This document shows, one piece after another, positions 1 to 64,000 of a DNA stretch of 64,000 nt. Source of the stretch: Lachnospiraceae bacterium. GTDB lineage: Bacteria > Bacillota > Clostridia > Lachnospirales > Lachnospiraceae. The stretch spans positions 45,057-109,056 of the forward strand of contig JAEEYF010000006.1 in assembly GCA_016291655.1 (NCBI GenBank). The letters are read 5' to 3'. The position numbers and the translations under genes are program-made. Every line of letters begins with the position of its first letter. Within the stretch, counting starts at the first letter, position 1. Under the pieces are notes generated by a model. That model saw only the letters and a program-made list of their open reading frames with translations. It ran no database searches and was not told the DNA's origin.

Positions 1-605
1 TCCTGAATATAGACGGTAACTCCGAAAGCATTTGTGCCCTCTTCAAGAGCTTTGTTGATCGCATGCTGTTCGAAATCCGCATATTTAAACTGTCTGAATT
101 TTTCTTTGGAAGCTTCTCCCGTTGCAGTTGCTTCAGCTGCCGCTGCTGCAGGTGCTGCGGATGCTGCTGCCTTTGAAACTGATTTCTTCTTGGAAGCGGG
201 TGCGGCTGCAGGTGCGCTTCCGCCATTCTGAACAAAGCCTATCAACTGACCGATGATATCTTCGCACTTATCATCACCTTCATTGCCGGCATTAATGATG
301 TTGTCAAGAATGGTTTCAAGTTTATCCAGTCCTTTGAAAAGAACATCGACAAGGTCGGGAGTAACTTTCATCTTTCCGTTTCTTACTTCGGAGAATACGT
401 CTTCCCACTTGTGAGTAAGTTCCTGCATGGTCTTGTAACCCATGGTTCCTGCCATGCCCTTTAAGGAATGTGCGGCACGGAAAATCTCGTTGATGGTATC
501 AGCGTTTTCCGGCTCTTTTTCGAGAACAAGCAGCTGCTCGTTCAGGCTTTGAAGGTGTTCTTTGGTTTCGTCGATAAAAATTTCGAGATATTGACTAACA
601 TCCAT
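1..605 (-). CDS. cheA: Chemotaxis histidine kinase CheA, N-terminal part (cut by window edge)
   Basis: Only the first ~201 residues are in the window; the kinase and CheW-binding domains lie beyond the left edge. CheA phosphorylates CheY and CheB in response to chemoreceptors. The N-terminus is a clear HPt (P1) domain with the phospho-accepting histidine in AAHSLKG (His46). A long Ala-rich linker follows (about residues 135-170), then the start of a P2-type CheY-binding domain. The ATG at 605 lies inside the end of cheB, with an 11-bp overlap, which implies translational coupling of cheB and cheA. Identification rests on the HPt motif and the position next to cheB. Confidence 0.93.
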   Translation of the reverse strand, partial: MDVSQYLEIFIDETKEHLQSLNEQLLVLEKEPENADTINEIFRAAHSLKGMAGTMGYKTMQELTHKWEDVFSEVRNGKMKVTPDLVDVLFKGLDKLETILDNIINAGNEGDDKCEDIIGQLIGFVQNGGSAPAAAPASKKKSVSKAAASAAPAAAAAEATATGEASKEKFRQFKYADFEQHAINKALEEGTNAFGVTVYIQ

Positions 606-1785
606 GATCTTGTACCCCCGTACTTTTAATAATTTCCTGTGCAAGTTGTCCAAGCGGTCTCACTATGTCCGTAAGTCCCGAATCGAAAATGACCTTCGGC
701 ATACCATAGACCGTGGAAGTGGGTTCATCCTGAGCAATTACGTAAATATTATTTTTTTCGGCCAAAGCATTTATGCCCATCGTGCCATCGCCGCCCATAC
801 CCGTCATAACGCAGCATATGATCTCGTCGAAATCCATACCGGCTATCGATTCAAAAAGAATGTCCGCACACGGCTTTAACGCATTTCTTGCCGGCTCTTC
901 CGAATTAAGTTCTATCTTATAATCCGGGCCTGTTTTTCTGAGTCGCATCTGCGATCCGCCTTTAGCGATATAGACAATCCCTTTTGCTATCTTTGTGCCG
1001 TCAGAGGCTTCGACAACATGTATCTTGCTCTCCTGGTCAAGCCTGTTTGCCAGAGAGCCCGTAAAGCCTTCAGCCATATGCTGAACGATCAAAACGGGTG
1101 CATTGATATTCTGAGGCAGGTAGGGGATCACTTCCTGTAAAGCTTTGGGTCCGCCTGTGGAAGATGCAATAAGCACAAGTTTTTTTGCTGAACCGGGCAT
1201 CGGTCTGTGAGGTTTCTTTTTTGCGGTGATGTTGGCAAGGATCTCACGCGGATTCATGGGAGAAACCACGTGTTCCTCTCCCTCCCGCTTTTCATCTTTG
1301 TGCTCGAAAGTAAATCCGGATTCATGTTCCGAACGCTTAAGGGAAGGGATCTCCTGTTCACCGGTAAAATGACCTTCGATACCGGTAGCTAAGGCAACCT
1401 TATCAAGAACTGCTTTCTTGAAAACATCGCCCATGACTTCAGCAAAGCTTTCGGGTTTTTTGATACAATCAAAAGCTCCCAACTGAAGTGCTTGAATAGT
1501 CTCTTTGCTGTCTATTGAAGTAAGTGCACTGATGATTATGACTTTAACACTGAGTCTTTCTTTCCCGAGGGCCGCAAGAAATTCAAGGCCCGTCATCTTG
1601 GGAAGGTTAATGTCGCAGATGATAAGATCGTAATCATGCGGTGACTTGACGACTCTGTCGAATGCATCGAGACCGTTGGTGCAAGTTCCGACTACGCAAA
1701 ACCTGTTGTCGGAGTTAATTATATCAGATTCCATCCTTCTCATGAGTGCAGAGTCATCTACTATCAGTATTCGCTTTTTTTCCAT
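595..1785 (-). CDS. cheB: Chemotaxis protein-glutamate methylesterase CheB
   Basis: Removes methyl groups from (and deamidates) chemoreceptor glutamates, for adaptation. Residues 1-120 are a receiver domain with acidic pocket VDD and phospho-acceptor Asp58 (ICDINLP). Residues 200-390 are the methylesterase domain with Ser209 (IASSTGGP), His236 (VQHMAEG) and Asp333 (GMGGDGTMG), so the catalytic triad is intact. The interdomain linker of about 70 residues is long and charged. The gene sits between the ycgR-like gene and cheA near the 3' end of the fla/che operon. At 396 aa it is slightly longer than the usual ~350, and the linker accounts for the difference. Confidence 0.96.
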   Translation of the reverse strand: MEKKRILIVDDSALMRRMESDIINSDNRFCVVGTCTNGLDAFDRVVKSPHDYDLIICDINLPKMTGLEFLAALGKERLSVKVIIISALTSIDSKETIQALQLGAFDCIKKPESFAEVMGDVFKKAVLDKVALATGIEGHFTGEQEIPSLKRSEHESGFTFEHKDEKREGEEHVVSPMNPREILANITAKKKPHRPMPGSAKKLVLIASSTGGPKALQEVIPYLPQNINAPVLIVQHMAEGFTGSLANRLDQESKIHVVEASDGTKIAKGIVYIAKGGSQMRLRKTGPDYKIELNSEEPARNALKPCADILFESIAGMDFDEIICCVMTGMGGDGTMGINALAEKNNIYVIAQDEPTSTVYGMPKVIFDSGLTDIVRPLGQLAQEIIKSTGVQDHGC

Positions 1786-1831
1786 TCTCTGTACTCACCA
1801 CTCCTTAAGAAGTCTGAAATGCCTGTGTTTA

Positions 1832-2587
1832 CTAATCTGTACGCATTTTTTCACGTTCAACCGCAAATATGTAAGTTATGATTTTTTCACGTTCTTCATT
1901 TGAAATGTTTATAAACTTAATTTTATTTTCATATGAGGAAATCTTGTTTTCAAGCGGTCTGGAAAGTACTACTTTGCCCATCAGATAGGGAATCGCATTG
2001 CTTAATTCCGGTATGTTGGGCTGTAAAACAAGGACATCGTCTTTTTCCAAAGCTTCGGTAGCATAGAATTTCATGCCTCCTCCGCTGATATCCATCATCA
2101 GAGCCTTGGAAAAAGCAATATCTTCCATCTTTATCTGCTCTTTAATCAGTCTTTTTCTCGCATCCGTAACCGCGTTCTTCAGATCCTCATACAGCTTTGC
2201 CTGAACTTCGTTAAGTTTGGCCCATGTAAGATTTATCCTGCACTCAAGTCTGTAGTATTCACGTCTTTGATGTCTCTCAAGGTTAGCAATGAGTTTAACC
2301 TTTACATAGGCTATATGCCCCTCCAGTCCTTTTCCGCTGACGTAGCATTTGGACTGATAAAGTCCGTTCCTGGTGAAAAACCTGATAAAATAAATATCGT
2401 TTTGCCCCATGGAAAGCAATGAGCCGCCAACCAAAGGAACAGAAATGAGCAACTCATTCTCCGAATTAATGTGCAAAAGCGAACTGTTATAACTTGTGTC
2501 ATCAACGGGCTTGGTTGAAAATACATTTCCCCGCTTAATGAGCCTCAATGTTATTTTGTTTCCGACCTCAAGAGCAAATTTGGGCAT
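1832..2587 (-). CDS. Flagellar brake protein, YcgR/YpfA type (PilZ domain)
   Basis: A two-domain c-di-GMP receptor. The N-terminal half resembles the YcgR/PilZN domain; the C-terminal half is PilZ with the RxxxR signature (Arg109-Arg113, REYYR) and a D-x-S-x-x-G motif (MDISGGGM, about residue 165), the two elements that clamp c-di-GMP. In Bacillus the homologue YpfA binds MotA and slows the motor when c-di-GMP is high. Its place inside the fla/che operon, after flhG and before cheB, supports a motor-brake role. The start ATG has a good GGAGG 5 bases upstream. Assignment to the family is firm; the motor target is inferred from the homologue. Confidence 0.9.
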   Translation of the reverse strand: MPKFALEVGNKITLRLIKRGNVFSTKPVDDTSYNSSLLHINSENELLISVPLVGGSLLSMGQNDIYFIRFFTRNGLYQSKCYVSGKGLEGHIAYVKVKLIANLERHQRREYYRLECRINLTWAKLNEVQAKLYEDLKNAVTDARKRLIKEQIKMEDIAFSKALMMDISGGGMKFYATEALEKDDVLVLQPNIPELSNAIPYLMGKVVLSRPLENKISSYENKIKFINISNEEREKIITYIFAVEREKMRTD

Positions 2588-2615
2588 TTAAACCTCCATT
2601 ATAAAGATTTAGCCT

Positions 2616-3512
2616 TTATTGTTTCTTTTTGAATTTATTTCTGATGAGGTTTGAGAAAAGCAATGTTATTCCCCTTTCTTCAGGAGTCGCATTGTTGACC
2701 TCTTCCCCATCGATCAGTGCTTTTGCCATCGCTTCAATGGCTTTGGAAGCACCGGAGTTCGGAGCGCTCATTGTAACCGGCATCTGTTTCATTACCGCTT
2801 TGGAAACCTGATCGTCCTGAGGTATCGCCCCCAGGTATTCAAGAGATATGTTCAAAAACCTGTTAACCACATTCTTCATGTTTTCATAAAGAACGTTTCT
2901 GCCTTCATCGTCATTTCTGACTCTGTTGGCAACCATTTTTATCGTTGTACTGCTCTTCGAAAATTCCGATTTCCTGTTCAATGCTTTTAGCAAAGCATAT
3001 GCATCCGTGATAGATGTGGGTTCCGGTGTAGCCACCAGCAGCACCTCGTTGGAAGAAGCAACGAACTCAAGAACGCTGTCCGATATGCCCGCTCCCGTAT
3101 CTATAACGATGACATCTGCAAGCTCATCCAGTTCCACAAGCTTTTTGGTAAGGTACATGCACTGTTCCCTGTTCATTCTTGCCAATTCCTGGATACCCGA
3201 GCCTCCCGATATGAATTTAATACCTTCCGGTCCGTCAATGATGATGTCCTTAAGATCGCGCCCTCTGAACATCAGATCCGCAAGATTTGCACGTGGTCTG
3301 ACTCCGAGCATTACTTCTATGTTTGCAAGACCAAAATCCGCATCGAGAAGCACGACCCTTTGTCCCATTCTGCTGAGACAGATTGCAAGGTTCAAAGATA
3401 TGCTGGATTTACCGACTCCGCCCTTTCCGCTTGTAACGGTGATCACGCGGGCCGATGGTTTCTCGTTGGTTTCCGAAACCATATTTCTTAAACTGGTTGC
3501 CTGATCCATCAT
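2616..3512 (-). CDS. flhG: Flagellar number regulator FlhG (MinD-like ATPase, YlxH)
   Basis: ParA/MinD-type ATPase that works with FlhF to set flagellar number and placement and helps C-ring assembly. It has the deviant Walker A KGGVGKSS near residue 30, the switch I region DADFGLAN and Walker B VIVIDTGAG. The basic end (KFKKKQ) may be the membrane-targeting tail. The ATG at 3512 overlaps the flhF stop (ATGA) with GGGAGG ahead of it, so the two genes are translationally coupled. At 298 aa it is of normal length. Confidence 0.95.
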   Translation of the reverse strand: MMDQATSLRNMVSETNEKPSARVITVTSGKGGVGKSSISLNLAICLSRMGQRVVLLDADFGLANIEVMLGVRPRANLADLMFRGRDLKDIIIDGPEGIKFISGGSGIQELARMNREQCMYLTKKLVELDELADVIVIDTGAGISDSVLEFVASSNEVLLVATPEPTSITDAYALLKALNRKSEFSKSSTTIKMVANRVRNDDEGRNVLYENMKNVVNRFLNISLEYLGAIPQDDQVSKAVMKQMPVTMSAPNSGASKAIEAMAKALIDGEEVNNATPEERGITLLFSNLIRNKFKKKQ

Positions 3513-4726
3513 TCAACACCTCCCAGTAACTGCTTTGCAATACTCTGAGGATTGATTCTACTGATGTCGTCCGGCACGTTTTGTCCGTTAGTCGAATAAG
3601 AAAGAGGCGCATCCGTCAGCATTCGCACGTTTAGTATGTTTCCTATGCAATCCGTTTCGTCCAGTTTGGTGAAGATCAGATTGTAAGAGGATATCTCCGA
3701 ATACCCTTCCGTAATGGTAACGAGATCCTTGTATTTTGTAGTTGCAGAAAGCACGAGGTAAACATCGCGCTTTTCCTCCGGAACCGAGAAGATGAGTTTC
3801 TCTATGTCATCTCTCTGTTCCTTGTTTTTCAAAGTCCTGCCCGCCGTATCGATCAATACGGCATCGTAACCCGAAAAGTCTTCCATAGCTTCCTTCATTT
3901 CGGTCTCGGAATAAATGACCTTGAGCGGTATGTTGAGGATCGAAGCATAGCTTCTCAGCTGATCTATGGCCGCGAGTCTGTAAGTGTCGGCGGTAAAGAG
4001 AGCAACCTTGGCTTTGAGACCCAGTTTAAGACTTGAAGCCAGCTTTGCTATTGTGGTCGTTTTTCCGACTCCGGTCGGTCCGATAAAGAAAATGAACCTT
4101 GTCTTTCCTTCCGTGATCTTGATGGTCTGAGTCTGCCCAAGCTTAAGCACCAGCTTTTGATAGATGTTTGAAAGAACGCTCTTTACATCCGAATCGGGTT
4201 TGATAACGGATTCGATCTCCGATATCAATTTATTTGCAAACACCTCTTCAACCTCATTGGAAAGAAGCTTGTTGTATATCATCTTAATGCAGGTCATTGA
4301 AGGGCTGTCCGGCGTTTCCTGAGGTTCTACTCTTGTAGTAGCTTCTTGAACGGGCGTTTCCTTCACCTGCTTGTCGAGAATGTTCTGCAGACTGTCAAGA
4401 ACATGTTCGATCGGGAAGGACTTGTCCTCCTCCTTCGGAAGCACGGCATCAAAGGTGTTGGGCTTCGCAAGCTTTGCAAAATCATTGGCGGTTTTTGCAT
4501 AGTTGTTTACGTTGGCCCGAACGGCTGTGTTAAGATTCTTCTTCTGGAAATCCGTCTCGGTCTCAACCGAAGCCGTCACCTCGACCAAAGGCCTTTTAAA
4601 GATCTTAAAGACCCCCTTCGGCTTGATCGTCGTGATATGTGTGATTATAACGTCCTTTCCGAGCTCAGCCTTTGCTTTTTCCAAAGCCTCCTGCTCGGTA
4701 GGCGCTTCATACTTTTTGATCAGCAT
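3509..4726 (-). CDS. flhF: Flagellar biosynthesis SRP-type GTPase FlhF
   Basis: SRP/FtsY-family GTPase that positions the flagellum and forms a heterodimer with FlhG. The C-terminal NG domain has G1 at residues 216-223 (GPTGVGKT), the DTAGR motif and TKLDE specificity motif. The N-terminal 'B' region begins with the family signature of a lysine-rich MLIKKYEAPT start and is otherwise variable, as is normal. It lies between flhA (2-bp gap) and flhG (4-bp overlap), the standard order in Firmicutes. Confidence 0.96.
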   Translation of the reverse strand: MLIKKYEAPTEQEALEKAKAELGKDVIITHITTIKPKGVFKIFKRPLVEVTASVETETDFQKKNLNTAVRANVNNYAKTANDFAKLAKPNTFDAVLPKEEDKSFPIEHVLDSLQNILDKQVKETPVQEATTRVEPQETPDSPSMTCIKMIYNKLLSNEVEEVFANKLISEIESVIKPDSDVKSVLSNIYQKLVLKLGQTQTIKITEGKTRFIFFIGPTGVGKTTTIAKLASSLKLGLKAKVALFTADTYRLAAIDQLRSYASILNIPLKVIYSETEMKEAMEDFSGYDAVLIDTAGRTLKNKEQRDDIEKLIFSVPEEKRDVYLVLSATTKYKDLVTITEGYSEISSYNLIFTKLDETDCIGNILNVRMLTDAPLSYSTNGQNVPDDISRINPQSIAKQLLGGVE

Positions 4727-4727
4727 T

Positions 4728-6767
4728 TCAGATAGTCACCATCCCTACAGATTGAATTTCTACATTGGATTCTATTTCATTATAAGATATTACTATCAGA
4801 TCATTGAAATAATCCTTTGTCATTCGTTTAAAATACATACGCACGATCGGCGATGTGATAATGATCGGATTTCCGCCGAGGTTTTCGAGTTTTTCCACTT
4901 CTTCCCTGACGGATTTCATGATCCTTTGATTCTTTTCCGGATCTATGGCTATATAAGATCCCTGCTCCGTCTGCTTTACGGAGTTCATTATCTCCTGCTC
5001 GATCTTCGGATCCAAAGTCACCACGTTGGTCTGGGTGTTCGCAGGAAAATATTTCATGGAAATGAATCGCTTTATACTCGGGCTTTGACGAACATATTCC
5101 GTCAAAACATCCGTATCTCTCGTAGTCGCCGAATAATCGGCAAGTGTTTCGAATATAGTCACAAGATCTCGTATGGAAATACCTTCTCTTAAGAGGTTCT
5201 GTAAAACCTTCTGCACTTCGCCTATGCCCATGAGCTTCGGAATGAGTTCCGTAACCACGGTGGCATTGTTTTCCTGAAGATTGTTGACAAGATTTTGAAC
5301 ATCCTGTCTCGTAAGCAGTTCATCAAGATGCTGCTTGATAACCTCCGTAAGATGCGTTGCAATGATCGAGGGAGGATCCACGACGGTATAACCGAAGGAT
5401 TCCGCCCTTTCTCTCTGGCTTTCCGTGATCCATATGGCCGGCAGATGGAAAGAAGGCTCGAACGTAGGAATACCCGTGATCTCTTCCTCAACATATCCGG
5501 GATTCATTGCCATATAGTGGTCAAACAATATTTCGCCATCCGAAACCTGTATGCCTTTTATCTTTATAATATATTGATTGGGATTCAGCTGAATGTTATC
5601 ACGCATTCTGATGGTGGGAACAACACAGCCGTATTCCAACGCGATCTGTCTTCTGATCAATACAACTCGGTCAAGCAGGTCTCCGCCCTGGTTGGCATCA
5701 GCCAGTGGAATGATACCGTAACCGAATTCCAGTTCAATGGAATCAACATTCAAAAGCTGAACAACATTTTCGGGCTTTCGTATCTCCTCCGCACCGGTTT
5801 CCACCTCCGAAACTTCATTCTCGACCTTGGCAACCTCGAGCTTACTCTGAATGCTGCGCGCAACGAGGATAAAAACAATACCGTACATTGCGAATACAAG
5901 GGTGGGCAGTTTTGTGAATATGCCCAAAACCGTCATCGCTCCGCCTACGATGTAGAGAACCTTCGGGATCGAAAACAGCTGTCCGACAAGCATATCGCCC
6001 GTGTCCGTTTCGGAAGATACCTTCGTGACCACAATACCGGTTGAAAGGGATATGATAAGGGACGGGATCTGTGAAACAAGACCGTCACCTATGGTAAGCA
6101 ATGCATAGTTGTTAAGAGCCGTGGTAGCGTCCATGTTCAGGAAAAGCATACCCGTGATAAGACCACCCACCATGTTGATGATGGTGATCAAAAGTCCGGC
6201 TGTGGCATCTCCTTTTACGTACTTCGTAGCACCGTCCATGGCTCCGAAGAAGGAGGATTCATCCTGGATCTTCTTACGTCTGGCCTGTGCTTCCTTATCC
6301 GTGATCGCTCCGGTATTGAGATCTGCGTCAATGGCCATCTGTTTACCGGGCATTGCATCAAGGGTGAATCTTGCAGATACTTCCGCCACTCTTTCGGAAC
6401 CTTTGTTGATGACCATGAACTGCACAATGATCAGGATTATGAATACGATGGCTCCGATAACGATCTGTCCTCCTCCGACGAATTGACCGAAGGCTTCGAC
6501 AACCTGCCCCGCATATCCTTTGCTTAAAATGTTTCTTGTCGAAGAAACGTTCAGAGAGATACGGAATATGGTGGTAAACAACAGCATTGTCGGGAATGAG
6601 GACATCTGCAGAACATCGGTGGAAAACATCGCAGTAAACAGGATGATAAAGGCTATACCGATGTTGAAGGCCATGAGCACGTCAAGCAGCCCCGTCGGCA
6701 ACGGCACGATGAGGAAAAGAATTGCACACAATATATAGATTCCGACAAATATATCATTTTTCTTCAT
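4728..6767 (-). CDS. flhA: Flagellar type III export gate protein FlhA
   Basis: Largest membrane component of the flagellar export apparatus; couples proton motive force to export and binds chaperone-substrate complexes with its cytoplasmic domain. The first ~320 residues carry about eight hydrophobic segments, with the conserved cytoplasmic FHIPEP loop between them (ARFTLDAMPGKQMAIDADLN). The remaining ~350 residues are the cytoplasmic FlhA-C domain. At 679 aa it matches the family length (~680-690). It is flanked by flhB and flhF. Confidence 0.97.
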   Translation of the reverse strand: MKKNDIFVGIYILCAILFLIVPLPTGLLDVLMAFNIGIAFIILFTAMFSTDVLQMSSFPTMLLFTTIFRISLNVSSTRNILSKGYAGQVVEAFGQFVGGGQIVIGAIVFIILIIVQFMVINKGSERVAEVSARFTLDAMPGKQMAIDADLNTGAITDKEAQARRKKIQDESSFFGAMDGATKYVKGDATAGLLITIINMVGGLITGMLFLNMDATTALNNYALLTIGDGLVSQIPSLIISLSTGIVVTKVSSETDTGDMLVGQLFSIPKVLYIVGGAMTVLGIFTKLPTLVFAMYGIVFILVARSIQSKLEVAKVENEVSEVETGAEEIRKPENVVQLLNVDSIELEFGYGIIPLADANQGGDLLDRVVLIRRQIALEYGCVVPTIRMRDNIQLNPNQYIIKIKGIQVSDGEILFDHYMAMNPGYVEEEITGIPTFEPSFHLPAIWITESQRERAESFGYTVVDPPSIIATHLTEVIKQHLDELLTRQDVQNLVNNLQENNATVVTELIPKLMGIGEVQKVLQNLLREGISIRDLVTIFETLADYSATTRDTDVLTEYVRQSPSIKRFISMKYFPANTQTNVVTLDPKIEQEIMNSVKQTEQGSYIAIDPEKNQRIMKSVREEVEKLENLGGNPIIITSPIVRMYFKRMTKDYFNDLIVISYNEIESNVEIQSVGMVTI

Positions 6768-6796
6768 TCGATGTGCAAGCCTTTCACCTTAATATA

Positions 6797-7936
6797 TCAT
6801 TGTTTATTCTTTAAACTGTATACATATGCCAGCACTTCCGCCGTCAACTGATACAGTTCTTCCGGAATCTCCGAATCCAGATCCACGTTGTAGTAAAGCA
6901 TTCTGGCAAGTGCTTTGTTTTCAACGATGGGAACCTTGTTTTCATTTGCCGTATCCTTGATCTTCTGTGCAAGGTAATCCGCACCCTTTGCCACAAGTAC
7001 AGGGGCTTCGGAAACTTCCTTGTCATACTTGATCGCGCATGCAAAATGAGTAGGGTTCGTGATGACTACATCCGCATCCGGAACTTTTTGCATCATTCTT
7101 CTCTGGGACGCTTCACGCATCTTGCTCTTAATACGTCCCTTAACCTGGGGATCGCCTTCCTGCTGCTTGAACTCGTCCTTAACTTCCTGTTTGGACATCT
7201 TCATGTCTTTGTTGAACTTCCATTTGTGGAAAATGAAATCCGCAAAGCCTATGATCAAATAAAAGAAAGCGATCTTCAGTCCGATATCGAGGACCATGTT
7301 GCATATATATATGACAGCGGGCCACAATTCGAGCTGATAAACTATCTTTAATTTGTCGACATCTTTGATGATGCCGCTGTAAGCAATGTAAAATATAAAT
7401 ATTATCTTTAAGATCGCCTTCACAAGATCGAAGAGTTTCTCAAGCGAGAACATTCTCTTCATTCCCTTTAAAGGACTGATCTTACTGAGCTTGGGTTTTA
7501 AAGGCTTCGCAGTGACCTTCCACTTGACCTGCATCAGGTTGACACCGAGCGCCATGAAATACGCCAATACGAATATGGGCAGGCACGTTATAAGTGTTCT
7601 TAGAAGCCCGGTCCTGACCAGCGAAACCATATAGCCGTTGGAGGGCATATCCGTAACATATGCATGCATGGAGCCGTATATTTCCGGAAAGGTCTTCAGC
7701 ATATTGTCGGCAATGTAAGTGCCGAACAGCTTGATCGAAACGAATAAAGCAAACAGCATTCCCGCCGTGACCAGCTCCTGGCTTTTGCCGACCTGTCCTT
7801 CTTTTCTGGCATCTTCCAGTCTTTTGGCCGTAGGCTCCTCGGTCTTTTCTCCTCCGCCTTCTTCGGCGAAGAACTGAAGATCCATTCTCAAAATAAACAT
7901 CTGATTATTCGGCTTTAAAAGTTCTTCCTGTATCAT
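6797..7936 (-). CDS. flhB: Flagellar export switch protein FlhB
   Basis: Export gate component that switches substrate specificity from hook to filament after autocleavage. The cleavage motif NPTH is present at residues 294-297 and four hydrophobic segments precede it. The N-terminal cytoplasmic motif KTEEPTAKRLEDARKEGQV is typical. The start is uncertain: the ATG at 7936 adds an unusual ~18 residues before MDLQFFAEEG, where many clostridial FlhB proteins begin. An ATG at 7900 or 7882 is possible, but neither has a convincing ribosome site. Confidence 0.95.
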   Translation of the reverse strand: MIQEELLKPNNQMFILRMDLQFFAEEGGGEKTEEPTAKRLEDARKEGQVGKSQELVTAGMLFALFVSIKLFGTYIADNMLKTFPEIYGSMHAYVTDMPSNGYMVSLVRTGLLRTLITCLPIFVLAYFMALGVNLMQVKWKVTAKPLKPKLSKISPLKGMKRMFSLEKLFDLVKAILKIIFIFYIAYSGIIKDVDKLKIVYQLELWPAVIYICNMVLDIGLKIAFFYLIIGFADFIFHKWKFNKDMKMSKQEVKDEFKQQEGDPQVKGRIKSKMREASQRRMMQKVPDADVVITNPTHFACAIKYDKEVSEAPVLVAKGADYLAQKIKDTANENKVPIVENKALARMLYYNVDLDSEIPEELYQLTAEVLAYVYSLKNKQ

Positions 7937-7939
7937 AAA

Positions 7940-8206
7940 CTATCCGACATAATTCGAGAAAATAAACATTTCACGCGTGAATTCTTCCAGACTCTTCAAT
8001 ATCCACGCCCCCGCCAGCATAAGAACAATGAACACACCTATGAGCTTGGGTACAAAAGTGAGTGTTGATTCCTGTATTGAAGTCAGGGTTTGAAACAGGC
8101 TTATGATCAAACCGATGGCCAGTGAAACCAACAGTAAAGGCGCAGCTACCTTAAGAACCAACACAAGAGCCTGTGAAAATATGTCTATAAGCAATTGTTC
8201 GTTCAT
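7940..8206 (-). CDS. fliQ: Flagellar export gate protein FliQ
   Basis: Small two-helix membrane protein of the FliPQR export gate. The 88-aa length, the two hydrophobic segments (about residues 14-38 and 50-70) and the family signature SLFQTLTSIQESTLTFVPK are diagnostic. Its ATG overlaps the stop of the fliR-like gene upstream (ATGA), so it is translated after fliR. The usual bacterial order is fliP-fliQ-fliR; here fliQ follows fliR. Confidence 0.95.
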   Translation of the reverse strand: MNEQLLIDIFSQALVLVLKVAAPLLLVSLAIGLIISLFQTLTSIQESTLTFVPKLIGVFIVLMLAGAWILKSLEEFTREMFIFSNYVG

Positions 8207-8988
8207 TCGGCACCTCCCCCTGTCATATATGGTAAGGCATCTCTGATATAATAGATCATTTTATTGAATATCATATCCGAAATGCTCGGTAAAAACATCA
8301 TGATGATAATGAGCACTGTGAGACCCACGAATATCTTGATCTGAAAGCCCACCACAAACATGTTCATCTGCGGAGCAACTTTGGCCAGTATCGCAAGTAT
8401 TGTATTTACAATAAGTATCGAAGCAAAGATCGGTAAGGTTATTCTGAATGCAATGATCATGTAATCAAGAATAAACTGCGCAAATGATACATAAATATTC
8501 CCGCTCAGGTTCATGCCGGACACGGGAACAACCTCAAAAGAATCTATGGCAGCTTTGAGTATGAACAGATGCATGTCCGTAACCACCAGCATGAGCGTAA
8601 CGGCATATCCGAAAAAAGTACTGCTGATGGTAATGTTCATGTTGCTTGTGGGATCGAATTCCTGAATGTTCGAAAACCCTATCTGCATATCCATCATATT
8701 CCCCGCCATGGAAAGTATATTGTAGGCCAGAGTCGCAAAAAGTCCGAGTATCATGCCGCATATTGCTTCTTTGATCAGTATCACGGCATATCCGATCACA
8801 CCCGTATAATATAAAGTTGTTACATCCGACACGGTAAAAACTATGACGGATACAGCCACTGCCAGCAGTACCTTCGCTCTTTGAGGAACATTCCTCAGTG
8901 AGAAAAAAGGAGCTGTAAAAACAAATCCGCTGACTCTTGTAAGGATTGCCAAAAATACTTCTAAGTTTTCAAGCGTAAAGGTTGCCAT
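8203..8988 (-). CDS. fliR: Flagellar export gate protein FliR
   Basis: Membrane component of the FliPQR gate that forms the helical export channel. The 261-aa product has about six hydrophobic segments, and the N-terminal region VFLAILTRVSGFVFTAPFF plus the central QIGFSNIQEFDP motif are typical of FliR. The ATG at 8988 is chosen because GGGAGG lies 5 bases ahead; a GTG two codons earlier overlaps that site. It follows fliP by ~12 bp and overlaps fliQ by 4 bp, giving the order fliP-fliR-fliQ. Confidence 0.95.
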   Translation of the reverse strand: MATFTLENLEVFLAILTRVSGFVFTAPFFSLRNVPQRAKVLLAVAVSVIVFTVSDVTTLYYTGVIGYAVILIKEAICGMILGLFATLAYNILSMAGNMMDMQIGFSNIQEFDPTSNMNITISSTFFGYAVTLMLVVTDMHLFILKAAIDSFEVVPVSGMNLSGNIYVSFAQFILDYMIIAFRITLPIFASILIVNTILAILAKVAPQMNMFVVGFQIKIFVGLTVLIIIMMFLPSISDMIFNKMIYYIRDALPYMTGGGAE

Positions 8989-9000
8989 ACGCACCTCCCG

Positions 9001-9870
9001 CTAATAGAAGGTCATGACAAGCTGTTCTATAACAAGAGACCATCCGTCTACGACTATAAACAAAAGTATCTTAAACGGCGTAGAGATCGTTGTGGGCGGC
9101 AACATCATCATACCCATAGACATGAGTGTTGCGGAAACAACCATGTCTATGACAAGGAACGGGATAAATATTATAAAGCCCATATAAAAGGCGACTCTTA
9201 ACTCACTTATGATAAAGGAAGGAATGAGCACATAGGTGGGAATGTCGTCAAGACTGTTGACGGTTTCTATTCCCGCCAGATTGCAGAACAGAGACAGATC
9301 CTTTTCGTTCCTGATCTGACCGAACATAAACTCTCTGAGTGGCTCCATGCCTTTTTCCAAGGCCTGTTCATAGGTGATCTCGTTAGCTTCCAGCGGCTGA
9401 ATCGCCTCTGTATTGATCTGTGAGAAAACAGGCTCCATAATGAAGAAGGTCAGGAAAAGCGCCAATCCGATGAGTACCTGATTGGGAGGTGTGGTCTGAA
9501 GTCCCAATGCGCTTCTTACAAAATGAAAAACGATGAGAATGCGCATAAAACTCGTGACCATTATAAGAATGGACGGAGCAAGGGATATAACGGTCAGGAG
9601 AATAAGTATTCTCAAAGTGGTTGAAAGACCGTTATTTGCGTCACTTTCATCGTTATTTGTTGTAATTGATATTCCCAGATCTCCGAGTCTTCCGTTTATG
9701 TTAATACCCGAACCATCTGTGTTTTCTTCCTCTTCCGTATTATCGGCTTCCGTAACCGGTGCGGCATAGACCTTCTGAGTTTTGGAAACGAAAACAGAGG
9801 TTATTGTAAGGACTATACCAAAAATCACAAAAAAGAGGATCTTTTTGTAATTTTTTAAGCACTTCATCAT
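9001..9870 (-). CDS. fliP: Flagellar export gate protein FliP
   Basis: Core subunit of the FliPQR export pore. A signal-peptide-like hydrophobic N-terminus ends near VYAAPV (about residue 37), followed by an acidic variable segment. The conserved membrane core comes next, with VTSFMRILIVFHFVRSALG, TTPPNQVLIGLALFLTFF and the C-terminal LPPTTISTPFKILLFIVVDGW. At 289 aa it is slightly longer than the E. coli protein because of the acidic segment. It lies between fliO and fliR. Confidence 0.96.
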   Translation of the reverse strand: MMKCLKNYKKILFFVIFGIVLTITSVFVSKTQKVYAAPVTEADNTEEEENTDGSGININGRLGDLGISITTNNDESDANNGLSTTLRILILLTVISLAPSILIMVTSFMRILIVFHFVRSALGLQTTPPNQVLIGLALFLTFFIMEPVFSQINTEAIQPLEANEITYEQALEKGMEPLREFMFGQIRNEKDLSLFCNLAGIETVNSLDDIPTYVLIPSFIISELRVAFYMGFIIFIPFLVIDMVVSATLMSMGMMMLPPTTISTPFKILLFIVVDGWSLVIEQLVMTFY

Positions 9871-9901
9871 AACCCAATAACCTTATAAATTGATTAGTCG
9901 T

Positions 9902-10342
9902 TTATTTGTCAGTTTTATCATCACCCTCAAAAGAATCGGTATTGTCCCCTTTCTTTTTAAGGAAAGCGGCAAGTACATTAGAAAAACCGTTTGCGGTCAA
10001 TCCTTGAGCTTTCTTTTCAAAGATCAATTCTTCCTTGGGTAATTCGCTAATAACATTAATGCTGTCTTTGCCGACAGCTATGGCATAATATCTTGTTCCT
10101 ATGCGTACCAATTGAAGGAAACGATCTTTAGCGATACAGTACGTTTCCACAACTTCAAAATTGCCCGTGTTCTTCCCGGACAACTGTTTCGAGGCAACAA
10201 ACCTCGTAGTGGCCCAGCACGCAACAAGGACAATAATGAAAATTAATATGATACCTAAGAATTCAAGCAGGTTTTCTCTTGAGGATTTGATACCGGAAGT
10301 TTTTCCTGCTGATAAAACCACAAAAGAACAAAACGTCAGCAT
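9902..10342 (-). CDS. fliO: Flagellar biosynthesis protein FliO/FliZ
   Basis: Single-pass membrane chaperone for assembly of the FliP ring. One strong hydrophobic segment (about residues 28-47, LGIILIFIIVLVACWATTRF) is followed by the cytoplasmic FliO domain, with FEVVETYCIAKDRFLQLVRIGTRYYAIAVGKD condensed around residues 60-95. Sequence conservation in this family is low, but the location directly between cheY and fliP makes the call secure. It starts 2 bp after the cheY stop. Confidence 0.88.
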   Translation of the reverse strand: MLTFCSFVVLSAGKTSGIKSSRENLLEFLGIILIFIIVLVACWATTRFVASKQLSGKNTGNFEVVETYCIAKDRFLQLVRIGTRYYAIAVGKDSINVISELPKEELIFEKKAQGLTANGFSNVLAAFLKKKGDNTDSFEGDDKTDK

Positions 10343-10344
10343 AA

Positions 10345-10707
10345 TTAACCGATAACTTTTCTAACTGCCTCAAGAACTCTGTCAGCCTGGAAAGGTTTAA
10401 CAATGAAATCCTTTGCACCGGCCTGAATGGACTCGATAACCATCGCCTGCTGCCCCATTGCGGAACACATGATGATGTTTGACGCTCCATCCTTTGCACG
10501 GATTTCCTTCAAAGCCTGAATTCCGTCTTTCTCGGGCATTGTGATATCCATCATTACAAGATCAGGTTTTGTTTCGGAATACTTGTCTACTGCAACGGCA
10601 CCATTTTCAGCTTCGCCGGCAATATCATAGCCATTCTTTGTAAGGATGTCTTTAATCATCATTCTCATAAATGCCGCATCGTCGCAAATCAAAATACTCT
10701 TAGCCAT
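10345..10707 (-). CDS. cheY: Chemotaxis response regulator CheY
   Basis: Single-domain receiver (120 aa) that carries phosphate from CheA to the flagellar switch. The acidic pair is in LICDDAAFMR, the phospho-acceptor Asp is in LVMMDITMPEKDG, the conserved Thr/Ser position is MCSAMGQ and the Lys is in VKPF. The ATG at 10707 is preceded by AGGAG at 8 bases; an upstream in-frame GTG at 10716 lies directly against that ribosome site and is unlikely. It sits between fliY and fliO and has its own upstream promoter. Confidence 0.96.
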   Translation of the reverse strand: MAKSILICDDAAFMRMMIKDILTKNGYDIAGEAENGAVAVDKYSETKPDLVMMDITMPEKDGIQALKEIRAKDGASNIIMCSAMGQQAMVIESIQAGAKDFIVKPFQADRVLEAVRKVIG

Positions 10708-10754
10708 AATCTTCACTCCTATCTCAATATTGTTTGAAAATATTATGTTACTTC

Positions 10755-10763
10755 ATTATAACA
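10755..10763 (-). promoter_or_regulatory. Probable sigma-A promoter before cheY (extended -10)
   Basis: On the minus strand TATAAT (10755-10760) is preceded by TGT, giving an extended -10. No good -35 at 16-18 bp is present. Downstream, AATATT arms (10726-10731 and 10739-10744) can form a small hairpin before the cheY ribosome site. The 102-bp fliY-cheY gap is unusually long for this operon, which also supports an internal promoter. Confidence 0.6.
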
Positions 10764-10809
10764 TAAAACTCCAACAAAAGATAATCAAATGTGCTACTTT
10801 ATGCTTTTT

Positions 10810-11994
10810 TTACTTAATAACTTCAGTGATCCTTATGCCAAAGGATTCTCCGATCACCACAACTTCACCTTTTGCAACGTATTTGCCGTTTACAAGAACG
10901 TCTATGGGTTCACCTGCAAGACGGTTAAGTTCGACAACGGTACCGGGTGCAAAATCAAGGATCTCTTTGATCGTTCTGCTGGTTCTTCCGAGTTCAACGG
11001 AGACCTCCAGCGGAACATCCAGCAGCAGATCGATGTTCTCTGTCTGAAGCAACGGAGACTGTACCTGCATAAAGGGCTGGAACTGAGCAGGAGAAACGTT
11101 TACTTCCTGCTGAGGTGGCATTGCAAATCCCATCTGAGGCATTTGCATCTGCTGCGGCATCATACCCATACCATAGCCCATGTTCATATTGGGCATCATA
11201 CCCTGCTGTCCCATCATACCCTGGTTGGGAGCTGAAGCAGCCTGAGGAGTCGGCTGAGGAGCAGCCTGAGGTGCAGGCTCTGGAGCTGCCTCGGGCTCAT
11301 CGCCGCCGACGAACTTGCGGTAAAGGCTGCGTGCAAATTCTATGGGATAAAGCTGCATAAGTTCACTGTCGACCAGATCGCCGACCGTCATCTTAAAGGA
11401 TACCTTAACAAAATCAGAAGTAAGGAAAGAAGCGATCTTTCCGGCATCATCCACATTTGTCATATCAATTACCGAAGCATTGGGCGGTGTAATATCCACC
11501 TTTGCCTCGATCATTGAAGAAATTGAGGTCGATGCGGATCCCATCATCTGATTCATTGCTTCGCTGATGGCACTTAAGTGAAGATCCGACAAGTCTCCTG
11601 CGGTATTTGTTCCATCACCGCCCATCATCAGATCCGCAATGACTTTAACATCATTTTCCTTGAGGATAAGGATATTGTTTCCGTCAAGTCCTTCTTTGTA
11701 AAGGATCTGAATGAATATGCAGGGTTTGTCGTATGAACTGACCAGCTGCTGCCAGTTTACAATCGATACTGAGGGAGTCGAGATATCAACCTTCTGATTT
11801 ACAAGAGCCGCAAGTGTAGTTGCGGAACTTCCCATCGAAATGTTTGAGATCTCTCCGATCGCATCCTTTTCTTCATTCGAAAGCGTATCTCCTTCGGATG
11901 CGGCGGAAGCGGCCGTCGAGGTATTTTCGGTTGTATCATCATCTACGCTGTTAAATAAAGCGTTTATTTCTTCCTGTGACAATAATCCATCCAT
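10810..11994 (-). CDS. fliY: Flagellar switch protein and CheY-P phosphatase FliY
   Basis: C-ring protein of Firmicutes combining CheC-like phosphatase domains with a FliN domain. The N-terminal peptide LLSQEEINALFN matches the CheY-P-binding segment of FliM. Two CheC active-site motifs of the form D/S-x3-E-x2-N-x22-P are intact: DAIGEISN with its proline in STP, and SAISEAMN with its proline in TPP. The C-terminal ~80 residues are FliN. Between them is a Pro/Gln linker followed by a Met-rich stretch. It begins 3 bp after fliM ends. Confidence 0.96.
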   Translation of the reverse strand: MDGLLSQEEINALFNSVDDDTTENTSTAASAASEGDTLSNEEKDAIGEISNISMGSSATTLAALVNQKVDISTPSVSIVNWQQLVSSYDKPCIFIQILYKEGLDGNNILILKENDVKVIADLMMGGDGTNTAGDLSDLHLSAISEAMNQMMGSASTSISSMIEAKVDITPPNASVIDMTNVDDAGKIASFLTSDFVKVSFKMTVGDLVDSELMQLYPIEFARSLYRKFVGGDEPEAAPEPAPQAAPQPTPQAASAPNQGMMGQQGMMPNMNMGYGMGMMPQQMQMPQMGFAMPPQQEVNVSPAQFQPFMQVQSPLLQTENIDLLLDVPLEVSVELGRTSRTIKEILDFAPGTVVELNRLAGEPIDVLVNGKYVAKGEVVVIGESFGIRITEVIK

Positions 11995-11997
11995 AAT

Positions 11998-12975
11998 CTA
12001 TTCCTCCCTGATAACAGAAGCAATTTTGATAGCATACGAATCTGACGATTCACCTGCGAGCGCCGTGAATTTGTAAATGTTGCCGACGTAAATATCCAAT
12101 TCATCGGATACCTTTTTATCAAGTTTAATAATATCACCTTTGGCCATATTTATATAATCATTGACAGAAATCACACTTCTGCCAAGGACAGCCTTAACCG
12201 GGACGCGAGCTCTCGAGATAGCTGATTCGATAAAGCTTCTGTAGATCTCGTCGTTCTTTTCCTGCATGGTCGAATACCAATATTTGGTATTCAATTTATC
12301 AATAACCGATTCGATAACCGAATAGGGAATGCAGACATTCATTAAGCCTTCAACAGTACCTATCTTGATGCTCATTGTGATAAGAGCGATCATCTCGTTG
12401 GGACTGATAAATTGAGCAAATTGAGAGTTCGTTTCTATTCTGGTGAACTGCGGAAACAACTCCACAACATTGCTCCAGGGTTCAGCCAGCTGATTGGTTA
12501 TCATAACAAAAATGCGCTCAAGGATCGTGATCTCGATCTCGGTAAAGTTTCTGCTTTTTTCCAAAGGAAGTCCGGCACCGCCCAGCATTCTGTCAACAAC
12601 AGCAAAACCGATGTTCTCTGACAGTTCAATGATGATGCTTCCTTCAAGAGGATCAAAATCGATCATTCCCAGCAAAACCGGATTGGAAAGAGCATTTGTA
12701 AACTCGGCATAAATGATAGCTTCAGAGTTTACCACTTCTATCTGGGCATTTGTACGCAGATATGCCGGAAAATGCGTAGAAAGAAGACGTCCGAAGTGCT
12801 CAAAAATGATCTCGAGCGTTCTTAAGTGCTCCTTAGAGAATTTGGAAGGTCTGGTGAAATCGTAATTCTTTACGACAACATCCTTCGTTTCCTTAAATTC
12901 TTCGGCATCAATCTCACCTGTCGAAAAGGCTTTCAGCAGGTCATCTATTTCTTTTTGGGAAAGTACGTCTCCCAT
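11998..12975 (-). CDS. fliM: Flagellar motor switch protein FliM
   Basis: Middle component of the C-ring that binds CheY-P and FliG. The N-terminal VLSQKEIDDLLKAFSTGE is the CheY-P-binding peptide. The CheC-like middle domain and a C-terminal SpoA/FliN-like domain (VKAVLGRSVISVNDYINMAKGDII region) follow. At 325 aa it is of normal length. The gene lies between fliL and fliY, the standard order. Confidence 0.97.
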   Translation of the reverse strand: MGDVLSQKEIDDLLKAFSTGEIDAEEFKETKDVVVKNYDFTRPSKFSKEHLRTLEIIFEHFGRLLSTHFPAYLRTNAQIEVVNSEAIIYAEFTNALSNPVLLGMIDFDPLEGSIIIELSENIGFAVVDRMLGGAGLPLEKSRNFTEIEITILERIFVMITNQLAEPWSNVVELFPQFTRIETNSQFAQFISPNEMIALITMSIKIGTVEGLMNVCIPYSVIESVIDKLNTKYWYSTMQEKNDEIYRSFIESAISRARVPVKAVLGRSVISVNDYINMAKGDIIKLDKKVSDELDIYVGNIYKFTALAGESSDSYAIKIASVIREE

Positions 12976-13034
12976 ATTTCATCCCTTTTCTGATAGGTTA
13001 TTTCTAACAATGTTCCTTACTTCAAACAGACATT

Positions 13035-13571
13035 TTAGTATTGAACGGTAAGGTTCATTGTCAGGTCGACAACAAGATCGCTCCCGTTCATATCATCGGA
13101 AGTCCTGAAATAGGTTCTGCAATATGAAAGCATCTGTCCCTTGATCTCAGCTTCATGATCCGAAAGTTCCTTTGCAGTGTATTGCTTAATAAGATTCATC
13201 ATGTACTCGTTAAGAACTGCGTGATGATCCTCAATAACCGCCGTTACTTCTTTGAAATCATCTGCATCGGAATTCAGGTACAATGTCCAGGTAAGAAGAG
13301 CATATCTGCTCTTGGATTCACCCTCGTCTCTCTTCAGATTGATCGTAAGTCCGTTACCGATGACAAAAGGCTTTCTGGAAGCAATGGGAACCTTTGCGTA
13401 AGATGTTGCATCCGGATTCTCCAGCTCAAGATTTATCACCGTGCATATTCTTTCAACCAGCTTGTTTGCATTGTTGGCAGCCGGAACCACCGAGAAAAGA
13501 ATAATCGCTGAAAGTATTATGTTGGCAATTACCGCTGCAAGAATAGCTATTGCAAGTATGTTCTTTTTCAT
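13035..13571 (-). CDS. fliL: Flagellar basal body-associated protein FliL
   Basis: Single-pass inner-membrane protein that surrounds the stator and supports torque. One transmembrane helix (about residues 5-28) follows a basic start (MKKN), then an extracytoplasmic FliL domain in which the segment INLKRDEGESKSRYALLTWT leads to the typical ...HHAVLNEYMMNLIKQYTAKEL helix. Sequence identity in this family is weak; the call depends on topology, size (178 aa) and position between motB and fliM. Confidence 0.85.
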   Translation of the reverse strand: MKKNILAIAILAAVIANIILSAIILFSVVPAANNANKLVERICTVINLELENPDATSYAKVPIASRKPFVIGNGLTINLKRDEGESKSRYALLTWTLYLNSDADDFKEVTAVIEDHHAVLNEYMMNLIKQYTAKELSDHEAEIKGQMLSYCRTYFRTSDDMNGSDLVVDLTMNLTVQY

Positions 13572-13585
13572 GTTGCCTCCGAAAA

Positions 13586-14590
13586 TTAATTTGAACTTCT
13601 TTTATTATACAAACGGATCTCAACTCTTCTGTTCTTCGCTCTTCCTTCGGGAGTGGAATTGTCCGCAACCGGTTCATGGTTGCCGCGGCCCGAATAAAAA
13701 ACATTGCTCCATCCAAGTCCCTTGTATTCGGCAAGATATTCGGCAACCTCAATGGCTCTGAAAGCCGAAAGAGCGTCGTTATTGCCCAATTCATTGATGT
13801 CCGAATAGGTGTTGTCCGTATGTCCTATAACTTCTATCTTATAGCCTTTATATTGTCTTAAAATATTTCCGAGTCTCGAAAGAACAGGCAACGCCTCGTC
13901 TTTGATCTTGTACTGCCCCGTGTCGAAAAGCAGCGAACCGCTTACTTCGATCTGAACATATTCATAAGTTTCTTTATCGATAGCTATGTCTATGTCATCG
14001 GATATCTTGCTTTTATCCAAAAGTCCTACTATATCCTGATACATAACCTCGGATTCCGCTTTGTTGGCTTCTCTTTCCTTTTCTTTTGCAAGAGCTGCAA
14101 GCTGTTCTGCAGTCATTTGCTCTCCTGCGTTCTGATCGGAATCGAGACCGGCAGACCCCTGATCGGGATTCTCACTGCTCGGTACATGATCGCTGTCCTC
14201 GCCTTGTTTCTCAAGGTTGTCGGACTGTTCTCCTTTTTGACTGTTGTTGTCACCGTCACCGGGATTTTCCGCGCCGGCTTCATTGTCATCAACATTATCA
14301 ACGGATTGACCGTCGTCGGTTTTACCGGTGGTGTTGAAGTATTCATCCAGATTACTGAGCTGTGTGGCTCCGCTGGATATCAAAATGCCATCCTCAAAAG
14401 ATGAACCGCCGCCTTTAAAGATCGAGAACGTGTCCTGAAGCGACTTAAGCATGGCTTCAGCTTTACTTTCGTCAACAGAGGACATTGAGAAAAGCAAAAC
14501 GAAGAAACAAAGAAGAAGATTCATTAAGTCCGAAAAGGTCGCCATCCAAGCGGGTGAACCTTTCGGCGGGTCTTCCGGTTTTTTCTTCAA
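13586..14590 (-). CDS. motB: Flagellar stator protein MotB
   Basis: Peptidoglycan-anchored stator subunit. The N-terminus (KKKPEDPPKGSPAWMATFSD) leads into one transmembrane helix holding the proton-binding Asp (TFSDLMNLLLCFFVLLFS). A long Asp/Asn/Gly-rich periplasmic linker of about 100 residues follows. The C-terminal OmpA-like domain has the peptidoglycan-binding signature (IEVIGHTDNT... NRRVEIRLY). The start appears to be TTG at 14590, just after the motA stop; no in-frame ATG fits. The linker is longer than in B. subtilis MotB (334 aa here against ~260). Confidence 0.94.
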   Translation of the reverse strand: MKKKPEDPPKGSPAWMATFSDLMNLLLCFFVLLFSMSSVDESKAEAMLKSLQDTFSIFKGGGSSFEDGILISSGATQLSNLDEYFNTTGKTDDGQSVDNVDDNEAGAENPGDGDNNSQKGEQSDNLEKQGEDSDHVPSSENPDQGSAGLDSDQNAGEQMTAEQLAALAKEKEREANKAESEVMYQDIVGLLDKSKISDDIDIAIDKETYEYVQIEVSGSLLFDTGQYKIKDEALPVLSRLGNILRQYKGYKIEVIGHTDNTYSDINELGNNDALSAFRAIEVAEYLAEYKGLGWSNVFYSGRGNHEPVADNSTPEGRAKNRRVEIRLYNKRSSN

Positions 14591-14592
14591 AG

Positions 14593-15402
14593 CTATTCAC
14601 CGCCTTCCTCTCCGCCTTCATTACCTGACATTGCTTGTCTTCGTTCAGGTGAAATAAAGGATTTGAGTTTTTCTTCTATGATCCTGGGGTTTTCACCTGC
14701 CTGGATCGAAAGAAGCCCTTCCACAACTATATTCTTAGCCATGATCTCGGCTACGTCATTGGATTTAAGTTTGGTCGATACGGGAATACACAGCCAGTTG
14801 GCAAGTATTGAACCGTAGAATGTGGTAACAAGTGCGATAGCCATGTTCGGTCCGACCGAATTGATATCTTCAAGGTTACCAAGCATGTTGATAAGTCCTA
14901 CAAGAGTACCGATCATTCCCCAAGCAGGACCCATGCTGGCAAGGTTTTCCCAGAAACCTATGTTGGTCTTGTGACGGTCTCCTATACACATCAGTTCCGT
15001 TTCAAGAATGCTTCGAACAAACTCCGGATCGGTACCGTCAACGATAAGAAGAATTCCTTTTTTAATAAATTCATCTTCGATGGAATTGTTTGCCGCTTCT
15101 TCCAGCGCAAGCAATCCTTCTTTACGGGCAACGTTAGAAAGATCTATGATCTGCTTTATGATCTCCTCTTCGTTGTAATTAACAGGTTTTAAGATCAGCT
15201 TTATGGATTTGAGACCATTGATAAATCCCTTAATATCGGAAGACATTACAAGCGAAACGGCAAAAGCTCCGCCGAAGGTGATCATTGCGGACGGCGCATC
15301 AAGAAAGGCAAATATACTGGCCACGCCTGCATCGCCCAATGAAATTGATATCAATACGAACAGGATTGCTAGTACCAATCCGAGAATCGAAGCTATATCC
15401 AA
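14593..15402 (-). CDS. motA: Flagellar stator protein MotA
   Basis: Proton-channel stator subunit that interacts with FliG. Four hydrophobic segments are visible, two near the N-terminus and two around residues 145-200. The motor-interaction loop between segments 2 and 3 carries charged residues, and the PAWGMIGTLVGLINML signature is present. It starts with TTG at 15402. Its own sigma-A promoter lies upstream, so motAB may be expressed separately from the upstream hook genes. Confidence 0.95.
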   Translation of the reverse strand: MDIASILGLVLAILFVLISISLGDAGVASIFAFLDAPSAMITFGGAFAVSLVMSSDIKGFINGLKSIKLILKPVNYNEEEIIKQIIDLSNVARKEGLLALEEAANNSIEDEFIKKGILLIVDGTDPEFVRSILETELMCIGDRHKTNIGFWENLASMGPAWGMIGTLVGLINMLGNLEDINSVGPNMAIALVTTFYGSILANWLCIPVSTKLKSNDVAEIMAKNIVVEGLLSIQAGENPRIIEEKLKSFISPERRQAMSGNEGGEEGGE

Positions 15403-15445
15403 AACTCACACCAAACCTTTCTTCCGAGAGTCACTACCTCACTTG

Positions 15446-15480
15446 ATTATACTAAATATCAGGTGAAACCACAAGATGTA
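15446..15480 (-). promoter_or_regulatory. Sigma-A promoter of motA with shared flagellar motif
   Basis: Minus strand: TTGTGG (15469-15474), 17-bp spacer, TATAAT (15446-15451). The 11-bp string TACATCTTGTG (15470-15480) overlaps the -35 and recurs exactly at the same place in the flgB promoter. The flbD-motA gap is about 100 bp, long for this operon, which fits an internal promoter driving motA and the genes after it. Confidence 0.78.
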
Positions 15481-15503
15481 ACAGAGATTTTTTTCAAAAA
15501 ATA

Positions 15504-15698
15504 CTACATATTGTTTTGTCCGAAAATTTCTTTCTTGAAATCCATGACAAGTTTTTTGATTTCAAGTCTGCTTTCTTTGACCATGATTTTTTTTCCGTTG
15601 GTCAAGGTTATGGATGTATCCGGAACCTCTTCAACAGTTTCGATAAGATCGGAATTAAGCGTAAACTTTCGATCGTTTAATCTTGTCAGTTCTATCAT
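15504..15698 (-). CDS. flbD: Flagellar protein FlbD
   Basis: Small conserved flagellar protein (64 aa) of the FlbD family (PF06289), found after flgE in Firmicutes and spirochaetes; its exact role is not settled. The family signature MIELTRLNDRKFTLN and the ...LTNGKKIMVKES motif are both present. The ATG at 15698 is chosen because GGAGGA lies just upstream; an ATG four codons earlier includes that site. Confidence 0.93.
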   Translation of the reverse strand: MIELTRLNDRKFTLNSDLIETVEEVPDTSITLTNGKKIMVKESRLEIKKLVMDFKKEIFGQNNM

Positions 15699-15763
15699 GG
15701 GCTCCTCCATATCCTAACAAGGCGGCATAGTATATGCCGCCCCATTAATTTTTGTATTTAAGA

Positions 15764-17221
15764 TCATCTCTTGAGATTGATAAGTTCTTCAAGCAGCGTG
15801 TCAGAAGTCGTGATGATCCTTGAGTTGGCCTGGAAACCACGCTGTGTAGTGATCATATTGGTGAATTCGGTTGCAAGATCTACGTTGGACATTTCAAGTA
15901 CGCCCGTGCTGAAGCTTCCGCCCGCTTCCGCAACAGTCTTTCCGATGCCGTCAAATTCGCCGGAGTTCTGTGTGGTTGCAAAAAGGCTTCCGCCTACCGC
16001 TTCAAGACCTGCTGCGTTTGCAAACTGAGCAACGACAACCTGTCCGAGAAGTCTTGATACACCATTGTCATATACGCCGTAGATCAGACCGTTTCCGTCA
16101 ACGGAACATCCGGTCATGTTTCCGGAGGTACGACCTGCTTTTGTTCCGTCCAGCGCACCCTTGGTATAGGCAATGGATGTTGAACCGCTGTTTGCGAACA
16201 TGGTCAATGAAGAGAAATCCACATCGATACCGCCTGCAGGGAAAGGATCCCCGGCAGTGTCCGTTGTTGCAAGAGAGAAATTGATCGAAGGATATTCATT
16301 TGCATCAAGATCGACGTTTTCATCAAAGTTTACATATGAAAACTTACCGGATGAACCGTCAAACTTAAGCAGGAAATTGTTCGTACTTGTAATGGCACCC
16401 GTATCCTGATTTACATCAAAGGTATACTGCTGTCCGCCTACCGTGAGCGAAAGGCCCGCGTTGGCAACATAAGTGTTGTTTGTCGAATCATAGGTTGAAA
16501 GAATGCTCTGTCCCGTGGAATCAACAATGTCCGTAACGGAAACATTATATAAAGTCTGATTGTCATCAGCCTGATTCAGTCTCAGGTTTACCGTATAGCT
16601 TCTTCCGAGTTTATCAAAGAAGGAAAATGCGGTAAGCTTACCGGTCGTTGAATCAAAGGCGGTATCAGCACTGTCGATGTTACCCGAAAAATAAACAGCT
16701 TCAGTTGCTTCGGGTGCGGAGTACATGTTTTCGGGAGCCATTATCCTTAAAGGGCTTACCGTATCCGCAACCGTGGTTGTTTCGTTATTGGGATCAACCT
16801 GCCATCCCATAACCGCATAGCCGTCAGCGTTGCAAAGAGTACCTGCCGCATCTACCGTAAAGGAACCCGCTTTTGTAAAGAGGTTTCCGCCTCCGTTGTT
16901 AACAACGAAGAAGCCGTCACCTTCGATCATAAGATCGAAAGGATTATCTGTTCTCTGTGATCCGCCGTTGATGCTTACAGACGTCATTACCGACGATACT
17001 GTAGAACCGAGACCGATCTGCATGGAGTTCTGACCTGCAGAACCTGCTTCCGCATTGGGTCCCGTTGCGGATGATGTTTTCTGGTAAAGAACATCTGAAA
17101 ACGTTACACTGCTGGCCTTGAATCCAACCGTATTTACGTTAGAGATGTTATTACCGATAACGTCCATCTTTGTTTGATGGACTTTCAGTCCGGAAACACC
17201 GGAATACAATGATCTCATCAT
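15764..17221 (-). CDS. flgE: Flagellar hook protein FlgE
   Basis: Structural subunit of the hook (485 aa). The N-terminus MMRSLYSGVSGLKVHQTKMD and NNISNVNTVGFK is the rod/hook/HAP signature, and the C-terminus (EFTNMITTQRGFQANSRIIT) is the matching coiled-coil segment; the middle is the variable FlgE D1/D2 region. The ATG at 17221 has a perfect AGGAGG at 8 bases; upstream in-frame codons run into a structured leader and are not coding. The gene has its own sigma-28-like promoter and a leader with two stem-loops. Confidence 0.95.
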   Translation of the reverse strand: MMRSLYSGVSGLKVHQTKMDVIGNNISNVNTVGFKASSVTFSDVLYQKTSSATGPNAEAGSAGQNSMQIGLGSTVSSVMTSVSINGGSQRTDNPFDLMIEGDGFFVVNNGGGNLFTKAGSFTVDAAGTLCNADGYAVMGWQVDPNNETTTVADTVSPLRIMAPENMYSAPEATEAVYFSGNIDSADTAFDSTTGKLTAFSFFDKLGRSYTVNLRLNQADDNQTLYNVSVTDIVDSTGQSILSTYDSTNNTYVANAGLSLTVGGQQYTFDVNQDTGAITSTNNFLLKFDGSSGKFSYVNFDENVDLDANEYPSINFSLATTDTAGDPFPAGGIDVDFSSLTMFANSGSTSIAYTKGALDGTKAGRTSGNMTGCSVDGNGLIYGVYDNGVSRLLGQVVVAQFANAAGLEAVGGSLFATTQNSGEFDGIGKTVAEAGGSFSTGVLEMSNVDLATEFTNMITTQRGFQANSRIITTSDTLLEELINLKR

Positions 17222-17245
17222 AGTAAATAGACCTCCTGAGTTTTT

Positions 17246-17296
17246 GTTTCCCTTCTGTCGGTCGGGGAAACTGTCGCCTCCTGTCGGTCCGGCGAC
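17246..17296 (-). promoter_or_regulatory. Tandem stem-loops with matching loops in flgE leader
   Basis: On the minus-strand RNA two perfect hairpins are separated by one base. The first (17273-17296) has stem GUCGCC/GGCGAC and loop GGACCGACAGGA. The second (17246-17271) has stem GUUUCCC/GGGAAAC and loop CGACCGACAGAA. The stems are unrelated while the 12-nt loops agree at 10 positions, which points to a conserved loop function. The hairpins end 25 bases before the flgE start and ~11 bases before its ribosome site. No known riboswitch is recognised. Confidence 0.7.
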
Positions 17297-17319
17297 TTTT
17301 TTTTGTCTCTTGTAATAGT

Positions 17320-17347
17320 TTATCGGCACAAATACTGCCACTCTTTA
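17320..17347 (-). promoter_or_regulatory. Sigma-28 (SigD/FliA-type) promoter before flgE
   Basis: Minus strand: TAAA (17344-17347), 16-bp spacer, GCCGATAA (17320-17327), which is a full match to the flagellar sigma-28 consensus elements. It begins about 15 bp after the stop of the preceding gene and predicts a leader of roughly 90 nt that contains the two stem-loops. This makes flgE a candidate for late-class expression in addition to read-through from the fla/che promoter. Confidence 0.75.
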
Positions 17348-17362
17348 ATCTCTCGGCAAAAT

Positions 17363-17767
17363 TTATGCAATTACAGCACCGTCAATGTTGGAAAATACCA
17401 TTTCATCGTCTCCGGTAACAGCCGTAATGACCGTATTGTTCTTGATGTTAACGATAAATGCCATACCATCAACCATAACAAGAGATTCGTTAATCCCTTT
17501 AAGTCCCGCTTTTTTTGCTCCCGTCTCAAGCCTTTCAAGCTGTTCGTCCGTCATGTCTATGTCTCTGTCTTCAAGTCTTTCGGAGGCATGCTTTGAAAAT
17601 TTTAAGCCCGAAGCCTGCTGCTTTTGTTTCGCAAGGATCTCTTCAAAGGACGTTCCCAAAGGTGCATTATTCTTTGCGCCGTTCGCATTCTTTTGATTGG
17701 CGGCAAGAATATCCTGCATCTGTTGAATGGAATAATTGTTGTTAAAATTCAGATTGTTAAGTGCCAT
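17363..17767 (-). CDS. Flagellar operon protein, TIGR02530 family
   Basis: Small protein (134 aa) of the conserved family found between flgD and flgE in Firmicutes and related phyla; its function is not established, though the position suggests a part in hook assembly. The family motif LKFSKHASERLEDRDI is present, followed by a C-terminal domain ending ...VNIKNNTVITAVTGDDEMVFSN in shortened form. The start ATG follows the flgD stop by 1 bp and uses the GGAGG inside flgD's last codons. Confidence 0.9.
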   Translation of the reverse strand: MALNNLNFNNNYSIQQMQDILAANQKNANGAKNNAPLGTSFEEILAKQKQQASGLKFSKHASERLEDRDIDMTDEQLERLETGAKKAGLKGINESLVMVDGMAFIVNIKNNTVITAVTGDDEMVFSNIDGAVIA

Positions 17768-17768
17768 A

Positions 17769-18548
17769 TCAGCCTTCCTCCTTTTCCCCGTCTGTTGTGG
17801 GATGAGGATTAAAAACCGTGAGGTTCAACGCATCCTTGACCGTTGTAAAATTCTTGTCATCAAAAACCACGTCGATGGCATATACGCCTGCAGCAAGTTC
17901 CTGAAGCAGGTCTGCCTTAACCGTTACCGTATTGTTGTTAACCACAACGCAGTCCGAAGGTAAAACGGTATTTCCGATCATCAGTGCTACATTCTCCGCG
18001 GCTGCAACGTCGGTACCCATATTGACCTCAAATTGAATATCCTGAGGTGCATCACCGTCAAAGGTGAAATTCTCCCCCTTCTTAACCAGTGAAGGCTTAT
18101 TTTTCTCGTAATAATAGTTTTCGCCGACAATGGAGGTAAGATTTTCCATGGTGTAAAGATTACCGTCGATACTGAACTTTGCTTCACCGCCGTTGTAGGT
18201 AACATAATCCACGATACCGGATTTTGTGATCTTGCCGCCTGCGGGGCTTTCTCCTGTAACCACGACCTGTTTCCCGACAAGAGAAAAGATCTGAGTATTC
18301 TCGGTGGTCGATGAAAGTGATTGCAGTTCTTCAAGCTGACTGAAGGTAGCCAATTGTGAAATCCATTCGGTATTGGTGGACGGTTCAAGCGGATCCTGAT
18401 TCTGCATTTCCGCAACAAGCAGCTGAAGGAATGCATCTTTTCCGAGATTGGAAGTGCCTCTTGTTTCAGTCTCTTCTTTTGTTGTTTTAGTTGCAGTCTT
18501 GTTGATCTTACCGTCTACAACTTTTTGAATCAATAAATCGTCTGCCAT
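17769..18548 (-). CDS. flgD: Flagellar hook capping/assembly protein FlgD
   Basis: Scaffold that caps the growing hook. The N-terminal motif GKDAFLQLLVAEMQNQDPLE is the FlgD signature, followed by TNTEWISQLATFSQLEEL. The C-terminal part is a FlgD-type beta domain (residues 90-250). The ATG at 18548 is preferred over one two codons earlier since GGAGG sits 6 bases before it. It lies between fliK and the TIGR02530 gene. Confidence 0.95.
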   Translation of the reverse strand: MADDLLIQKVVDGKINKTATKTTKEETETRGTSNLGKDAFLQLLVAEMQNQDPLEPSTNTEWISQLATFSQLEELQSLSSTTENTQIFSLVGKQVVVTGESPAGGKITKSGIVDYVTYNGGEAKFSIDGNLYTMENLTSIVGENYYYEKNKPSLVKKGENFTFDGDAPQDIQFEVNMGTDVAAAENVALMIGNTVLPSDCVVVNNNTVTVKADLLQELAAGVYAIDVVFDDKNFTTVKDALNLTVFNPHPTTDGEKEEG

Positions 18549-18560
18549 GATCATCCTCCG

Positions 18561-19952
18561 TCAGGCCACGTAGCTTACAGTGCTGATGCCGTCGTCAATA
18601 TAACTCTGTTCCTTGAGATCTGTTCCGTCAACTCGGGCATTGATCTCATCAATAGTAAAATGCCTCTTGTTTTTTTCGCCGTTCTGATCGGCAGCATTAT
18701 TCTCGGAACCTTTGTCTTTTCCAAATGAAAAATCCGATACGGAAACCTCTACGGAATCAACTTTAATTCCCTGCTCTCTGAGTGTTTCTTTGAACTGGAT
18801 GAGATTGCTCTCTATAGCTTCCTTTGAGATCTGGTTCTCAGTGTGGAACTTGGCTGTGATCACGCCGTCATTTTCCTGGATCTGAACACTGACCTTTCCC
18901 AAATGTTCGGGTGTAAGTCTGATCTCGAGACTGGTCACGTCAGCCGTAAGATTGACCTTGATCTGATTTAGGATCTGATCCGCAATACTTCTAAGGTTGC
19001 TGACCGCTTTGTCTATGCCTGTGACCTCACTTACGTTCTGGCGGAATTTTTCGATCATATTGTTGATGAACTTTTCTGCCTGATCGTTTTCGGAAATCGT
19101 AGCCGTGTTCTTTTTCCTGTCGGAAGAAGTGTTCTCAGTGCCCTTGTCTTCCTTGTTGAATTCGAGCTTAAAGTTTTTCTCCTCTCCGTTCTTATCGATC
19201 GGTGCGCCGACAGCCACCTCGGAAACTTCCGTCAACACTTTGTTTTCTTCCTCGGCTTTAAGCTCGTCAGCTTTGTCTTTACCGAGAAGATCGATCTTAA
19301 AATTGTTTTCCGAGCCAAAGCATTCCGTGATCACTTCAGAGATCATTTCATGACTTGCGCCGAACTCCTCCAAAAGATCGTTTACCTTTCCCATAAGATC
19401 CTCAAAGGAATTGAGAAGATTTTGATCTGTCAGCAGCATGGAAACATCATTGCCGCAATCAAGGGAAACAAACAACTGTTTAAGTGAATCGGGATCTGAA
19501 AGATCGATCGCGTTCATGCCGATGCTGTCAAGCTTTCCCTGTAATTCCTCGGGTGTGATGTTGAAAAATTCAACCACAGTAACCACGATACTCACAAGAC
19601 ATGAGCTGACTTTTTCAAATTCGGCTTCATCGATCTCTCCTGTGTTCTCTGCCGCATTAACGTTTCCGTCAGGCTTTTCGGTGTTTTCTTTGCCCTTAAC
19701 GTTCTTCATGGCCTGTTTAAGGTTTGCTTTTCCGTCTGTCTGAGCTTCCGGGGCCGCCTTGCCGTTCTGTAAGGGATCGGTGTTTGTATCATTTACGATC
19801 TGTCCGGAATCCTTGACATTCATCTTGGTCATTCCGTCGAACAACGAAGAAAATGCCGAACTTTTGTCTGCCTTAGCGGTCATTTTTTCCCCTGAAACGG
19901 AAAAAATGCCGGACGCAAACAGAGAACTCGTCTGTACATTTTGTACCAGCAT
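18561..19952 (-). CDS. fliK: Flagellar hook-length control protein FliK
   Basis: Secreted molecular ruler that, with FlhB, ends hook growth. As usual for the family, the N-terminal two thirds are low-complexity and poorly conserved. The C-terminal domain (about residues 310-430) has the FliK signature SLEIRLTPEHLGKVSVQI... and ...LIQFKETLREQGIKVDSVEV. The ATG at 19952 is chosen for the GGAGG 6 bases upstream. Identity comes from the C-terminal domain plus position before flgD. Confidence 0.92.
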   Translation of the reverse strand: MLVQNVQTSSLFASGIFSVSGEKMTAKADKSSAFSSLFDGMTKMNVKDSGQIVNDTNTDPLQNGKAAPEAQTDGKANLKQAMKNVKGKENTEKPDGNVNAAENTGEIDEAEFEKVSSCLVSIVVTVVEFFNITPEELQGKLDSIGMNAIDLSDPDSLKQLFVSLDCGNDVSMLLTDQNLLNSFEDLMGKVNDLLEEFGASHEMISEVITECFGSENNFKIDLLGKDKADELKAEEENKVLTEVSEVAVGAPIDKNGEEKNFKLEFNKEDKGTENTSSDRKKNTATISENDQAEKFINNMIEKFRQNVSEVTGIDKAVSNLRSIADQILNQIKVNLTADVTSLEIRLTPEHLGKVSVQIQENDGVITAKFHTENQISKEAIESNLIQFKETLREQGIKVDSVEVSVSDFSFGKDKGSENNAADQNGEKNKRHFTIDEINARVDGTDLKEQSYIDDGISTVSYVA

Positions 19953-20053
19953 TTTAAATCCTCCTTTCAAAAAGATACGGTCTGATCAAAAAGAGGTTCC
20001 ATCCTTCAATTTTATCAGCCTTGTTAAGGCTAATGACGTTTAAGCCAAAGGGA

Positions 20054-20839
20054 TCACAGTCCCTGTTTCCATTTTTCCCAATGATTTGCAACTCTGGATG
20101 CGAAAAGCTCATCATCCTTTGTCATCTGATCGAGTAATTCGGAAACCTGTTTGGGCTTCTTTATGTATAAACACTCCAGTATTCTGCAAATGAAATCAAG
20201 GTCGCTCGTATACTGCTCAAGCAGATGAGCTGCCTGCTTGGTATCCATCTTCTCAACAACGTTTGCGATCTCCTTAACCGCCTCCGACTGTTCCTTCCTT
20301 GCCGTAAGTTCTTCAAAGATCTTTGCGGCATTTTCGGGATACATGGACTCATACCATTTGATGAACGTTTCGGGATTCGGAACATTGTCGCCGTATACGA
20401 TCTGTCTGTCGAAAGCTTCCTTGTTTTCGAGATAAGCCTCAAACTCAGCCTCGTAGTGCTTGAGAAGTGCATTTTCTTCCTGAAGTTCGGCTATACGCTC
20501 AGCGTAATCGTCATTTTCCTCAGAATATTTATCGACAAGTTCTTCCAGATAATTAATACGCTCGATGGCTTCTTTCATATTTTTGTAAGGATAACGTTCC
20601 CTGTAAGCGATCTCTTCATCGGTCAAAGGAGGCAAAACAAGTCTTACAACGGGAACTTCTTCGAGATAAGGTCTGAGTCTTGTGCCCAAACCGCCCACAT
20701 CCGTTCTGATAAGCAGTGCAACGATCGCAAACCAGATGAGCGTGATGATCATAATAATGATCAAGGTAGCCAGCTTTGTTCCGAAACTGTCCTTATTTTT
20801 GTTTTCGAGATCATTTTGGTTGTTCTTCTTTTTAGCCAT
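20054..20839 (-). CDS. YlxF/MotE-like membrane protein (MgtE N-domain-like)
   Basis: Membrane-anchored protein of the type found between fliJ and fliK in Firmicutes (B. subtilis ylxF). Residues 1-20 are Lys/Asn-rich and cytoplasmic; a single transmembrane helix spans about 25-46. A coiled-coil (about 90-150) follows, and the C-terminal ~90 residues form helical repeats resembling the MgtE intracellular N domain (EIANVVEKMDTKQAAHLLEQ). Related MotE/FlbB proteins support stator or rod assembly. The exact role here is inferred only from position and architecture. Confidence 0.78.
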   Translation of the reverse strand: MAKKKNNQNDLENKNKDSFGTKLATLIIIMIITLIWFAIVALLIRTDVGGLGTRLRPYLEEVPVVRLVLPPLTDEEIAYRERYPYKNMKEAIERINYLEELVDKYSEENDDYAERIAELQEENALLKHYEAEFEAYLENKEAFDRQIVYGDNVPNPETFIKWYESMYPENAAKIFEELTARKEQSEAVKEIANVVEKMDTKQAAHLLEQYTSDLDFICRILECLYIKKPKQVSELLDQMTKDDELFASRVANHWEKWKQGL

Positions 20840-20861
20840 AAATTACTCCGATCGTTGGTTT

Positions 20862-21308
20862 TCAGGCACCTGCTCTTCCGTGTCTGTATGAAACCAATTC
20901 ATTAATCTCCATTTGTTCGGCATGTTCGGTCTCTGCCAGAAATTCCGTAAAGGCATTCTCTCTCAGCTTTTCGTAGATCTTACGTTCTTTAATTGCCTCT
21001 TCGAGCTTTAGTCTTGCTGCTTCAAGCGCCTTTTGGGCTTTTTTGACCGCTTTCGTTTGATCCTCTATCGAAAGATCCGTGGCTCTGATGGCATTTTCGG
21101 TCAGATTGAGATCCCGTGCCTTGATCAGAGAAGACATCTGTACACGTTTCTCTTCGACAAGATCGGACCTTTTCGCAAAAAGCCGTTCCAGCTTTTCCTC
21201 TTCTTCCGTAAGTCTGATCCTCGCATTACCATATGCTATTTTCTCCTGCTCCTCCAGCTTTTCCTTGATATTCAGGATCCCCTGGAGTTTAAAGATGAAT
21301 TTAGCCAT
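20862..21308 (-). CDS. fliJ: Flagellar export chaperone/stalk FliJ
   Basis: Coiled-coil protein (148 aa) that inserts in the FliI hexamer and links the ATPase to FlhA. The sequence is almost fully helical and charged, starting with the usual AKFIFKLQGILNIKEKLEEQ. It overlaps the 3' end of fliI by 8 bp, indicating coupled translation. Family sequence conservation is low; length, composition and position make the call. Confidence 0.92.
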   Translation of the reverse strand: MAKFIFKLQGILNIKEKLEEQEKIAYGNARIRLTEEEEKLERLFAKRSDLVEEKRVQMSSLIKARDLNLTENAIRATDLSIEDQTKAVKKAQKALEAARLKLEEAIKERKIYEKLRENAFTEFLAETEHAEQMEINELVSYRHGRAGA

Positions 21309-22602
21309 TGAAAATTCCCTTCATGAGTTCCACCGTCTCTTCGAGAGTAAACTTTTCATCGGTCTGCTGCATAAGAAACCCGTTCACTTCATCTATCTTC
21401 TGTATAGCATAATCTATCTCTTTGTTTGAGCCCGCCTTGTAAGCTCCGATATTTATCAGATCTTCTGATTCCGTGTATGTCGCAAGTACATTTTTCAAAG
21501 TGTTTGCTGCTGTTTTATGATCTGCCCCGACTATAGATGACATTACACGGGAAATGCTCTGTAACACATCGATGGCCGGATAATGGTTCTTGTGAGCAAG
21601 CTTTCTTGAAAGAACGATATGTCCGTCAAGAATGCCTCTTGCCGTATCGGCAATGGGTTCATTCATATCATCGCCGTCAACGAGTACGGTGTATATGCCC
21701 GTGATAGAACCCTTTGCGGTTCTTCCGGCCCTTTCAAGAAGTTTGGGCATCTCGCCGTAAACACTGGGCGGATAGCCTCTTGAAACGGGAGGCTCTCCCG
21801 AAGCAAGTCCTATCTCTCTCTGCGCCATGGAAAAACGTGTAAGACTGTCCATCATCAAAAGAACATCCATTCCCATATCACGGAAGTATTCGGCTATGGC
21901 TGTGGCTGTCTTGGCTGCCTTTTTTCTGAGCAGCGCCGGCTGATCGCTTGTGGCGCAAACTATCACGGAACGTTTCCGGCCTTCTTCTCCCAGATCTCTT
22001 TCAATAAATTCCTTAACCTCACGGCCACGTTCACCGATAAGAGCAATGACATTGATATCCGCTCTTGTATTTCTCGCAAACATACCCATCAGTGTGCTCT
22101 TTCCGACACCTGAGCCGGCAAATATACCGATCCTTTGTCCTTTGCCGAGGGTTATCAAACCGTCTACGGCTTTGACTCCCAGAGTAAGGGCCTTATCTAT
22201 CATCACGCGCTCCATGGGATTAGGCGGCATTGCTTCGGAGTTATAAAAAGCTTCAGGTTCAATAAAGGATCCGTCCATAGGTCTCCCGAGACCGTCAAGT
22301 ACCAATCCGAGAAAATTCTTACCTACAGGCACACCATACCCCGAACCGCAGGCTTCCACCCGATCTCCGATGGAAACGCCCCCCACATCTTCATAGGGCA
22401 TTAACAAAAGCCTTTCATCCCTGAAGCCTACAACCTCGCAAAGAACTCTTTTTCCGGAATCCTTAAGGATAATGTTACATGTATCATTGATCTTAGCTTC
22501 TACTCCTGTAGATTCTACGGTAAGTCCAACAACTTTAACAACCTTGCCATAGGTCTGTATGAAATTTTCATTAAGCAAATCAAGATATTTACGTTTGTCC
22601 AT
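21301..22602 (-). CDS. fliI: Flagellum-specific ATP synthase FliI
   Basis: F1-beta-like hexameric ATPase of the export apparatus. Walker A GIFAGSGVGKSTLMG (about residues 160-175) and Walker B VLLMMDSLTRF are intact, with the catalytic Glu in ALIGERGREV. At 433 aa it is the usual size. The ATG at 22602 is chosen; a TTG four codons upstream is possible and neither has a clear ribosome site, so translation probably depends on coupling with fliH, which stops 20 bases before. Confidence 0.97.
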   Translation of the reverse strand: MDKRKYLDLLNENFIQTYGKVVKVVGLTVESTGVEAKINDTCNIILKDSGKRVLCEVVGFRDERLLLMPYEDVGGVSIGDRVEACGSGYGVPVGKNFLGLVLDGLGRPMDGSFIEPEAFYNSEAMPPNPMERVMIDKALTLGVKAVDGLITLGKGQRIGIFAGSGVGKSTLMGMFARNTRADINVIALIGERGREVKEFIERDLGEEGRKRSVIVCATSDQPALLRKKAAKTATAIAEYFRDMGMDVLLMMDSLTRFSMAQREIGLASGEPPVSRGYPPSVYGEMPKLLERAGRTAKGSITGIYTVLVDGDDMNEPIADTARGILDGHIVLSRKLAHKNHYPAIDVLQSISRVMSSIVGADHKTAANTLKNVLATYTESEDLINIGAYKAGSNKEIDYAIQKIDEVNGFLMQQTDEKFTLEETVELMKGIFNG

Positions 22603-22622
22603 CGGCCAAATCAAAGCTATTG

Positions 22623-23528
22623 TCAGCTTTCGTCACTTTCTTTAAGCATATCAAGTGCATCTATAAGCCCTTCGGTCGAAACACCAAGGCCGCAGTTAAC
22701 GACTTTTTCCCCGTTTTCAAGTCTGATCTGGCCTTTTTTCAAGTCGGAAACCGCCACGAAATTCAGACTCATACTTCCTTTGTATCTTTCGATGATCTCT
22801 CCGATATTCGGAGAGATCCTGTCATAATCTTCCTTACAAAGCTTTACATCAAAGGAATTATCTCTCGGAAAATGATTAAGAGCGGAATCTATCAGATACT
22901 CGATAACTTCCGTATGGTTGTCATAGGCTATGCCCGTGATCTTTCTCACATACTTCTTTAAGATTTCAACAAAAGCAGGTTCAAGTTCAGAAACCTGCCT
23001 TTCATAATCTTCCCTTAACTCTTTCCGTTCTTTTTCGATGGCTGCAAGAGCTGCCTCTTTTTCCTCGTTGGCCCTTTTCATGCCATCTTCATATCCGCTG
23101 GAGGATGCAAGACTGATGATCCCCGTCTTTGCGGCTTCCCCTAAGGAATTTCCTTTTTCTATAGCTTCCGCTATGATGCTTTCCGCTTTACCGTTGGCTA
23201 TATTGATGATCTCCTCGGCTTTGGCATCCATTTCGGCTCTGAGTGCCACCTCGGTCTCATTTCTGATACTCTCCGTAACCTCTGCACGGATCTTTTCCTT
23301 AAATTCCTCAATCTCTTCAGCGGTCATTATTTTCTTGTCATCGCCGACTTCTTCGATCTCTTCAGCGTCTATGCCCGCCTTAAAACCGTCTTCTCCGGGG
23401 AAAGCTTCATCCGGATACTGCCGATGCCAGATCTCTTTGGCATCCGCACTGATCTTTTCTTCCATCTTGGAGAAGTCAAGCTTTTTAATAGCCTTGGTGT
23501 CATAGGATATGGAATATCCCTTAATCAT
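22623..23528 (-). CDS. fliH: Flagellar export ATPase regulator FliH
   Basis: Stator-like partner of FliI. An N-terminal charged, Glu/Ala-rich coiled-coil (about residues 60-180) is followed by the C-terminal FliH domain that binds FliI (PAFVEILKKYVRKITGIAY... and the end region VNCGLGVSTEGLIDALDML). The ATG at 23528 sits two bases after the fliG stop; a GTG at 23552 overlaps fliG but touches the GGAGG directly, so I prefer the ATG. At 301 aa it is within the family range. Confidence 0.92.
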   Translation of the reverse strand: MIKGYSISYDTKAIKKLDFSKMEEKISADAKEIWHRQYPDEAFPGEDGFKAGIDAEEIEEVGDDKKIMTAEEIEEFKEKIRAEVTESIRNETEVALRAEMDAKAEEIINIANGKAESIIAEAIEKGNSLGEAAKTGIISLASSSGYEDGMKRANEEKEAALAAIEKERKELREDYERQVSELEPAFVEILKKYVRKITGIAYDNHTEVIEYLIDSALNHFPRDNSFDVKLCKEDYDRISPNIGEIIERYKGSMSLNFVAVSDLKKGQIRLENGEKVVNCGLGVSTEGLIDALDMLKESDES

Positions 23529-23532
23529 ATTA

Positions 23533-24555
23533 TTAGACAACGAGCTCGTCACCTCCGCCTCTTGCTATGATGATCTCTCCGGAATCTTCAAGCTTTCTGA
23601 TAATGTTAACTATCTTCTGCTGTGCTTCTTCAACGTCCTTCATGCGGACAGGTCCCATGAATTCCATATCTTCCTTGATCATAGTGGCAAGACGTTTAGA
23701 CATGTTATTAAAGATGGCCGCCTGAACGTCTTCGTTTGCGTTCTTAAGAGCGACAGCGATCTCGTTGTTATCAACCTCATGCAGCACACGCTGAATGGAA
23801 CGATCGTCGAGAGTAAGGATGTCTTCGAATACGAACATCTTCTTTCTGATCTCGTCGGCAAGTTCGGGCTCGTCGATCTCGAGGGTTTCCATAATATGCT
23901 TTTCTGTACCGCGGTCTACGGTGTTCAGGATGTCTACGACAGCATCCACACCACCGGCGATGGTGAAATCCTGGTTAACAAGGTTAGCAAGCTTCTTTTC
24001 CAAAACGTTTTCAACCTCTTTGATAACATCAGGTGATGTTCTGTCCATCTGCGCGATCCTCTTTGCAACATCAGGCTGCTTGTCCTGAGGCAGAGCCGCT
24101 ACGATGGCAGCAGCCTGAGAGGTCGACAGATAAGAAAGTATCAATGCAATGGTCTGAGGATGCTCGTCCTGAATGAAGTTCAGGAGCTGAGTGGCATCCG
24201 TTTTTCTTACAAACTCGAAAGGACGAACCTGAAGGCTCGCGGTAAGTTTTCCGATAACCTCCACAGCCTTGTCTCCGCCGAGAGCTTTTTCGAGAAGGCT
24301 CTTTGCATAATCGATACCGCCCTCCGAAATGTATTGCTGGGCAAGACATACTTCATAGAATTCATCAAGCACTTCCTCTTTCAAAGACTGGTTGATGCTT
24401 CTCGTGTTTGCAATTTCAAGGGTAAGCTGCTCAATCTCTTCTTCCTTGAGGAACTTGAAAACATTGGCGGATTTGTCCGGTCCCAACGTGATCAGGAGAA
24501 TGGCTGCTTTTTGCAAACCGGTCAATTCACTTATCTTAGGTGATGATGATGCCAT
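23533..24555 (-). CDS. fliG: Flagellar motor switch protein FliG
   Basis: Rotor protein that contacts MotA and carries torque. Three armadillo-like domains are seen: N-terminal (LTGLQKAAILLITLGPD), middle with the conserved EHPQTIALIL motif, and C-terminal with the torque-helix region (MFVFEDILTLDDRSIQRVL). At 340 aa it is the standard length. It lies between fliF and fliH. Confidence 0.97.
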   Translation of the reverse strand: MASSSPKISELTGLQKAAILLITLGPDKSANVFKFLKEEEIEQLTLEIANTRSINQSLKEEVLDEFYEVCLAQQYISEGGIDYAKSLLEKALGGDKAVEVIGKLTASLQVRPFEFVRKTDATQLLNFIQDEHPQTIALILSYLSTSQAAAIVAALPQDKQPDVAKRIAQMDRTSPDVIKEVENVLEKKLANLVNQDFTIAGGVDAVVDILNTVDRGTEKHIMETLEIDEPELADEIRKKMFVFEDILTLDDRSIQRVLHEVDNNEIAVALKNANEDVQAAIFNNMSKRLATMIKEDMEFMGPVRMKDVEEAQQKIVNIIRKLEDSGEIIIARGGGDELVV

Positions 24556-24597
24556 AAAAATGCCTTTCCGTAGTCATTTAGTATATGTTAAAGTATT

Positions 24598-26196
24598 TTA
24601 CATCCAGTCTTCATTCAGCCAGTTACGCAACAAAGCAGCAACTGCTTCGGGATTCTCGTCGAAGAATTTCTCGATCATCTTTCTTGTCTCCGACTCCTCG
24701 CTGAACTCTACATCCTCAAGGCTCTGATTTTCCTTGGTTGTGGCAAGAAGCTGTTCAATGGACAATTCGGGTTCAACCTCCGTGATCTCCACAGGTCTCA
24801 TTCCTCTGAGAATTACGATCAGCAATATCACAAGCAGCAATACCGCAAGTGCGATCTGAACGATCATTGTTACATCAATTTCTCTCGCCTGATCGTCTAT
24901 GAACATGTAGGCGTCATAGGTCAGCAGTGTAACATTGTCTTCGGGAATTCCCGTAGCAAAGGAAACTACTTTTACAAGCGCATCGGGAGTTGCCGTAAGC
25001 ACCTGTTCCGAATGATCGAGGATATATCTTTCGTAACTCATTTCCTCATTGATCTCACCAAGGAGCTCCAATTCGGATTTTGTACGCTTTATCACTCTGA
25101 CTGCCGTGACCGCTATGGTCTGAGTGTCTGAAAGTTTTCCGGTATCGTATATGGTATCGGTGATCTCAACGCTGGGCTTGTAGTAGGAATCCTCCTGCTG
25201 TGTCGAGGAATTACCGCTTTCACCGGTCTGCAGCATGAAATCCGTTTCGTCGTTCTCGTCCGTTCCGGGAACTCCGCCTTCTGTGGTATTTGTGTTTTCG
25301 GTGTTTCTCTCATGGAACTCGTACAGGACACCTCTGTCCTCACCGGGAAGAGGAAGATACTCTTCCACGTGCTTACTTATCTTGTCCCAGTTGAGATTCG
25401 GTACTATATTGACCTCAACCTTCGAGAAACCGTTCATAAGCAACGCGCCGGTAACCAGTTCCACGTACTCTCTTTGAAGCCTGTTCTTAAAGGATTCCTT
25501 GTCCGTGATGTCCATTGCTTCAACATCAACATTGGCACCGTCAAAAAGGACTTCTCCCTTGTGATCGACTATCGTAACGTCGTCGGTGTTCTTGTTTCCG
25601 AGTCCCTTGGCAACTATTGCTGCGATACCGGCCACATATTTTTTGTTAAAGGTTGAATCATATGTGATCTTTACGGCTGCGGAAACGGATTGATTGGCCG
25701 CAAGAACGGAATTGCTCGTATCTTTGGGCAGATAGTTGATGGAAACATCCGTAATGCCGTCTATCAGCATGATGGAGTTCTTCATCTTCGATTCGCTCCA
25801 TAAAAAGTTCTTGGTAAGTCTCTCACCGTTGGTCGTGGTCAGATCATTGGCAAGAAGCTTGTCTATCGGAAACTCTTCGCCTCCGATATCCGCCGAGTAA
25901 ATAGTGGTCACGGCCTCAACATAATAATCTCTGTCCACGAGGACCGTAGCCCTGTCGGAATCCAGTTTGGATGCATAGCCCGCCTCTTTCAAGGTCGAAA
26001 CCGCCCGGCTTGCGGTTTCCGTACTGCCAAATGTATAAAGCTCTGTATAATGTGTTCTTCCGAGAAGGAAAGCGAACACTGCAATGAAAAGAACAACCCC
26101 CGCAAAAATACCGATGGTTATGGATTTTTGTTTGGTGGTCAGCTTATTCCAATATTCCAAAGCTTTTTTTTGAAGATTTTTTAATTGTTCGGGCAT
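24598..26196 (-). CDS. fliF: Flagellar MS-ring protein FliF
   Basis: Forms the MS ring in the cytoplasmic membrane. A transmembrane helix (about residues 25-45), ring-building motifs (YTELYTFGSTETASRAVSTL and the RTKNFLWSESKMKNSI region in similar form), a long low-complexity external loop around residues 290-330, a second transmembrane helix (about 427-447) and the C-terminal FliG-binding tail (about residues 500-532) are all present. At 532 aa it is normal. It begins 26 bp after fliE. Confidence 0.96.
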   Translation of the reverse strand: MPEQLKNLQKKALEYWNKLTTKQKSITIGIFAGVVLFIAVFAFLLGRTHYTELYTFGSTETASRAVSTLKEAGYASKLDSDRATVLVDRDYYVEAVTTIYSADIGGEEFPIDKLLANDLTTTNGERLTKNFLWSESKMKNSIMLIDGITDVSINYLPKDTSNSVLAANQSVSAAVKITYDSTFNKKYVAGIAAIVAKGLGNKNTDDVTIVDHKGEVLFDGANVDVEAMDITDKESFKNRLQREYVELVTGALLMNGFSKVEVNIVPNLNWDKISKHVEEYLPLPGEDRGVLYEFHERNTENTNTTEGGVPGTDENDETDFMLQTGESGNSSTQQEDSYYKPSVEITDTIYDTGKLSDTQTIAVTAVRVIKRTKSELELLGEINEEMSYERYILDHSEQVLTATPDALVKVVSFATGIPEDNVTLLTYDAYMFIDDQAREIDVTMIVQIALAVLLLVILLIVILRGMRPVEITEVEPELSIEQLLATTKENQSLEDVEFSEESETRKMIEKFFDENPEAVAALLRNWLNEDWM

Positions 26197-26222
26197 ATAA
26201 GCAACCTCTGTCTACATAATAA

Positions 26223-26561
26223 TCAGAATTGTAAAGCCATTATCTCTTTATATGCATCCACTACCGCATTTCTGACTGCCACTGTATATTGCAGGGACAC
26301 GCTGGCTTTTGTCTGTGCCACAAGCAGATCGGACAAATTGTCGTTTAAGCCGAGCATATAAGACATCTCAGCCTCTTCCGCGGCATTTGTATATGCTTCT
26401 GTTTCCATCAGCATACCCTTTGCGGAATCAAGGATCTTTTCAAACCCCGTAATTCCTGTTTTTTTATCCGTATCCTTGACCTTGGTCGTTCCGTTAAGAA
26501 CATTTCCGACGGATGCTATAGGTGATATGCTTCTTCCTACGGAAGAAAGATCGATAGCCAT
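26223..26561 (-). CDS. fliE: Flagellar hook-basal body complex protein FliE
   Basis: Adaptor between the MS ring and rod (112 aa). The C-terminal signature with TKASVSLQYTVAVRNAVVDA and YKEIMALQF matches FliE. The start has GGAGG 6 bases upstream. It lies between flgC and fliF, the standard Firmicutes order. Confidence 0.95.
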   Translation of the reverse strand: MAIDLSSVGRSISPIASVGNVLNGTTKVKDTDKKTGITGFEKILDSAKGMLMETEAYTNAAEEAEMSYMLGLNDNLSDLLVAQTKASVSLQYTVAVRNAVVDAYKEIMALQF

Positions 26562-26573
26562 AAATTACCTCCG

Positions 26574-27035
26574 TCACGTACCTATATCCATAGCTTTCAT
26601 AAGCATGGATTTGGTAGCATTAAATGCAGTAACGTTTGCTTCGTAAGAACGGTTAGCGTCTATAAGGTTCGTCATTTCGGTAACCGTATCTACGTTGGGA
26701 TATGTAACATAGCCTTCTTCATCCGCATCGGGATGAGAAGGATCGTAAACCTTTTTCATTGCTGTAACGTGGTCTTCCACAATATGTGTGATCTTTACGC
26801 CGTTCCCCACGTTCTTTTTGTATTTAACGCCTGTCTGAGCGGAATCCAATGCCTTTTGAAAGTTTGTGTTGTCATTGGATCTTTCTTCAAACACAACGGT
26901 CTGACGTCTGTACGGGCCATTGTTGTCCGTCCTTGTTGTATTTACGTTTGCAAGGTTCTGGGCAATGATATCCATTCTGGTACGCTGCGCAGTCATTCCG
27001 CTGGCAGATACGTTCAATGTAGACATAACAGACAT
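26574..27035 (-). CDS. flgC: Flagellar proximal rod protein FlgC
   Basis: Proximal rod subunit (153 aa). It has the rod/hook N-terminal motif (LNVSASGMTAQRTRMDIIAQ, NLANVNTTRT) and C-terminal coiled-coil (DTVTEMTNLIDANRSYEANV). A perfect TAAGGAGGT lies 7 bases before the ATG. It is between flgB and fliE. Confidence 0.97.
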   Translation of the reverse strand: MSVMSTLNVSASGMTAQRTRMDIIAQNLANVNTTRTDNNGPYRRQTVVFEERSNDNTNFQKALDSAQTGVKYKKNVGNGVKITHIVEDHVTAMKKVYDPSHPDADEEGYVTYPNVDTVTEMTNLIDANRSYEANVTAFNATKSMLMKAMDIGT

Positions 27036-27070
27036 GCTTCTACCTCCTTATCTTCGTGTCTCGGCTATAT

Positions 27071-27463
27071 TTAGCGCTGAAGTACCATCTTTAAACGGTC
27101 AAATTCCTGATTGATCGCATTTATGTAGGCATAATACTTGATCTGGTTATCCGCAAGATAAGCATTTTCCGTATCGATGTCAACGTTATTGCCGTCATAG
27201 CGATAACTGAGTTCCTGATAATCAGTATATACCGAGGGCTTCAGAGATGATAACCCTATATTTCCGACCTTTTTATCCAAATTATCAGTGCCCGTCTGAG
27301 TCATTGCCTCCTTAAGAACGTTCTCAAAATTCAGATCCGATCTTTTAAAGTTTGGAGTATCGACATTTGCAATATTGTTGGCAATGATCCCGTTCTTTGT
27401 CCAACTGGCGGATGCCGCCTTGTTAAGGATGTTTATGTAGTTGTAAGCATCAGAAGTAATCAC
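27071..27463 (-). CDS. flgB: Flagellar proximal rod protein FlgB
   Basis: First gene of the fla/che operon. The 130-aa product has the FlgB signature NGIIANNIANVDTPNFKRSD and the C-terminal helix ending ...INQEFDRLKMVLQR. The GTG at 27463 is the start, with AAGGAG 7 bases ahead; the longer in-frame extension to 27514 is the structured leader and lacks a ribosome site. Confidence 0.95.
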   Translation of the reverse strand: MITSDAYNYINILNKAASASWTKNGIIANNIANVDTPNFKRSDLNFENVLKEAMTQTGTDNLDKKVGNIGLSSLKPSVYTDYQELSYRYDGNNVDIDTENAYLADNQIKYYAYINAINQEFDRLKMVLQR

Positions 27464-27478
27464 GTTTTCTCCTTCCCT

Positions 27479-27520
27479 GCCTCCGGCATAATGTCGCAAA
27501 GCGCATCCTTGCATGCTTTG
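27479..27520 (-). promoter_or_regulatory. CsrA-type hairpin(s) in the fla/che leader
   Basis: On the leader RNA, 27497-27520 folds as a 6-bp stem CAAAGC/GCUUUG, a 2-nt bulge, a 3-bp stem GCA/UGC and an AGGA tetraloop. AUGCAAGGAUGC matches 10 of 12 positions of the CsrA SELEX consensus RUACARGGAUGU, and the two differences preserve pairing. A second GGA is in GCC-GGA-GGC (27479-27487) and a third is the flgB ribosome site. CsrA control is an inference; no csrA gene is in the window. Confidence 0.55.
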
Positions 27521-27543
27521 AACGCAGAAAAATTCCTTGTAAT

Positions 27544-27572
27544 ATTATAACGTATTTCAGGAAAAACACAAG
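27544..27572 (-). promoter_or_regulatory. Sigma-A promoter of the fla/che operon
   Basis: Minus strand: TATAAT at 27544-27549, with TTGTGT (27566-27571, 16-bp spacer) or CTTGTG (27567-27572, 17-bp spacer) as -35. It sits between the codY terminator and flgB and predicts a leader of about 75 nt. The -35 is embedded in repeated regulatory sequence. Confidence 0.8.
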
Positions 27573-27625
27573 ATGTATTCAAGTATTTTTTTCGACAATA
27601 CTAAATCTTGTGTTAATACTTGTCG
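27565..27625. repeat. Overlapping inverted repeats at the fla/che promoter
   Basis: A perfect 10-bp inverted repeat AACACAAGAT (27565-27574) / ATCTTGTGTT (27605-27614) has centres exactly 40 bp apart. Interleaved with it is CAAGTATT (27580-27587) / AATACTTG (27615-27622), and a third, shorter pair, CGACAA (27593-27598) / TTGTCG (27620-27625). The first arm covers the -35. The interleaving rules out one simple hairpin, so protein-binding half-sites are more likely. Confidence 0.65.
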
Positions 27626-27644
27626 ATATATATGCCTAACTTTT

Positions 27645-27682
27645 AACAAAAAACAAAAAAGGACTTTGTTACAAGTCCTTTT
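27645..27682 (-). terminator. Intrinsic terminator of codY
   Basis: Minus strand: a 9-10 bp stem AAAAGGACT/AGTCCTTTT (27674-27682 with 27657-27665) with an 8-nt loop, followed by a T-rich tract. It lies about 33 bp after the codY stop and separates codY from the fla/che promoter. Confidence 0.85.
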
Positions 27683-27714
27683 GTTAAAATCTTCCATGCA
27701 ATACGATATTAAAT

Positions 27715-28506
27715 TTAAGCTGTTTCCTGCTTTGACTTCTTTTTGTCGATGCCGAGTTCATCAAATACATAATCGTTCAAAACCTTGATGTATGTCCCCT
27801 TCATACCCGAAGATCTTGATTCGATAACGCCGGCACTTTCAAACTTTCTTAATGCATTTACGATGACCGATCTTGTAATGCCGACACGATCGGCGATCTT
27901 GCTTGCAACCAATGTACCTTCAGCTCCCTCAAGTTCACCGAAGATGTGTGTGATAGCTTCAAGTTCCGAATATGAAAGTGTTCCGATAGCAGATTTAACG
28001 ACCTGAACCTTACGATATTCCTCAACCTGCTCCTCATTAACGGAACGCATCATTTCAAGTCCCACAACAGTTGAACCGTACTCACTGAGGATGATGTCAT
28101 CCAGTGAATAATTGCTCTTCTTCTTGTAGATGAAGGTGGTACCGAGCCTTTCATCCGAGATCACAACGGGAACGATGATAGCTTCATAGTCCTCAATGCC
28201 GTCGGATTCAAAACCGAGTGTGGTAAGATTTACATTCTCCTTTGTGGAGAGAATGTTCAGGAATCTCTCGTTCAAGTCTCTGTCTATGAACTTGCCCACA
28301 CTGTTTCCGAGAAGTTCTGTGATGATTTCGATGTCCATTCTGTTTTTTGCTCCAAGAACCTTACCCTTTTTGCTGATGATAAGGATGTTGGATTCAAGAA
28401 TGTCACTCAAAACAAGGCAGATGTCACTGAAAATGACTTTGTTGGAACTGTTGTTATGCAACAGGTTACCAATCTTCCTCGTTTTGTCTAAGAGTTGTAC
28501 TCCCAT
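27715..28506 (-). CDS. codY: GTP/branched-chain amino acid sensing repressor CodY
   Basis: Global nutritional repressor of Firmicutes. The N-terminal GAF domain (QLLDKTRKIGNLLHNN start) and C-terminal winged helix (SKIADRVGITRSVIVNALRK, recognition helix) are conserved. The ATG at 28506 has AAAGGAGG 9 bases ahead; the longer in-frame extension includes promoter sequence. At 263 aa it is normal. It lies directly upstream of flgB as in Bacillus, where CodY represses the fla/che promoter. Confidence 0.97.
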   Translation of the reverse strand: MGVQLLDKTRKIGNLLHNNSSNKVIFSDICLVLSDILESNILIISKKGKVLGAKNRMDIEIITELLGNSVGKFIDRDLNERFLNILSTKENVNLTTLGFESDGIEDYEAIIVPVVISDERLGTTFIYKKKSNYSLDDIILSEYGSTVVGLEMMRSVNEEQVEEYRKVQVVKSAIGTLSYSELEAITHIFGELEGAEGTLVASKIADRVGITRSVIVNALRKFESAGVIESRSSGMKGTYIKVLNDYVFDELGIDKKKSKQETA

Positions 28507-28559
28507 AGAAATTAAGCCTCCTTTAAACCAATTAACGATAAAAATAACTTGCACGAATG

Positions 28560-28588
28560 ATATTACCATTCAATTTTCAAAATTGCAA
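28560..28588 (-). promoter_or_regulatory. codY promoter with operator-like palindrome
   Basis: Minus strand: TTGCAA (28583-28588), 17-bp spacer, TAATAT (28560-28565). The spacer holds the palindrome CAATTTTGAAAATTG (28571-28585), made of 7-bp arms round one base, which looks like a CodY box shortened by two bases in its centre. A second site, AATTTTTTGAATTTT at 28611-28625, matches the canonical CodY box AATTTTCWGAAAATT at 12 of 15 positions. Autoregulation is inferred. Confidence 0.68.
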
Positions 28589-28658
28589 GAGTATGAAATA
28601 AATTTAACACAAAATTCAAAAAATTCTTATGTTTTTATCAAATTTACTCAAGGCAATT

Positions 28659-30665
28659 TTACTTATTTTCGGCCTGTGTCTGCTCTCCGTTTTCCCCTTT
28701 CGGGAGCTGCCAAGCCATATAGTTGCATTCCGGATAACCTTCGCAACCATAGTAACGTCTGCCTTTTTTTGTTTTGCAGATAACTATCTCCTTGCCGCAT
28801 TGAGGGCATTTAACTCCCGTCTTCTGCAGATAAGGTTTGGTGTTTCTGCACTCAGGAAATCCCGGGCAGGCAAGGAATTTTCCGTGAGGGCCGTACTTGA
28901 TGACCATGTTTCTTCCGCACAGATCGCAGATAACATCGGTTTTTTCATCTTCGATCTTAATATCGGCAAGAGCTTCCTTTGCCTCATTGACAGCGCGTTC
29001 AAGGTCGGGATAGAACTCCCTTATTATGGTCTTCCACTGCACGCTGCCCTCCGCAACACCGTCCAGCAATGTTTCCATTGTGGCCGTAAAATTGAGATCC
29101 ACGATCGAAGGAAAGGCCTTGATCATAATATCATTAACAGCTTCGCCAAGTTCCGTAACATATATGTTTTTGTTTTCTTTTGTTACGTAATGTCTGGCAA
29201 GAAGTGTTGTGATGGTGGGTGAATAGGTACTGGGTCTTCCGATGCCGAGTTCCTCCATAGTTTTAACCAGCGATGCTTCGGTAAAATGAGGAGCGGGTGT
29301 TGTAAAGTGCTGATTCGGAACGATCTCGCCCGCTTTGATAACGGACTTTTCGTTCAGTTTGTCCAATGCCGCTCCGTTCTTGTCCACATCTTCGTCGCGA
29401 TCGGAATATACGTTCATAAAGCCTGCGCTCGCAAGGGTGGTGGAAACCGCGCTGAACCTGTAATCACCGCACTTCATTTTTACATTGACGCTGTTGTATT
29501 CAGCAGAAGGCATACGGCTGGCAATAAATCTTTTCCAGATCAGCTGATAAAGTCTGAAAGCATCCCTTGGAAGACTGTCCTTTACCTCCGCGGGTGAAAG
29601 GTCGCAATAGGTCGGACGGATCGCTTCATGAGCGTCCTGGATCTTTTTGTTGGAGGCATCCTTTGTATTGTGTTCCGAGTAGAACTCGGCTCCGAAAGCT
29701 CCGGTGATATAATCCTTGACCGCACTTTCCGCTTCCGCGGAGATCCTTGTGGAGTCGGTACGCAGATAGGTGATGAGACCTATGGTCCCGTGTCCCTTGA
29801 CATCAACGCCTTCATACAGCTGCTGTGCCGTTTTCATGGTTTTCTGTGTTGAAAAGTTCAACTGCTTGGATGCTTCCTGCTGAAGCGTACTTGTGGTAAA
29901 AGGCAAAGGTGCCTTCTTTTGACGTTTGGAGAATTTGATCTCGGAGAACTTAAATTTCTTTCCCTTTAAGTCGCTTAAGATCTTATCCACCTCTTCTTTA
30001 CAACCGATCTCGGCCTTTTCATCTCCTATGCCCGTAAGCTTTGCTTCAAAAGGCTTCTTTACGTCGGGGGATGTAAGTGAAACCGTAACATCCCAATATT
30101 CCTTCGCGACAAACGAATTTATCTCGTTTTCTCTGTCGCATATCAGTCTTAAAGTGGACGATTGTACTCTTCCGGCACTCAGTCCTCTTTTGATCTTTTC
30201 CCATAACAGTGGCGATATCTCGTAGCCCACAACACGGTCAAGCACACGTCTTGCCTGCTGTGCGTCAACGAGCTTCATATCTATGTTTCTGGCTGCTTTT
30301 ATGGAATTCTTAACTGCATTCTTGGTGATCTCGTTAAATGTAATTCTGCAATAATGCTTGGGATCAAGCTTTAATGCATTTGCAAGATGCCATGAAATCG
30401 CTTCTCCTTCACGATCCGGGTCGGTTGCGAGATAAACCTTGTCCGACTTCTTAACTTCCCTGCGAAGTTTGGCCAGGATGTCTCCCTTTCCTCTGATCGT
30501 GATATATACCGGTTCAAAATCATGCTCCACATCGATGCCCATACGGCTTTTGGGAAGATCCCTCACATGACCGTTGGAGGCAATGACTTCATAATTTGCG
30601 CCGAGATATTTCTTGATTGTTTTAGCCTTAGCGGGTGATTCCACTATAACAAGATGTTTAGGCAT
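28659..30665 (-). CDS. topA: DNA topoisomerase I (TopA)
   Basis: Type IA topoisomerase that relaxes negative supercoils. The N-terminal Toprim domain has HLVIVESPAKAKTIKKYL and the DPDREGEAISWHL motif. The catalytic Tyr is in GLITYLRTDSTRIS. Two C-terminal four-cysteine zinc ribbons are visible, CDLCG...CPGFPEC and CPQCG...CEGYPEC. At 668 aa it is close to the Bacillus protein (691). It sits between dprA and codY, a conserved block, though the xerC/clpQY genes that often intervene are absent. Confidence 0.97.
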   Translation of the reverse strand: MPKHLVIVESPAKAKTIKKYLGANYEVIASNGHVRDLPKSRMGIDVEHDFEPVYITIRGKGDILAKLRREVKKSDKVYLATDPDREGEAISWHLANALKLDPKHYCRITFNEITKNAVKNSIKAARNIDMKLVDAQQARRVLDRVVGYEISPLLWEKIKRGLSAGRVQSSTLRLICDRENEINSFVAKEYWDVTVSLTSPDVKKPFEAKLTGIGDEKAEIGCKEEVDKILSDLKGKKFKFSEIKFSKRQKKAPLPFTTSTLQQEASKQLNFSTQKTMKTAQQLYEGVDVKGHGTIGLITYLRTDSTRISAEAESAVKDYITGAFGAEFYSEHNTKDASNKKIQDAHEAIRPTYCDLSPAEVKDSLPRDAFRLYQLIWKRFIASRMPSAEYNSVNVKMKCGDYRFSAVSTTLASAGFMNVYSDRDEDVDKNGAALDKLNEKSVIKAGEIVPNQHFTTPAPHFTEASLVKTMEELGIGRPSTYSPTITTLLARHYVTKENKNIYVTELGEAVNDIMIKAFPSIVDLNFTATMETLLDGVAEGSVQWKTIIREFYPDLERAVNEAKEALADIKIEDEKTDVICDLCGRNMVIKYGPHGKFLACPGFPECRNTKPYLQKTGVKCPQCGKEIVICKTKKGRRYYGCEGYPECNYMAWQLPKGENGEQTQAENK

Positions 30666-30692
30666 ATCATAGCTCCGTTAATGTAAATTTGT

Positions 30693-30744
30693 CTGTGTTT
30701 AACACAGCAAATGGTAAAATATAACAGAAAATTGGATTTGTCAA
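30693..30744 (-). promoter_or_regulatory. topA promoter with downstream palindrome
   Basis: Minus strand: TTGACA (30739-30744), 17-bp spacer, TATTTT (30716-30721). Just downstream, over the expected transcription start, is the perfect palindrome CTGTGTT-T-AACACAG (30693-30707). Its placement would allow a repressor to block initiation. It does not match the LexA, CodY or NrdR box forms I know. The rest of the ~150-bp topA-dprA gap is AT-rich with no gene. Confidence 0.68.
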
Positions 30745-30816
30745 ATAAAAATTTTATTCCCATTTTTTCTTTGACACACAATAATCCTGCTAAACACTGA
30801 TTTTGCAAACATTATC

Positions 30817-31659
30817 TTATTCACATTTTTGTTTTGTTCTTTTTATTGTAGAAAGCACATAAAGCACATCGTTAACGGAAGTAACGGGAGTCGCTCCCGA
30901 CTTGATCACATCCAAGCATCCTGCAGACATCACATCATCTATCCTTCCCGGAACCGCCATGATCTCTTTCCCCAATTCCAGGCCGTAATTCACCGTTATC
31001 AAAGAACCGGAACGAAAGGCTGCTTCTATGACCAGCACCGCATCCGAAAGCCCCGCCAGAATCCTGTTTCTTGCCGGAAAATTTGCCGCTCTCGGAGCTC
31101 CGCCGGGCGGGATCTCGGAAAGCAGGCCTCCGTTTTTCTTAAGCCTTTCGTAGATATCTCTGTTCACCCCCGGATAAACGATGTCAACCCCGCTACCGAG
31201 AACCGCATAGCTTGTACCTCCGTTATCCAGAACCGCCCGTTGAGCGACTCCGTCTATTCCCGCAGCCATACCCGAGATCACGTCAATTCCGTGTTTTGCA
31301 AGACCTTTTGCAAAGTATTCCGCCATTCTGACGCCGTAGTCCGTGCAGTTTCTCGCTCCCACCACCGCCACTCTGATCCTTTCCCTTTCCGGCATTTTCC
31401 CGAGATAATAAAGACATACGGGCGGTGCATACAGCTGCTTTAATTCCTCGGGATAGCCCACATCCTCAGGGCATAGTATCTCTATGCCCCTTTTAACCGC
31501 CGTTTCATAGGTTTTGATGCATTCTGTCTTAAAGGCGTCATTATCGCAGGTTTTATTCCACAATTCTTCTGCGGACATTTCCGACAAAAGCCTTGTTTTT
31601 TCTTCCGCGGTAAGTCCATTGATCGAATTAAGCCAGTGGTAGATTATTTTTTTGTTCAC
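30817..31659 (-). CDS. dprA: DNA-processing protein DprA/Smf
   Basis: RecA loader for incoming single-stranded DNA in natural transformation; also present in many non-competent bacteria. The Rossmann-like core is complete, with VVGARNCTDYGVRMA, VISGMAAGIDGVAQRA, GSGVDIVYP and NFPARNRILAGLSDAVLV. The protein (280 aa) ends after the core, so the C-terminal winged helix found in some DprA is missing. It starts with GTG at 31659, AGAGG 8 bases ahead, and overlaps the comM-like gene by 32 bp. Confidence 0.94.
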   Translation of the reverse strand: MNKKIIYHWLNSINGLTAEEKTRLLSEMSAEELWNKTCDNDAFKTECIKTYETAVKRGIEILCPEDVGYPEELKQLYAPPVCLYYLGKMPERERIRVAVVGARNCTDYGVRMAEYFAKGLAKHGIDVISGMAAGIDGVAQRAVLDNGGTSYAVLGSGVDIVYPGVNRDIYERLKKNGGLLSEIPPGGAPRAANFPARNRILAGLSDAVLVIEAAFRSGSLITVNYGLELGKEIMAVPGRIDDVMSAGCLDVIKSGATPVTSVNDVLYVLSTIKRTKQKCE

Positions 31660-33118
31660 TGCATCTTCCTCTTTTTGTTAAAAAATAAGCTTCCCTGAGA
31701 TCCTCGGGAGCAATGTCTTCCCTGCCTTCATAATCAGCTGCCGTCCGTGCCGTTCTGAGCAGTTTCAGATAATCCGAAACGGTAAAGCTGTCCGTTAACA
31801 GAGCCGCGGCTTCTCTTTCGCATACATGAGAAAGACGGCAGAATTCTTCCGTTTCCTCATCCGTCATCGAAGCATTCAGTCTTTTCTCTCCGCCAAATCT
31901 CTTGTACTGTTTTTCCCTGGCCCTCAAGATCTTAATGTCAAGATCCTTCTCCTCTTCTTCACAAACGCCCATTCTTCTGAAACCCGGTTCGGGAACATGA
32001 ACAAATACATCTGTTTCTTCGCTGAAAAAGCCTTCAGTAAGGGATGTCAGTTTTGCGATCTGTTTCAGAGTGCAGGTGCACTTTTCTCTGTCAGGGAAAA
32101 AACCGCATTGGCACAGGGTTCCTGAGGCGATGAAATTAAAACTGCAGGGAAGTCTTTTCGAATTGTCGGCGGAAGAAGGGGATCTGCGGAAGAAATCTCC
32201 GAACTCCGAAACAAAAGGAGCCTTTGAGAAATTGATGTTTTCAACAAAGATCACTCCCATATGAGCCGAATAAAAATCTTTTGTCTCCGGCTGTATGGCG
32301 GCATTTAAATAAACACATTTCCTTTTTAAGATCTCGGAATAGTCGTAGCCAAGAACGGAATTCATCTTAAGCATTTCGATCAATTCGCCGTTGTCGGGCT
32401 TGGGCAACAACTTCACAAAAGCCGAAGCGAGTTTTTTCTTTTCCTTTTCCGAATTACCGGCCATAAAGATGTTATGTCCGCCGCAAGCCGCCAGGATCAA
32501 GGCTCTCCTGATACTTTTGTCCGCATAGATCCCTCGGAAAGGATGTTGGAGATCAGAGCAGTCAAAATAGGGGGTTCTGTCCGATATGGGACTAAAATCT
32601 CTTTCCGCGTCGGAATCGGAAAGAATGTCCGCAAGCTCCTCCACATCACGTATCCCTCTCATCAAAACACCGTCGGACCAGCCGATATCCTTAAGGTTCT
32701 CCTCGGAGCATATGATCTTAAGTCCCTTTTCTTTTGCAACAAAGATCATGGGTAAAAGACTGTTTGTCTTATTGACCTTTCCGTCCAAAGACAGTTCTCC
32801 CACTATTAAATACCTGTTCAAATACTTTTCGGGAATATAGCCGAATGCGGCAAGAAGAGCCGTGGCAACAGGAAGATCGAAGGAAGTTCCTTCTTTTTTA
32901 ACTTCCGCGGGTGACATATTAACGGTGATGTGCTTGGGCGGGAGCAGAAACCCCGAATTTTCAAGGGCGATCTTAACTCTGTCCTTTGCTTCCTTCACAT
33001 TGCCCGCTATGCCTCCGACCATCTGAAAGCAGGGCAATCCGTTACGGATGTCAACCTCAACTGTTACAAGAATGCCGTTTATACCTGAAACGGCAGCAGA
33101 AAAACATTTACAGAACAC
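31628..33118 (-). CDS. ComM/YifB-like protein with degenerate AAA+ motifs
   Basis: Family of Mg-chelatase-like helicases that promote branch migration in transformation. The N-terminal Lon-like domain (residues 1-175) is well conserved (SAAVSGINGILVTVEVDIR; ITVNMSPAEVKKEGTSFDLP), as is the C-terminal region. The ATPase motifs are not. Walker A, normally GPPGSGKT, reads GNSEKEKK (221-228), with Gly to Glu and Ser/Thr to Lys. Walker B, normally FLDE, reads FVEN (291-294). The frame is open for 496 aa, so this is not a simple pseudogene. The GTG start at 33118 has AGAGG 5 bases ahead. Confidence 0.85.
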   Translation of the reverse strand: MFCKCFSAAVSGINGILVTVEVDIRNGLPCFQMVGGIAGNVKEAKDRVKIALENSGFLLPPKHITVNMSPAEVKKEGTSFDLPVATALLAAFGYIPEKYLNRYLIVGELSLDGKVNKTNSLLPMIFVAKEKGLKIICSEENLKDIGWSDGVLMRGIRDVEELADILSDSDAERDFSPISDRTPYFDCSDLQHPFRGIYADKSIRRALILAACGGHNIFMAGNSEKEKKKLASAFVKLLPKPDNGELIEMLKMNSVLGYDYSEILKRKCVYLNAAIQPETKDFYSAHMGVIFVENINFSKAPFVSEFGDFFRRSPSSADNSKRLPCSFNFIASGTLCQCGFFPDREKCTCTLKQIAKLTSLTEGFFSEETDVFVHVPEPGFRRMGVCEEEEKDLDIKILRAREKQYKRFGGEKRLNASMTDEETEEFCRLSHVCEREAAALLTDSFTVSDYLKLLRTARTAADYEGREDIAPEDLREAYFLTKRGRCSEQKNNLPLA

Positions 33119-33164
33119 ATTAACCTCTTTACTCTTCCGGGGGCAAAGGATCAAGTGCGCGTTA

Positions 33165-33203
33165 AATATACCAAAACCTCCCGACTTACGTCAAGAGGTT
33201 TTG
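33165..33203 (-). promoter_or_regulatory. comM promoter overlapping an nrdR-end hairpin
   Basis: Minus strand: TTGACG (33189-33194), 18-bp spacer, TATATT (33165-33170). The -35 lies in the loop of a perfect 9-bp stem CAAAACCTC/GAGGTTTTG (33195-33203 with 33172-33180), which begins 5 bp after the nrdR stop. The stem has only a weak T-rich tail, so it may be a poor terminator. Confidence 0.55.
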
Positions 33204-33207
33204 AAAG

Positions 33208-33663
33208 TTATTTTACTTCAAGTATCTTTTTCAGTTCATCCATGAAAGTGCTTACATCTTTAAATTCTCTGTATACGGACGCAAATCTTACATAGGCGAC
33301 AGGATCCATGTCGCGAAGCTTGTCCATTACCATTTCACCGATGACCGTACTCGGTATCTCCTTATCCTCACGGTTGTAGATCGCAGTTTCGATCTCATCC
33401 ACCAGTTCATTGATCTGCGCAACGGAGATCGGACGCTTGTGGCAGGATCTGAAAACACCGGAGGCGATTTTTTCACGATCGTAGGGTTCTCTTGTATTGT
33501 CCTTCTTGATGACAACAAGCGGGATCGTTTCAATCTTCTCATAGGTGGTGAATCTTTTACCGCACTCATCGCATTCACGTCTTCTGCGTATGCTTAATCC
33601 ATCTTCTGCGGGTCTTGAATCAATTACTCTTGTATTTTCTTTATTGCAATAAGGACATTTCAT
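33208..33663 (-). CDS. nrdR: Ribonucleotide reductase repressor NrdR
   Basis: Represses ribonucleotide reductase genes when dATP is bound. An N-terminal zinc ribbon (CPYCNKENTRVIDSR ... CDECGKRFTTYEK) is followed by an ATP-cone (VIKKDNTREPYDREKIASGV). At 151 aa it matches the family (~150). It has its own promoter with NrdR-box-like sites. No nrd structural gene is in the window. Confidence 0.97.
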   Translation of the reverse strand: MKCPYCNKENTRVIDSRPAEDGLSIRRRRECDECGKRFTTYEKIETIPLVVIKKDNTREPYDREKIASGVFRSCHKRPISVAQINELVDEIETAIYNREDKEIPSTVIGEMVMDKLRDMDPVAYVRFASVYREFKDVSTFMDELKKILEVK

Positions 33664-33703
33664 ATACGAACCCTTTCTTTTCTATGAAAAATATAACCTG
33701 TAA

Positions 33704-33751
33704 ATACAATATCTTGTATAATTGTACAAAATCCAATACAATAAATCAACC
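33704..33751 (-). promoter_or_regulatory. nrdR promoter with paired NrdR-box candidates
   Basis: Minus strand: TTGATT (33744-33749), 17-bp spacer, TACAAT (33721-33726). Site 1, ATACAAGATATTGTAT (33704-33719), matches 13 of 16 positions of the box consensus I recall (acaCwAtATaTwGtgt). A weaker half-conserved site (33736-33751) overlaps the -35. The sites start 32 bp apart, three helical turns, the spacing typical of NrdR box pairs. This suggests autoregulation. Confidence 0.66.
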
Positions 33752-33819
33752 TAATTTTAGAGATTTTAACACTATTTTTTTCTGTTTTTTACCTGTTTGC
33801 AGCTTTTTTTCAAGGATGG

Positions 33820-34665
33820 TCAAGCTTCTTCGTAGCATTTTTTGACATATGCCTTGGAGGCCTCCACATTCTCGGGAAGGCTGTCTTCCAGCAGGACATC
33901 GATAAAAGGCTTCCTCTTTTTGATGATACCGAAGAGGTGCGAAAAATCGAAACGCCCCTCTCCGAGTGTAACGGGTCTCGTGACGAGATTACCGTCCTTT
34001 ACGATGTAATCCTTAAGATGTATCACGTCGATCTCGTCTCCGAGTGTATCGAACATTTCATCCACTATCTCATTGGCATGACATTCATTCTCTGCGTTCA
34101 ACATGTTAACGGGGTCAAGGATCACCCTCAGATTCGGAGACCGGAAGTGATCGATCACTTTTGCGGTCCTTTCGGGTGTGTTCATGATGTGCTTCCATAC
34201 CGGTTCAACACCCACGCAAACGCCCATTTTTTCGGCATATTCAATAATCGGCTCAAGTCCTTTAACAAACACCGCCAATGCTTTATCCGTATGGTTTTCC
34301 GGACAGGGCTTGTATTCGGTGTTAACGGCTCCCGTTTCCGTTCCGACCATTCCGCATCCCAACAGAGACGCAAAGCGAATGTGCGTCTTGTATATATCCT
34401 GTGTCACTTTTAACTGCTCTGAGTCCGGTGTGGCCAGATTGTGATAACACCCCAGAACTGCAACTCTGACATCATTCCTTGCAAAAAGATCTCTCAGATA
34501 CATAGCCATTCCGCTTGTCATCGCACCCGGTTCCGTGTTAAAAGAAGAAAAAGCCTTGGATAAAGCCAGCTGTGTGCAGCAAAAGCCGGCTGTATGTATG
34601 TTTTCCACCCATTTTTCAACGGGTGCCTTGGGCATATCATGCCCCCTGATACCAAATTGAAGCAT
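33820..34665 (-). CDS. TIM-barrel sugar phosphate isomerase/epimerase family protein
   Basis: Member of the xylose-isomerase-like TIM barrel superfamily (AP endonuclease 2 fold). The metal-ligand motifs are visible: VGVEPVWKHIMN (Glu), LRVILDPVNML (Asp), DVIHLKDYIV (His, Asp) and the C-terminal DVLLEDSLPEN (Glu). The substrate cannot be assigned. The ATG at 34665 has GGAGG 5 bases ahead; the TTG further upstream has no site. It follows fhs by 24 bp and is probably cotranscribed with it. Confidence 0.82.
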   Translation of the reverse strand: MLQFGIRGHDMPKAPVEKWVENIHTAGFCCTQLALSKAFSSFNTEPGAMTSGMAMYLRDLFARNDVRVAVLGCYHNLATPDSEQLKVTQDIYKTHIRFASLLGCGMVGTETGAVNTEYKPCPENHTDKALAVFVKGLEPIIEYAEKMGVCVGVEPVWKHIMNTPERTAKVIDHFRSPNLRVILDPVNMLNAENECHANEIVDEMFDTLGDEIDVIHLKDYIVKDGNLVTRPVTLGEGRFDFSHLFGIIKKRKPFIDVLLEDSLPENVEASKAYVKKCYEEA

Positions 34666-34689
34666 GTCTTCCTCCGATGCGGGCAAGAC

Positions 34690-36357
34690 TTAGAACAAGC
34701 CTCTGATCTTACCGTCTATTACATCTATTCCTTCAGCGGCAGGCACTTTGGGAAGTCCGGGCATAGTCATCATCGTTCCGGTGATCGCAACCAGGAAACC
34801 TGCACCCGCGCTCATATATGCCTCGCGGATATTAACGGTAAAACCTGTGGGACGTCCCAGCTTCTTGGGATCGTCGGAAAGGGAATATTGATTCTTTGCA
34901 AGGCATACAGGGCATTTTCCGTAGCCCATGTCTTCTATCTTTTTGATCTCTTTTAAAGCTCCTGCGTCATAAGTAACATTCTCAGCGCCGTAGATCTCCT
35001 TGCAGACCTTTTCGATCTTTTGGCAAAGGGTGAGATCGTCTTCATAGAGAGGCTTGAAATTACTCTTTTTGTTCTCAAGAGTGTCAAGGATCCTCTCTGC
35101 AAGCGCGATACCGCCTTCTCCACCCTTTTCCCACACTTCGGAAAGCGCGAAATCGCAGTTTCTGTCGCGGCAGAATTTTTCAACAAAAGCAAGCTCTGCA
35201 TCAGTATCCGAAAGGAAACGGTTGAGAGTAACGATTACAGGAACATTGTATTTCTGAAGGTTCTCGATGTGCTTTTCAAGGTTTGCTATACCCTTCTTCA
35301 ACGCCTCAAGATTCTCTGTTCCGAGTTCTGTCTTTTCTACGCCTCCGTTGTACTTGATCGCACGGACAGTAGCCACAAGAACGACCGCATCGGGTTTAAG
35401 TCCCGCCATGCGGCATTTGATGTCAAAGAACTTCTCAGCGCCCAGATCTGCGCCGAAGCCTGCCTCGGTAATAACATAATCCGCCAGCTTCAATGCGGTC
35501 TTGGTAGCTCTGACGGAGTTGCATCCGTGAGCAATGTTTGCAAAAGGACCGCCATGTACGATTGCGGGCGTATGTTCAAGGGTCTGGATAAGGTTGGGTT
35601 GCATGGCATCCTTCAAAAGTGCAGCCATGGAGCCTACCGCGTTAAGATCGGCTGCCGTAACGGGGCTGCCGTCATATTTATATGCAACTATGATCCGGCC
35701 AAGTCTCTTTTTAAGGTCTTCCATATCATCTGAAAGACAAAGGATAGCCATGATCTCGGAAGCAACCGTGATTATGAAATGATCTTCTCTCACAACTCCG
35801 TCTGACTTCTTGCCGAGTCCGACGATGCAATTTCTCAGTGCTCTGTCGTTCATGTCTTCACAGCGCTTCCAAACCACCTGCTTCGGATCGATCCCCAGCT
35901 TATTGCCTTGGAAGATGTGGTTATCCAGCATTGCTGCAAGCAAGTTGTTTGCAGAAGTGATGGCATGAAAATCCCCTGTAAAATGGAGGTTAAGATCCTC
36001 CATGGGAACAACCTGGGCATATCCGCCGCCGGCTGCTCCTCCCTTAATGCCGAAGCAGGGTCCGAGAGAAGGCTCGCGAAGAGCTATAACCGCCTTTTTG
36101 TTAAGCCTTCCGAATGCTTCTCCTATGCCGACCGTAGTCGTTGTCTTTCCTTCTCCCGCCGGTGTGGGATTCACCGCCGTAACAAGCACCAGCTTGCCGT
36201 TGGGCTTGGAGGCAAGAGAATTGATAAGGTTTTCCGAAAGCTTTGCCTTGTATTTACCGTAGAGTTCAAGTTCATCGGTATCAAGGTCAAGTTTCTTTGC
36301 AACTTCGGTGATTGGAAGCATGGAAGCTTCCTGAGCGATCTGGATGTCGGATTTCAT
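34690..36357 (-). CDS. fhs: Formate-tetrahydrofolate ligase
   Basis: ATP-dependent synthesis of 10-formyl-tetrahydrofolate from formate and THF, in one-carbon metabolism; widespread in anaerobes. The P-loop-like motif [13 protein letters not shown] (about residues 65-77), the [19 protein letters not shown] stretch and the C-terminal [13 protein letters not shown] end ([19 protein letters not shown]) are family hallmarks. At 555 aa it is full length. It starts 29 bp after ftsK. Confidence 0.97.
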
Positions 36358-36386
36358 AATGGTTTCCTTCCTACTGCGTTAATAAT

Positions 36387-39300
36387 TTATTGTTCGTTTT
36401 GGAGCATATTTTCGTAATCCGCAGAAGACATGAGAATCTGTCTCGGTTTGTTTCCGTCCTCCTCGGAAACCACTCCCGCGTCCGCCAGTTGATCCATGAT
36501 ACGGGCCGCTCTGTTGAAACCGATCTTGTAGGCTCTCTGAAGCATGCCTATGGAAGCCTTCTCTTTTTCAATGATCAGTCTTCCTGCATCCTCAAAGTAC
36601 TCATCCCGCCCGTCATCGTTCTGAGCGAGTCCTTTTCCTTCATTTGCCTTTCCGTCATCGTTTGAGCGGGCAATCTTATCATTTATGGCTTCATTGTAAA
36701 CCGCGGGATCGTTTTCCTTTGTGATGAACTCAACAACGGAATTTACCTCCTTGTCGGATACGAAACAACCTTGGATCCTCACCGGCTTCGACATGCCCGT
36801 GGGATAATAAAGCATATCACCCTTACCGAGAAGCTTTTCTGCTCCGACGTTATCAAGGATGGTTCTGGAATCCACTCCCGAAGAGACCGCAAATGCGATC
36901 CTCGAAGGAATGTTTGCTTTAATAAGACCTGTAATGACATTTACGGAAGGTCTCTGAGTAGCTATTATCAAATGCATGCCGCAGGCTCTTGCTTTTTGAG
37001 CAAGACGGCATATTGAATCTTCAACTTCGTTTGATGCAACCATCATGAGGTCTGCCAGCTCGTCGACAATGATGACCATCTGCGGAAGCAAAGGATAGTT
37101 TTCATCCACATTTCCTCTTTCCGCCTCCGCCTTGACTCTTTCGTTGTAGCCCTTAAGGTCTCTTACCGAGAGTTCGGCAAACTTCTTGTATCTTTCATCC
37201 ATTTCAACGCAAGCCCAGTTCAGAGCCGCAGCCGCCTTTTTGGGATCGGTGACTACAGGGATCAAAAGATGAGGGATTCCGTTATAAACGGATAATTCAA
37301 CCACTTTGGGGTCTATCATGATGAGTTTTACATCCTCGGGCTTAAACTCATAGAGAATGCTCATGATGATGGTGTTGATACATACCGATTTACCCGAACC
37401 TGTGGAGCCTGCGATCATGAGATGCGGCATCTTCGCTATATCACCGATGATATTTGCCCCGTCGATGCTCTTTCCGACAGTGAAGGGGATCTTTCCTCTC
37501 GCATTGGCAAATTCATCGCTCTCCACCAATTCACGAAGAGTGACCATTGTATTCTCGCGGTTCGGAACCTCTATGCCCACCGCTGCTTTTCCCGGAATGG
37601 GAGCTTCTATACGAATGTCTGCTGCTGCAAGATTAAGCTTTATGTCGTCCGCAAGATTGGTGATCCTTGAAACCTTGACACCAACCTCAGGCTGTATCTC
37701 ATATCTGGTAACGGAAGGTCCTCTTTGAACGTTGCTTATGGTAACCTTTACACCAAAGCTGTCAAGCGTTCTTTGCAGTTTTTCCGCCGTTTCCGCAAGT
37801 TCAGCGCTGTTGTCTTCATTTTCCCTGCGAACGGGAGCGTCCAACAATTCAATGGGCGGGAAAACATATTCCTTATGAACGGGTTCTTCCGCAACATCCT
37901 CGGTATCGTCAACGGGATCGAAGATGTGAGGGTCATAGCCGAGGGGATTCAGATTACTCTTGGGTTCTTCTTTAAACAGCGGTTCTTCAGAAATGTCTTC
38001 CGAAGTGTCTTCCGCGGCATAATCCTCAAACAAAGGCTCCTCATCAACGGGCGCTTCGTTCTTCTCTTCCTCACGGACAGGCTTCCTGTATTGCAAAGGC
38101 CTGTTTGCAGCCCCGCTTAATGCATAAGGAACGCTGTCCATGGTCTTTGCGATCTCCTCCTTGTCATAGGAGAATTCCTTATCTCTTAAAGAGGTTTCGG
38201 AGAAGCTCATTTCCTTCTTTGCTTCCTCTTCCTTCTCTTCTCTTTGTTCTCTTTCAAACCGATCGACAATATCCTCTTCGCCGTCCGTAACATATTCCCT
38301 GACTTCCGCACGAGGCTTGAAGATGCTGACGGCTATATTGTCATCATCGTTTTCTGCCTTGGGCTCCTTTTTACCGAAGAATTTCTTATTAAGCTCCTCT
38401 TCGTATATGCTTTCCGAACTCTTTTCCCCTTCGGTCGTCTGAGGGATCGAAGTGTCCGATGCTTCGGCGGGCACTTTGGAGAGTTCTTCGGCGAAAGCTT
38501 CCGTCCGCTCCGTGTTTTCCTCTTCGGGAATTGCAAAAGGCTTTGTCTCTGTGCTGCCTCCGAAGAAATTGGGCTTACCCTTCTTTTCTTTGCGCCCGAG
38601 CCAATGTTTTTTCTTAAGGCTTTCTTCGAATTCTCTTTCTTCGATCTCTTCCTGTGTTTCCTCAGGATAATCCACGGGAAGCTTCACTCCGCTGTCGGAA
38701 AGGCTGCGAAGCACCTCTTCCTCAGTATCGTATTCGGGATCTGCGGATCCCTCTGCCTCATGATTCCCGGGAAGCATGCTTTCGATGGAAGTTTTCTTGC
38801 TCTCAAGATACTCCTCCGCCTCTTCCGTAGTCAGATACTCATCGTAAAGTTCATTGATCTCTCTGCGTTTCTCCATTTTTCTGGCGTTACGTTCCTTAAC
38901 ACTGTCCGAGAATGCCTTAAGAAGAGCCCTTCCGCTTAAGAAAAACAGGCATATGATCGCCAGAGTCGCAAGGATGATACATGAACCGATAACGTCAAAC
39001 CAGCGGACCAGCATCTTGCATATCATGCCACCCAGCATACCTCCGCCTATCTTGTAGGTGCTGGAATAATCATAGAAATCCTTCGCTGTCATATCCTCCG
39101 AAAGTTTGCCGAAAGCAAGATGGAACAAAGCCGCCATAAAAACAAAGATCAAAAACGAGGCTATGGTTTTGAATATAAATCTTAAGCCTCTCTTTTTGTT
39201 AGCCACAAAAAAGCACACAAGCAATACCAAAAGGACCGGTACCGTGTAAGCAAGAAAACCGAAGAGTCCGAAAAGAACATTTTTTACATATTCTCCCGCA

Positions 39301-39554
39301 ATGCCGCTGAGCTTGAAATTGCTGAGTACAAGCAGGACCGCGATAGCTATGGTAACGATGATGGTAAGTTCATCCTTGATTGCCCTTCTTTCTTTGGCCC
39401 TCTCTTCTTTTTCGGCGGCTAATCTTGCCTGCTCCCTTTCCAAAGCGGCTTTCTCGGCTTTGGTCATTCTTTTTGCCTTTGGAGCATCCTTCTTTTTACT
39501 GTTTTTTTGATTGTTTTTTTCAGTTGTTGTCTTCTCTTTTGTATCCGACATCAT
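36387..39554 (-). CDS. ftsK: DNA translocase FtsK/SpoIIIE
   Basis: Membrane-anchored ATPase that moves chromosomal DNA through the division or sporulation septum. After a Lys-rich start (residues 1-60) come four hydrophobic segments (about 60-200). A long acidic linker (about 240-560) is low in complexity. The motor domain has Walker [10 protein letters not shown] (about residue 715) and Walker [13 protein letters not shown]. The C-terminal gamma winged helix ([20 protein letters not shown]) reads KOPS/SRS-type sites. The ATG at 39554 has AAAAGG 6 bases ahead. At 1055 aa the linker is longer than in Bacillus SpoIIIE. Confidence 0.95.
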
Positions 39555-39645
39555 TAATATCCTTTTCAATATCTGATAAATGATAACCCGTCAGCCCGTC
39601 ACCTCTATCCAAAAAGCGCTGACATCTTGTTATACAATTACTTCG

Positions 39646-39673
39646 ATTATACTATATCTTGATAAAAAATCAA
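39646..39673 (-). promoter_or_regulatory. Sigma-A promoter of ftsK
   Basis: Minus strand: TTGATT (39668-39673), 16-bp spacer, TATAAT (39646-39651). It lies immediately after the pnp terminator hairpin, giving a leader of about 85 nt before ftsK. It probably serves ftsK, fhs and the isomerase gene. Confidence 0.7.
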
Positions 39674-39675
39674 AT

Positions 39676-39705
39676 ATAAAATGAGGCTGTAATTATACAG
39701 CCTCA
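39676..39705 (-). terminator. Intrinsic terminator of pnp
   Basis: Minus strand: perfect 10-bp stem TGAGGCTGTA/TACAGCCTCA (39696-39705 with 39682-39691), loop TAAT, then a TTTTAT tract. It lies 46 bp after the pnp stop. Confidence 0.85.
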
Positions 39706-39750
39706 CTTATAAATAAATATACTTATCCGATTTTGGTATCGTAATACATT

Positions 39751-41838
39751 TTACTTAACATCCTTGATGGAGAAGCTTACTCTTCCCATCTTGTCCTTGC
39801 CGAGACAAACTGCCTTAACCTTATCGCCGAGAGTAAGAACATCCTCAACTCTGTCAATTCTTTCCTTGGCGATCTTTGAAATGTGAACCATTGCTTCCTT
39901 ACCGGGTGCAAACTCAAGGAAAGCACCGAATTCCTTAATGGAAACAACCTTTCCTTCAAGAACCTGACCTGCTTCGAAATCGGTAACGATGATGTTGATG
40001 ATACGGATCGCTTCGTTCATCTTCTCAAGGTCTGTACCGCAAACGGAAACAGCACCGTCATCCGTTATATCGATCTTAACGCCTGTCTGCTCAATGATCG
40101 CGTTGATGGTCTTTCCACGCTGTCCGACAACCTCACCGATCTTTGCGGGATCGATCTGGATCTGAATGATCTTGGGTGCATATTCGGAAACTTCGGGTCT
40201 GGGCTCTGAAATTGCCTTCTTCATGCAGTTTTCCATGATGTACATTCTTGCTTCACGGCAACGTGCGATAGCGCCTTCAACGATGGAACGGGTAAGTCCG
40301 TGGATCTTGATATCCATCTGGATAGCTGTGATACCTGCGTCTGTACCTGTAACCTTGAAGTCCATATCTCCGAAGAAATCCTCAAGTCCCTGAATATCGG
40401 TAAGAAGGATATAATCATCATCGGTCTCACCTGTTACGAGACCGCAGGAAATGCCTGCAACCATCTTCTTGATGGGTACGCCCGCAGCCATAAGGGACAT
40501 GCAGGAAGCACAGGTAGAAGCCATGGATGTGGAACCGTTTGATTCGAAGGTTTCGGATACGGTACGGATAGCATAAGGGAATTCCTCTTCCGAAGGAAGA
40601 ACGGGAATAAGAGCTCTTTCGGCAAGTGCTCCGTGACCGATCTCACGACGTCCGGGTCCTCTTGAAACCTTGGTCTCTCCAACTGAATAAGCAGGGAAAT
40701 TGTACTGATGCATATAGCGCTTGCAGGTCTCGTTTTCGTCAAGACCGTCAAGCTTCTGTGCTTCGGCAAGAGGTGCAAGTGTGGTAACATTGCAGATCTG
40801 TGTCTGGCCTCTGGTGAACATGGCAGAACCGTGAACTCTGGGAATAATGTCAACCTCGGCAGCCAAAGGACGGATCTGGGTGATCTCTCTTCCGTCGGGA
40901 CGCTTGTGATCCTTTAAGATCATCTTACGAACCGTCTTCTTCTCATACTGGTAAACCGCTTCATCGATAAGAGGAAGCCAATCTTCCTTGTCCGCAAATA
41001 CTTCCGCAAGCTTGTCCTTGAGGTTTCTGATCCTCTCCTCACGAACCTGCTTCTCGGGTGCAAACATAACCACTTCCATCTCAGCGGGAGGAACCTGTTC
41101 CTTGATTGCCGCAAAAAGCTCCTCGGGGATCGCACAGCTGGTATATTCATGCTTGGGCTTACCAACCTCGGCAACTATCTTGTCGATGAAAGCAATAACC
41201 TGCTTGTTAACTTCATCAGCCTTGTAGATGGCTTCGATCATCTTTGCTTCGGGGACTTCATTCGCTCCTGCTTCGATCATGATGACCTTGTCTCTTGTGG
41301 AGGCAACCGTCAGCTTAAGATCGGAAACAGCCGTCTGAGTCGAATTGGGATTAATAACAAATTCTCCGTTGATAAGGCCAACCTGTGTAGTTGCGCAAGG
41401 GCCGTCAAACGGAATATCGGAAATAGCTACCGCAATGGCTGAACCAAGCATAGCCGTAAGCTCGGGGCTGCACTCGGGATCAACCGACATTACCATATTA
41501 TTAAGTGTTACATCATTACGATAATCCTTAGGGAAAAGAGGTCTCATGGGACGGTCGATAACACGGCTTGTAAGGATCGCGTTCTCAGAAGGCTTTCCTT
41601 CACGTCTTGTAAATCCTCCGGGGATTTTTCCGACAGCATATAACTTCTCTTCATACTCTACAGAAAGAGGAAAGAAATCAATACCGTCTCTGGGTTTTTC
41701 CGATGCCGTAGCCGTTGAAAGCACGGTGGTATCGCCATAATGCATAAATGCTGCGCCGTTTGCCTGTGCGGCAACTCTACCGACGTCAACTGACAGAGTT
41801 CTTCCAGCAAGCTCCATTGTAAAAGTCTTGTAACTCAT
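39751..41838 (-). CDS. pnp: Polyribonucleotide nucleotidyltransferase (PNPase)
   Basis: Phosphorolytic 3'-5' exoribonuclease. Two RNase PH domains are separated by a helical domain; the second contains the ICDGLV-like region as ISCGLVTGETDDDYILLTD and the active motif (DMDFKVTGTDAGITAIQMDI). KH (IGEVVGQRGKTINAI) and S1 (GQVLEGKVVSIKEFGAFLEF) domains follow. At 695 aa it is full length. It is transcribed from its own promoter; rpsO, the usual upstream neighbour, is not present here. Confidence 0.97.
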   Translation of the reverse strand: MSYKTFTMELAGRTLSVDVGRVAAQANGAAFMHYGDTTVLSTATASEKPRDGIDFFPLSVEYEEKLYAVGKIPGGFTRREGKPSENAILTSRVIDRPMRPLFPKDYRNDVTLNNMVMSVDPECSPELTAMLGSAIAVAISDIPFDGPCATTQVGLINGEFVINPNSTQTAVSDLKLTVASTRDKVIMIEAGANEVPEAKMIEAIYKADEVNKQVIAFIDKIVAEVGKPKHEYTSCAIPEELFAAIKEQVPPAEMEVVMFAPEKQVREERIRNLKDKLAEVFADKEDWLPLIDEAVYQYEKKTVRKMILKDHKRPDGREITQIRPLAAEVDIIPRVHGSAMFTRGQTQICNVTTLAPLAEAQKLDGLDENETCKRYMHQYNFPAYSVGETKVSRGPGRREIGHGALAERALIPVLPSEEEFPYAIRTVSETFESNGSTSMASTCASCMSLMAAGVPIKKMVAGISCGLVTGETDDDYILLTDIQGLEDFFGDMDFKVTGTDAGITAIQMDIKIHGLTRSIVEGAIARCREARMYIMENCMKKAISEPRPEVSEYAPKIIQIQIDPAKIGEVVGQRGKTINAIIEQTGVKIDITDDGAVSVCGTDLEKMNEAIRIINIIVTDFEAGQVLEGKVVSIKEFGAFLEFAPGKEAMVHISKIAKERIDRVEDVLTLGDKVKAVCLGKDKMGRVSFSIKDVK

Positions 41839-41870
41839 TAATATTTTCTCCTTTTCGCATAATCTGTTTT

Positions 41871-41898
41871 ATTATACTACTGTCTCGGATAATTGCAA
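41871..41898 (-). promoter_or_regulatory. Sigma-A promoter of pnp
   Basis: Minus strand: TTGCAA (41893-41898), 16-bp spacer, TATAAT (41871-41876), about 33 bp before the pnp start, which has AGGAG 8-9 bases ahead. The leader is too short for the long RNase III hairpin known from enteric pnp. Confidence 0.75.
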
Positions 41899-41965
41899 GA
41901 AATTTTATGTAAATTTTTTTATGCGGTCCATAGCGCTTATTGTTAAGATGTATTACAGTTTTGAT

Positions 41966-42029
41966 ATGTTATTGTTTTTATATGTCAATGATCAGATATG
42001 CCACTGTTTATAAATGTTACTGTTCACAG
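41966..42029. repeat. 16-bp degenerate tandem repeat, four units
   Basis: Units start at 41966, 41982, 41998 and 42014, each exactly 16 bp, with ATG at positions 1-3, A at 6, TG at 8-9, T at 11 and A at 15 in all four. Examples are ATGTTATTGTTTTTAT and ATGTTACTGTTCACAG. A further ATG at 42030 keeps the phase. The fourth unit doubles as the left arm of the outer stem of the adjacent cloverleaf. There is no coding frame here. Confidence 0.72.
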
Positions 42030-42152
42030 ATGTGCCGATGATAAGCCGTTTTTTGAAAACATATTTTCAAAAAAACGGCTTGTTATCGGCATATTCTGCT
42101 TCGCAGAATACCATGGTCAAACTTTGTTTGACCATGGCGTGAACAGTAACAT
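42014..42152. repeat. Cloverleaf-forming palindromic element (possible MITE or structured RNA)
   Basis: A perfect 14-bp outer stem ATGTTACTGTTCAC/GTGAACAGTAACAT (42014-42027 with 42139-42152) encloses three hairpins packed end to end. H1 (42033-42091) is about 27 bp with a 4-nt loop and one bulge. H2 (42092-42110) is 8 bp with a TTC loop. H3 (42111-42137) is a perfect 12-bp stem CCATGGTCAAAC/GTTTGACCATGG with a TTT loop. It is foldable on either strand and lies between the LCP gene terminator and the pnp promoter. There is no open frame in it. Confidence 0.75.
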
Positions 42153-42164
42153 CCCCCCCTCCCA

Positions 42165-42199
42165 CAAAAAAAGCCTCAAAACCTTTCGGTCTTAAGGCT
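42165..42199 (-). terminator. Intrinsic terminator of the LCP gene operon
   Basis: Minus strand: 12-bp stem AGCCTTAAGACC/GGTTTTGAGGCT (two G-T pairs) closed by a GAAA tetraloop, followed by seven T. It starts 6 bp after the LCP stop codon and ends the long operon that begins near 54.2 kb. Confidence 0.9.
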
Positions 42200-42205
42200 C
42201 AATTT

Positions 42206-44398
42206 CTATTCTCTTGTTCCGTAAAGTATCTCGTGAAGCTTATATATGTTCTCTTCGTTCCATACAAGAACCCATTTGCCGGAGATCTTCTTTTCTTCAT
42301 ATTGTCCGCTGAACGGAACTCTGTAGGTTCCAAGGTCAAACATCTGCTTCTCGATGGCGATCTGCATGCAGTCTGCGGCGATCGTTTCAAGTCCCGCGGG
42401 ACAGGTCACAAATTTAAGGCAGTCCATAAGGGCTTTGAACAATGTCGTAATGTTTGCACTCTTGTATTTATTGAACACCTTACCCAATACGACTCTTTGA
42501 CGATAGGTTCTTCCGAAATCCGTTCCGAGTCCGTTGGAGGTTTCGATCTCACGTACACGACAATAACCCAGTGCCTGATTTCCTGTGAGTACCTGAGTTC
42601 CCTCAACAACATTTCTCTGAGACTTATCGGAAATGTAATTGGTACTGTTCAGGTAGTCGGCCTCGGCCTTTGTAAGGTCGATCTCAACACCGCCCACATA
42701 ATCGATGATGCTTTCAAAGCCTTCATAGTTAACGATAACATAGCCGTCGCATTCAAGACCGAAGTTCAGCTTTAAGGTCTCCATGAGAAGAGGTGCTCCT
42801 CCGAAGGCATAGGCTGCATTTAATCTGTCATCTTCCTCCTGACCGGGGATCTTGACATAGAGATCTCTCATGAGGGAAACCAGCTTTATCTCTCCTCCGT
42901 CCTTGTCAAAGGAGCCGATCATCATAGAATCGGATCTGCCGTTCAGCTGTTTGGCGTGGTTCTCGACACCTATAAGCAGAATGTTGATGACCGAATCATC
43001 TTTCTTGAACTGAGGTCCCGTATATTCTACAGGAGTAGGTTCGGGTGTAGGTGTAAGTACAGGTGTCTCATTCGGCGTTGAAGTTGTCGCGGGTGCAGCT
43101 GTAGCTTTAGGAGCCGGAGTGTCTGTAAGCTTTGCAACAGCATCTCCACCCGGAGTATTGACGGGCTCAATATCAACCGTATTTATCTTAGAGAATATGA
43201 TCCTTGCAATGATCCTGGAAGTAACCTTTTGTCCGGGTGTAGTACACGTAAGGAACAGCCCCAGGAAAATGATCACTCCGAATACAGCCGCAACAACCTT
43301 GGGCCATTTTCTCTTCTTTTTCTCAAGTTCAATATTCACAACCTGAGCAAGATGCTCGTCTATTTCATTGATCACAGCCTCCGGATTCTCGTTTTCGCTG
43401 ACTTCTTCATCTCCGAACAGATCAAGATCGGAAAGATCGATAACCGGAAGTTCTGCAATTTCCGCAGCTCTTTTATGACGTGCTTCTTTTTCTTCATCCG
43501 TTTCACCGATGAACATTCTGTCTTCAACGGCAAAGCGCATTTCCTTGATCTCTTCGCGTCTTTTTTCATCCGCCTCAGCCTTTACTGCAGCTTCGGCAGC
43601 CTGCTTTTCTTTTTCGGCAACATAATCCTCGATACTGTACTCTTCCTCGGGTGCTTCCTCTGCCGGCATTTCTTCTGTCGGCGTTTCTTCTGCCGGCGAC
43701 TCATCTGCGGGAGTCTCGTCCGCAGGTACTTCATCCGCAGGGATCTCCTCTTCGGGAATCTTCTCCTCAATGACCGCTTCGGGAGCCTCCGCCTTCATCT
43801 CGTCAGACTGATCTTCCCGGTTTTCGGCTTCTTCGTTAAAGCTTTCGACAAATTCGGATGCAATATCGGGCTTTTCATCTTCCTCATCATCATAAACGGG
43901 AGTTTCACCGTTTTGAGCTCCCACAGTTTCAAAACGATCCATAGCGCTTTTCGATCCGTTTTCGGAAAGAGATTCTATTATGGTAATGGCCTCTTCGTCA
44001 TCCGAAGACTCATCACTCTTTTTAATGTTGTCTTTTTCTTTCTTTTTGTTTTTAAGGTTCTTTAACTTGGAAACAGCAGCGCCGACGGAAGCGGCAAGCT
44101 TTGTGAAGAAATTGGATTCCGAAACGACCCATTCCTCTTCATCCTTATCATCCTCGGACTTTTTGCTCTTGTTTTCCCCGGATGCGATGTTTTTCACCAT
44201 TTCGCTGACTGCAAAAGATTCCTCGGGATCCTCCGCATCAAAAAGGTCCTCGTCTGTTTCATCCGAGGCTTCCTCTAAGTCATAAGCATCGATCTCTTCC
44301 GTAAGATCCGCTTCTTCCGTAGTGTCCGTATTTTCATTGATCTCTTCGTCGTTGAATATATTCTCGTCTTTAATTTTGTTGTCTACAAAGGAATCCAT
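42206..44398 (-). CDS. LytR-CpsA-Psr (LCP) family wall-polymer ligase with long acidic N-terminus
   Basis: LCP enzymes attach teichoic acid or capsule polymers to peptidoglycan outside the membrane. Here the cytoplasmic N-terminus is about 365 residues, strongly acidic, with imperfect PADE/PAEE repeats near 215-250 and a basic patch around 100-125. One transmembrane helix follows (about 368-386), then a Thr/Pro linker (about 420-460). The LCP domain (about 470-690) has DSMMIGSFD, LVSLMRDLYVKIPG, LNAAYAFGG and the RVREIETSNGLGTDFGRTYR catalytic arginines. Typical LCP proteins are 300-500 aa, so this N-terminus is unusual. Confidence 0.92.
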   Translation of the reverse strand: MDSFVDNKIKDENIFNDEEINENTDTTEEADLTEEIDAYDLEEASDETDEDLFDAEDPEESFAVSEMVKNIASGENKSKKSEDDKDEEEWVVSESNFFTKLAASVGAAVSKLKNLKNKKKEKDNIKKSDESSDDEEAITIIESLSENGSKSAMDRFETVGAQNGETPVYDDEEDEKPDIASEFVESFNEEAENREDQSDEMKAEAPEAVIEEKIPEEEIPADEVPADETPADESPAEETPTEEMPAEEAPEEEYSIEDYVAEKEKQAAEAAVKAEADEKRREEIKEMRFAVEDRMFIGETDEEKEARHKRAAEIAELPVIDLSDLDLFGDEEVSENENPEAVINEIDEHLAQVVNIELEKKKRKWPKVVAAVFGVIIFLGLFLTCTTPGQKVTSRIIARIIFSKINTVDIEPVNTPGGDAVAKLTDTPAPKATAAPATTSTPNETPVLTPTPEPTPVEYTGPQFKKDDSVINILLIGVENHAKQLNGRSDSMMIGSFDKDGGEIKLVSLMRDLYVKIPGQEEDDRLNAAYAFGGAPLLMETLKLNFGLECDGYVIVNYEGFESIIDYVGGVEIDLTKAEADYLNSTNYISDKSQRNVVEGTQVLTGNQALGYCRVREIETSNGLGTDFGRTYRQRVVLGKVFNKYKSANITTLFKALMDCLKFVTCPAGLETIAADCMQIAIEKQMFDLGTYRVPFSGQYEEKKISGKWVLVWNEENIYKLHEILYGTRE

Positions 44399-44419
44399 TG
44401 ATCCTATCTCCGCATAAAT

Positions 44420-45874
44420 TTATTTAAGCCTGCATATGAGTTTTTCAAGAAACTTGTAAACCCTGACGGCAGATTCGAGTTCAAGACTCTCGTTTGGACT
44501 GTGAACATCTTTCATATTGGGTCCAATAGAGATTATATCAAGTCCGGGGCATTTGTCAAACAAAAGTCCGCATTCAAGTCCCGCATGCATAACCTCAAAC
44601 ACCGGTTCCTTGCCGTACTCTTCCTCATAAAGCGCCTTAAATGCCTCTCTGAGGTCGGATTCGCTTTTATATTCCCACGCGGGATACTCACCTTCCGTTG
44701 AGGATTCTCCGCCAAGTATCGAAATAAGATAGTCAAGCTTGGAGCTCATAAATTGCTTGTAGCTTGTAACCGAGCTTCTGAGCGAAAACCTTATGACCGC
44801 CTTTTGTTCTTCCGTAAAAACTATTCCCATGTTCAGCGAACTTTCAACAAGACCCGGGATCGCAGAACTCATACGCTGTATACCGTTGGGTGCCTGTATC
44901 AGGAAATAAAGGAAACTTCCGAAGGAATTACCCGTCAAACCACTTACGGTCTTGGTCTCGGGAACGATACCGAATTCAAATTCCACATTTGGCTCCGAAT
45001 TCATCAGCTCGCTCTTATACTTTGTAACCAAAGCCCCCACATTGTTTCTGAAGCTTTGAAGATTAAAATTCTTTACAACTATAGTTGCTATACATTCTCT
45101 TGGGATCGCATTGTCGAGCTTTCCGCCTCTGAATGCCGCAAGACTGTAATCTACCGGCTTTCTCATTTCAAAGAGCAATCTTGCCATAAGCTTGTTGGCA
45201 TTGGTCCTGTTTTTGTCTATCTCTACTCCCGAATGTCCACCGGTCAATCCTATGATCTTGATCTCTACGATAATTCCCGTTGCTTCTTCTCTTTGAATGT
45301 CAAGCACACAATTCTGTCTGAGACCTCCCGCGCAACCGCAGAAGCACCTTCCTTCCTCCTCCGAGTCCACGTTTATGAGGTATGATCCCTTCAGATCAGA
45401 AGTATCAAGAGCTTGTGCTCCGTACATACCGGTTTCTTCGTCGGTTGTCATGAGCAGTTCCATTGCGGGATGCTTCGCATCTTTGTCGGCAATGAGCGCC
45501 ATCATATATGCAATGGCGATCCCGTCATCTCCTCCGAGAGTCGTTCCCGATGCCCTTAATTTTCCGTCCTCGATATACAACTCCAGGGGATCCTTGGTGA
45601 AATCGTGGGGACAATCCAGATCCTTTTCGCAGACCATGTCCATATGTCCCTGCAGCATAACGGTCTTTCTGTCCTCAAAACCTTCCGTGGCGGGAAGAAA
45701 AACAACAACGTTCTTCTTTTCGTCCTGTCTGCATTCAGCATTGTGCTCCTTTGCAAAGCTCAGGAGATAATTTGAGATCGCATCCACATTTCCCGATCCG
45801 TGCGGGATCTTTGTAAGCTGTTCAAAATAGAAAAAAATGTTCTTGTAATCGTATTTTTCAGTAACGTATTGCAT
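44420..45874 (-). CDS. pepD: Aminoacyl-histidine dipeptidase (PepD, M20 family)
   Basis: Cytosolic zinc dipeptidase of the M20C family (484 aa). Metal-binding motifs are MLQGHMDMVCEK (His, Asp), TLGGDDGIAIAYM (Asp), TTDEETGMYG (Glu-Glu), VDSEEEG and the late His in EVMHAGLECGLL. It follows the PFL-family gene by 11 bp and precedes the LCP gene by 21 bp. Substrate specificity within dipeptides is not certain. Confidence 0.93.
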   Translation of the reverse strand: MQYVTEKYDYKNIFFYFEQLTKIPHGSGNVDAISNYLLSFAKEHNAECRQDEKKNVVVFLPATEGFEDRKTVMLQGHMDMVCEKDLDCPHDFTKDPLELYIEDGKLRASGTTLGGDDGIAIAYMMALIADKDAKHPAMELLMTTDEETGMYGAQALDTSDLKGSYLINVDSEEEGRCFCGCAGGLRQNCVLDIQREEATGIIVEIKIIGLTGGHSGVEIDKNRTNANKLMARLLFEMRKPVDYSLAAFRGGKLDNAIPRECIATIVVKNFNLQSFRNNVGALVTKYKSELMNSEPNVEFEFGIVPETKTVSGLTGNSFGSFLYFLIQAPNGIQRMSSAIPGLVESSLNMGIVFTEEQKAVIRFSLRSSVTSYKQFMSSKLDYLISILGGESSTEGEYPAWEYKSESDLREAFKALYEEEYGKEPVFEVMHAGLECGLLFDKCPGLDIISIGPNMKDVHSPNESLELESAVRVYKFLEKLICRLK

Positions 45875-45885
45875 TTATATGCCTT

Positions 45886-47250
45886 TCAGTTTTTAAAAGA
45901 ATGGATTGGAGCCGGTATTCTTCCTGTCCTGTTTACAAAAGCCGAGCAATCAAAACCGTTGACGGGCATAATGGGAGCATAGCCCAAAAGTCCGCCGAAT
46001 TCGACGTTCTCACCTGTTTTCTTTCCGATGACGGGAATGAGCCTTACAGCTGTAGTCTTTTGATTTATCATGCCTATGGCCATTTCATCGGCAATTATTC
46101 CGGAGATCGTAGTTGCCGGAGTGTCTCCCGGAACAGCGATCATGTCAAGGCCAACCGAGCATACGCAGGTCATAGCCTCAAGCTTTTCGATCGTCAAAGC
46201 GCCCTGTTCTACGGCTTCGATCATTCCTCTGTCTTCACTTACGGGAATAAAAGCTCCCGAAAGTCCGCCGACATAAGAAGAAGCCATGACCCCGCCCTTT
46301 TTGACCTGATCGTTAAGGATCGCAAGAGCAGCCGTGGTGCCCGGTGCTCCGGGATGCTCAAGTCCGATCTCTTTTAATATGTCTGCTACCGAATCTCCCA
46401 CTGCAGGCGTCGGAGCAAGGGAAAGGTCAACAATACCGAAAGGAACTCCGAGCATTTCGGAAGCTTCCTTCGCAACCAGCTGACCCACACGCGTGATCTT
46501 GAACGCTGTTTTCTTGATGGTCTCGCAAAGAACCTCAAAACTCTCGCCTCTGACAGCTTCAAGTGCTGTCTTTACAACGCCGGGACCGCTGACTCCGACA
46601 TTTATGACCGCATCGCTTTCGGTAACACCGTGAAAAGCTCCCGCCATAAAAGGATTATCATCGGGTGCGTTGCAGAATACAACCAGCTTTGCGCATCCTA
46701 TGCAGGAATTGTCCCTGGTCTTTTCCGCCGTTTCACGGATAACACTTCCCAACAAACGTACAGCGTCCATATTGATCCCCGTCTTGGTGGAGCCCACGTT
46801 TACGGAGCTGCATACGATATCGGTACATCTAAGTGCTTCGGGTATGGAAAGGATCAGATTCCTGTCCGCCTCTGTCATCCCCTTGCTTACAAGTGCAGAA
46901 TACCCTCCGAGGAAATTAACTCCGACTTTTTTTGCCGCCTTATCCAGAGTTTTTGCAATCTCTATGAAATCCTCGGGGGATTTGCAGCAGGCACCGCCCA
47001 CCAATGCTATGGGTGTAACGGATATTCTTTTGTTGACAATGGGGATCTGATACTCCTTTTCAATTGCTTCGCCCGTTTCCACGAGCTTTCCCGCAAACGA
47101 TGTGATCTTGTTGTAGATCTTGTCGCAGCAGGTCTTAAGATCGGAATCCACACATGAAAGAAGGCTGATGCCAAGAGTGATGGTTCTGACATCAAGCTTG
47201 GAATCGGTGATCATTTTGTTGGTTTCCATTACTTCGGAACGATTAATCAT
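45886..47250 (-). CDS. PFL-family protein (UPF0210/DUF711)
   Basis: Conserved protein (454 aa) of the DUF711 family, structurally related to pyruvate formate-lyase/ribonucleotide reductase-like barrels; biochemical role unknown. Family motifs include [15 protein letters not shown] and [17 protein letters not shown]. The ATG at 47250 has AGGAG 7 bases ahead. It is paired with the ACT-domain gene just upstream, a very common arrangement which suggests the small protein senses a ligand for it. Confidence 0.93.
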
Positions 47251-47260
47251 CACTACTCTC

Positions 47261-47533
47261 CTATATTCTGTGCATCATGTCAAAAATGTCTTCACGCTGG
47301 ATCTTGATGGATACGCCGATCTTTTTTCCGAGCTCCTCGAGTTCGTTGGCAACCACAAGAAAATCCTTATCAATGTCGGTAACGTCCACGATCATCATCA
47401 TGTTGAAAAATTCCTTGACTATTGTCTGCGAAATGTCCAAAATGTTGATCCCGTTTTCCGCGAGATAGGTACAGGTCTTTGCGATAATACCCACACAATC
47501 TTTTCCGACTACGGTAATTACTGCCCTTTTCAT
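47261..47533 (-). CDS. ACT domain protein (UPF0237)
   Basis: 90-aa single ACT domain: [20 protein letters not shown] at the start, then ...[12 protein letters not shown] and [14 protein letters not shown] domains bind amino acids or similar ligands. It is 10 bp upstream of the PFL-family gene; the pair recurs across Firmicutes and Archaea. The ATG at 47533 gives the family length; a longer in-frame start lacks a better ribosome site. Confidence 0.92.
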
Positions 47534-47601
47534 CTTTTTTCCCCTTTCCGGTAAACCTTGCATATGTGCAAAGCATGATATATTAAAAAAGAACTTACGT
47601 A

Positions 47602-48408
47602 TTAAAGCGTTTCCGCTATGAATGAATGAACATATCTCGGTGCAACATGCAGCTCAGGTCGTTCATTATCCTCAAGCCTGATCTTTATCTCGGAATTGAC
47701 CGTTTCAAAAGCCAGCTCCGGGAAATTGTTTTCCTCGCTGAGATGAGCCAGGATAACATGAGAGACGTGATTGACCGACTCATGACAAAGTCTTGTGACC
47801 AGCTCTGCGCAACTGTCATTGGACAGATGCCCTTTCTCGCCCTTGACTCTTTCCTTGAGGGCATAGGGATAGCTTCCGGCCTCAAGCATATGTATATCAT
47901 GATTCGATTCCAGATAAAGGATGTCCGAATTCAACAGTTTCTCTACGATACGATCGTCAAAGTATCCGAGGTCTGTTGCCGTTCCGATCTTTTTCCCTCC
48001 GGACTCGAAGCAATAAGCCACAGGATCTGCGGCATCGTGCGAAACCGAAAACGGAGAGACCAGAATGTCCCCTACCATAAAAGAATTATCCGAAAATATA
48101 TAGTTAAGTAAAAGAGGACTGATCTTCCCGACTGAGTATCTGCCGTTCAGAGCAGCTTCCAAAGTTCCTCTTGTTCCATATATGGAGATTGCATGTTTTC
48201 TGGCCAAAACCCCCATGCTTTTAATGTGATCGGTGTGTTCGTGGGTGATCAGAAGCGCGTCTATGGAATCTATGCTCTCGCCTATGGCCGCAAGCTCCTG
48301 CTCGATCTTGACTCCGCTTGCCCCCGCATCCACCAGTATTTTAGTCAATCCCGAAGAAACGAAAATACAATTTCCGCTGCTTCCGCTTGAAAGGCTGCAA
48401 ATCTTCAT
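47602..48408 (-). CDS. MBL-fold hydrolase, WalJ/YycJ-like
   Basis: Metallo-beta-lactamase fold protein (268 aa) starting MKICSLSSGSSGNCIFV, the signature of the YycJ/WalJ family, which affects cell-wall/division coordination and DNA repair in Gram-positives. The metal motif THEHTDHIKSMG is intact, with further His in FSVSHDAADP. In Bacillus the gene sits in the walRK operon; here it follows an FtsA-like gene, overlapping its stop by one base (TAATG). The division link is inferred. Confidence 0.88.
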   Translation of the reverse strand: MKICSLSSGSSGNCIFVSSGLTKILVDAGASGVKIEQELAAIGESIDSIDALLITHEHTDHIKSMGVLARKHAISIYGTRGTLEAALNGRYSVGKISPLLLNYIFSDNSFMVGDILVSPFSVSHDAADPVAYCFESGGKKIGTATDLGYFDDRIVEKLLNSDILYLESNHDIHMLEAGSYPYALKERVKGEKGHLSNDSCAELVTRLCHESVNHVSHVILAHLSEENNFPELAFETVNSEIKIRLEDNERPELHVAPRYVHSFIAETL

Positions 48409-50474
48409 TATATCCAATGTAACTCCAGTGAGTCTCCGTCCTTTATTAAATCTATAAAGTCGCCCTTGACTTTGTTGATCTTTATCTCAAGATTGTTCCC
48501 CTGCGGCTTGTGAATGTCAAAACCGCTCGCATCGGAGGCATCCACGAACCTGTATTCGCTCTTGCCCTTAAGGGTCAGAGGAACTCCGTTGAAGATCACG
48601 GTAACAGAATTTCCGACAGGCTTTTGAGCTTTCACGGGAGTCTCTTTGACCTCTTCCTTTGCCTCTTCCTTTGCCGCTTCCTTGAGCTCTTCAACTTTTT
48701 CGCTTAAGGACGGCTCGGCAACAGGCTTTCTGTCCAGTTCCACCTTGAAATTCTCGTAAACCCTGGTCTCCTTGTTTGCGATCTCGTTGTTTACGTATAT
48801 GCCTTCCTTGTACTCTATGCCCAGCACTTCAAGTATCTGCGCAAGGGTGTAGTAATTCAGGGTTTCGATCTTGTCGCCCTGCTTTATGCTGTAGTAGCCG
48901 GAAACCAGTTCCCCGTTGGCTGACATGAACTTGGGGAAGGTAACGTCCTTACCGTTCACGTTAAAGGTGATCTCGCTCTTGAACTCAGGAAGTCTCTCCA
49001 CATCCTTTGTTCCATCGGCTCCTACCGTAGATTCTACAATAGTAATGTCCGCATTAGGCTCTATCGGAGTGTTCACCGAAGCAGGCTTTCCGTTAACCGT
49101 GATAACTGCGGCTTCCCCGAGTTCTCCTCTGACCAGGCGAGCCTGACCGTTCAGCGTGAACTCCAGAGCTTTTCCTCTCTTTGGGAAAAGGTTCTCGTTC
49201 GGATAACCCGCTGCGATCGCCACATCTATAACTGTCAATTTGTTGTTGTCGTACAGCTTCACGGAATCTCCGTTAAGCGACGCATAAACAAAATTGTTCT
49301 TCTTTTCATAGTAATTAAGGCATATGCCTATGGGAGTGACAAACATGGGATCGGGCCTAAAATCTCCGTTTACTGATTCCACGAAAGAAAGAACCTCTTC
49401 TCCTCTCAAAGCCACTCTTTCCTTGGGAAGCTTCAGAGCTTTTGCCAGTGCTTCGGTAAAGCCTGCGATCTTTCCGCCGCCGCCCACAACAAAGCATGCG
49501 GAAACGCTCTTTCCGCCGTTTACATCGATGATCCTTTCTCCTATGAGCTTGGCCATTTCATCCACCTTGCTCTTAAGCTCGGAATTGACCTCCGCAGGCG
49601 TTGTCTTTTGTTTTAACCCCATGATATCCGTGTAAGGAATGGTTTTTTTTCTTGTGCAGGCGGAAAGTTTAATGGCTTCGGCCGTATTAAACTCAACCAG
49701 ATGATTGGCGGCAACCACCTCCGTCAAAGCATCCCCCGCCATGGGGATCATTCCGTAGGCCGTAATGCTGCCGTCCTTGGTAATACATATATCGCTGGTT
49801 CCCGCACCCACATCGACCAAAGCAATGTTCAAAAGACGATATTTCTCGGGAATGGCAACCAAAATGGCGGCAATAGGCTCAAGGGTAAGATTGTTGACCT
49901 TAAGTCCGGCCTTTTCAACGGTTGTATACAGTCCTTCTATGACCTCATCGGGAAGGAAGGTGGCCAGCACATCCGCTCCGATCTTTGACGCCTTGTGATC
50001 GGTCAGGCTGGACATCTGGAAATCATTCAGATAATAATGCACTACCGTATAGGCAACGCAGTAGTAATTAATGTTTTCTTCCCTTGCCCCGGCTTTAATT
50101 GCCGCATAGGCCTTCTCAACGCCCATGAGTTCCATTTCACGGATGTTCACGTCCTTAACCGTGATCTCTTCGGGGAAAGTCTCATCCACACGTACCGTGA
50201 CGGTTTTAAGTACACGGCCCGCGGCTGCTATGCACACATCCGTAAGCTTTGTACCTCCCAGCTGTTTTTCAAGACTGCGCTTTACAGTTTTTATGGTCTC
50301 CGCAACCTTGCCTATGTCATGGATCTGTCCGTCCAGCATGGCACGGGTATCATGCATTTTAACTTCCTGTGCAACAACAGTAAAATCATTAGCATTCTTT
50401 TTGTATCCGACCGTTCCGACAACACTTCTTGTGCCGATGTCAAGACCGAAAACATATTGATCCGCTTTACCCAT
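48408..50474 (-). CDS. FtsA-like actin-fold protein with long C-terminal extension
   Basis: Actin/HSP70 superfamily protein (688 aa). The N-terminal ~390 residues carry FtsA motifs: phosphate 1 VFGLDIGTRSVVGTVG, the SHS2-like region (DVCIAAAGRVLKTVTV), phosphate 2 IALVDVGAGTSDICIT and adenosine motif FVVGGGGKIAGFTEAL. After this come about 290 residues with repeated beta segments (EFTLNGQARLVRGELG, ITFNVNGKDVTFP) and a Lys/Glu-rich stretch near residue 610. FtsA is normally ~420 aa with a membrane helix at its end, which I do not see. It may be a division or wall-related paralogue. Confidence 0.8.
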   Translation of the reverse strand: MGKADQYVFGLDIGTRSVVGTVGYKKNANDFTVVAQEVKMHDTRAMLDGQIHDIGKVAETIKTVKRSLEKQLGGTKLTDVCIAAAGRVLKTVTVRVDETFPEEITVKDVNIREMELMGVEKAYAAIKAGAREENINYYCVAYTVVHYYLNDFQMSSLTDHKASKIGADVLATFLPDEVIEGLYTTVEKAGLKVNNLTLEPIAAILVAIPEKYRLLNIALVDVGAGTSDICITKDGSITAYGMIPMAGDALTEVVAANHLVEFNTAEAIKLSACTRKKTIPYTDIMGLKQKTTPAEVNSELKSKVDEMAKLIGERIIDVNGGKSVSACFVVGGGGKIAGFTEALAKALKLPKERVALRGEEVLSFVESVNGDFRPDPMFVTPIGICLNYYEKKNNFVYASLNGDSVKLYDNNKLTVIDVAIAAGYPNENLFPKRGKALEFTLNGQARLVRGELGEAAVITVNGKPASVNTPIEPNADITIVESTVGADGTKDVERLPEFKSEITFNVNGKDVTFPKFMSANGELVSGYYSIKQGDKIETLNYYTLAQILEVLGIEYKEGIYVNNEIANKETRVYENFKVELDRKPVAEPSLSEKVEELKEAAKEEAKEEVKETPVKAQKPVGNSVTVIFNGVPLTLKGKSEYRFVDASDASGFDIHKPQGNNLEIKINKVKGDFIDLIKDGDSLELHWI

Positions 50475-50519
50475 CTGTGACTTTCCTCCGTTAAAATCTA
50501 AACAATAATTCTATCAATT

Positions 50520-51137
50520 TTATCTATCTGCGTCAAGAAACATTATTCTCTCGTCCGCTTCTTTCTTCCAGCTGTCTGACCCATTGTGATTTTCGATAAC
50601 GAAGTCCGACTTTTGCCTGAATTCTTCATCAGAAAGCTGATTATCCATGATACTTTTGATCTTTTCGTCACTCCAGTCCCTGGAGGCTTTGATGCGCATG
50701 ATCCTCTCATCCTTACGGGCATATACGAACCAGACCTCATCGCAGAGCTTTCCTATGCCTGACTCGATCAGCAATGCCGCTTCCACCAAAACCAGCCTGT
50801 GATCGGAATTCTTCATTCTTCTGACAACCTCTTCGGAAACTATGGGATGTGTCAGTTCGTTAAGGCGCTCGAAGCCTTTTTCCGCTCTGCTTACCGCAAG
50901 GGTGAGTTTGGCTCTGGAAATGCGGTCGCTGTCATCACAAAGAATGCCCCTGCCGTACTCCTCAAGCAGAGGGCCGTAGGTCAGTCCCCCGGGCTCCATG
51001 AGTTCATGAGCGATGACATCGCAATGAATGAAATCCGCATCATACTTTTCGATAAGATAATCCGCCACGGAAGACTTTCCGCTTCCTGCGCCTCCGGTAA
51101 TTCCTATTATCAATTTGTTTTCATACTTTCTCTTCAT
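50520..51137 (-). CDS. coaE: Dephospho-CoA kinase
   Basis: Last step of CoA synthesis: phosphorylates the ribose 3'-OH of dephospho-CoA. Walker A IGITGGAGSGKSSVAD is at residues ~10-25; HCDVIAHEL and the LVLVEAALLIESG Walker B-like segment follow. At 205 aa it is normal. The ATG at 51137 lies one base after the polA stop. The polA-coaE pairing is widespread in Firmicutes. Confidence 0.95.
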   Translation of the reverse strand: MKRKYENKLIIGITGGAGSGKSSVADYLIEKYDADFIHCDVIAHELMEPGGLTYGPLLEEYGRGILCDDSDRISRAKLTLAVSRAEKGFERLNELTHPIVSEEVVRRMKNSDHRLVLVEAALLIESGIGKLCDEVWFVYARKDERIMRIKASRDWSDEKIKSIMDNQLSDEEFRQKSDFVIENHNGSDSWKKEADERIMFLDADR

Positions 51138-51138
51138 A

Positions 51139-53838
51139 TTAATGAGCCGCTTCCCAATCACTTCCCGAAGCTACGGACACTTCCAGTTTTACCTTCAGAT
51201 CGGCCGCCTTCATCATCTCTTCCGCCACGATCTTCTTCACCTCTTCGGTTTCCTCGAAAGGAACCTCCAAAAGCAGTTCGTCATGTACCTGAAGAAGGAT
51301 CCTTGCCTTAAGAGCCTTCTTTTTCAATGTCCTGTTCACATTGATCAGGGCGATCTTCATAATATCCGCGGCAGTGCCCTGGATGGGGGAATTCATGGCG
51401 ATCCTTTCTCCGGCCTGACGGACCATGAAATTCGAAGCGTTCAGGTCGGGAACGGGCCTTCTTCGTTTGAACATGGTGATCGCATAGCCGTTCTTTTTGG
51501 CAAAGGCCACAAGTGAATCCAGATAATCCTTTATTGCCGGATAAGTAGCAAAATACTGCTTTATGTAACCGTCCGCTTCCTTTCTGGAAACATTGATCTC
51601 CTGTCCGAGTCCGAACGAACTCATTCCGTATATGATACCGAAGTTTACAGCCTTTGCATTGCTTCTCATTTCCTTGGTGACCTCCGCAGGGTCAATTCCG
51701 AACACCTTGGCGGCTGTGATCCTGTGAATGTCCTTTCCTTCGCTGTATGCTTCTATCAGGCTTTCGTCACCGGACATATGCGCAAGCAAGCGCAGTTCGA
51801 TCTGGGAATAGTCCGCATCAACGAAGCAGCAGCCTTCACCCGGAACAAACATCTTTCTGATCTCTCGTCCCGATTCCCTTCGTATGGGGATGTTCTGCAG
51901 ATTGGGATCCGCACTGCTGAGTCTTCCCGTCATGGTCACGGTCTGATTGAACTTGGTGTGTATCCTGCCGTCGGGGCAGATGTAACCGACCATTCCGTCG
52001 GCATAGGTTCCTTTGAGTTTTGTGAGCTCCCTGTATTTAAGGATCATGTCCGCGATCGGGTCTTCAATACGCAGCTTTTCCAACACATCAGCAGCGGTCG
52101 AATAGCCGCTCTTGGTCTTTTTCCCGCCGGGGAGCTTCAGTTTTTCGAACAGTACCTCACCCAGCTGCTTGGGAGAATTAATGTTAAATTCGCAGCCGGC
52201 GGTTTCATATATCTTCTTTTCTTCCTTTTCGATCTCCCGGTTCAGATAGCTTCCGTAATCCAAAAGTGCTTTTCTGTCTATTGCTATGCCCGCTGTTTCC
52301 ATTTCGCGAAGGTCAAAAAGAAGCGGCATCTCCACATCGTTAAAGAGCTCAAGCATATCCTTTTCCTTAAGCTGTACCATCGCCTTGGGAGCTGCGCACA
52401 AAAGTCCGTGGGCATAGTGTCCGAGCAGCTCTGCCGCCTTTTGTGAAGTCTCTCCCGTAATGCTGTTATCCAGCACAGCCTCCGCAAGACTGAGCTTGCC
52501 GAACACCTCTTTTACTTCAGGTAAAGCCCTGCCCGTAATATCTCTCACAATATCGCACTCTGTATAGGTGTTCTTTCCGGGATAAAGAAGATAACATGCA
52601 ATAGCCAGATCAGCGATCCTCTCCTTCATGGAAGAAAACTTTTCGGAAACCTCTTTGATGTCGCAAAATACAGGTCGTTTGCCGCTGTTTACAAGTTCTT
52701 CGACTCCCGAGATCAGCAGGCTTTCCTCATTTTTACTTTCTGTAAGAAAGCAATAGGACTTCGTTCCGCATTCAACCGCCATGGCAACGATCTCTTGCGA
52801 AAAGCCGTCGGTCTCTTTGCAGGCTGCAAAGGATATTCCCGCCCATTCACCCTTTTCGCCGCACAATGCTTTAAATGCACCGGCAAATTCGGATGCGTTT
52901 CTCACGATCAAAGTATCGGGTTCGGGAACTTCTTCCTCAACATTATTGCTGTTTGTGATCTCCTCCCTTGCCTCCGCGGAAAATTTCCCGAGCAGAGACT
53001 TAAACTCCAGTTCCTTGCACATAGCATAGGCTTCGGGAGTAAAAATGTCCTTCATTTTCAGTTTTTCAAGATCGAGTTCAAAATCACAATCCGTTTTGAT
53101 GGTAGCAAGCCATTTGCAAAAATAAGCATCCTCCTTGCCTTTCACGAGTTTATCATGATTGGCTCCTTTTACCTTGTCAATATTCGCATATATACCGTCA
53201 AGAGATCCGAATTCCTGCAAGAGCTTGGTTGCGCCCACTTTGCCTATGCCTTCCACTCCCTTGTAATTGTCGGAAGAATCTCCCATCAAAGCTTTCAGAT
53301 CTATGATCATTTCCGGCTTTTCAAGACCGAATTCCGCAGCAAATTCAGCGTTGTTGTAATCCTTGATGACCGTGGTGCCTCTTGTGGTAATGGGTATCCT
53401 GATCTTTATCCTGTCGGAAGCCAGCTGCAAAAGATCCTTATCGCCGGAAACAACGGTAACGTCTATTCCTTTCCCCGAGCATACGGTTGCGGCGGTTCCG
53501 ATCATATCGTCCGCTTCATAGCCGCCTTTTTCCATAACAAAAATGCCCATGGCGCGAAGCAGATCGTGGAGGATCGGAAACTGAGAGATCAACGCTTCTT
53601 CCATAGGTTTTCTCTGTGCTTTATATTCTTTGAATTTCAAATGCCTGAAGGTGGGCTCGTAAACGTCGAAAGCCACCGCCAGATAATCGGGCTTTTCTTC
53701 GTCCAGCAATTTCAAAAGTATGCTCAAAAATCCCTTGAGCCCGTTTGTATGCACCCCTTTTGAGGTTGTAAGGTCCGAAATGCCGAAATAAGCCCTGCAT
53801 AAAATGCTGTTTCCGTCTATCAAAACTATCTTTTTCAT
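51139..53838 (-). CDS. polA: DNA polymerase I (PolA), proofreading domain inactive
   Basis: Repair and Okazaki-fragment polymerase (899 aa). The 5' nuclease domain (1-290) is intact: IDGNSILCRAYFG, GYEADDMIG, SGDKDLLQL, GDSSDNYKGVEGIGKVGA. The polymerase domain has motif A VDADYSQIELRLLA, the O-helix RSNAKAVNFGIIYGMSSFG and motif C QVHDELLLEVP. The 3'-5' exonuclease domain is kept in length but its DxE motif is replaced by ISFAACKE (335-342), so proofreading should be lost, as in Bacillus PolA. Confidence 0.96.
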   Translation of the reverse strand: MKKIVLIDGNSILCRAYFGISDLTTSKGVHTNGLKGFLSILLKLLDEEKPDYLAVAFDVYEPTFRHLKFKEYKAQRKPMEEALISQFPILHDLLRAMGIFVMEKGGYEADDMIGTAATVCSGKGIDVTVVSGDKDLLQLASDRIKIRIPITTRGTTVIKDYNNAEFAAEFGLEKPEMIIDLKALMGDSSDNYKGVEGIGKVGATKLLQEFGSLDGIYANIDKVKGANHDKLVKGKEDAYFCKWLATIKTDCDFELDLEKLKMKDIFTPEAYAMCKELEFKSLLGKFSAEAREEITNSNNVEEEVPEPDTLIVRNASEFAGAFKALCGEKGEWAGISFAACKETDGFSQEIVAMAVECGTKSYCFLTESKNEESLLISGVEELVNSGKRPVFCDIKEVSEKFSSMKERIADLAIACYLLYPGKNTYTECDIVRDITGRALPEVKEVFGKLSLAEAVLDNSITGETSQKAAELLGHYAHGLLCAAPKAMVQLKEKDMLELFNDVEMPLLFDLREMETAGIAIDRKALLDYGSYLNREIEKEEKKIYETAGCEFNINSPKQLGEVLFEKLKLPGGKKTKSGYSTAADVLEKLRIEDPIADMILKYRELTKLKGTYADGMVGYICPDGRIHTKFNQTVTMTGRLSSADPNLQNIPIRRESGREIRKMFVPGEGCCFVDADYSQIELRLLAHMSGDESLIEAYSEGKDIHRITAAKVFGIDPAEVTKEMRSNAKAVNFGIIYGMSSFGLGQEINVSRKEADGYIKQYFATYPAIKDYLDSLVAFAKKNGYAITMFKRRRPVPDLNASNFMVRQAGERIAMNSPIQGTAADIMKIALINVNRTLKKKALKARILLQVHDELLLEVPFEETEEVKKIVAEEMMKAADLKVKLEVSVASGSDWEAAH

Positions 53839-53873
53839 AGGTTGTCTCCCTTTTATTTGTAACTTAAAGCATA

Positions 53874-54206
53874 TTAAAACAGGCTTTCCTGTAAAACCAC
53901 GAGTGTCAGGATCAGTACGCCGAGTCCGAAAGCAATGACCGCCACCGTAAGGTTACGATTCCGTTTTTTCAGATACAAAGCCTCATTCTCCGCCTCTTTC
54001 AGATACACCTCAACGTTTTGAGGCATTTCGATGCTCTCATCCGGGCTCAGATAGCGGGCGGTGGAATAAAACATATAGTAGGCCCTGAGTTCTTCCATGC
54101 AATTGACGCATTTTCTCATATGTTTTACAAAAGCAAGCCTTTTTTCAAAAGGAATTTTCCGGATAATGAAGTCCTTGAAGAGTTTCTGAGCCTCTCTGCA
54201 GTCCAT
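53874..54206 (-). CDS. Small zinc-finger (zf-HC2-like) membrane protein
   Basis: A 110-aa protein that starts MDCREAQKLFKDFIIRKI and carries HMRKCVNC (H-x3-C-x2-C with an earlier Cys3), the layout of the anti-sigma zinc finger. A juxtamembrane charged segment precedes one transmembrane helix (about residues 84-105). Anti-sigma factors normally neighbour an ECF sigma gene; none is here. It is the first gene after a strong promoter and 35 bp before polA. The ATG at 54206 is chosen for AAGGA 7 bases ahead. Confidence 0.72.
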   Translation of the reverse strand: MDCREAQKLFKDFIIRKIPFEKRLAFVKHMRKCVNCMEELRAYYMFYSTARYLSPDESIEMPQNVEVYLKEAENEALYLKKRNRNLTVAVIAFGLGVLILTLVVLQESLF

Positions 54207-54258
54207 TTCCGCTTCCTTCTCTGTTCTCTTTTTTAATATGTTCATTTTCATAGTATTG

Positions 54259-54287
54259 ATTATAAAATTTGCCCTGAACAAATGCAA
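54259..54287 (-). promoter_or_regulatory. Sigma-A promoter of the zinc-finger/polA operon
   Basis: Minus strand: TTGCAT (54282-54287), 17-bp spacer, TATAAT (54259-54264), about 50 bp before the zinc-finger gene start. It diverges from the tRNA-Leu promoter only 20 bp away. Confidence 0.78.
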
Positions 54288-54307
54288 GGAAAAATGATAA
54301 AAAGCAG

Positions 54308-54336
54308 TTGAAATTCAAATAGGTTTGTGGTAATAT
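54308..54336 (+). promoter_or_regulatory. Sigma-A promoter of tRNA-Leu
   Basis: TTGAAA (54308-54313), 17-bp spacer, TAATAT (54331-54336), with the start expected a few bases before the mature 5' end at 54346. Confidence 0.78.
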
Positions 54337-54345
54337 ACGACCGTT

Positions 54346-54428
54346 GCTGGTGTGGCGGAATGGCAGACGCAACAGACTCAAAATCTGTCGGGGGCAACCT
54401 CGTGCGGGTTCAAGTCCCGCCACCAGCA
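54346..54428 (+). tRNA. tRNA-Leu (anticodon CAA)
   Basis: The acceptor stem GCTGGTG (54346-54352) pairs with CACCAGC (54421-54427), discriminator A at 54428. The anticodon arm ACAGA/TCTGT encloses loop CTCAAAA, giving anticodon CAA (codon UUG). A long variable arm (about 14 nt) with GGGGGCAACCTC is typical of class II tRNA-Leu, and the T-arm GCGGGTTCAAGTCCCGC is intact. The CCA end is not encoded. Confidence 0.97.
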
Positions 54429-54440
54429 TTTATTTTTATC

Positions 54441-54469
54441 TTGACATTGGTGCTCTTTTTTTTTATGAT
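54441..54469 (+). promoter_or_regulatory. Sigma-A promoter of comFB-like gene
   Basis: TTGACA (54441-54446), 17-bp spacer containing a run of T, TATGAT (54464-54469). It lies 13 bp after tRNA-Leu and 23 bp before the gene start. Confidence 0.78.
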
Positions 54470-54491
54470 TACTTAAAGGAGGGCAATTAGC

Positions 54492-54776
54492 ATGGAGATC
54501 GTATTAAGGAATTTAACAGAAGATTATGTTATGCTTGTTTACAATGAGATTGCCCCTACTCTCGATTGTTGTAAATGTGATCAATGTCGTCTCGATACGA
54601 TATCTTATGCACTGAACAGATTAAAACCGAGATATGTTGTTTCCTCCGAGGGCGAATTGATGACGAAGCTCTGCGAATTTGACTATCAATTTGAAACAAC
54701 CGTCATGTCGGAGCTTACAAAAGCCGCCAAGGTGGTTAAAGAAAATCCCAGACATAAGCTCAATAAGGATCAATAA
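54492..54776 (+). CDS. Late competence protein ComFB family
   Basis: 94-aa protein of the ComFB family (PF10719), named for the middle gene of the Bacillus comF operon; some members bind c-di-nucleotides in other phyla. The family core VYNEIAPTLDCCKCDQCRLD, with its cysteines, and ALNRLKPRYVVS are clear. AAAGGAGG lies 9 bases before the ATG. It stands alone between tRNA-Leu and the NUDIX gene, so no competence operon context is seen. Confidence 0.88.
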   Translation: MEIVLRNLTEDYVMLVYNEIAPTLDCCKCDQCRLDTISYALNRLKPRYVVSSEGELMTKLCEFDYQFETTVMSELTKAAKVVKENPRHKLNKDQ

Positions 54777-54778
54777 TA

Positions 54779-54808
54779 AAAAAATCCCGTTTTTAAGCGG
54801 GATTTTTC
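54779..54808. terminator. Bidirectional terminator between comFB and NUDIX genes
   Basis: The stem AAAATCCCG/CGGGATTTT (54781-54789 with 54798-54806) has an 8-nt loop and A/T runs on both sides, so it can stop transcription from both convergent genes. Confidence 0.88.
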
Positions 54809-55258
54809 TTATGCTTCTCTTTTGCCCCACAAACCCTTTTTCTTAAGATCTATGTATTCTGCATAGGCTCTCTCAAGGATCTGTTTCTCATTGGCAAATT
54901 TGAGGAGATGTAATGCTTCATGGTATTTGTAATAACCGGAATCCATGAAATACTCCTCTCTCTGCGGTTTGCTATAGTAGCTTTCGGACGCCATCAAATA
55001 CCAATGAACATCCTTTGATACCGTATTCTGCTGAGTTGAAAACGTATATGAACTTTTTCCGACATACTTGATTATCGTTCCGTCGGCTCCCGTCTCTTCC
55101 TTAACCTCTCGCAAAGCTGTCTGTTCATGCTCTTCTCCGGGTTCGACGGTTCCTTTGGGCAGAACCCACCCTTCATACTTGTTTTTATAATTCTTGTACA
55201 GAAGAAGTATCTTTCCTCTAAAAATAACAACACCGCCACAGCTTGTTGCCTCAACCAT
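54809..55258 (-). CDS. NUDIX hydrolase
   Basis: 149-aa NUDIX protein. The box G-x5-E-x7-REVxEETGA is complete (GTVEPGEEHEQTALREVKEE). The N-terminus EATSCGGVVIFRGKILLLY is typical of the diadenosine polyphosphate or mRNA-cap-like hydrolases, but the substrate cannot be read. GGAGG lies 7 bases before the ATG. Confidence 0.9.
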   Translation of the reverse strand: MVEATSCGGVVIFRGKILLLYKNYKNKYEGWVLPKGTVEPGEEHEQTALREVKEETGADGTIIKYVGKSSYTFSTQQNTVSKDVHWYLMASESYYSKPQREEYFMDSGYYKYHEALHLLKFANEKQILERAYAEYIDLKKKGLWGKREA

Positions 55259-55299
55259 CGCAATGCCTCCGTAGGTGTGTTAAAACTTAAACTGAAATG

Positions 55300-55328
55300 A
55301 GTATACATCATTTATAACTCCCATGCAA
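55300..55328 (-). promoter_or_regulatory. Sigma-A promoter of NUDIX gene
   Basis: Minus strand: TTGCAT (55323-55328), 17-bp spacer, TATACT (55300-55305), 42 bp before the start codon. Confidence 0.72.
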
Positions 55329-55408
55329 CCAAAAACTTTTTTCGTTCGGATCCTTTGTAAGTTTTCGAAAACCGCGTATTACACATCTTTATTTTATTGT
55401 TTCTTTGG

Positions 55409-55437
55409 TTTACAAAGCCCATCCAAGGCTTTATAAT
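55409..55437 (+). promoter_or_regulatory. Sigma-A promoter of SPFH gene with inverted repeat in spacer
   Basis: TTTACA (55409-55414), 17-bp spacer, TATAAT (55432-55437). The inverted repeat AAAGCC-N7-GGCTTT (55414-55432) fills the spacer exactly, between the two hexamers, as expected for an operator. The gap from the NUDIX start to this point (55259-55408) otherwise holds only the NUDIX promoter. Confidence 0.72.
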
Positions 55438-55487
55438 CTAATACAAATGCGGGATTTAAACCCCAAGATCAAAAAAGGAGATTAAAA

Positions 55488-56474
55488 ATGGGTTCATTTG
55501 TTTTTGGTATTATTGTAATTGTTTTAGGTATTATTTCTGCAATTGCTTTAAAGCACAGCAGAGCTGCCGTTGCAGGTAAGATTACGGCTGCTGTGGGATG
55601 TGTACTCGGTATCGTGATCATCGTAATAAGTTGTTTTGCAACAGTTCCCACAGGACACACCGGTATCCTCACCACCTTCGGTAAAGTAGAGGACACCACA
55701 TACGAAGCAGGTGTTCATTTCATCCTTCCCTGGCAGGAAGTCGTAAACATGGATAACCGTGTACAGAAGCTCACCAAAGACATGGAAGCTTTCTCATCGG
55801 ACATTCAGGAAGTTACTCTTAAATACACCTTAAACTATCGTATTGAGAGTTCACAGGCTCAGAAGCTTTATAAAACAGTCGGCGTAAACTACCCCGCAAC
55901 CATCGTTGAGCCTAAGATCGAGGATGCGGTTAAAACCATCACCGCACAGTACAACGCTGAAAACCTTGTCTCAAAGCGTGCTGAACTCGGTGACAAGATC
56001 GAAGCCCTTCTTACCGAAAGCCTTGCTTCCTACAATATAGTAGTAATGGGTACGGCAGTCGAAAACCTTGACTTCACCGACGAATTCACAACAGCCGTTG
56101 AAGCAAAGCAGGTTGCTGAGCAGAACAAGATCAAAGCCAAGACCGAGCAGGAAAGAGAGACAATGGAAAAGGAAGAAGAGCTGAAGCGTAACGAGGCAGC
56201 TGCACAGTCCGCAGCCAAGGTTGCAAGAACAGAAGCCGAATCCGCAGCAGAAGTTGCAAAGATCCAGGCCAACGCTGATCTTGAGGTTTCCAAGATCCAG
56301 GCAGACGCAGCAGAATATGCAGGTCAGAAGGAAGCCGCAAAGAACAAGGCTCTCGCATCTTCTCTTACCGAAGAACTTCTCAAGTACAATTACATCCTTC
56401 AGTGGAACGGTCAGCTTCCCGAAACCTACATGGGCTCCGAGAACGTTAACACGATCCTTGACATCACCAAGTAA
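55488..56474 (+). CDS. SPFH/Band 7 (prohibitin-like) membrane protein
   Basis: 328-aa protein with two hydrophobic segments at the N-terminus (about residues 3-23 and 33-53), then the SPFH domain starting VPTGHTGILTTFGKVEDTTY (60-240). A long Ala/Glu/Lys coiled-coil (about 205-290) follows, ending with KALASSLTEELLKYNYILQW. Such proteins scaffold membrane microdomains or protect proteases. AAAAAGGAG lies before the ATG. It is a single-gene unit with its own promoter and terminator. Confidence 0.93.
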   Translation: MGSFVFGIIVIVLGIISAIALKHSRAAVAGKITAAVGCVLGIVIIVISCFATVPTGHTGILTTFGKVEDTTYEAGVHFILPWQEVVNMDNRVQKLTKDMEAFSSDIQEVTLKYTLNYRIESSQAQKLYKTVGVNYPATIVEPKIEDAVKTITAQYNAENLVSKRAELGDKIEALLTESLASYNIVVMGTAVENLDFTDEFTTAVEAKQVAEQNKIKAKTEQERETMEKEEELKRNEAAAQSAAKVARTEAESAAEVAKIQANADLEVSKIQADAAEYAGQKEAAKNKALASSLTEELLKYNYILQWNGQLPETYMGSENVNTILDITK

Positions 56475-56508
56475 TTAAACCTCACGATTACTTAAACCTT
56501 AACAAAAA

Positions 56509-56551
56509 ACTCCGGAAACGATGAGTCTTTATGGCTCTTCGATCCCGGAGT
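56509..56551. terminator. Bidirectional terminator between SPFH and U32 genes
   Basis: The stem ACTCCGG/CCGGAGT (56509-56515 with 56545-56551) continues inward with CGATGAG/CTCTTCG (one mismatch). There are T-rich tracts on both outer sides, suiting the two convergent genes. Confidence 0.85.
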
Positions 56552-56555
56552 ATTT

Positions 56556-58958
56556 TTATTCCACTCCGCGTCTCATATGACCGCGGGTATAATTGCCTTT
56601 TAAAGCCGTATTGTCACGATATGCACGTAAAACAGCCGCCGTTTCCTCCCGTGTTTCCGTGGTAAAGGAAAGGATGTTTGAACAAAAACCTGCCGTTTCC
56701 TCAAGCTCTCTCATCCCTATCAGAGAATAGATCGAGGAATTGTAGATCACGTTAAGACAGGAAGGACAAAGTGTCTTTACGGGAAAGATCACTCCCGTCT
56801 TGTCCTTAAGCCCCAATGTCTTCTTTTCTCCACGGGTCTTCTTGAGACACACAAGGAAATTGTCCCTCAGGCATTGTGCACTGTACATTACGGGCGTTCT
56901 GCCGTAAACAATGAGATTTCTGGTGCTCGCATCAAGGTCCTTTAGTTCGCTCAGATTGAGTTCCAAAGACGCCGTATAGCTTTCGGCTCCTATCAGCCCG
57001 TTCAAAAAAGCCAACGCCTCATCGTTCATCGTATAAAGCGCATCGGAGCATATGACTTTGCAGTTCGGATCGAGCTCCTTAACAAATTCAAGTTCATCAA
57101 GGGAATTGATCACAATCCCGTCCGGGATCGTGAGATCAAGCTCTCTTTCATATCTTTCCGCTTCCTTTTTTCTAAAGATCGGAGGCAGACACAGATAGAC
57201 CTCTTTTCCGGTATTCATCGCCTGTTTTGCGCATTCGAGCTGAGCCTTGATCCCTTCCTCCTGAAGATCCAGAAAAACGGTATTTACAAGATCGAATTTC
57301 AAAACCTCTTCCAACTGCTCCCTTTCGGAAACCTTGCATACGGTCTTCGGTTTTTTGAGCTTTGTTTCCCTGAACCCGCAGCCTTCAAAAGGTCTTTCGG
57401 TTACGGCTTTTCTAAAAACACCTTCAAGTATGATCTTCTTAAGACCGGCAAAGGCATTTTTTCTCAGTTCCTTGATCTTTCCCACGGGAAGAAAAACATT
57501 TCCCGTAACCTCTGCCCGAAGCTCATCAAAAATAAAATCGCTTTCTCCGGTCTTGTTTAATACAGTCTTTATATCTTCCGCCGTCATCGGACGTGACTTT
57601 GCTTCCTCTACCACATCACCCTGAGCGGTAAAGCTCCGGCCGAAAAGAGAAACCGAAAGACAGACTTTTTCTCCCGCCTTTGCCTTAAATAAACCGATGC
57701 AGGAGGATCTTTTGTCTTTTTTAAGGAACTCCTCATCTATCCTGTCAAGAAGACTTTTGTTCTTTGTCCTGAAAACAGGGGTACCTTTTGATGTTTTGAA
57801 GTTTGGAGGGACATTAATGTCATATAATCCGGATTTTCCTTCCGCAAGTCTCTCCAGTCCCGCTGCCCCCACGGTAAACTCAAAACTTTCCCTACCGCGT
57901 ATCTCCAGTACGTCTCCCGCTTCAAGTTCTGTTTCCGGCCTGATGGTCACATGTCTGCCCGATACATCGGAGACCTTTCCCACCTGCACTCCCGAATGAT
58001 TTGCTCTGTCGGGCGTCATCATTACCGGTCCGTGATAACTAAAGTAATATCCTTTTGTAAAGCCGCCGCGATTATAGATCTCGGAAACCTCTCTCACTCT
58101 CTCGGTAACGGCTGTGGGATTGTCCTTTACAAAGCGTTCGAAACCCTCTCTCCCAAGCTCCTCGTATTTCCTTGTCAGAAAGGCATAGGCAGAGGTGATC
58201 CCCGCAGTATATTCCGGCTTTTTCATCCTTCCCTCGATCTTGAAGGAATCTATGCCCGCATCTATCAGGTCGGGAATGTTTTCCAGCGTGCATATGTCCT
58301 TTAGACTCAACAGACAGCCTTCTTTGACGGTCCTGTCGTTTTCAAGCAGCTCGTAGCGCTGTCTGCAGGGCTGAGCGCATCTTCCGCGATTACCGCTCCT
58401 TCCGCCTATCATACTGCTCAAAAGGCACTGACCGGAATAGGAATAGCAAAGCGCACCGTGCACGAAGCATTCAAGCTCAAGCTTTGTCTCACCTCTTAAT
58501 TGTCTGATCTCCGAGATCGACAATTCACGAGCAGGCACAACTCTTGTAACCCCGCCGATGTCCTCAAGCAGCTTTGCTCCCTTCCCGCTGCATACAGTCA
58601 TCTGAGTGCTGGCATGGATCGGAAGCTCCGGAAAGTTTCGTTTTATAAAAGACAGAACTCCGAAGTCCTGAACTATGACTGCATCCAGTCCCCGTTCATA
58701 ATAGCTTTTCAGGTAATCAAAAAGACTGCCCCTGAGTTCTTTTTCCTTTAAAAGAGTATTCACGGTCAGATAAATCTTTTTTCCGTTTAAATGAATAAAA
58801 TCGATGGCAGAAAGAAGTTCCTCCTCCTCGGGATTGTCGGCATATGCCCTTGCCCCGAATTTTCCGCCACCGATATACACCGCATCCGCTCCTGCCGCAA
58901 CCGCTCCTTTAAGGGAAGCTATTGAGCCCGCGGGTGCAAGAATTTCGATCTTTTTCAT
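56556..58958 (-). CDS. U32 family protein with DUF3656 (RlhA/YdcP-like)
   Basis: 800-aa U32 protein. The N-terminal half has the U32 core EILAPAGSIASLKGAVAAGA and the signature ECFVHGALCYSYSGQCLLSS with RGRCAQPCR, whose cysteines probably bind an iron-sulfur cluster. The C-terminal half matches the DUF3656 arrangement of E. coli RlhA (YdcP), which hydroxylates C2501 of 23S rRNA using prephenate. Assignment as the rRNA hydroxylase is inference; the old 'collagenase-like peptidase' name is less likely. The ATG at 58958 has AAGG 8 bases ahead. Confidence 0.88.
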   Translation of the reverse strand: MKKIEILAPAGSIASLKGAVAAGADAVYIGGGKFGARAYADNPEEEELLSAIDFIHLNGKKIYLTVNTLLKEKELRGSLFDYLKSYYERGLDAVIVQDFGVLSFIKRNFPELPIHASTQMTVCSGKGAKLLEDIGGVTRVVPARELSISEIRQLRGETKLELECFVHGALCYSYSGQCLLSSMIGGRSGNRGRCAQPCRQRYELLENDRTVKEGCLLSLKDICTLENIPDLIDAGIDSFKIEGRMKKPEYTAGITSAYAFLTRKYEELGREGFERFVKDNPTAVTERVREVSEIYNRGGFTKGYYFSYHGPVMMTPDRANHSGVQVGKVSDVSGRHVTIRPETELEAGDVLEIRGRESFEFTVGAAGLERLAEGKSGLYDINVPPNFKTSKGTPVFRTKNKSLLDRIDEEFLKKDKRSSCIGLFKAKAGEKVCLSVSLFGRSFTAQGDVVEEAKSRPMTAEDIKTVLNKTGESDFIFDELRAEVTGNVFLPVGKIKELRKNAFAGLKKIILEGVFRKAVTERPFEGCGFRETKLKKPKTVCKVSEREQLEEVLKFDLVNTVFLDLQEEGIKAQLECAKQAMNTGKEVYLCLPPIFRKKEAERYERELDLTIPDGIVINSLDELEFVKELDPNCKVICSDALYTMNDEALAFLNGLIGAESYTASLELNLSELKDLDASTRNLIVYGRTPVMYSAQCLRDNFLVCLKKTRGEKKTLGLKDKTGVIFPVKTLCPSCLNVIYNSSIYSLIGMRELEETAGFCSNILSFTTETREETAAVLRAYRDNTALKGNYTRGHMRRGVE

Positions 58959-58996
58959 TTTTGTTACCTTCTTAAAAACTTGCTTGCCCAATGTGA

Positions 58997-59398
58997 TCAA
59001 ATATCTTTCATTTCGGTTTCGAACCTGATCACCTTTCTCTGAAGTTCAAGATTGTCTTTTCTTAAAAGTCTGTTTTCCTTCTCTGTTTCTTCAAGCTTGT
59101 TGCGATACTCCGAGATCGTGTTTTGAAGATTCTCCACTTCTTTTTTATGATCCACGAAATTGGCTGAGTTTTCCTCTTCCAACGCCTTAAGCTTCAGATA
59201 ATCATCAGCTATGTTTATCATGATAAGGATGTTTCTCTCGGAATCATTGATAATGTTATTTCCGTTTACGCCTTTTAAAGCCGCCTGTTTATTGTTGATG
59301 TAGTCGGCAATCTTGTGAAGATATTCAACATTTTCATAACCGGCAATATTATAATTTTTCCCGTTAATTATAACCTGTGCGTCATTCTTTTTGTTCAT
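58997..59398 (-). CDS. zapA: Cell division protein ZapA
   Basis: 133-aa FtsZ-ring stabiliser. The N-terminal ZapA fold (QVIINGKNYNIAGYENVEYL) is followed by a long C-terminal coiled-coil (about residues 60-125). GGAG lies just ahead of the ATG. It is between ruvB and the U32 gene, 18 bp after ruvB; this ruvAB-zapA-U32 order is common in clostridia. Confidence 0.9.
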   Translation of the reverse strand: MNKKNDAQVIINGKNYNIAGYENVEYLHKIADYINNKQAALKGVNGNNIINDSERNILIMINIADDYLKLKALEEENSANFVDHKKEVENLQNTISEYRNKLEETEKENRLLRKDNLELQRKVIRFETEMKDI

Positions 59399-59416
59399 AT
59401 CTCACTCCAATACTTT

Positions 59417-60421
59417 CTACTCTTCAGGCATGCTGAGTCCCAAGTGTTTATATGCCTCCCTGCTCGGAACACGACCTCTGGGAGTTCTTAATATAAAACC
59501 GTTTTGAACCAGGAAGGGCTCATAAACTTCTTCAAGGGTTCCCGGGTCTTCTCCTATGGTTGTTGCTATCGCTTCAATACCGACGGGTCTTCCGCCGAAA
59601 TTCACGGTCATGCATTTAAGAATAGCTCTGTCGGTATTATCGAGGCCGAAATTATCGACTTCAAGAAAATCCAATGCTTTTTGAGCCGCATCGCAAGTGA
59701 TCTCATTGCCGTATTTGATCTGAGCAAAATCCCTGACACGTTTCAAAAGCCGGTTTGCTAGTCTCGGAGTTCCTCTGGATCTGCCGGCGATCTCCCCTGC
59801 CGCAGCAGGCTCTATGGCTACTCCGAGAACCTCCGCACTTCTCATGACAATTTCCGTCAGTTCCTCACGGGTGTAATACTCCAGGCGGTTAATGATGCCA
59901 AACCTGTCACGCAAGGGTGCTGTCAGCATGCCCGCTCTCGTGGTTGCTCCCACCAGCGTAAATTTGGGCAGATCCAGCCGTATGGATTTAGCCCCCGCGC
60001 CTTTACCGATGATAATGTCTATAACAAAGTCCTCCATGGCAGGATAAAGCAATTCTTCCACCTGGCGATTCAGCCTGTGTATCTCGTCGATGAAAAGCAC
60101 ATCGCCCTCCTGAAGGTTGTTAAGGATGGCAGCCATATCTCCGGGCTTTTCAATGGCGGGGCCTGCCGTAACCTTAAAATTAACACCCATTTCATTGGCA
60201 ATAATGCCTGCAAGTGTTGTCTTTCCGAGTCCGGGAGGTCCGAAAAAAAGGACATGATCCAGCGTCTCGTTTCTGGACTTTGCCGCTTCCATATAAACCT
60301 TAAGGTTTTCCTTTGCCTTGGCCTGTCCAATGTATTCCTTGAGCTTCTTTGGTCTAAGGCTGCCTTCGGTCTTAATATCTTCTTCTGTGATCTCTGTTGA
60401 GATAAGTCTTTTACCACCCAT
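59417..60421 (-). CDS. ruvB: Holliday junction branch migration ATPase RuvB
   Basis: AAA+ motor (334 aa) of the RuvABC complex. Walker [14 protein letters not shown], Walker [13 protein letters not shown], sensor 1 LVGATTRAG and the RDRFG arginine region are intact. The C-terminal winged helix has [16 protein letters not shown] and TPRGR. It starts 3 bp after ruvA. Confidence 0.98.
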
Positions 60422-60424
60422 ATA

Positions 60425-61033
60425 TTAAATCTTCTTCAACGCAAGTTTAATGATCTCTTCCGCAGTCGCATCTTCTCCCGCATTTACCGAATTAACCGTC
60501 TTCATGGCTTCGGTCATACTGAAGCCGAGGGAATTCAGGGCCTGCGCTGCTTCCATTATCGCATCTCTGTTACCCTTTTCCGCGTTTTCATTTCCGAAGC
60601 CGTAACCGGAGTCCAAACCTTCGGATGCTTTTTCAGCTTTATCCTTAAGGAAAAGCACTATTTTCTCGGCCATCTTTTTGCCGACTCCCTGAGCCATGGT
60701 CAGCGTCTTAATATCTCCGGAAAGAACCGCCATTACCACATCCTTGGGGCTCAGAGCCGAAAGAACGGAAAGTGCCGCCTTAGGTCCCACTCCGCTGACG
60801 GTGATCAGATCTTTGAACATTTCAAGTTCTTCATCTTCGATAAAACCGTAAAGAAACATTCCGTCTTCTCTGACCTGCATATAGGTGTTCAGGAAGATCT
60901 CGCTTCCCACATGCCCTGCTTCTCTTAAAACGGTGGTCGGAACATAGACCTGAAAACCTATGCCTGATGCCGTAACGACAACAACGGAGTCATCATATAT
61001 TTTTGATACTCTTCCTTCGACATAAGCGATCAT
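60425..61033 (-). CDS. ruvA: Holliday junction DNA-binding protein RuvA
   Basis: 202-aa tetrameric junction-binding protein. The OB-fold start MIAYVEGRVSKI, the helix-hairpin-helix motifs (LITVSGVGPKAALSVLS and GVGKKMAEKIVLFLKDK) and the C-terminal RuvB-binding domain are present. Its ATG overlaps the stop of the upstream small gene (ATGA). Confidence 0.97.
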   Translation of the reverse strand: MIAYVEGRVSKIYDDSVVVVTASGIGFQVYVPTTVLREAGHVGSEIFLNTYMQVREDGMFLYGFIEDEELEMFKDLITVSGVGPKAALSVLSALSPKDVVMAVLSGDIKTLTMAQGVGKKMAEKIVLFLKDKAEKASEGLDSGYGFGNENAEKGNRDAIMEAAQALNSLGFSMTEAMKTVNSVNAGEDATAEEIIKLALKKI

Positions 61034-61293
61034 TTTTTGCCACCGCCAATACTCTTAAATTCACCTTTTTTTACAAACAATCTTCCTTCGTCGATGAAAC
61101 GCACAATCTCAAAAGGAGAAATGTCAAGCCCCTCCGCAATCTGTATGGCATTGCTGTTGGGATAACGCTTAAGATAATTCTCTATCCTTTCAAATTCCTC
61201 TTCTTCGATTTTAACGCACTCATTACAGCAGGTTCTTTCCTTCCATGAAGTAAAAACCTTACCGCAATATCTGCAAACACACGCCTTAACCAT
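61030..61293 (-). CDS. TIGR03826-type flagellar region protein (YvyF-like), zinc ribbon
   Basis: 87-aa protein with two CxxC-type motifs (CVCRYCGK, CCNEC), then a helical segment resembling a helix-turn-helix (NAIQIAEGLDISPFEIVRFIDEG). It matches the family annotated as TIGR03826/YvyF, found near flagellar genes in Bacillus and clostridia and of uncertain function. Here it is far from the fla operon, overlapping the cmpB-like gene by 8 bp and ruvA by 4 bp, so it is tightly coupled to ruvAB. Confidence 0.8.
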   Translation of the reverse strand: MVKACVCRYCGKVFTSWKERTCCNECVKIEEEEFERIENYLKRYPNSNAIQIAEGLDISPFEIVRFIDEGRLFVKKGEFKSIGGGKK

Positions 61294-62377
61294 TCTTACG
61301 TTCTTTCCTTTGCTTAATACGTTTTATTATATTGTTATTCTCTTTATATCCGAATTCTTCTTTTAGTTCGGATACGGTTTCCTCTCTGTCTCCATCCCAT
61401 TTCATATAAGGAAAGGCCTCAGAAATACGCTTTGCTGTATATTGGAGATAGCCCTTGAAGCCGGAGGCTATCTTGGACAAGCCCTGTCTCAAAAGATCCG
61501 TAAGCTGATCTACTTTTGTTTTTCCAAATTCAGCTGCCTTGTTGATACGTATCTTGTTGGCAGCGAGCATCCTGTCTATGACCCCTATGCTGCCTTCGAT
61601 CTTTTTGTCCATTTCCTCTTTTCGTTCATCATACCCCTGCATGGTAAATGCAATGGACGCATCCACTCTGTCCATAAAATGCTCTATAACATCACCGAGC
61701 GCAGTTTCACCGTATCTCTTCTTAAACTCGTTCTTACCCGAAACTTCTGCATTTCTGATACCTGTTGCAATGTTGGACAGTTCCCCTTTAATCTTTGTAA
61801 TGAGCGTGATCTTCTGTTCGATCTTTACCGTAGCCACGATGGTAGATACCAGATCGCCTATGAACAGGATGAGGATCACATAGCCTATACGTTCAAAAAA
61901 AACTCTGGGAAATCTTTCGATAAAAGAGATCACAAGAGGATGTAAAAACCTGGTCAGTACAATAGCCATCAACCCCCAGAAACAAGCAACGGGAAAACAT
62001 ATTCTTCCTCTGATGTTTAACGGTATATGGGAATAATCCCACCATTTGGCATGAAACAGCACTTCCATGATCCAGCTTGTAAAATACTCAAAAGCAGAAG
62101 CCACAAACATGCCCAGTAAAAAAATGATAACATAGCTTTTAAAAGAAGAATCGTCAACGATCTCCTTCATGCCCGGATTAAAGAAAACCAAAAGCATACC
62201 GGTTGCGGCGCAGCCGTATATGGGTATCACGGGTCCGTTAAGAAAGCCGCGGTTAATGAGTTTTCCTTCAACCACCGAGCAATAGCAGCATTCCCATATC
62301 CAGCCTACGAAACAATATATAAAGAAGCAATAAAACACATTGAAAAAATCAATACCAAACAAAGATAATCCAAACAT
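61286..62377 (-). CDS. Membrane protein of the CmpB/PF06541 family (putative ABC transporter permease)
   Basis: 363-aa membrane protein. Five or six hydrophobic segments lie in the first ~190 residues, with the family motif VGWIWECCYCSVVEGKLINRGFLNGPVIPIYG in parts around residues 25-55. The remaining half is a charged helical cytoplasmic region (about 195-363). The family is annotated as ABC permease without experimental proof. It heads the operon leading to ruvAB, zapA and the U32 gene, and is preceded by a long leader with a terminator-like hairpin. Confidence 0.83.
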   Translation of the reverse strand: MFGLSLFGIDFFNVFYCFFIYCFVGWIWECCYCSVVEGKLINRGFLNGPVIPIYGCAATGMLLVFFNPGMKEIVDDSSFKSYVIIFLLGMFVASAFEYFTSWIMEVLFHAKWWDYSHIPLNIRGRICFPVACFWGLMAIVLTRFLHPLVISFIERFPRVFFERIGYVILILFIGDLVSTIVATVKIEQKITLITKIKGELSNIATGIRNAEVSGKNEFKKRYGETALGDVIEHFMDRVDASIAFTMQGYDERKEEMDKKIEGSIGVIDRMLAANKIRINKAAEFGKTKVDQLTDLLRQGLSKIASGFKGYLQYTAKRISEAFPYMKWDGDREETVSELKEEFGYKENNNIIKRIKQRKERKNG

Positions 62378-62428
62378 TAAAAAAGCCCCCAGATTTAAAT
62401 TTTTTTACAGTATTGCTCCATAGCCCCC

Positions 62429-62464
62429 AAAAAACCGCCCGTATTCGATCTCGTCCGAAGCGGT
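62429..62464 (-). terminator. Terminator-like hairpin in the cmpB leader
   Basis: Minus strand: stem ACCGC/GCGGT (62460-62464 with 62434-62438) and inner stem TTCG/CGAA with an 8-nt loop and a 5-nt bulge, followed by six T. It lies 52 bp before the cmpB start, inside the leader, so it looks like an attenuator. Downstream, GGGGGCT occurs twice (62422-62428 and 62384-62390), the second as the likely ribosome site. Confidence 0.55.
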
Positions 62465-62607
62465 CCGATCACTTTTCACATATCCCAAATTTAAGAAAAA
62501 ATAAATAACCGTTACTTTATAATATCAAAAGATGTGCTAAATTTAAAGACAAAAATTTAAAAGTGTGCTATATATTTAAAGTAGTCAAAATTAAGAAAGG
62601 ACCCGAC
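62465..62607. other. Divergent cmpB/RNase H-like promoter region
   Basis: AT-rich gap with no gene. TATAATAT at 62518-62525 reads as a -10 on the plus strand and TATTAT on the minus strand; TTTAAA at 62542-62547 is a weak minus-strand -35 at 17 bp. A direct repeat TGTGCTA (62533-62539 and 62564-62570, 31 bp apart), each followed by ATTTAAAG, precedes the plus-strand gene. No confident plus-strand -35 is seen. Confidence 0.45.
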
Positions 62608-63687
62608 ATGAAGATCATTAAAACCATAGAAAAAGCTGTCCTCGACGGGGGTCCGGCTTTTTTCGATATAGAAACCACCGGTTTAAGCGCCCGTACATCA
62701 AACGTATATCTTATCGGACTGATGCGTAAGGAAGGAAATGATACCGTTCTTACTCAATATCTGTGCGAAAGTCTCGATGAGGAAAAGGAAATGCTCGAAA
62801 CCTTTGTTTCCGTCCTCAGGGAAGATGAAACCCTCATTCATTACAACGGGGCGGGATTTGACATTCCCTATCTCAACAAAAAATTCAAGCATTATTCCAT
62901 CGCTTTTGAGATCATTCCCGAAAAAACAAGGGATCTCTACAAGGAGCTTTTACATTTCAAAAAGTACTTCCCTACCGATAACATAAAACTAAAAACAATG
63001 GAAGCAGCCGCTGGCTTTGCGCGCGAGGATAAATATGACGGAGCCGAACTCATTAAACTCTACTCGACTCTTTTGGGCAGGTTTCGCCTTGCCTCCATCA
63101 CCGGGAAAAAGGAGGATGAAGACAGCGTAAACTCTCTTCTTCGTGAGATACTTCTTCATAACAGTGATGACATAGAAGGGCTTTACGATATATACCTTAA
63201 AACCAACATTCAGGCTGCTCTCTCGGGTTATTTGGATGTTTCCCCGGAAATAACCCCTTTTGAGTTGATCTTAAGCTACAATGTTCCGCTTTTCCCTCTC
63301 GATCTCGAGCTTGCTTTTTCGGGCGTGAACCTCGGCAACAACGCTCATGGTTGTGAAATTTCAATTCCCGTAAAGGAAACAACCCTGAAATACTTTTTCC
63401 CCGACTACAGGAACTACACCTATGTTATCGACAGAGACATGTGCATGCACAATTCTGTGGTCTTTGGTCTATCAAAAGACAACAAAAAGAAATGCACTAA
63501 AGAAACCGCCTATATAAAAAAGGCCGGGCGCTATATCCCCATCCCCGCCGCAATGGTTGACAGCCTCGGAGGATACGGTCTGCATCTTTTTAAGGAGAGC
63601 TATGAGGATAAGATCTTTTATGCGGAATTAAAAGACAACAGGGAATTTTTCAAAGAATATGCAAAGTACATATTAAAAGAATTATAG
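62608..63687 (+). CDS. RNase H-like exonuclease domain protein (YprB-like)
   Basis: 359-aa protein. The N-terminal ~170 residues are a DEDD-type RNase H-like exonuclease domain: FFDIETTGLSARTSNVYLIG (Asp, Glu), HYNGAGFDIPYLN (Asp) and a late YDGAELIKLY (Asp). The C-terminal half (about 185-359) has no domain I recognise. The family resembles Bacillus YprB; substrate unknown. The ATG at 62608 has AAGGA 7 bases ahead. Confidence 0.87.
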   Translation: MKIIKTIEKAVLDGGPAFFDIETTGLSARTSNVYLIGLMRKEGNDTVLTQYLCESLDEEKEMLETFVSVLREDETLIHYNGAGFDIPYLNKKFKHYSIAFEIIPEKTRDLYKELLHFKKYFPTDNIKLKTMEAAAGFAREDKYDGAELIKLYSTLLGRFRLASITGKKEDEDSVNSLLREILLHNSDDIEGLYDIYLKTNIQAALSGYLDVSPEITPFELILSYNVPLFPLDLELAFSGVNLGNNAHGCEISIPVKETTLKYFFPDYRNYTYVIDRDMCMHNSVVFGLSKDNKKKCTKETAYIKKAGRYIPIPAAMVDSLGGYGLHLFKESYEDKIFYAELKDNREFFKEYAKYILKEL

Positions 63688-63715
63688 GAATCCTTACGGG
63701 AACATAAAAAAATTA

Positions 63716-63739
63716 AAGCAGATTCATACGAATCTGCTT
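63716..63739. terminator. Bidirectional terminator before rpmF
   Basis: Perfect 10-bp stem AAGCAGATTC/GAATCTGCTT (63716-63725 with 63730-63739) with loop ATAC. T-rich tracts follow on both strands; it serves the convergent RNase H-like gene and rpmF. Confidence 0.88.
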
Positions 63740-63747
63740 CATTTTTA

Positions 63748-63930
63748 TCAATCCTGAGCGATGATCTCTTTCTTGTTGTAAGAACCGCAGTTCTTGCATA
63801 CTCTGTGAGGCATCATTAATGCGCCGCACTTGCTGCACTTTACAAGGTTCGGAGCAGTCATCTTCCAATTTGCTCTGCGACTGTCTCTTCTTGCCTTGGA
63901 ATGCTTATTCTTCGGACAAATAGCCCCCAA
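63748..63930 (-). CDS. rpmF: 50S ribosomal protein L32
   Basis: 60-aa ribosomal protein. The motif CPKNKHSKARRDSRRANWK and the zinc-binding cysteines CSKCG...CKNCG are typical. The start is TTG at 63930 with AGGAGG 8 bases ahead, the ribosome site lying inside the last codons of the DUF177 gene. Confidence 0.97.
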   Translation of the reverse strand: MGAICPKNKHSKARRDSRRANWKMTAPNLVKCSKCGALMMPHRVCKNCGSYNKKEIIAQD

Positions 63931-63933
63931 GAT

Positions 63934-64000
63934 CTACACCTCCTTAACTTGGTTGAAAATATCCCGGATAACAGACATTCTTGGATCGAGCTCTGTGCGA
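63934..64000 (-). CDS. DUF177/YceD family protein, C-terminal end (cut by window edge)
   Basis: The last 22 codons of an open frame ending at 63934 read ...DPRMSVIRDIFNQVKEV, the usual end of YceD/DUF177 proteins, which almost always precede rpmF. The rest lies outside the window. Confidence 0.8.
   Translation of the reverse strand, partial: RTELDPRMSVIRDIFNQVKEV

Follow-up and report, generated by a model that had tools for sequence, protein, structure and literature searches.

The flgE leader and its hairpin pair

The window, that is, the whole 64,000-nucleotide stretch of Lachnospiraceae DNA analysed here, carries on its minus strand an open reading frame for the flagellar hook protein FlgE (15764..17221), whose product scores above the cut-off of TIGR03506 (the FlgE/F/G subfamily) and whose best-scoring profile is a FlgE model, at a score below that model's own cut-off. 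The minus strand reads, in order, the gene of a TIGR02530 family flagellar protein (17363..17767; 93.9 bits, cut-off 83.2), two hairpins (HP1 and HP2), the Shine-Dalgarno (SD) sequence (17240-17230) and the flgE ATG at 17221. HP1 (GTCGCC-GGACCGACAGGA-GGCGAC; 17273..17296, minus strand) is laid out as GUCGCC, a GGA bulge, an inner CC-GACA-GG, a single A and the closing GGCGAC; HP2 (GTTTCCC-CGACCGACAGAA-GGGAAAC; 17246..17271, minus strand) follows after one base, and its loop fits the consensus xGAMYGAYWGAx. Both assignments draw on sequence and fold, together with covarying helices in two alignments (A4 and A7) for HP1, and with model-free covariation and a table of 190 loops for HP2. The ribosome site of flgE, CUCAGGAGGUC (17230..17240, minus strand), contains a GGUC that can pair with GACC of HP1. 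As a covariance-model match, the whole element spans 17245..17298 of the minus strand, scoring 50.2 bits with model R1 (E 1.4e-11 over 185 kb) and 59.6 bits with model R2.

Folding of the leader RNA yields both stems and the inner CC/GG pair of HP1 (-23.8 kcal/mol, z -2.78), and 2 of 200 shuffles fold as well; the plus-strand fold of the region is nothing special (z -0.89). The first-pass annotation had placed two stem-loops with unrelated stems, one base apart, in the flgE leader, and this description is borne out by sequence, fold and the comparative evidence given below. A terminator-like site at 17282-17294 of the plus strand was considered as an intrinsic terminator, which would need a GC stem and a U run closing a plus-strand gene. 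This reading found no support: the flanking identified flagellar genes lie on the minus strand, and the T run is not preserved in the near relatives L010-L012. Upstream of the element lies a sigma28-like promoter, TAAA-N16-GCCGATAA (17320..17347, minus strand), identified as a pattern match to the sigma28 consensus; the window holds one such site against 0.14 expected from base shuffles, and the same near relatives also have it ahead of the element. Control of a hook gene by sigma28 would be unusual.

Covariation and conserved loops

The hairpin pair is almost certainly one copy of a conserved structured RNA. Among 37 aligned copies (A4), two-sided changes occur in 13 of 14 pairs, and covariation scores 0.783 where shuffles score 0.262; for 43 distinct copies from other classes, outside the model (A7), the corresponding values are 0.737 and 0.261. 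Because alignments A4 to A7 were built on the structure of the model and so lean towards it, a model-free check matters. When 25 copies were aligned by MAFFT alone and passed to RNAalifold, HP2 was recovered, with all seven of its pairs covarying, and HP1 was not, probably because its 3' strand is misaligned there.

Each hairpin has its own consensus. HP1 comprises an outer helix, an internal loop with GGA in the 5' strand facing A or G in the 3' strand, an inner CC/GG (or CU/AG) and a tip that varies; its internal loop word in 196 distinct copies is GGACC (152), GGACU (27), GGU (6) or GGG (1), ten copies not being classified. HP2 combines a freely varying helix with a 12-nt loop, xGAMYGAYWGAx, whose three GA steps are 96-100% fixed over 190 assigned loops (the table omits the 6 of 196 copies without an assignable loop). 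Under the k-turn/k-loop criterion of tandem sheared G.A by a 3-nt bulge, the G.A and A.G steps are possible in 186 and 189, respectively, of the 190 loops, as judged from sequence only. The spacer between HP1 and HP2 varies and may hold an extra hairpin; an apparent additional hairpin lies between them in L075 (3022-3066) and L078 (82-139). The R2 model includes two rows with misaligned HP1, namely the second copy of L075 and L078. In genus g232 (L181, L186 and L187), the HP1 tip exceeds its usual length by ~12-30 nt.

The two loops of the window had first been described as the same 12-nt loop. They are alike rather than identical, agreeing at 10 of 12 positions, nine of these in one run (GACCGACAG), a word that is not rare, given that it occurs 19 times in the genome and its reversed control 11 times. 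This agreement is what speaks for two copies of one loop site, as originally proposed, but each hairpin carries its own conserved signature, a shared word of at least 8 bases between HP1 and HP2 occurs in 1 of 196 distinct copies, the window's own, and the shared bases lie partly in the variable HP1 tip. Judged against these copies, the repeated loop in the window is chance, and a duplicated loop site deserves next to no credence; the hairpins themselves, on the comparative evidence, lie far above chance. What stands of the original proposal is an RNA with a fixed loop and varying stems, in place of one loop site present in both hairpins; such an RNA ahead of flgE plausibly fits translational control.

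Range across genomes and association with flagella

The covariance-model search ahead of flgE that had been suggested for this element was productive, with 25 of 30 relatives' flgE loci carrying it both by a simple pattern and by R1, and the remaining loci (L022, L028, L035, L037 and L038) giving neither match. R2 matches the element in 146 of 299 family genomes (E <= 0.01) and, at E <= 0.001, in 118 of 391 genomes from the class and 171 of 398 from the phylum. Strong copies (E <= 1e-5, a division set after the data were seen) occur in 128 of the 299 family genomes, and FlhA is present in 127 of those 128; 28 family genomes have FlhA and no strong copy, 143 have neither, and 1 of 144 FlhA-less genomes has a strong copy. 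Across these 299 family genomes, the element is nearly confined to those with FlhA. In a pattern scan of contigs, 11 of 17 loci picked among the matches listed carry the element (E < 1e-8), most of the matches listed looking like chance. Weak R1 matches inside open reading frames (L072, L073 and L079) were likewise taken as chance, and L074 and two weak R2 matches (L182 and L183) have no convincing gene.

CsrA, acting with FliW as in flagellin leaders, is one conceivable reader. HP1 carries GGA, both csrA and fliW are in the window's genome, CsrA is present in 125 of the 128 strong-copy genomes, 99 of 196 copies contain ANGGA where shuffles give 59, and two stem-loops with ANGGA are present in the flaA leader of C. 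jejuni (passages of PMC4894983). However, the conserved GGA of HP1 stands in an ANGGA context in 2 of 196 copies, six copies have GGU and one GGG at that position (ten more not being classified), the HP2 consensus GAMYGAYWGA is without GGA, and three strong genomes (G008, G167 and G270; 94, 81 and 89% complete) gave no CsrA match. The one ANGGA of the window leader, AGGGA, lies inside the HP2 stem. As far as the aligned copies tell, the ANGGA site of CsrA is not what is conserved in the element, and a CsrA site is quite unlikely to be its explanation.

With membership in an Rfam family defined by a score at or above the gathering threshold, Rfam 15 gave tRNA only in the window and nothing at the element; in six relatives (E up to 1), the sole match was sR10, away from the element and below threshold. 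The titles and abstracts listed by literature searches do not describe the element, although candidate lists in supplements may include it; a term search inside the text of PMC8040213 and PMC6429828 gave no flagellar term. No description was found among those listed, then, and Rfam gives no match to the element in the window or the six relatives, in keeping with the first-pass statement that no described motif of this form is known. A riboswitch for a small ligand would have fixed loops and a wide range, as the element does, and c-di-GMP riboswitches can control flagellar operons (passages of PMC11477304), but no expression platform is seen, the HP1-HP2 spacer is variable and may be occupied, and the lack of an Rfam match in the window and six relatives also counts against it; we regard a riboswitch as highly improbable.

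Genes behind the element

Most genomes with a match have one copy, and some Lachnospiraceae have up to 11. The element lies between the upstream stop codon, which it may overlap, and the ribosome site. Of 39 copies read in class genomes, 31 precede flgE, 6 precede genes for proteins of unknown function, termed cargo here, and 2 have no convincing gene; 22 of the 31 flgE copies start no more than 3 bases from the stop codon before them, usually the one ending the TIGR02530 gene. In other classes (45 rows), eight copies precede flgG, one is without a readable start and the rest precede flgE-like genes; five of five tested flgG products were assigned to FlgG, and two of two upstream genes to FlgF. 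It is the extra Lachnospiraceae copies that precede cargo genes. These make up 46 of 81 copies in set A5, a share that is no frequency because 40 of the regions read were chosen mostly as second copies. In 20 of 49 cargo genes, 12-15 nt separate the end of the match from the start codon; in 96 axial genes the distance is 16-84 nt. A sigma28-like site (at least 10 of 12) lies upstream of 9 of 46 cargo copies and 1 of 35 flgE copies.

These positions bear on two further explanations. Hairpins that segment a long flagellar operon by processing or stabilization, and so yield more flgE mRNA, would suit the close apposition to the upstream stop codon in those 22 class copies, but a fixed loop is not needed for that role and some cargo copies, the nine just mentioned, follow a sigma28-like site and not a gene of the same operon; this role is very unlikely. 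An mRNA zip-code, with the element carrying the mRNA to the flagellar export gate and the translation rate free to remain unchanged, would predict the same gene set, conserved loops and a variable distance to the ribosome site, and flagellin mRNA is polar in C. jejuni. That localization needs translation, however (both points from passages of PMC4894983), and the 12-15 nt between element and start in 20 of 49 cargo genes suits translation control; we consider a zip-code unlikely.

Among the loci with a sigma28-like site upstream of the element are L122, L124, L133, L138, L141 and L146. At several such cargo loci, a terminator-like hairpin is visible by eye between that site and the element, and some of these hairpins have ANGGA in the loop or resemble GCTAAGGAYRGC (CsrA-like); they are possibly a second, attenuating control. 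The five cargo copies of L179 (G632:C11) are in a genome without a TIGR02530 match, and contamination or transfer is likely there, since one gene is nearly the same as in the Lachnospiraceae genome G298 (L116). In L075 and L078, cargo genes are broken by stops or frame shifts.

Profile scans of 20 cargo proteins (10 against Pfam and 10 others against NCBIfam) gave one match above cut-off, DUF6033, and the named homologues of one cargo protein are all 'hypothetical' among the 120 listed of 473. Cargo proteins are rich in Ser, Thr, Asn, Gln, Gly and Tyr, often begin like MSIAGLG or MSINGIG and often have FxxxPhi near residue 30. The comparison was with an early-export criterion, a small non-polar N-terminal signal plus FxxxPhi ~30-40 residues in; the export signals of FlgD are SIAV at 2-5 and FLTLL at 36-40, as given in passages of PMC8983047. 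With patterns picked after the proteins had been seen, 46 cargo proteins were compared with 169 open reading frames from random loci: 22 against 2 begin with [IVLA]xG[IVL], 19 against 25 have FxxxPhi between residues 27 and 36 (p 2e-4), and 1 against 32 has a Sec-like stretch. FxxxPhi shows no cargo excess over other open reading frames of the same loci (19 of 58), many of which look like cargo paralogues, TIGR02530 or FlgD. Cargo proteins are predicted to be flagellar export substrates.

Possible pairing with the ribosome site

A pairing of GACC with the GGUC of the SD region had also been proposed. Of 86 flgE leaders that have GGACC in HP1, 46 show GGUC in the ribosome site; among the other genes at these loci the figure is 36 of 508 (p 7e-23, with kinship ignored). 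GGUC is absent from this site in all six flgE leaders where HP1 did not read as GGACC and in all five flgE genes that lack the element; limited to GGAGG sites, the count is 55 of 108 against 0 of 134. The first of these comparisons took in 92 flgE, 49 cargo and 5 flgG genes; a copy was left out if no start lay within 150 nt or if its N-terminus had already occurred. The pairing may operate in flgE, where GGUC is enriched. It is not general: GGUC occurs in 2 of 5 flgG genes and 1 of 49 cargo genes, and SD pairing therefore cannot explain the conservation of GGACC everywhere.

A candidate reader

The protein encoded immediately upstream, of the TIGR02530 family, is the best candidate for a reader of the element. 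Among genomes with a strong element, 51 of 53 have TIGR02530, as do 6 of 7 with a weak one and 10 of 20 flagellated genomes without the element; genome G010 weakens it as the sole reader. Structure prediction gives a RelE-like order of helices and strands, and a Foldseek search with the protein returned nothing significant. The family has an FSKHAxERLxxR core preceded by an invariant FxxxL (F41 and L45), and the named relatives of the window's protein are from Lachnospiraceae. The combination of an export-type FxxxL motif with a predicted RelE-like domain means that the protein could be exported away, lifting repression.

Discussion

We give even chances to the proposal, the likeliest of those considered, that the element is a leader RNA read by a flagellum-specific RNA-binding factor, coupling the translation of rod/hook-type substrates to export. 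A protein would read HP2 together with the internal loop of HP1 and would block or release the ribosome site close by, and for roughly half of the flgE leaders an additional pairing between HP1 loop and SD is conceivable. FlgM export relieves sigma28, and export of the TIGR02530 protein, if it is the reader, would relieve repression in the same way. FlgM would then be a parallel in its working, as an exported repressor that signals export status, its target being sigma28 and not an mRNA. YopD/LcrH exert secretion-coupled control of yop mRNAs, and would be alike in their working, as a leader-binding repressor relieved by type III export. The flagellin leader of B. subtilis hag is controlled by CsrA/FliW.

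Among CsrA/FliW-controlled flagellin leaders, that of C. jejuni flaA is alike in having two stem-loops ahead of a flagellar export substrate and, if the proposal holds, in coupling translation to export, but, in passages of PMC4894983, its loops are ANGGA and the second lies over the SD, whereas the element has a GGA/A internal loop and a GAMYGAYWGA loop and stands on hook, rod and unknown genes. The flagellar passages of PMC11477304 concern a c-di-GMP riboswitch. This c-di-GMP-I riboswitch is likewise a structured RNA that precedes flagellar genes, in a clostridial species, but its place is at the head of the flgB operon, its ligand is c-di-GMP and its action is on transcription; the element, for its part, gave no Rfam match in the window or the six relatives.

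A bolder version of the coupling proposal, which we hold to be rather unlikely, is a phylum-wide RNA code, in which one leader element would mark the mRNAs of hook, distal rod and hidden flagellum-exported proteins, the TIGR02530 protein, as a RelE-fold repressor and early export substrate, would read it, and opening of the gate would start synthesis.

How synthesis is matched to export is less understood for hook and rod proteins than for flagellin, and an RNA handle conserved ahead of flgE, flgG and genes of unknown function would offer a direct route to the regulator. The element also points to dozens of uncharacterized proteins of Lachnospiraceae that may be exported through the flagellum, and it makes testable the question of whether type III export uses mRNA signals.
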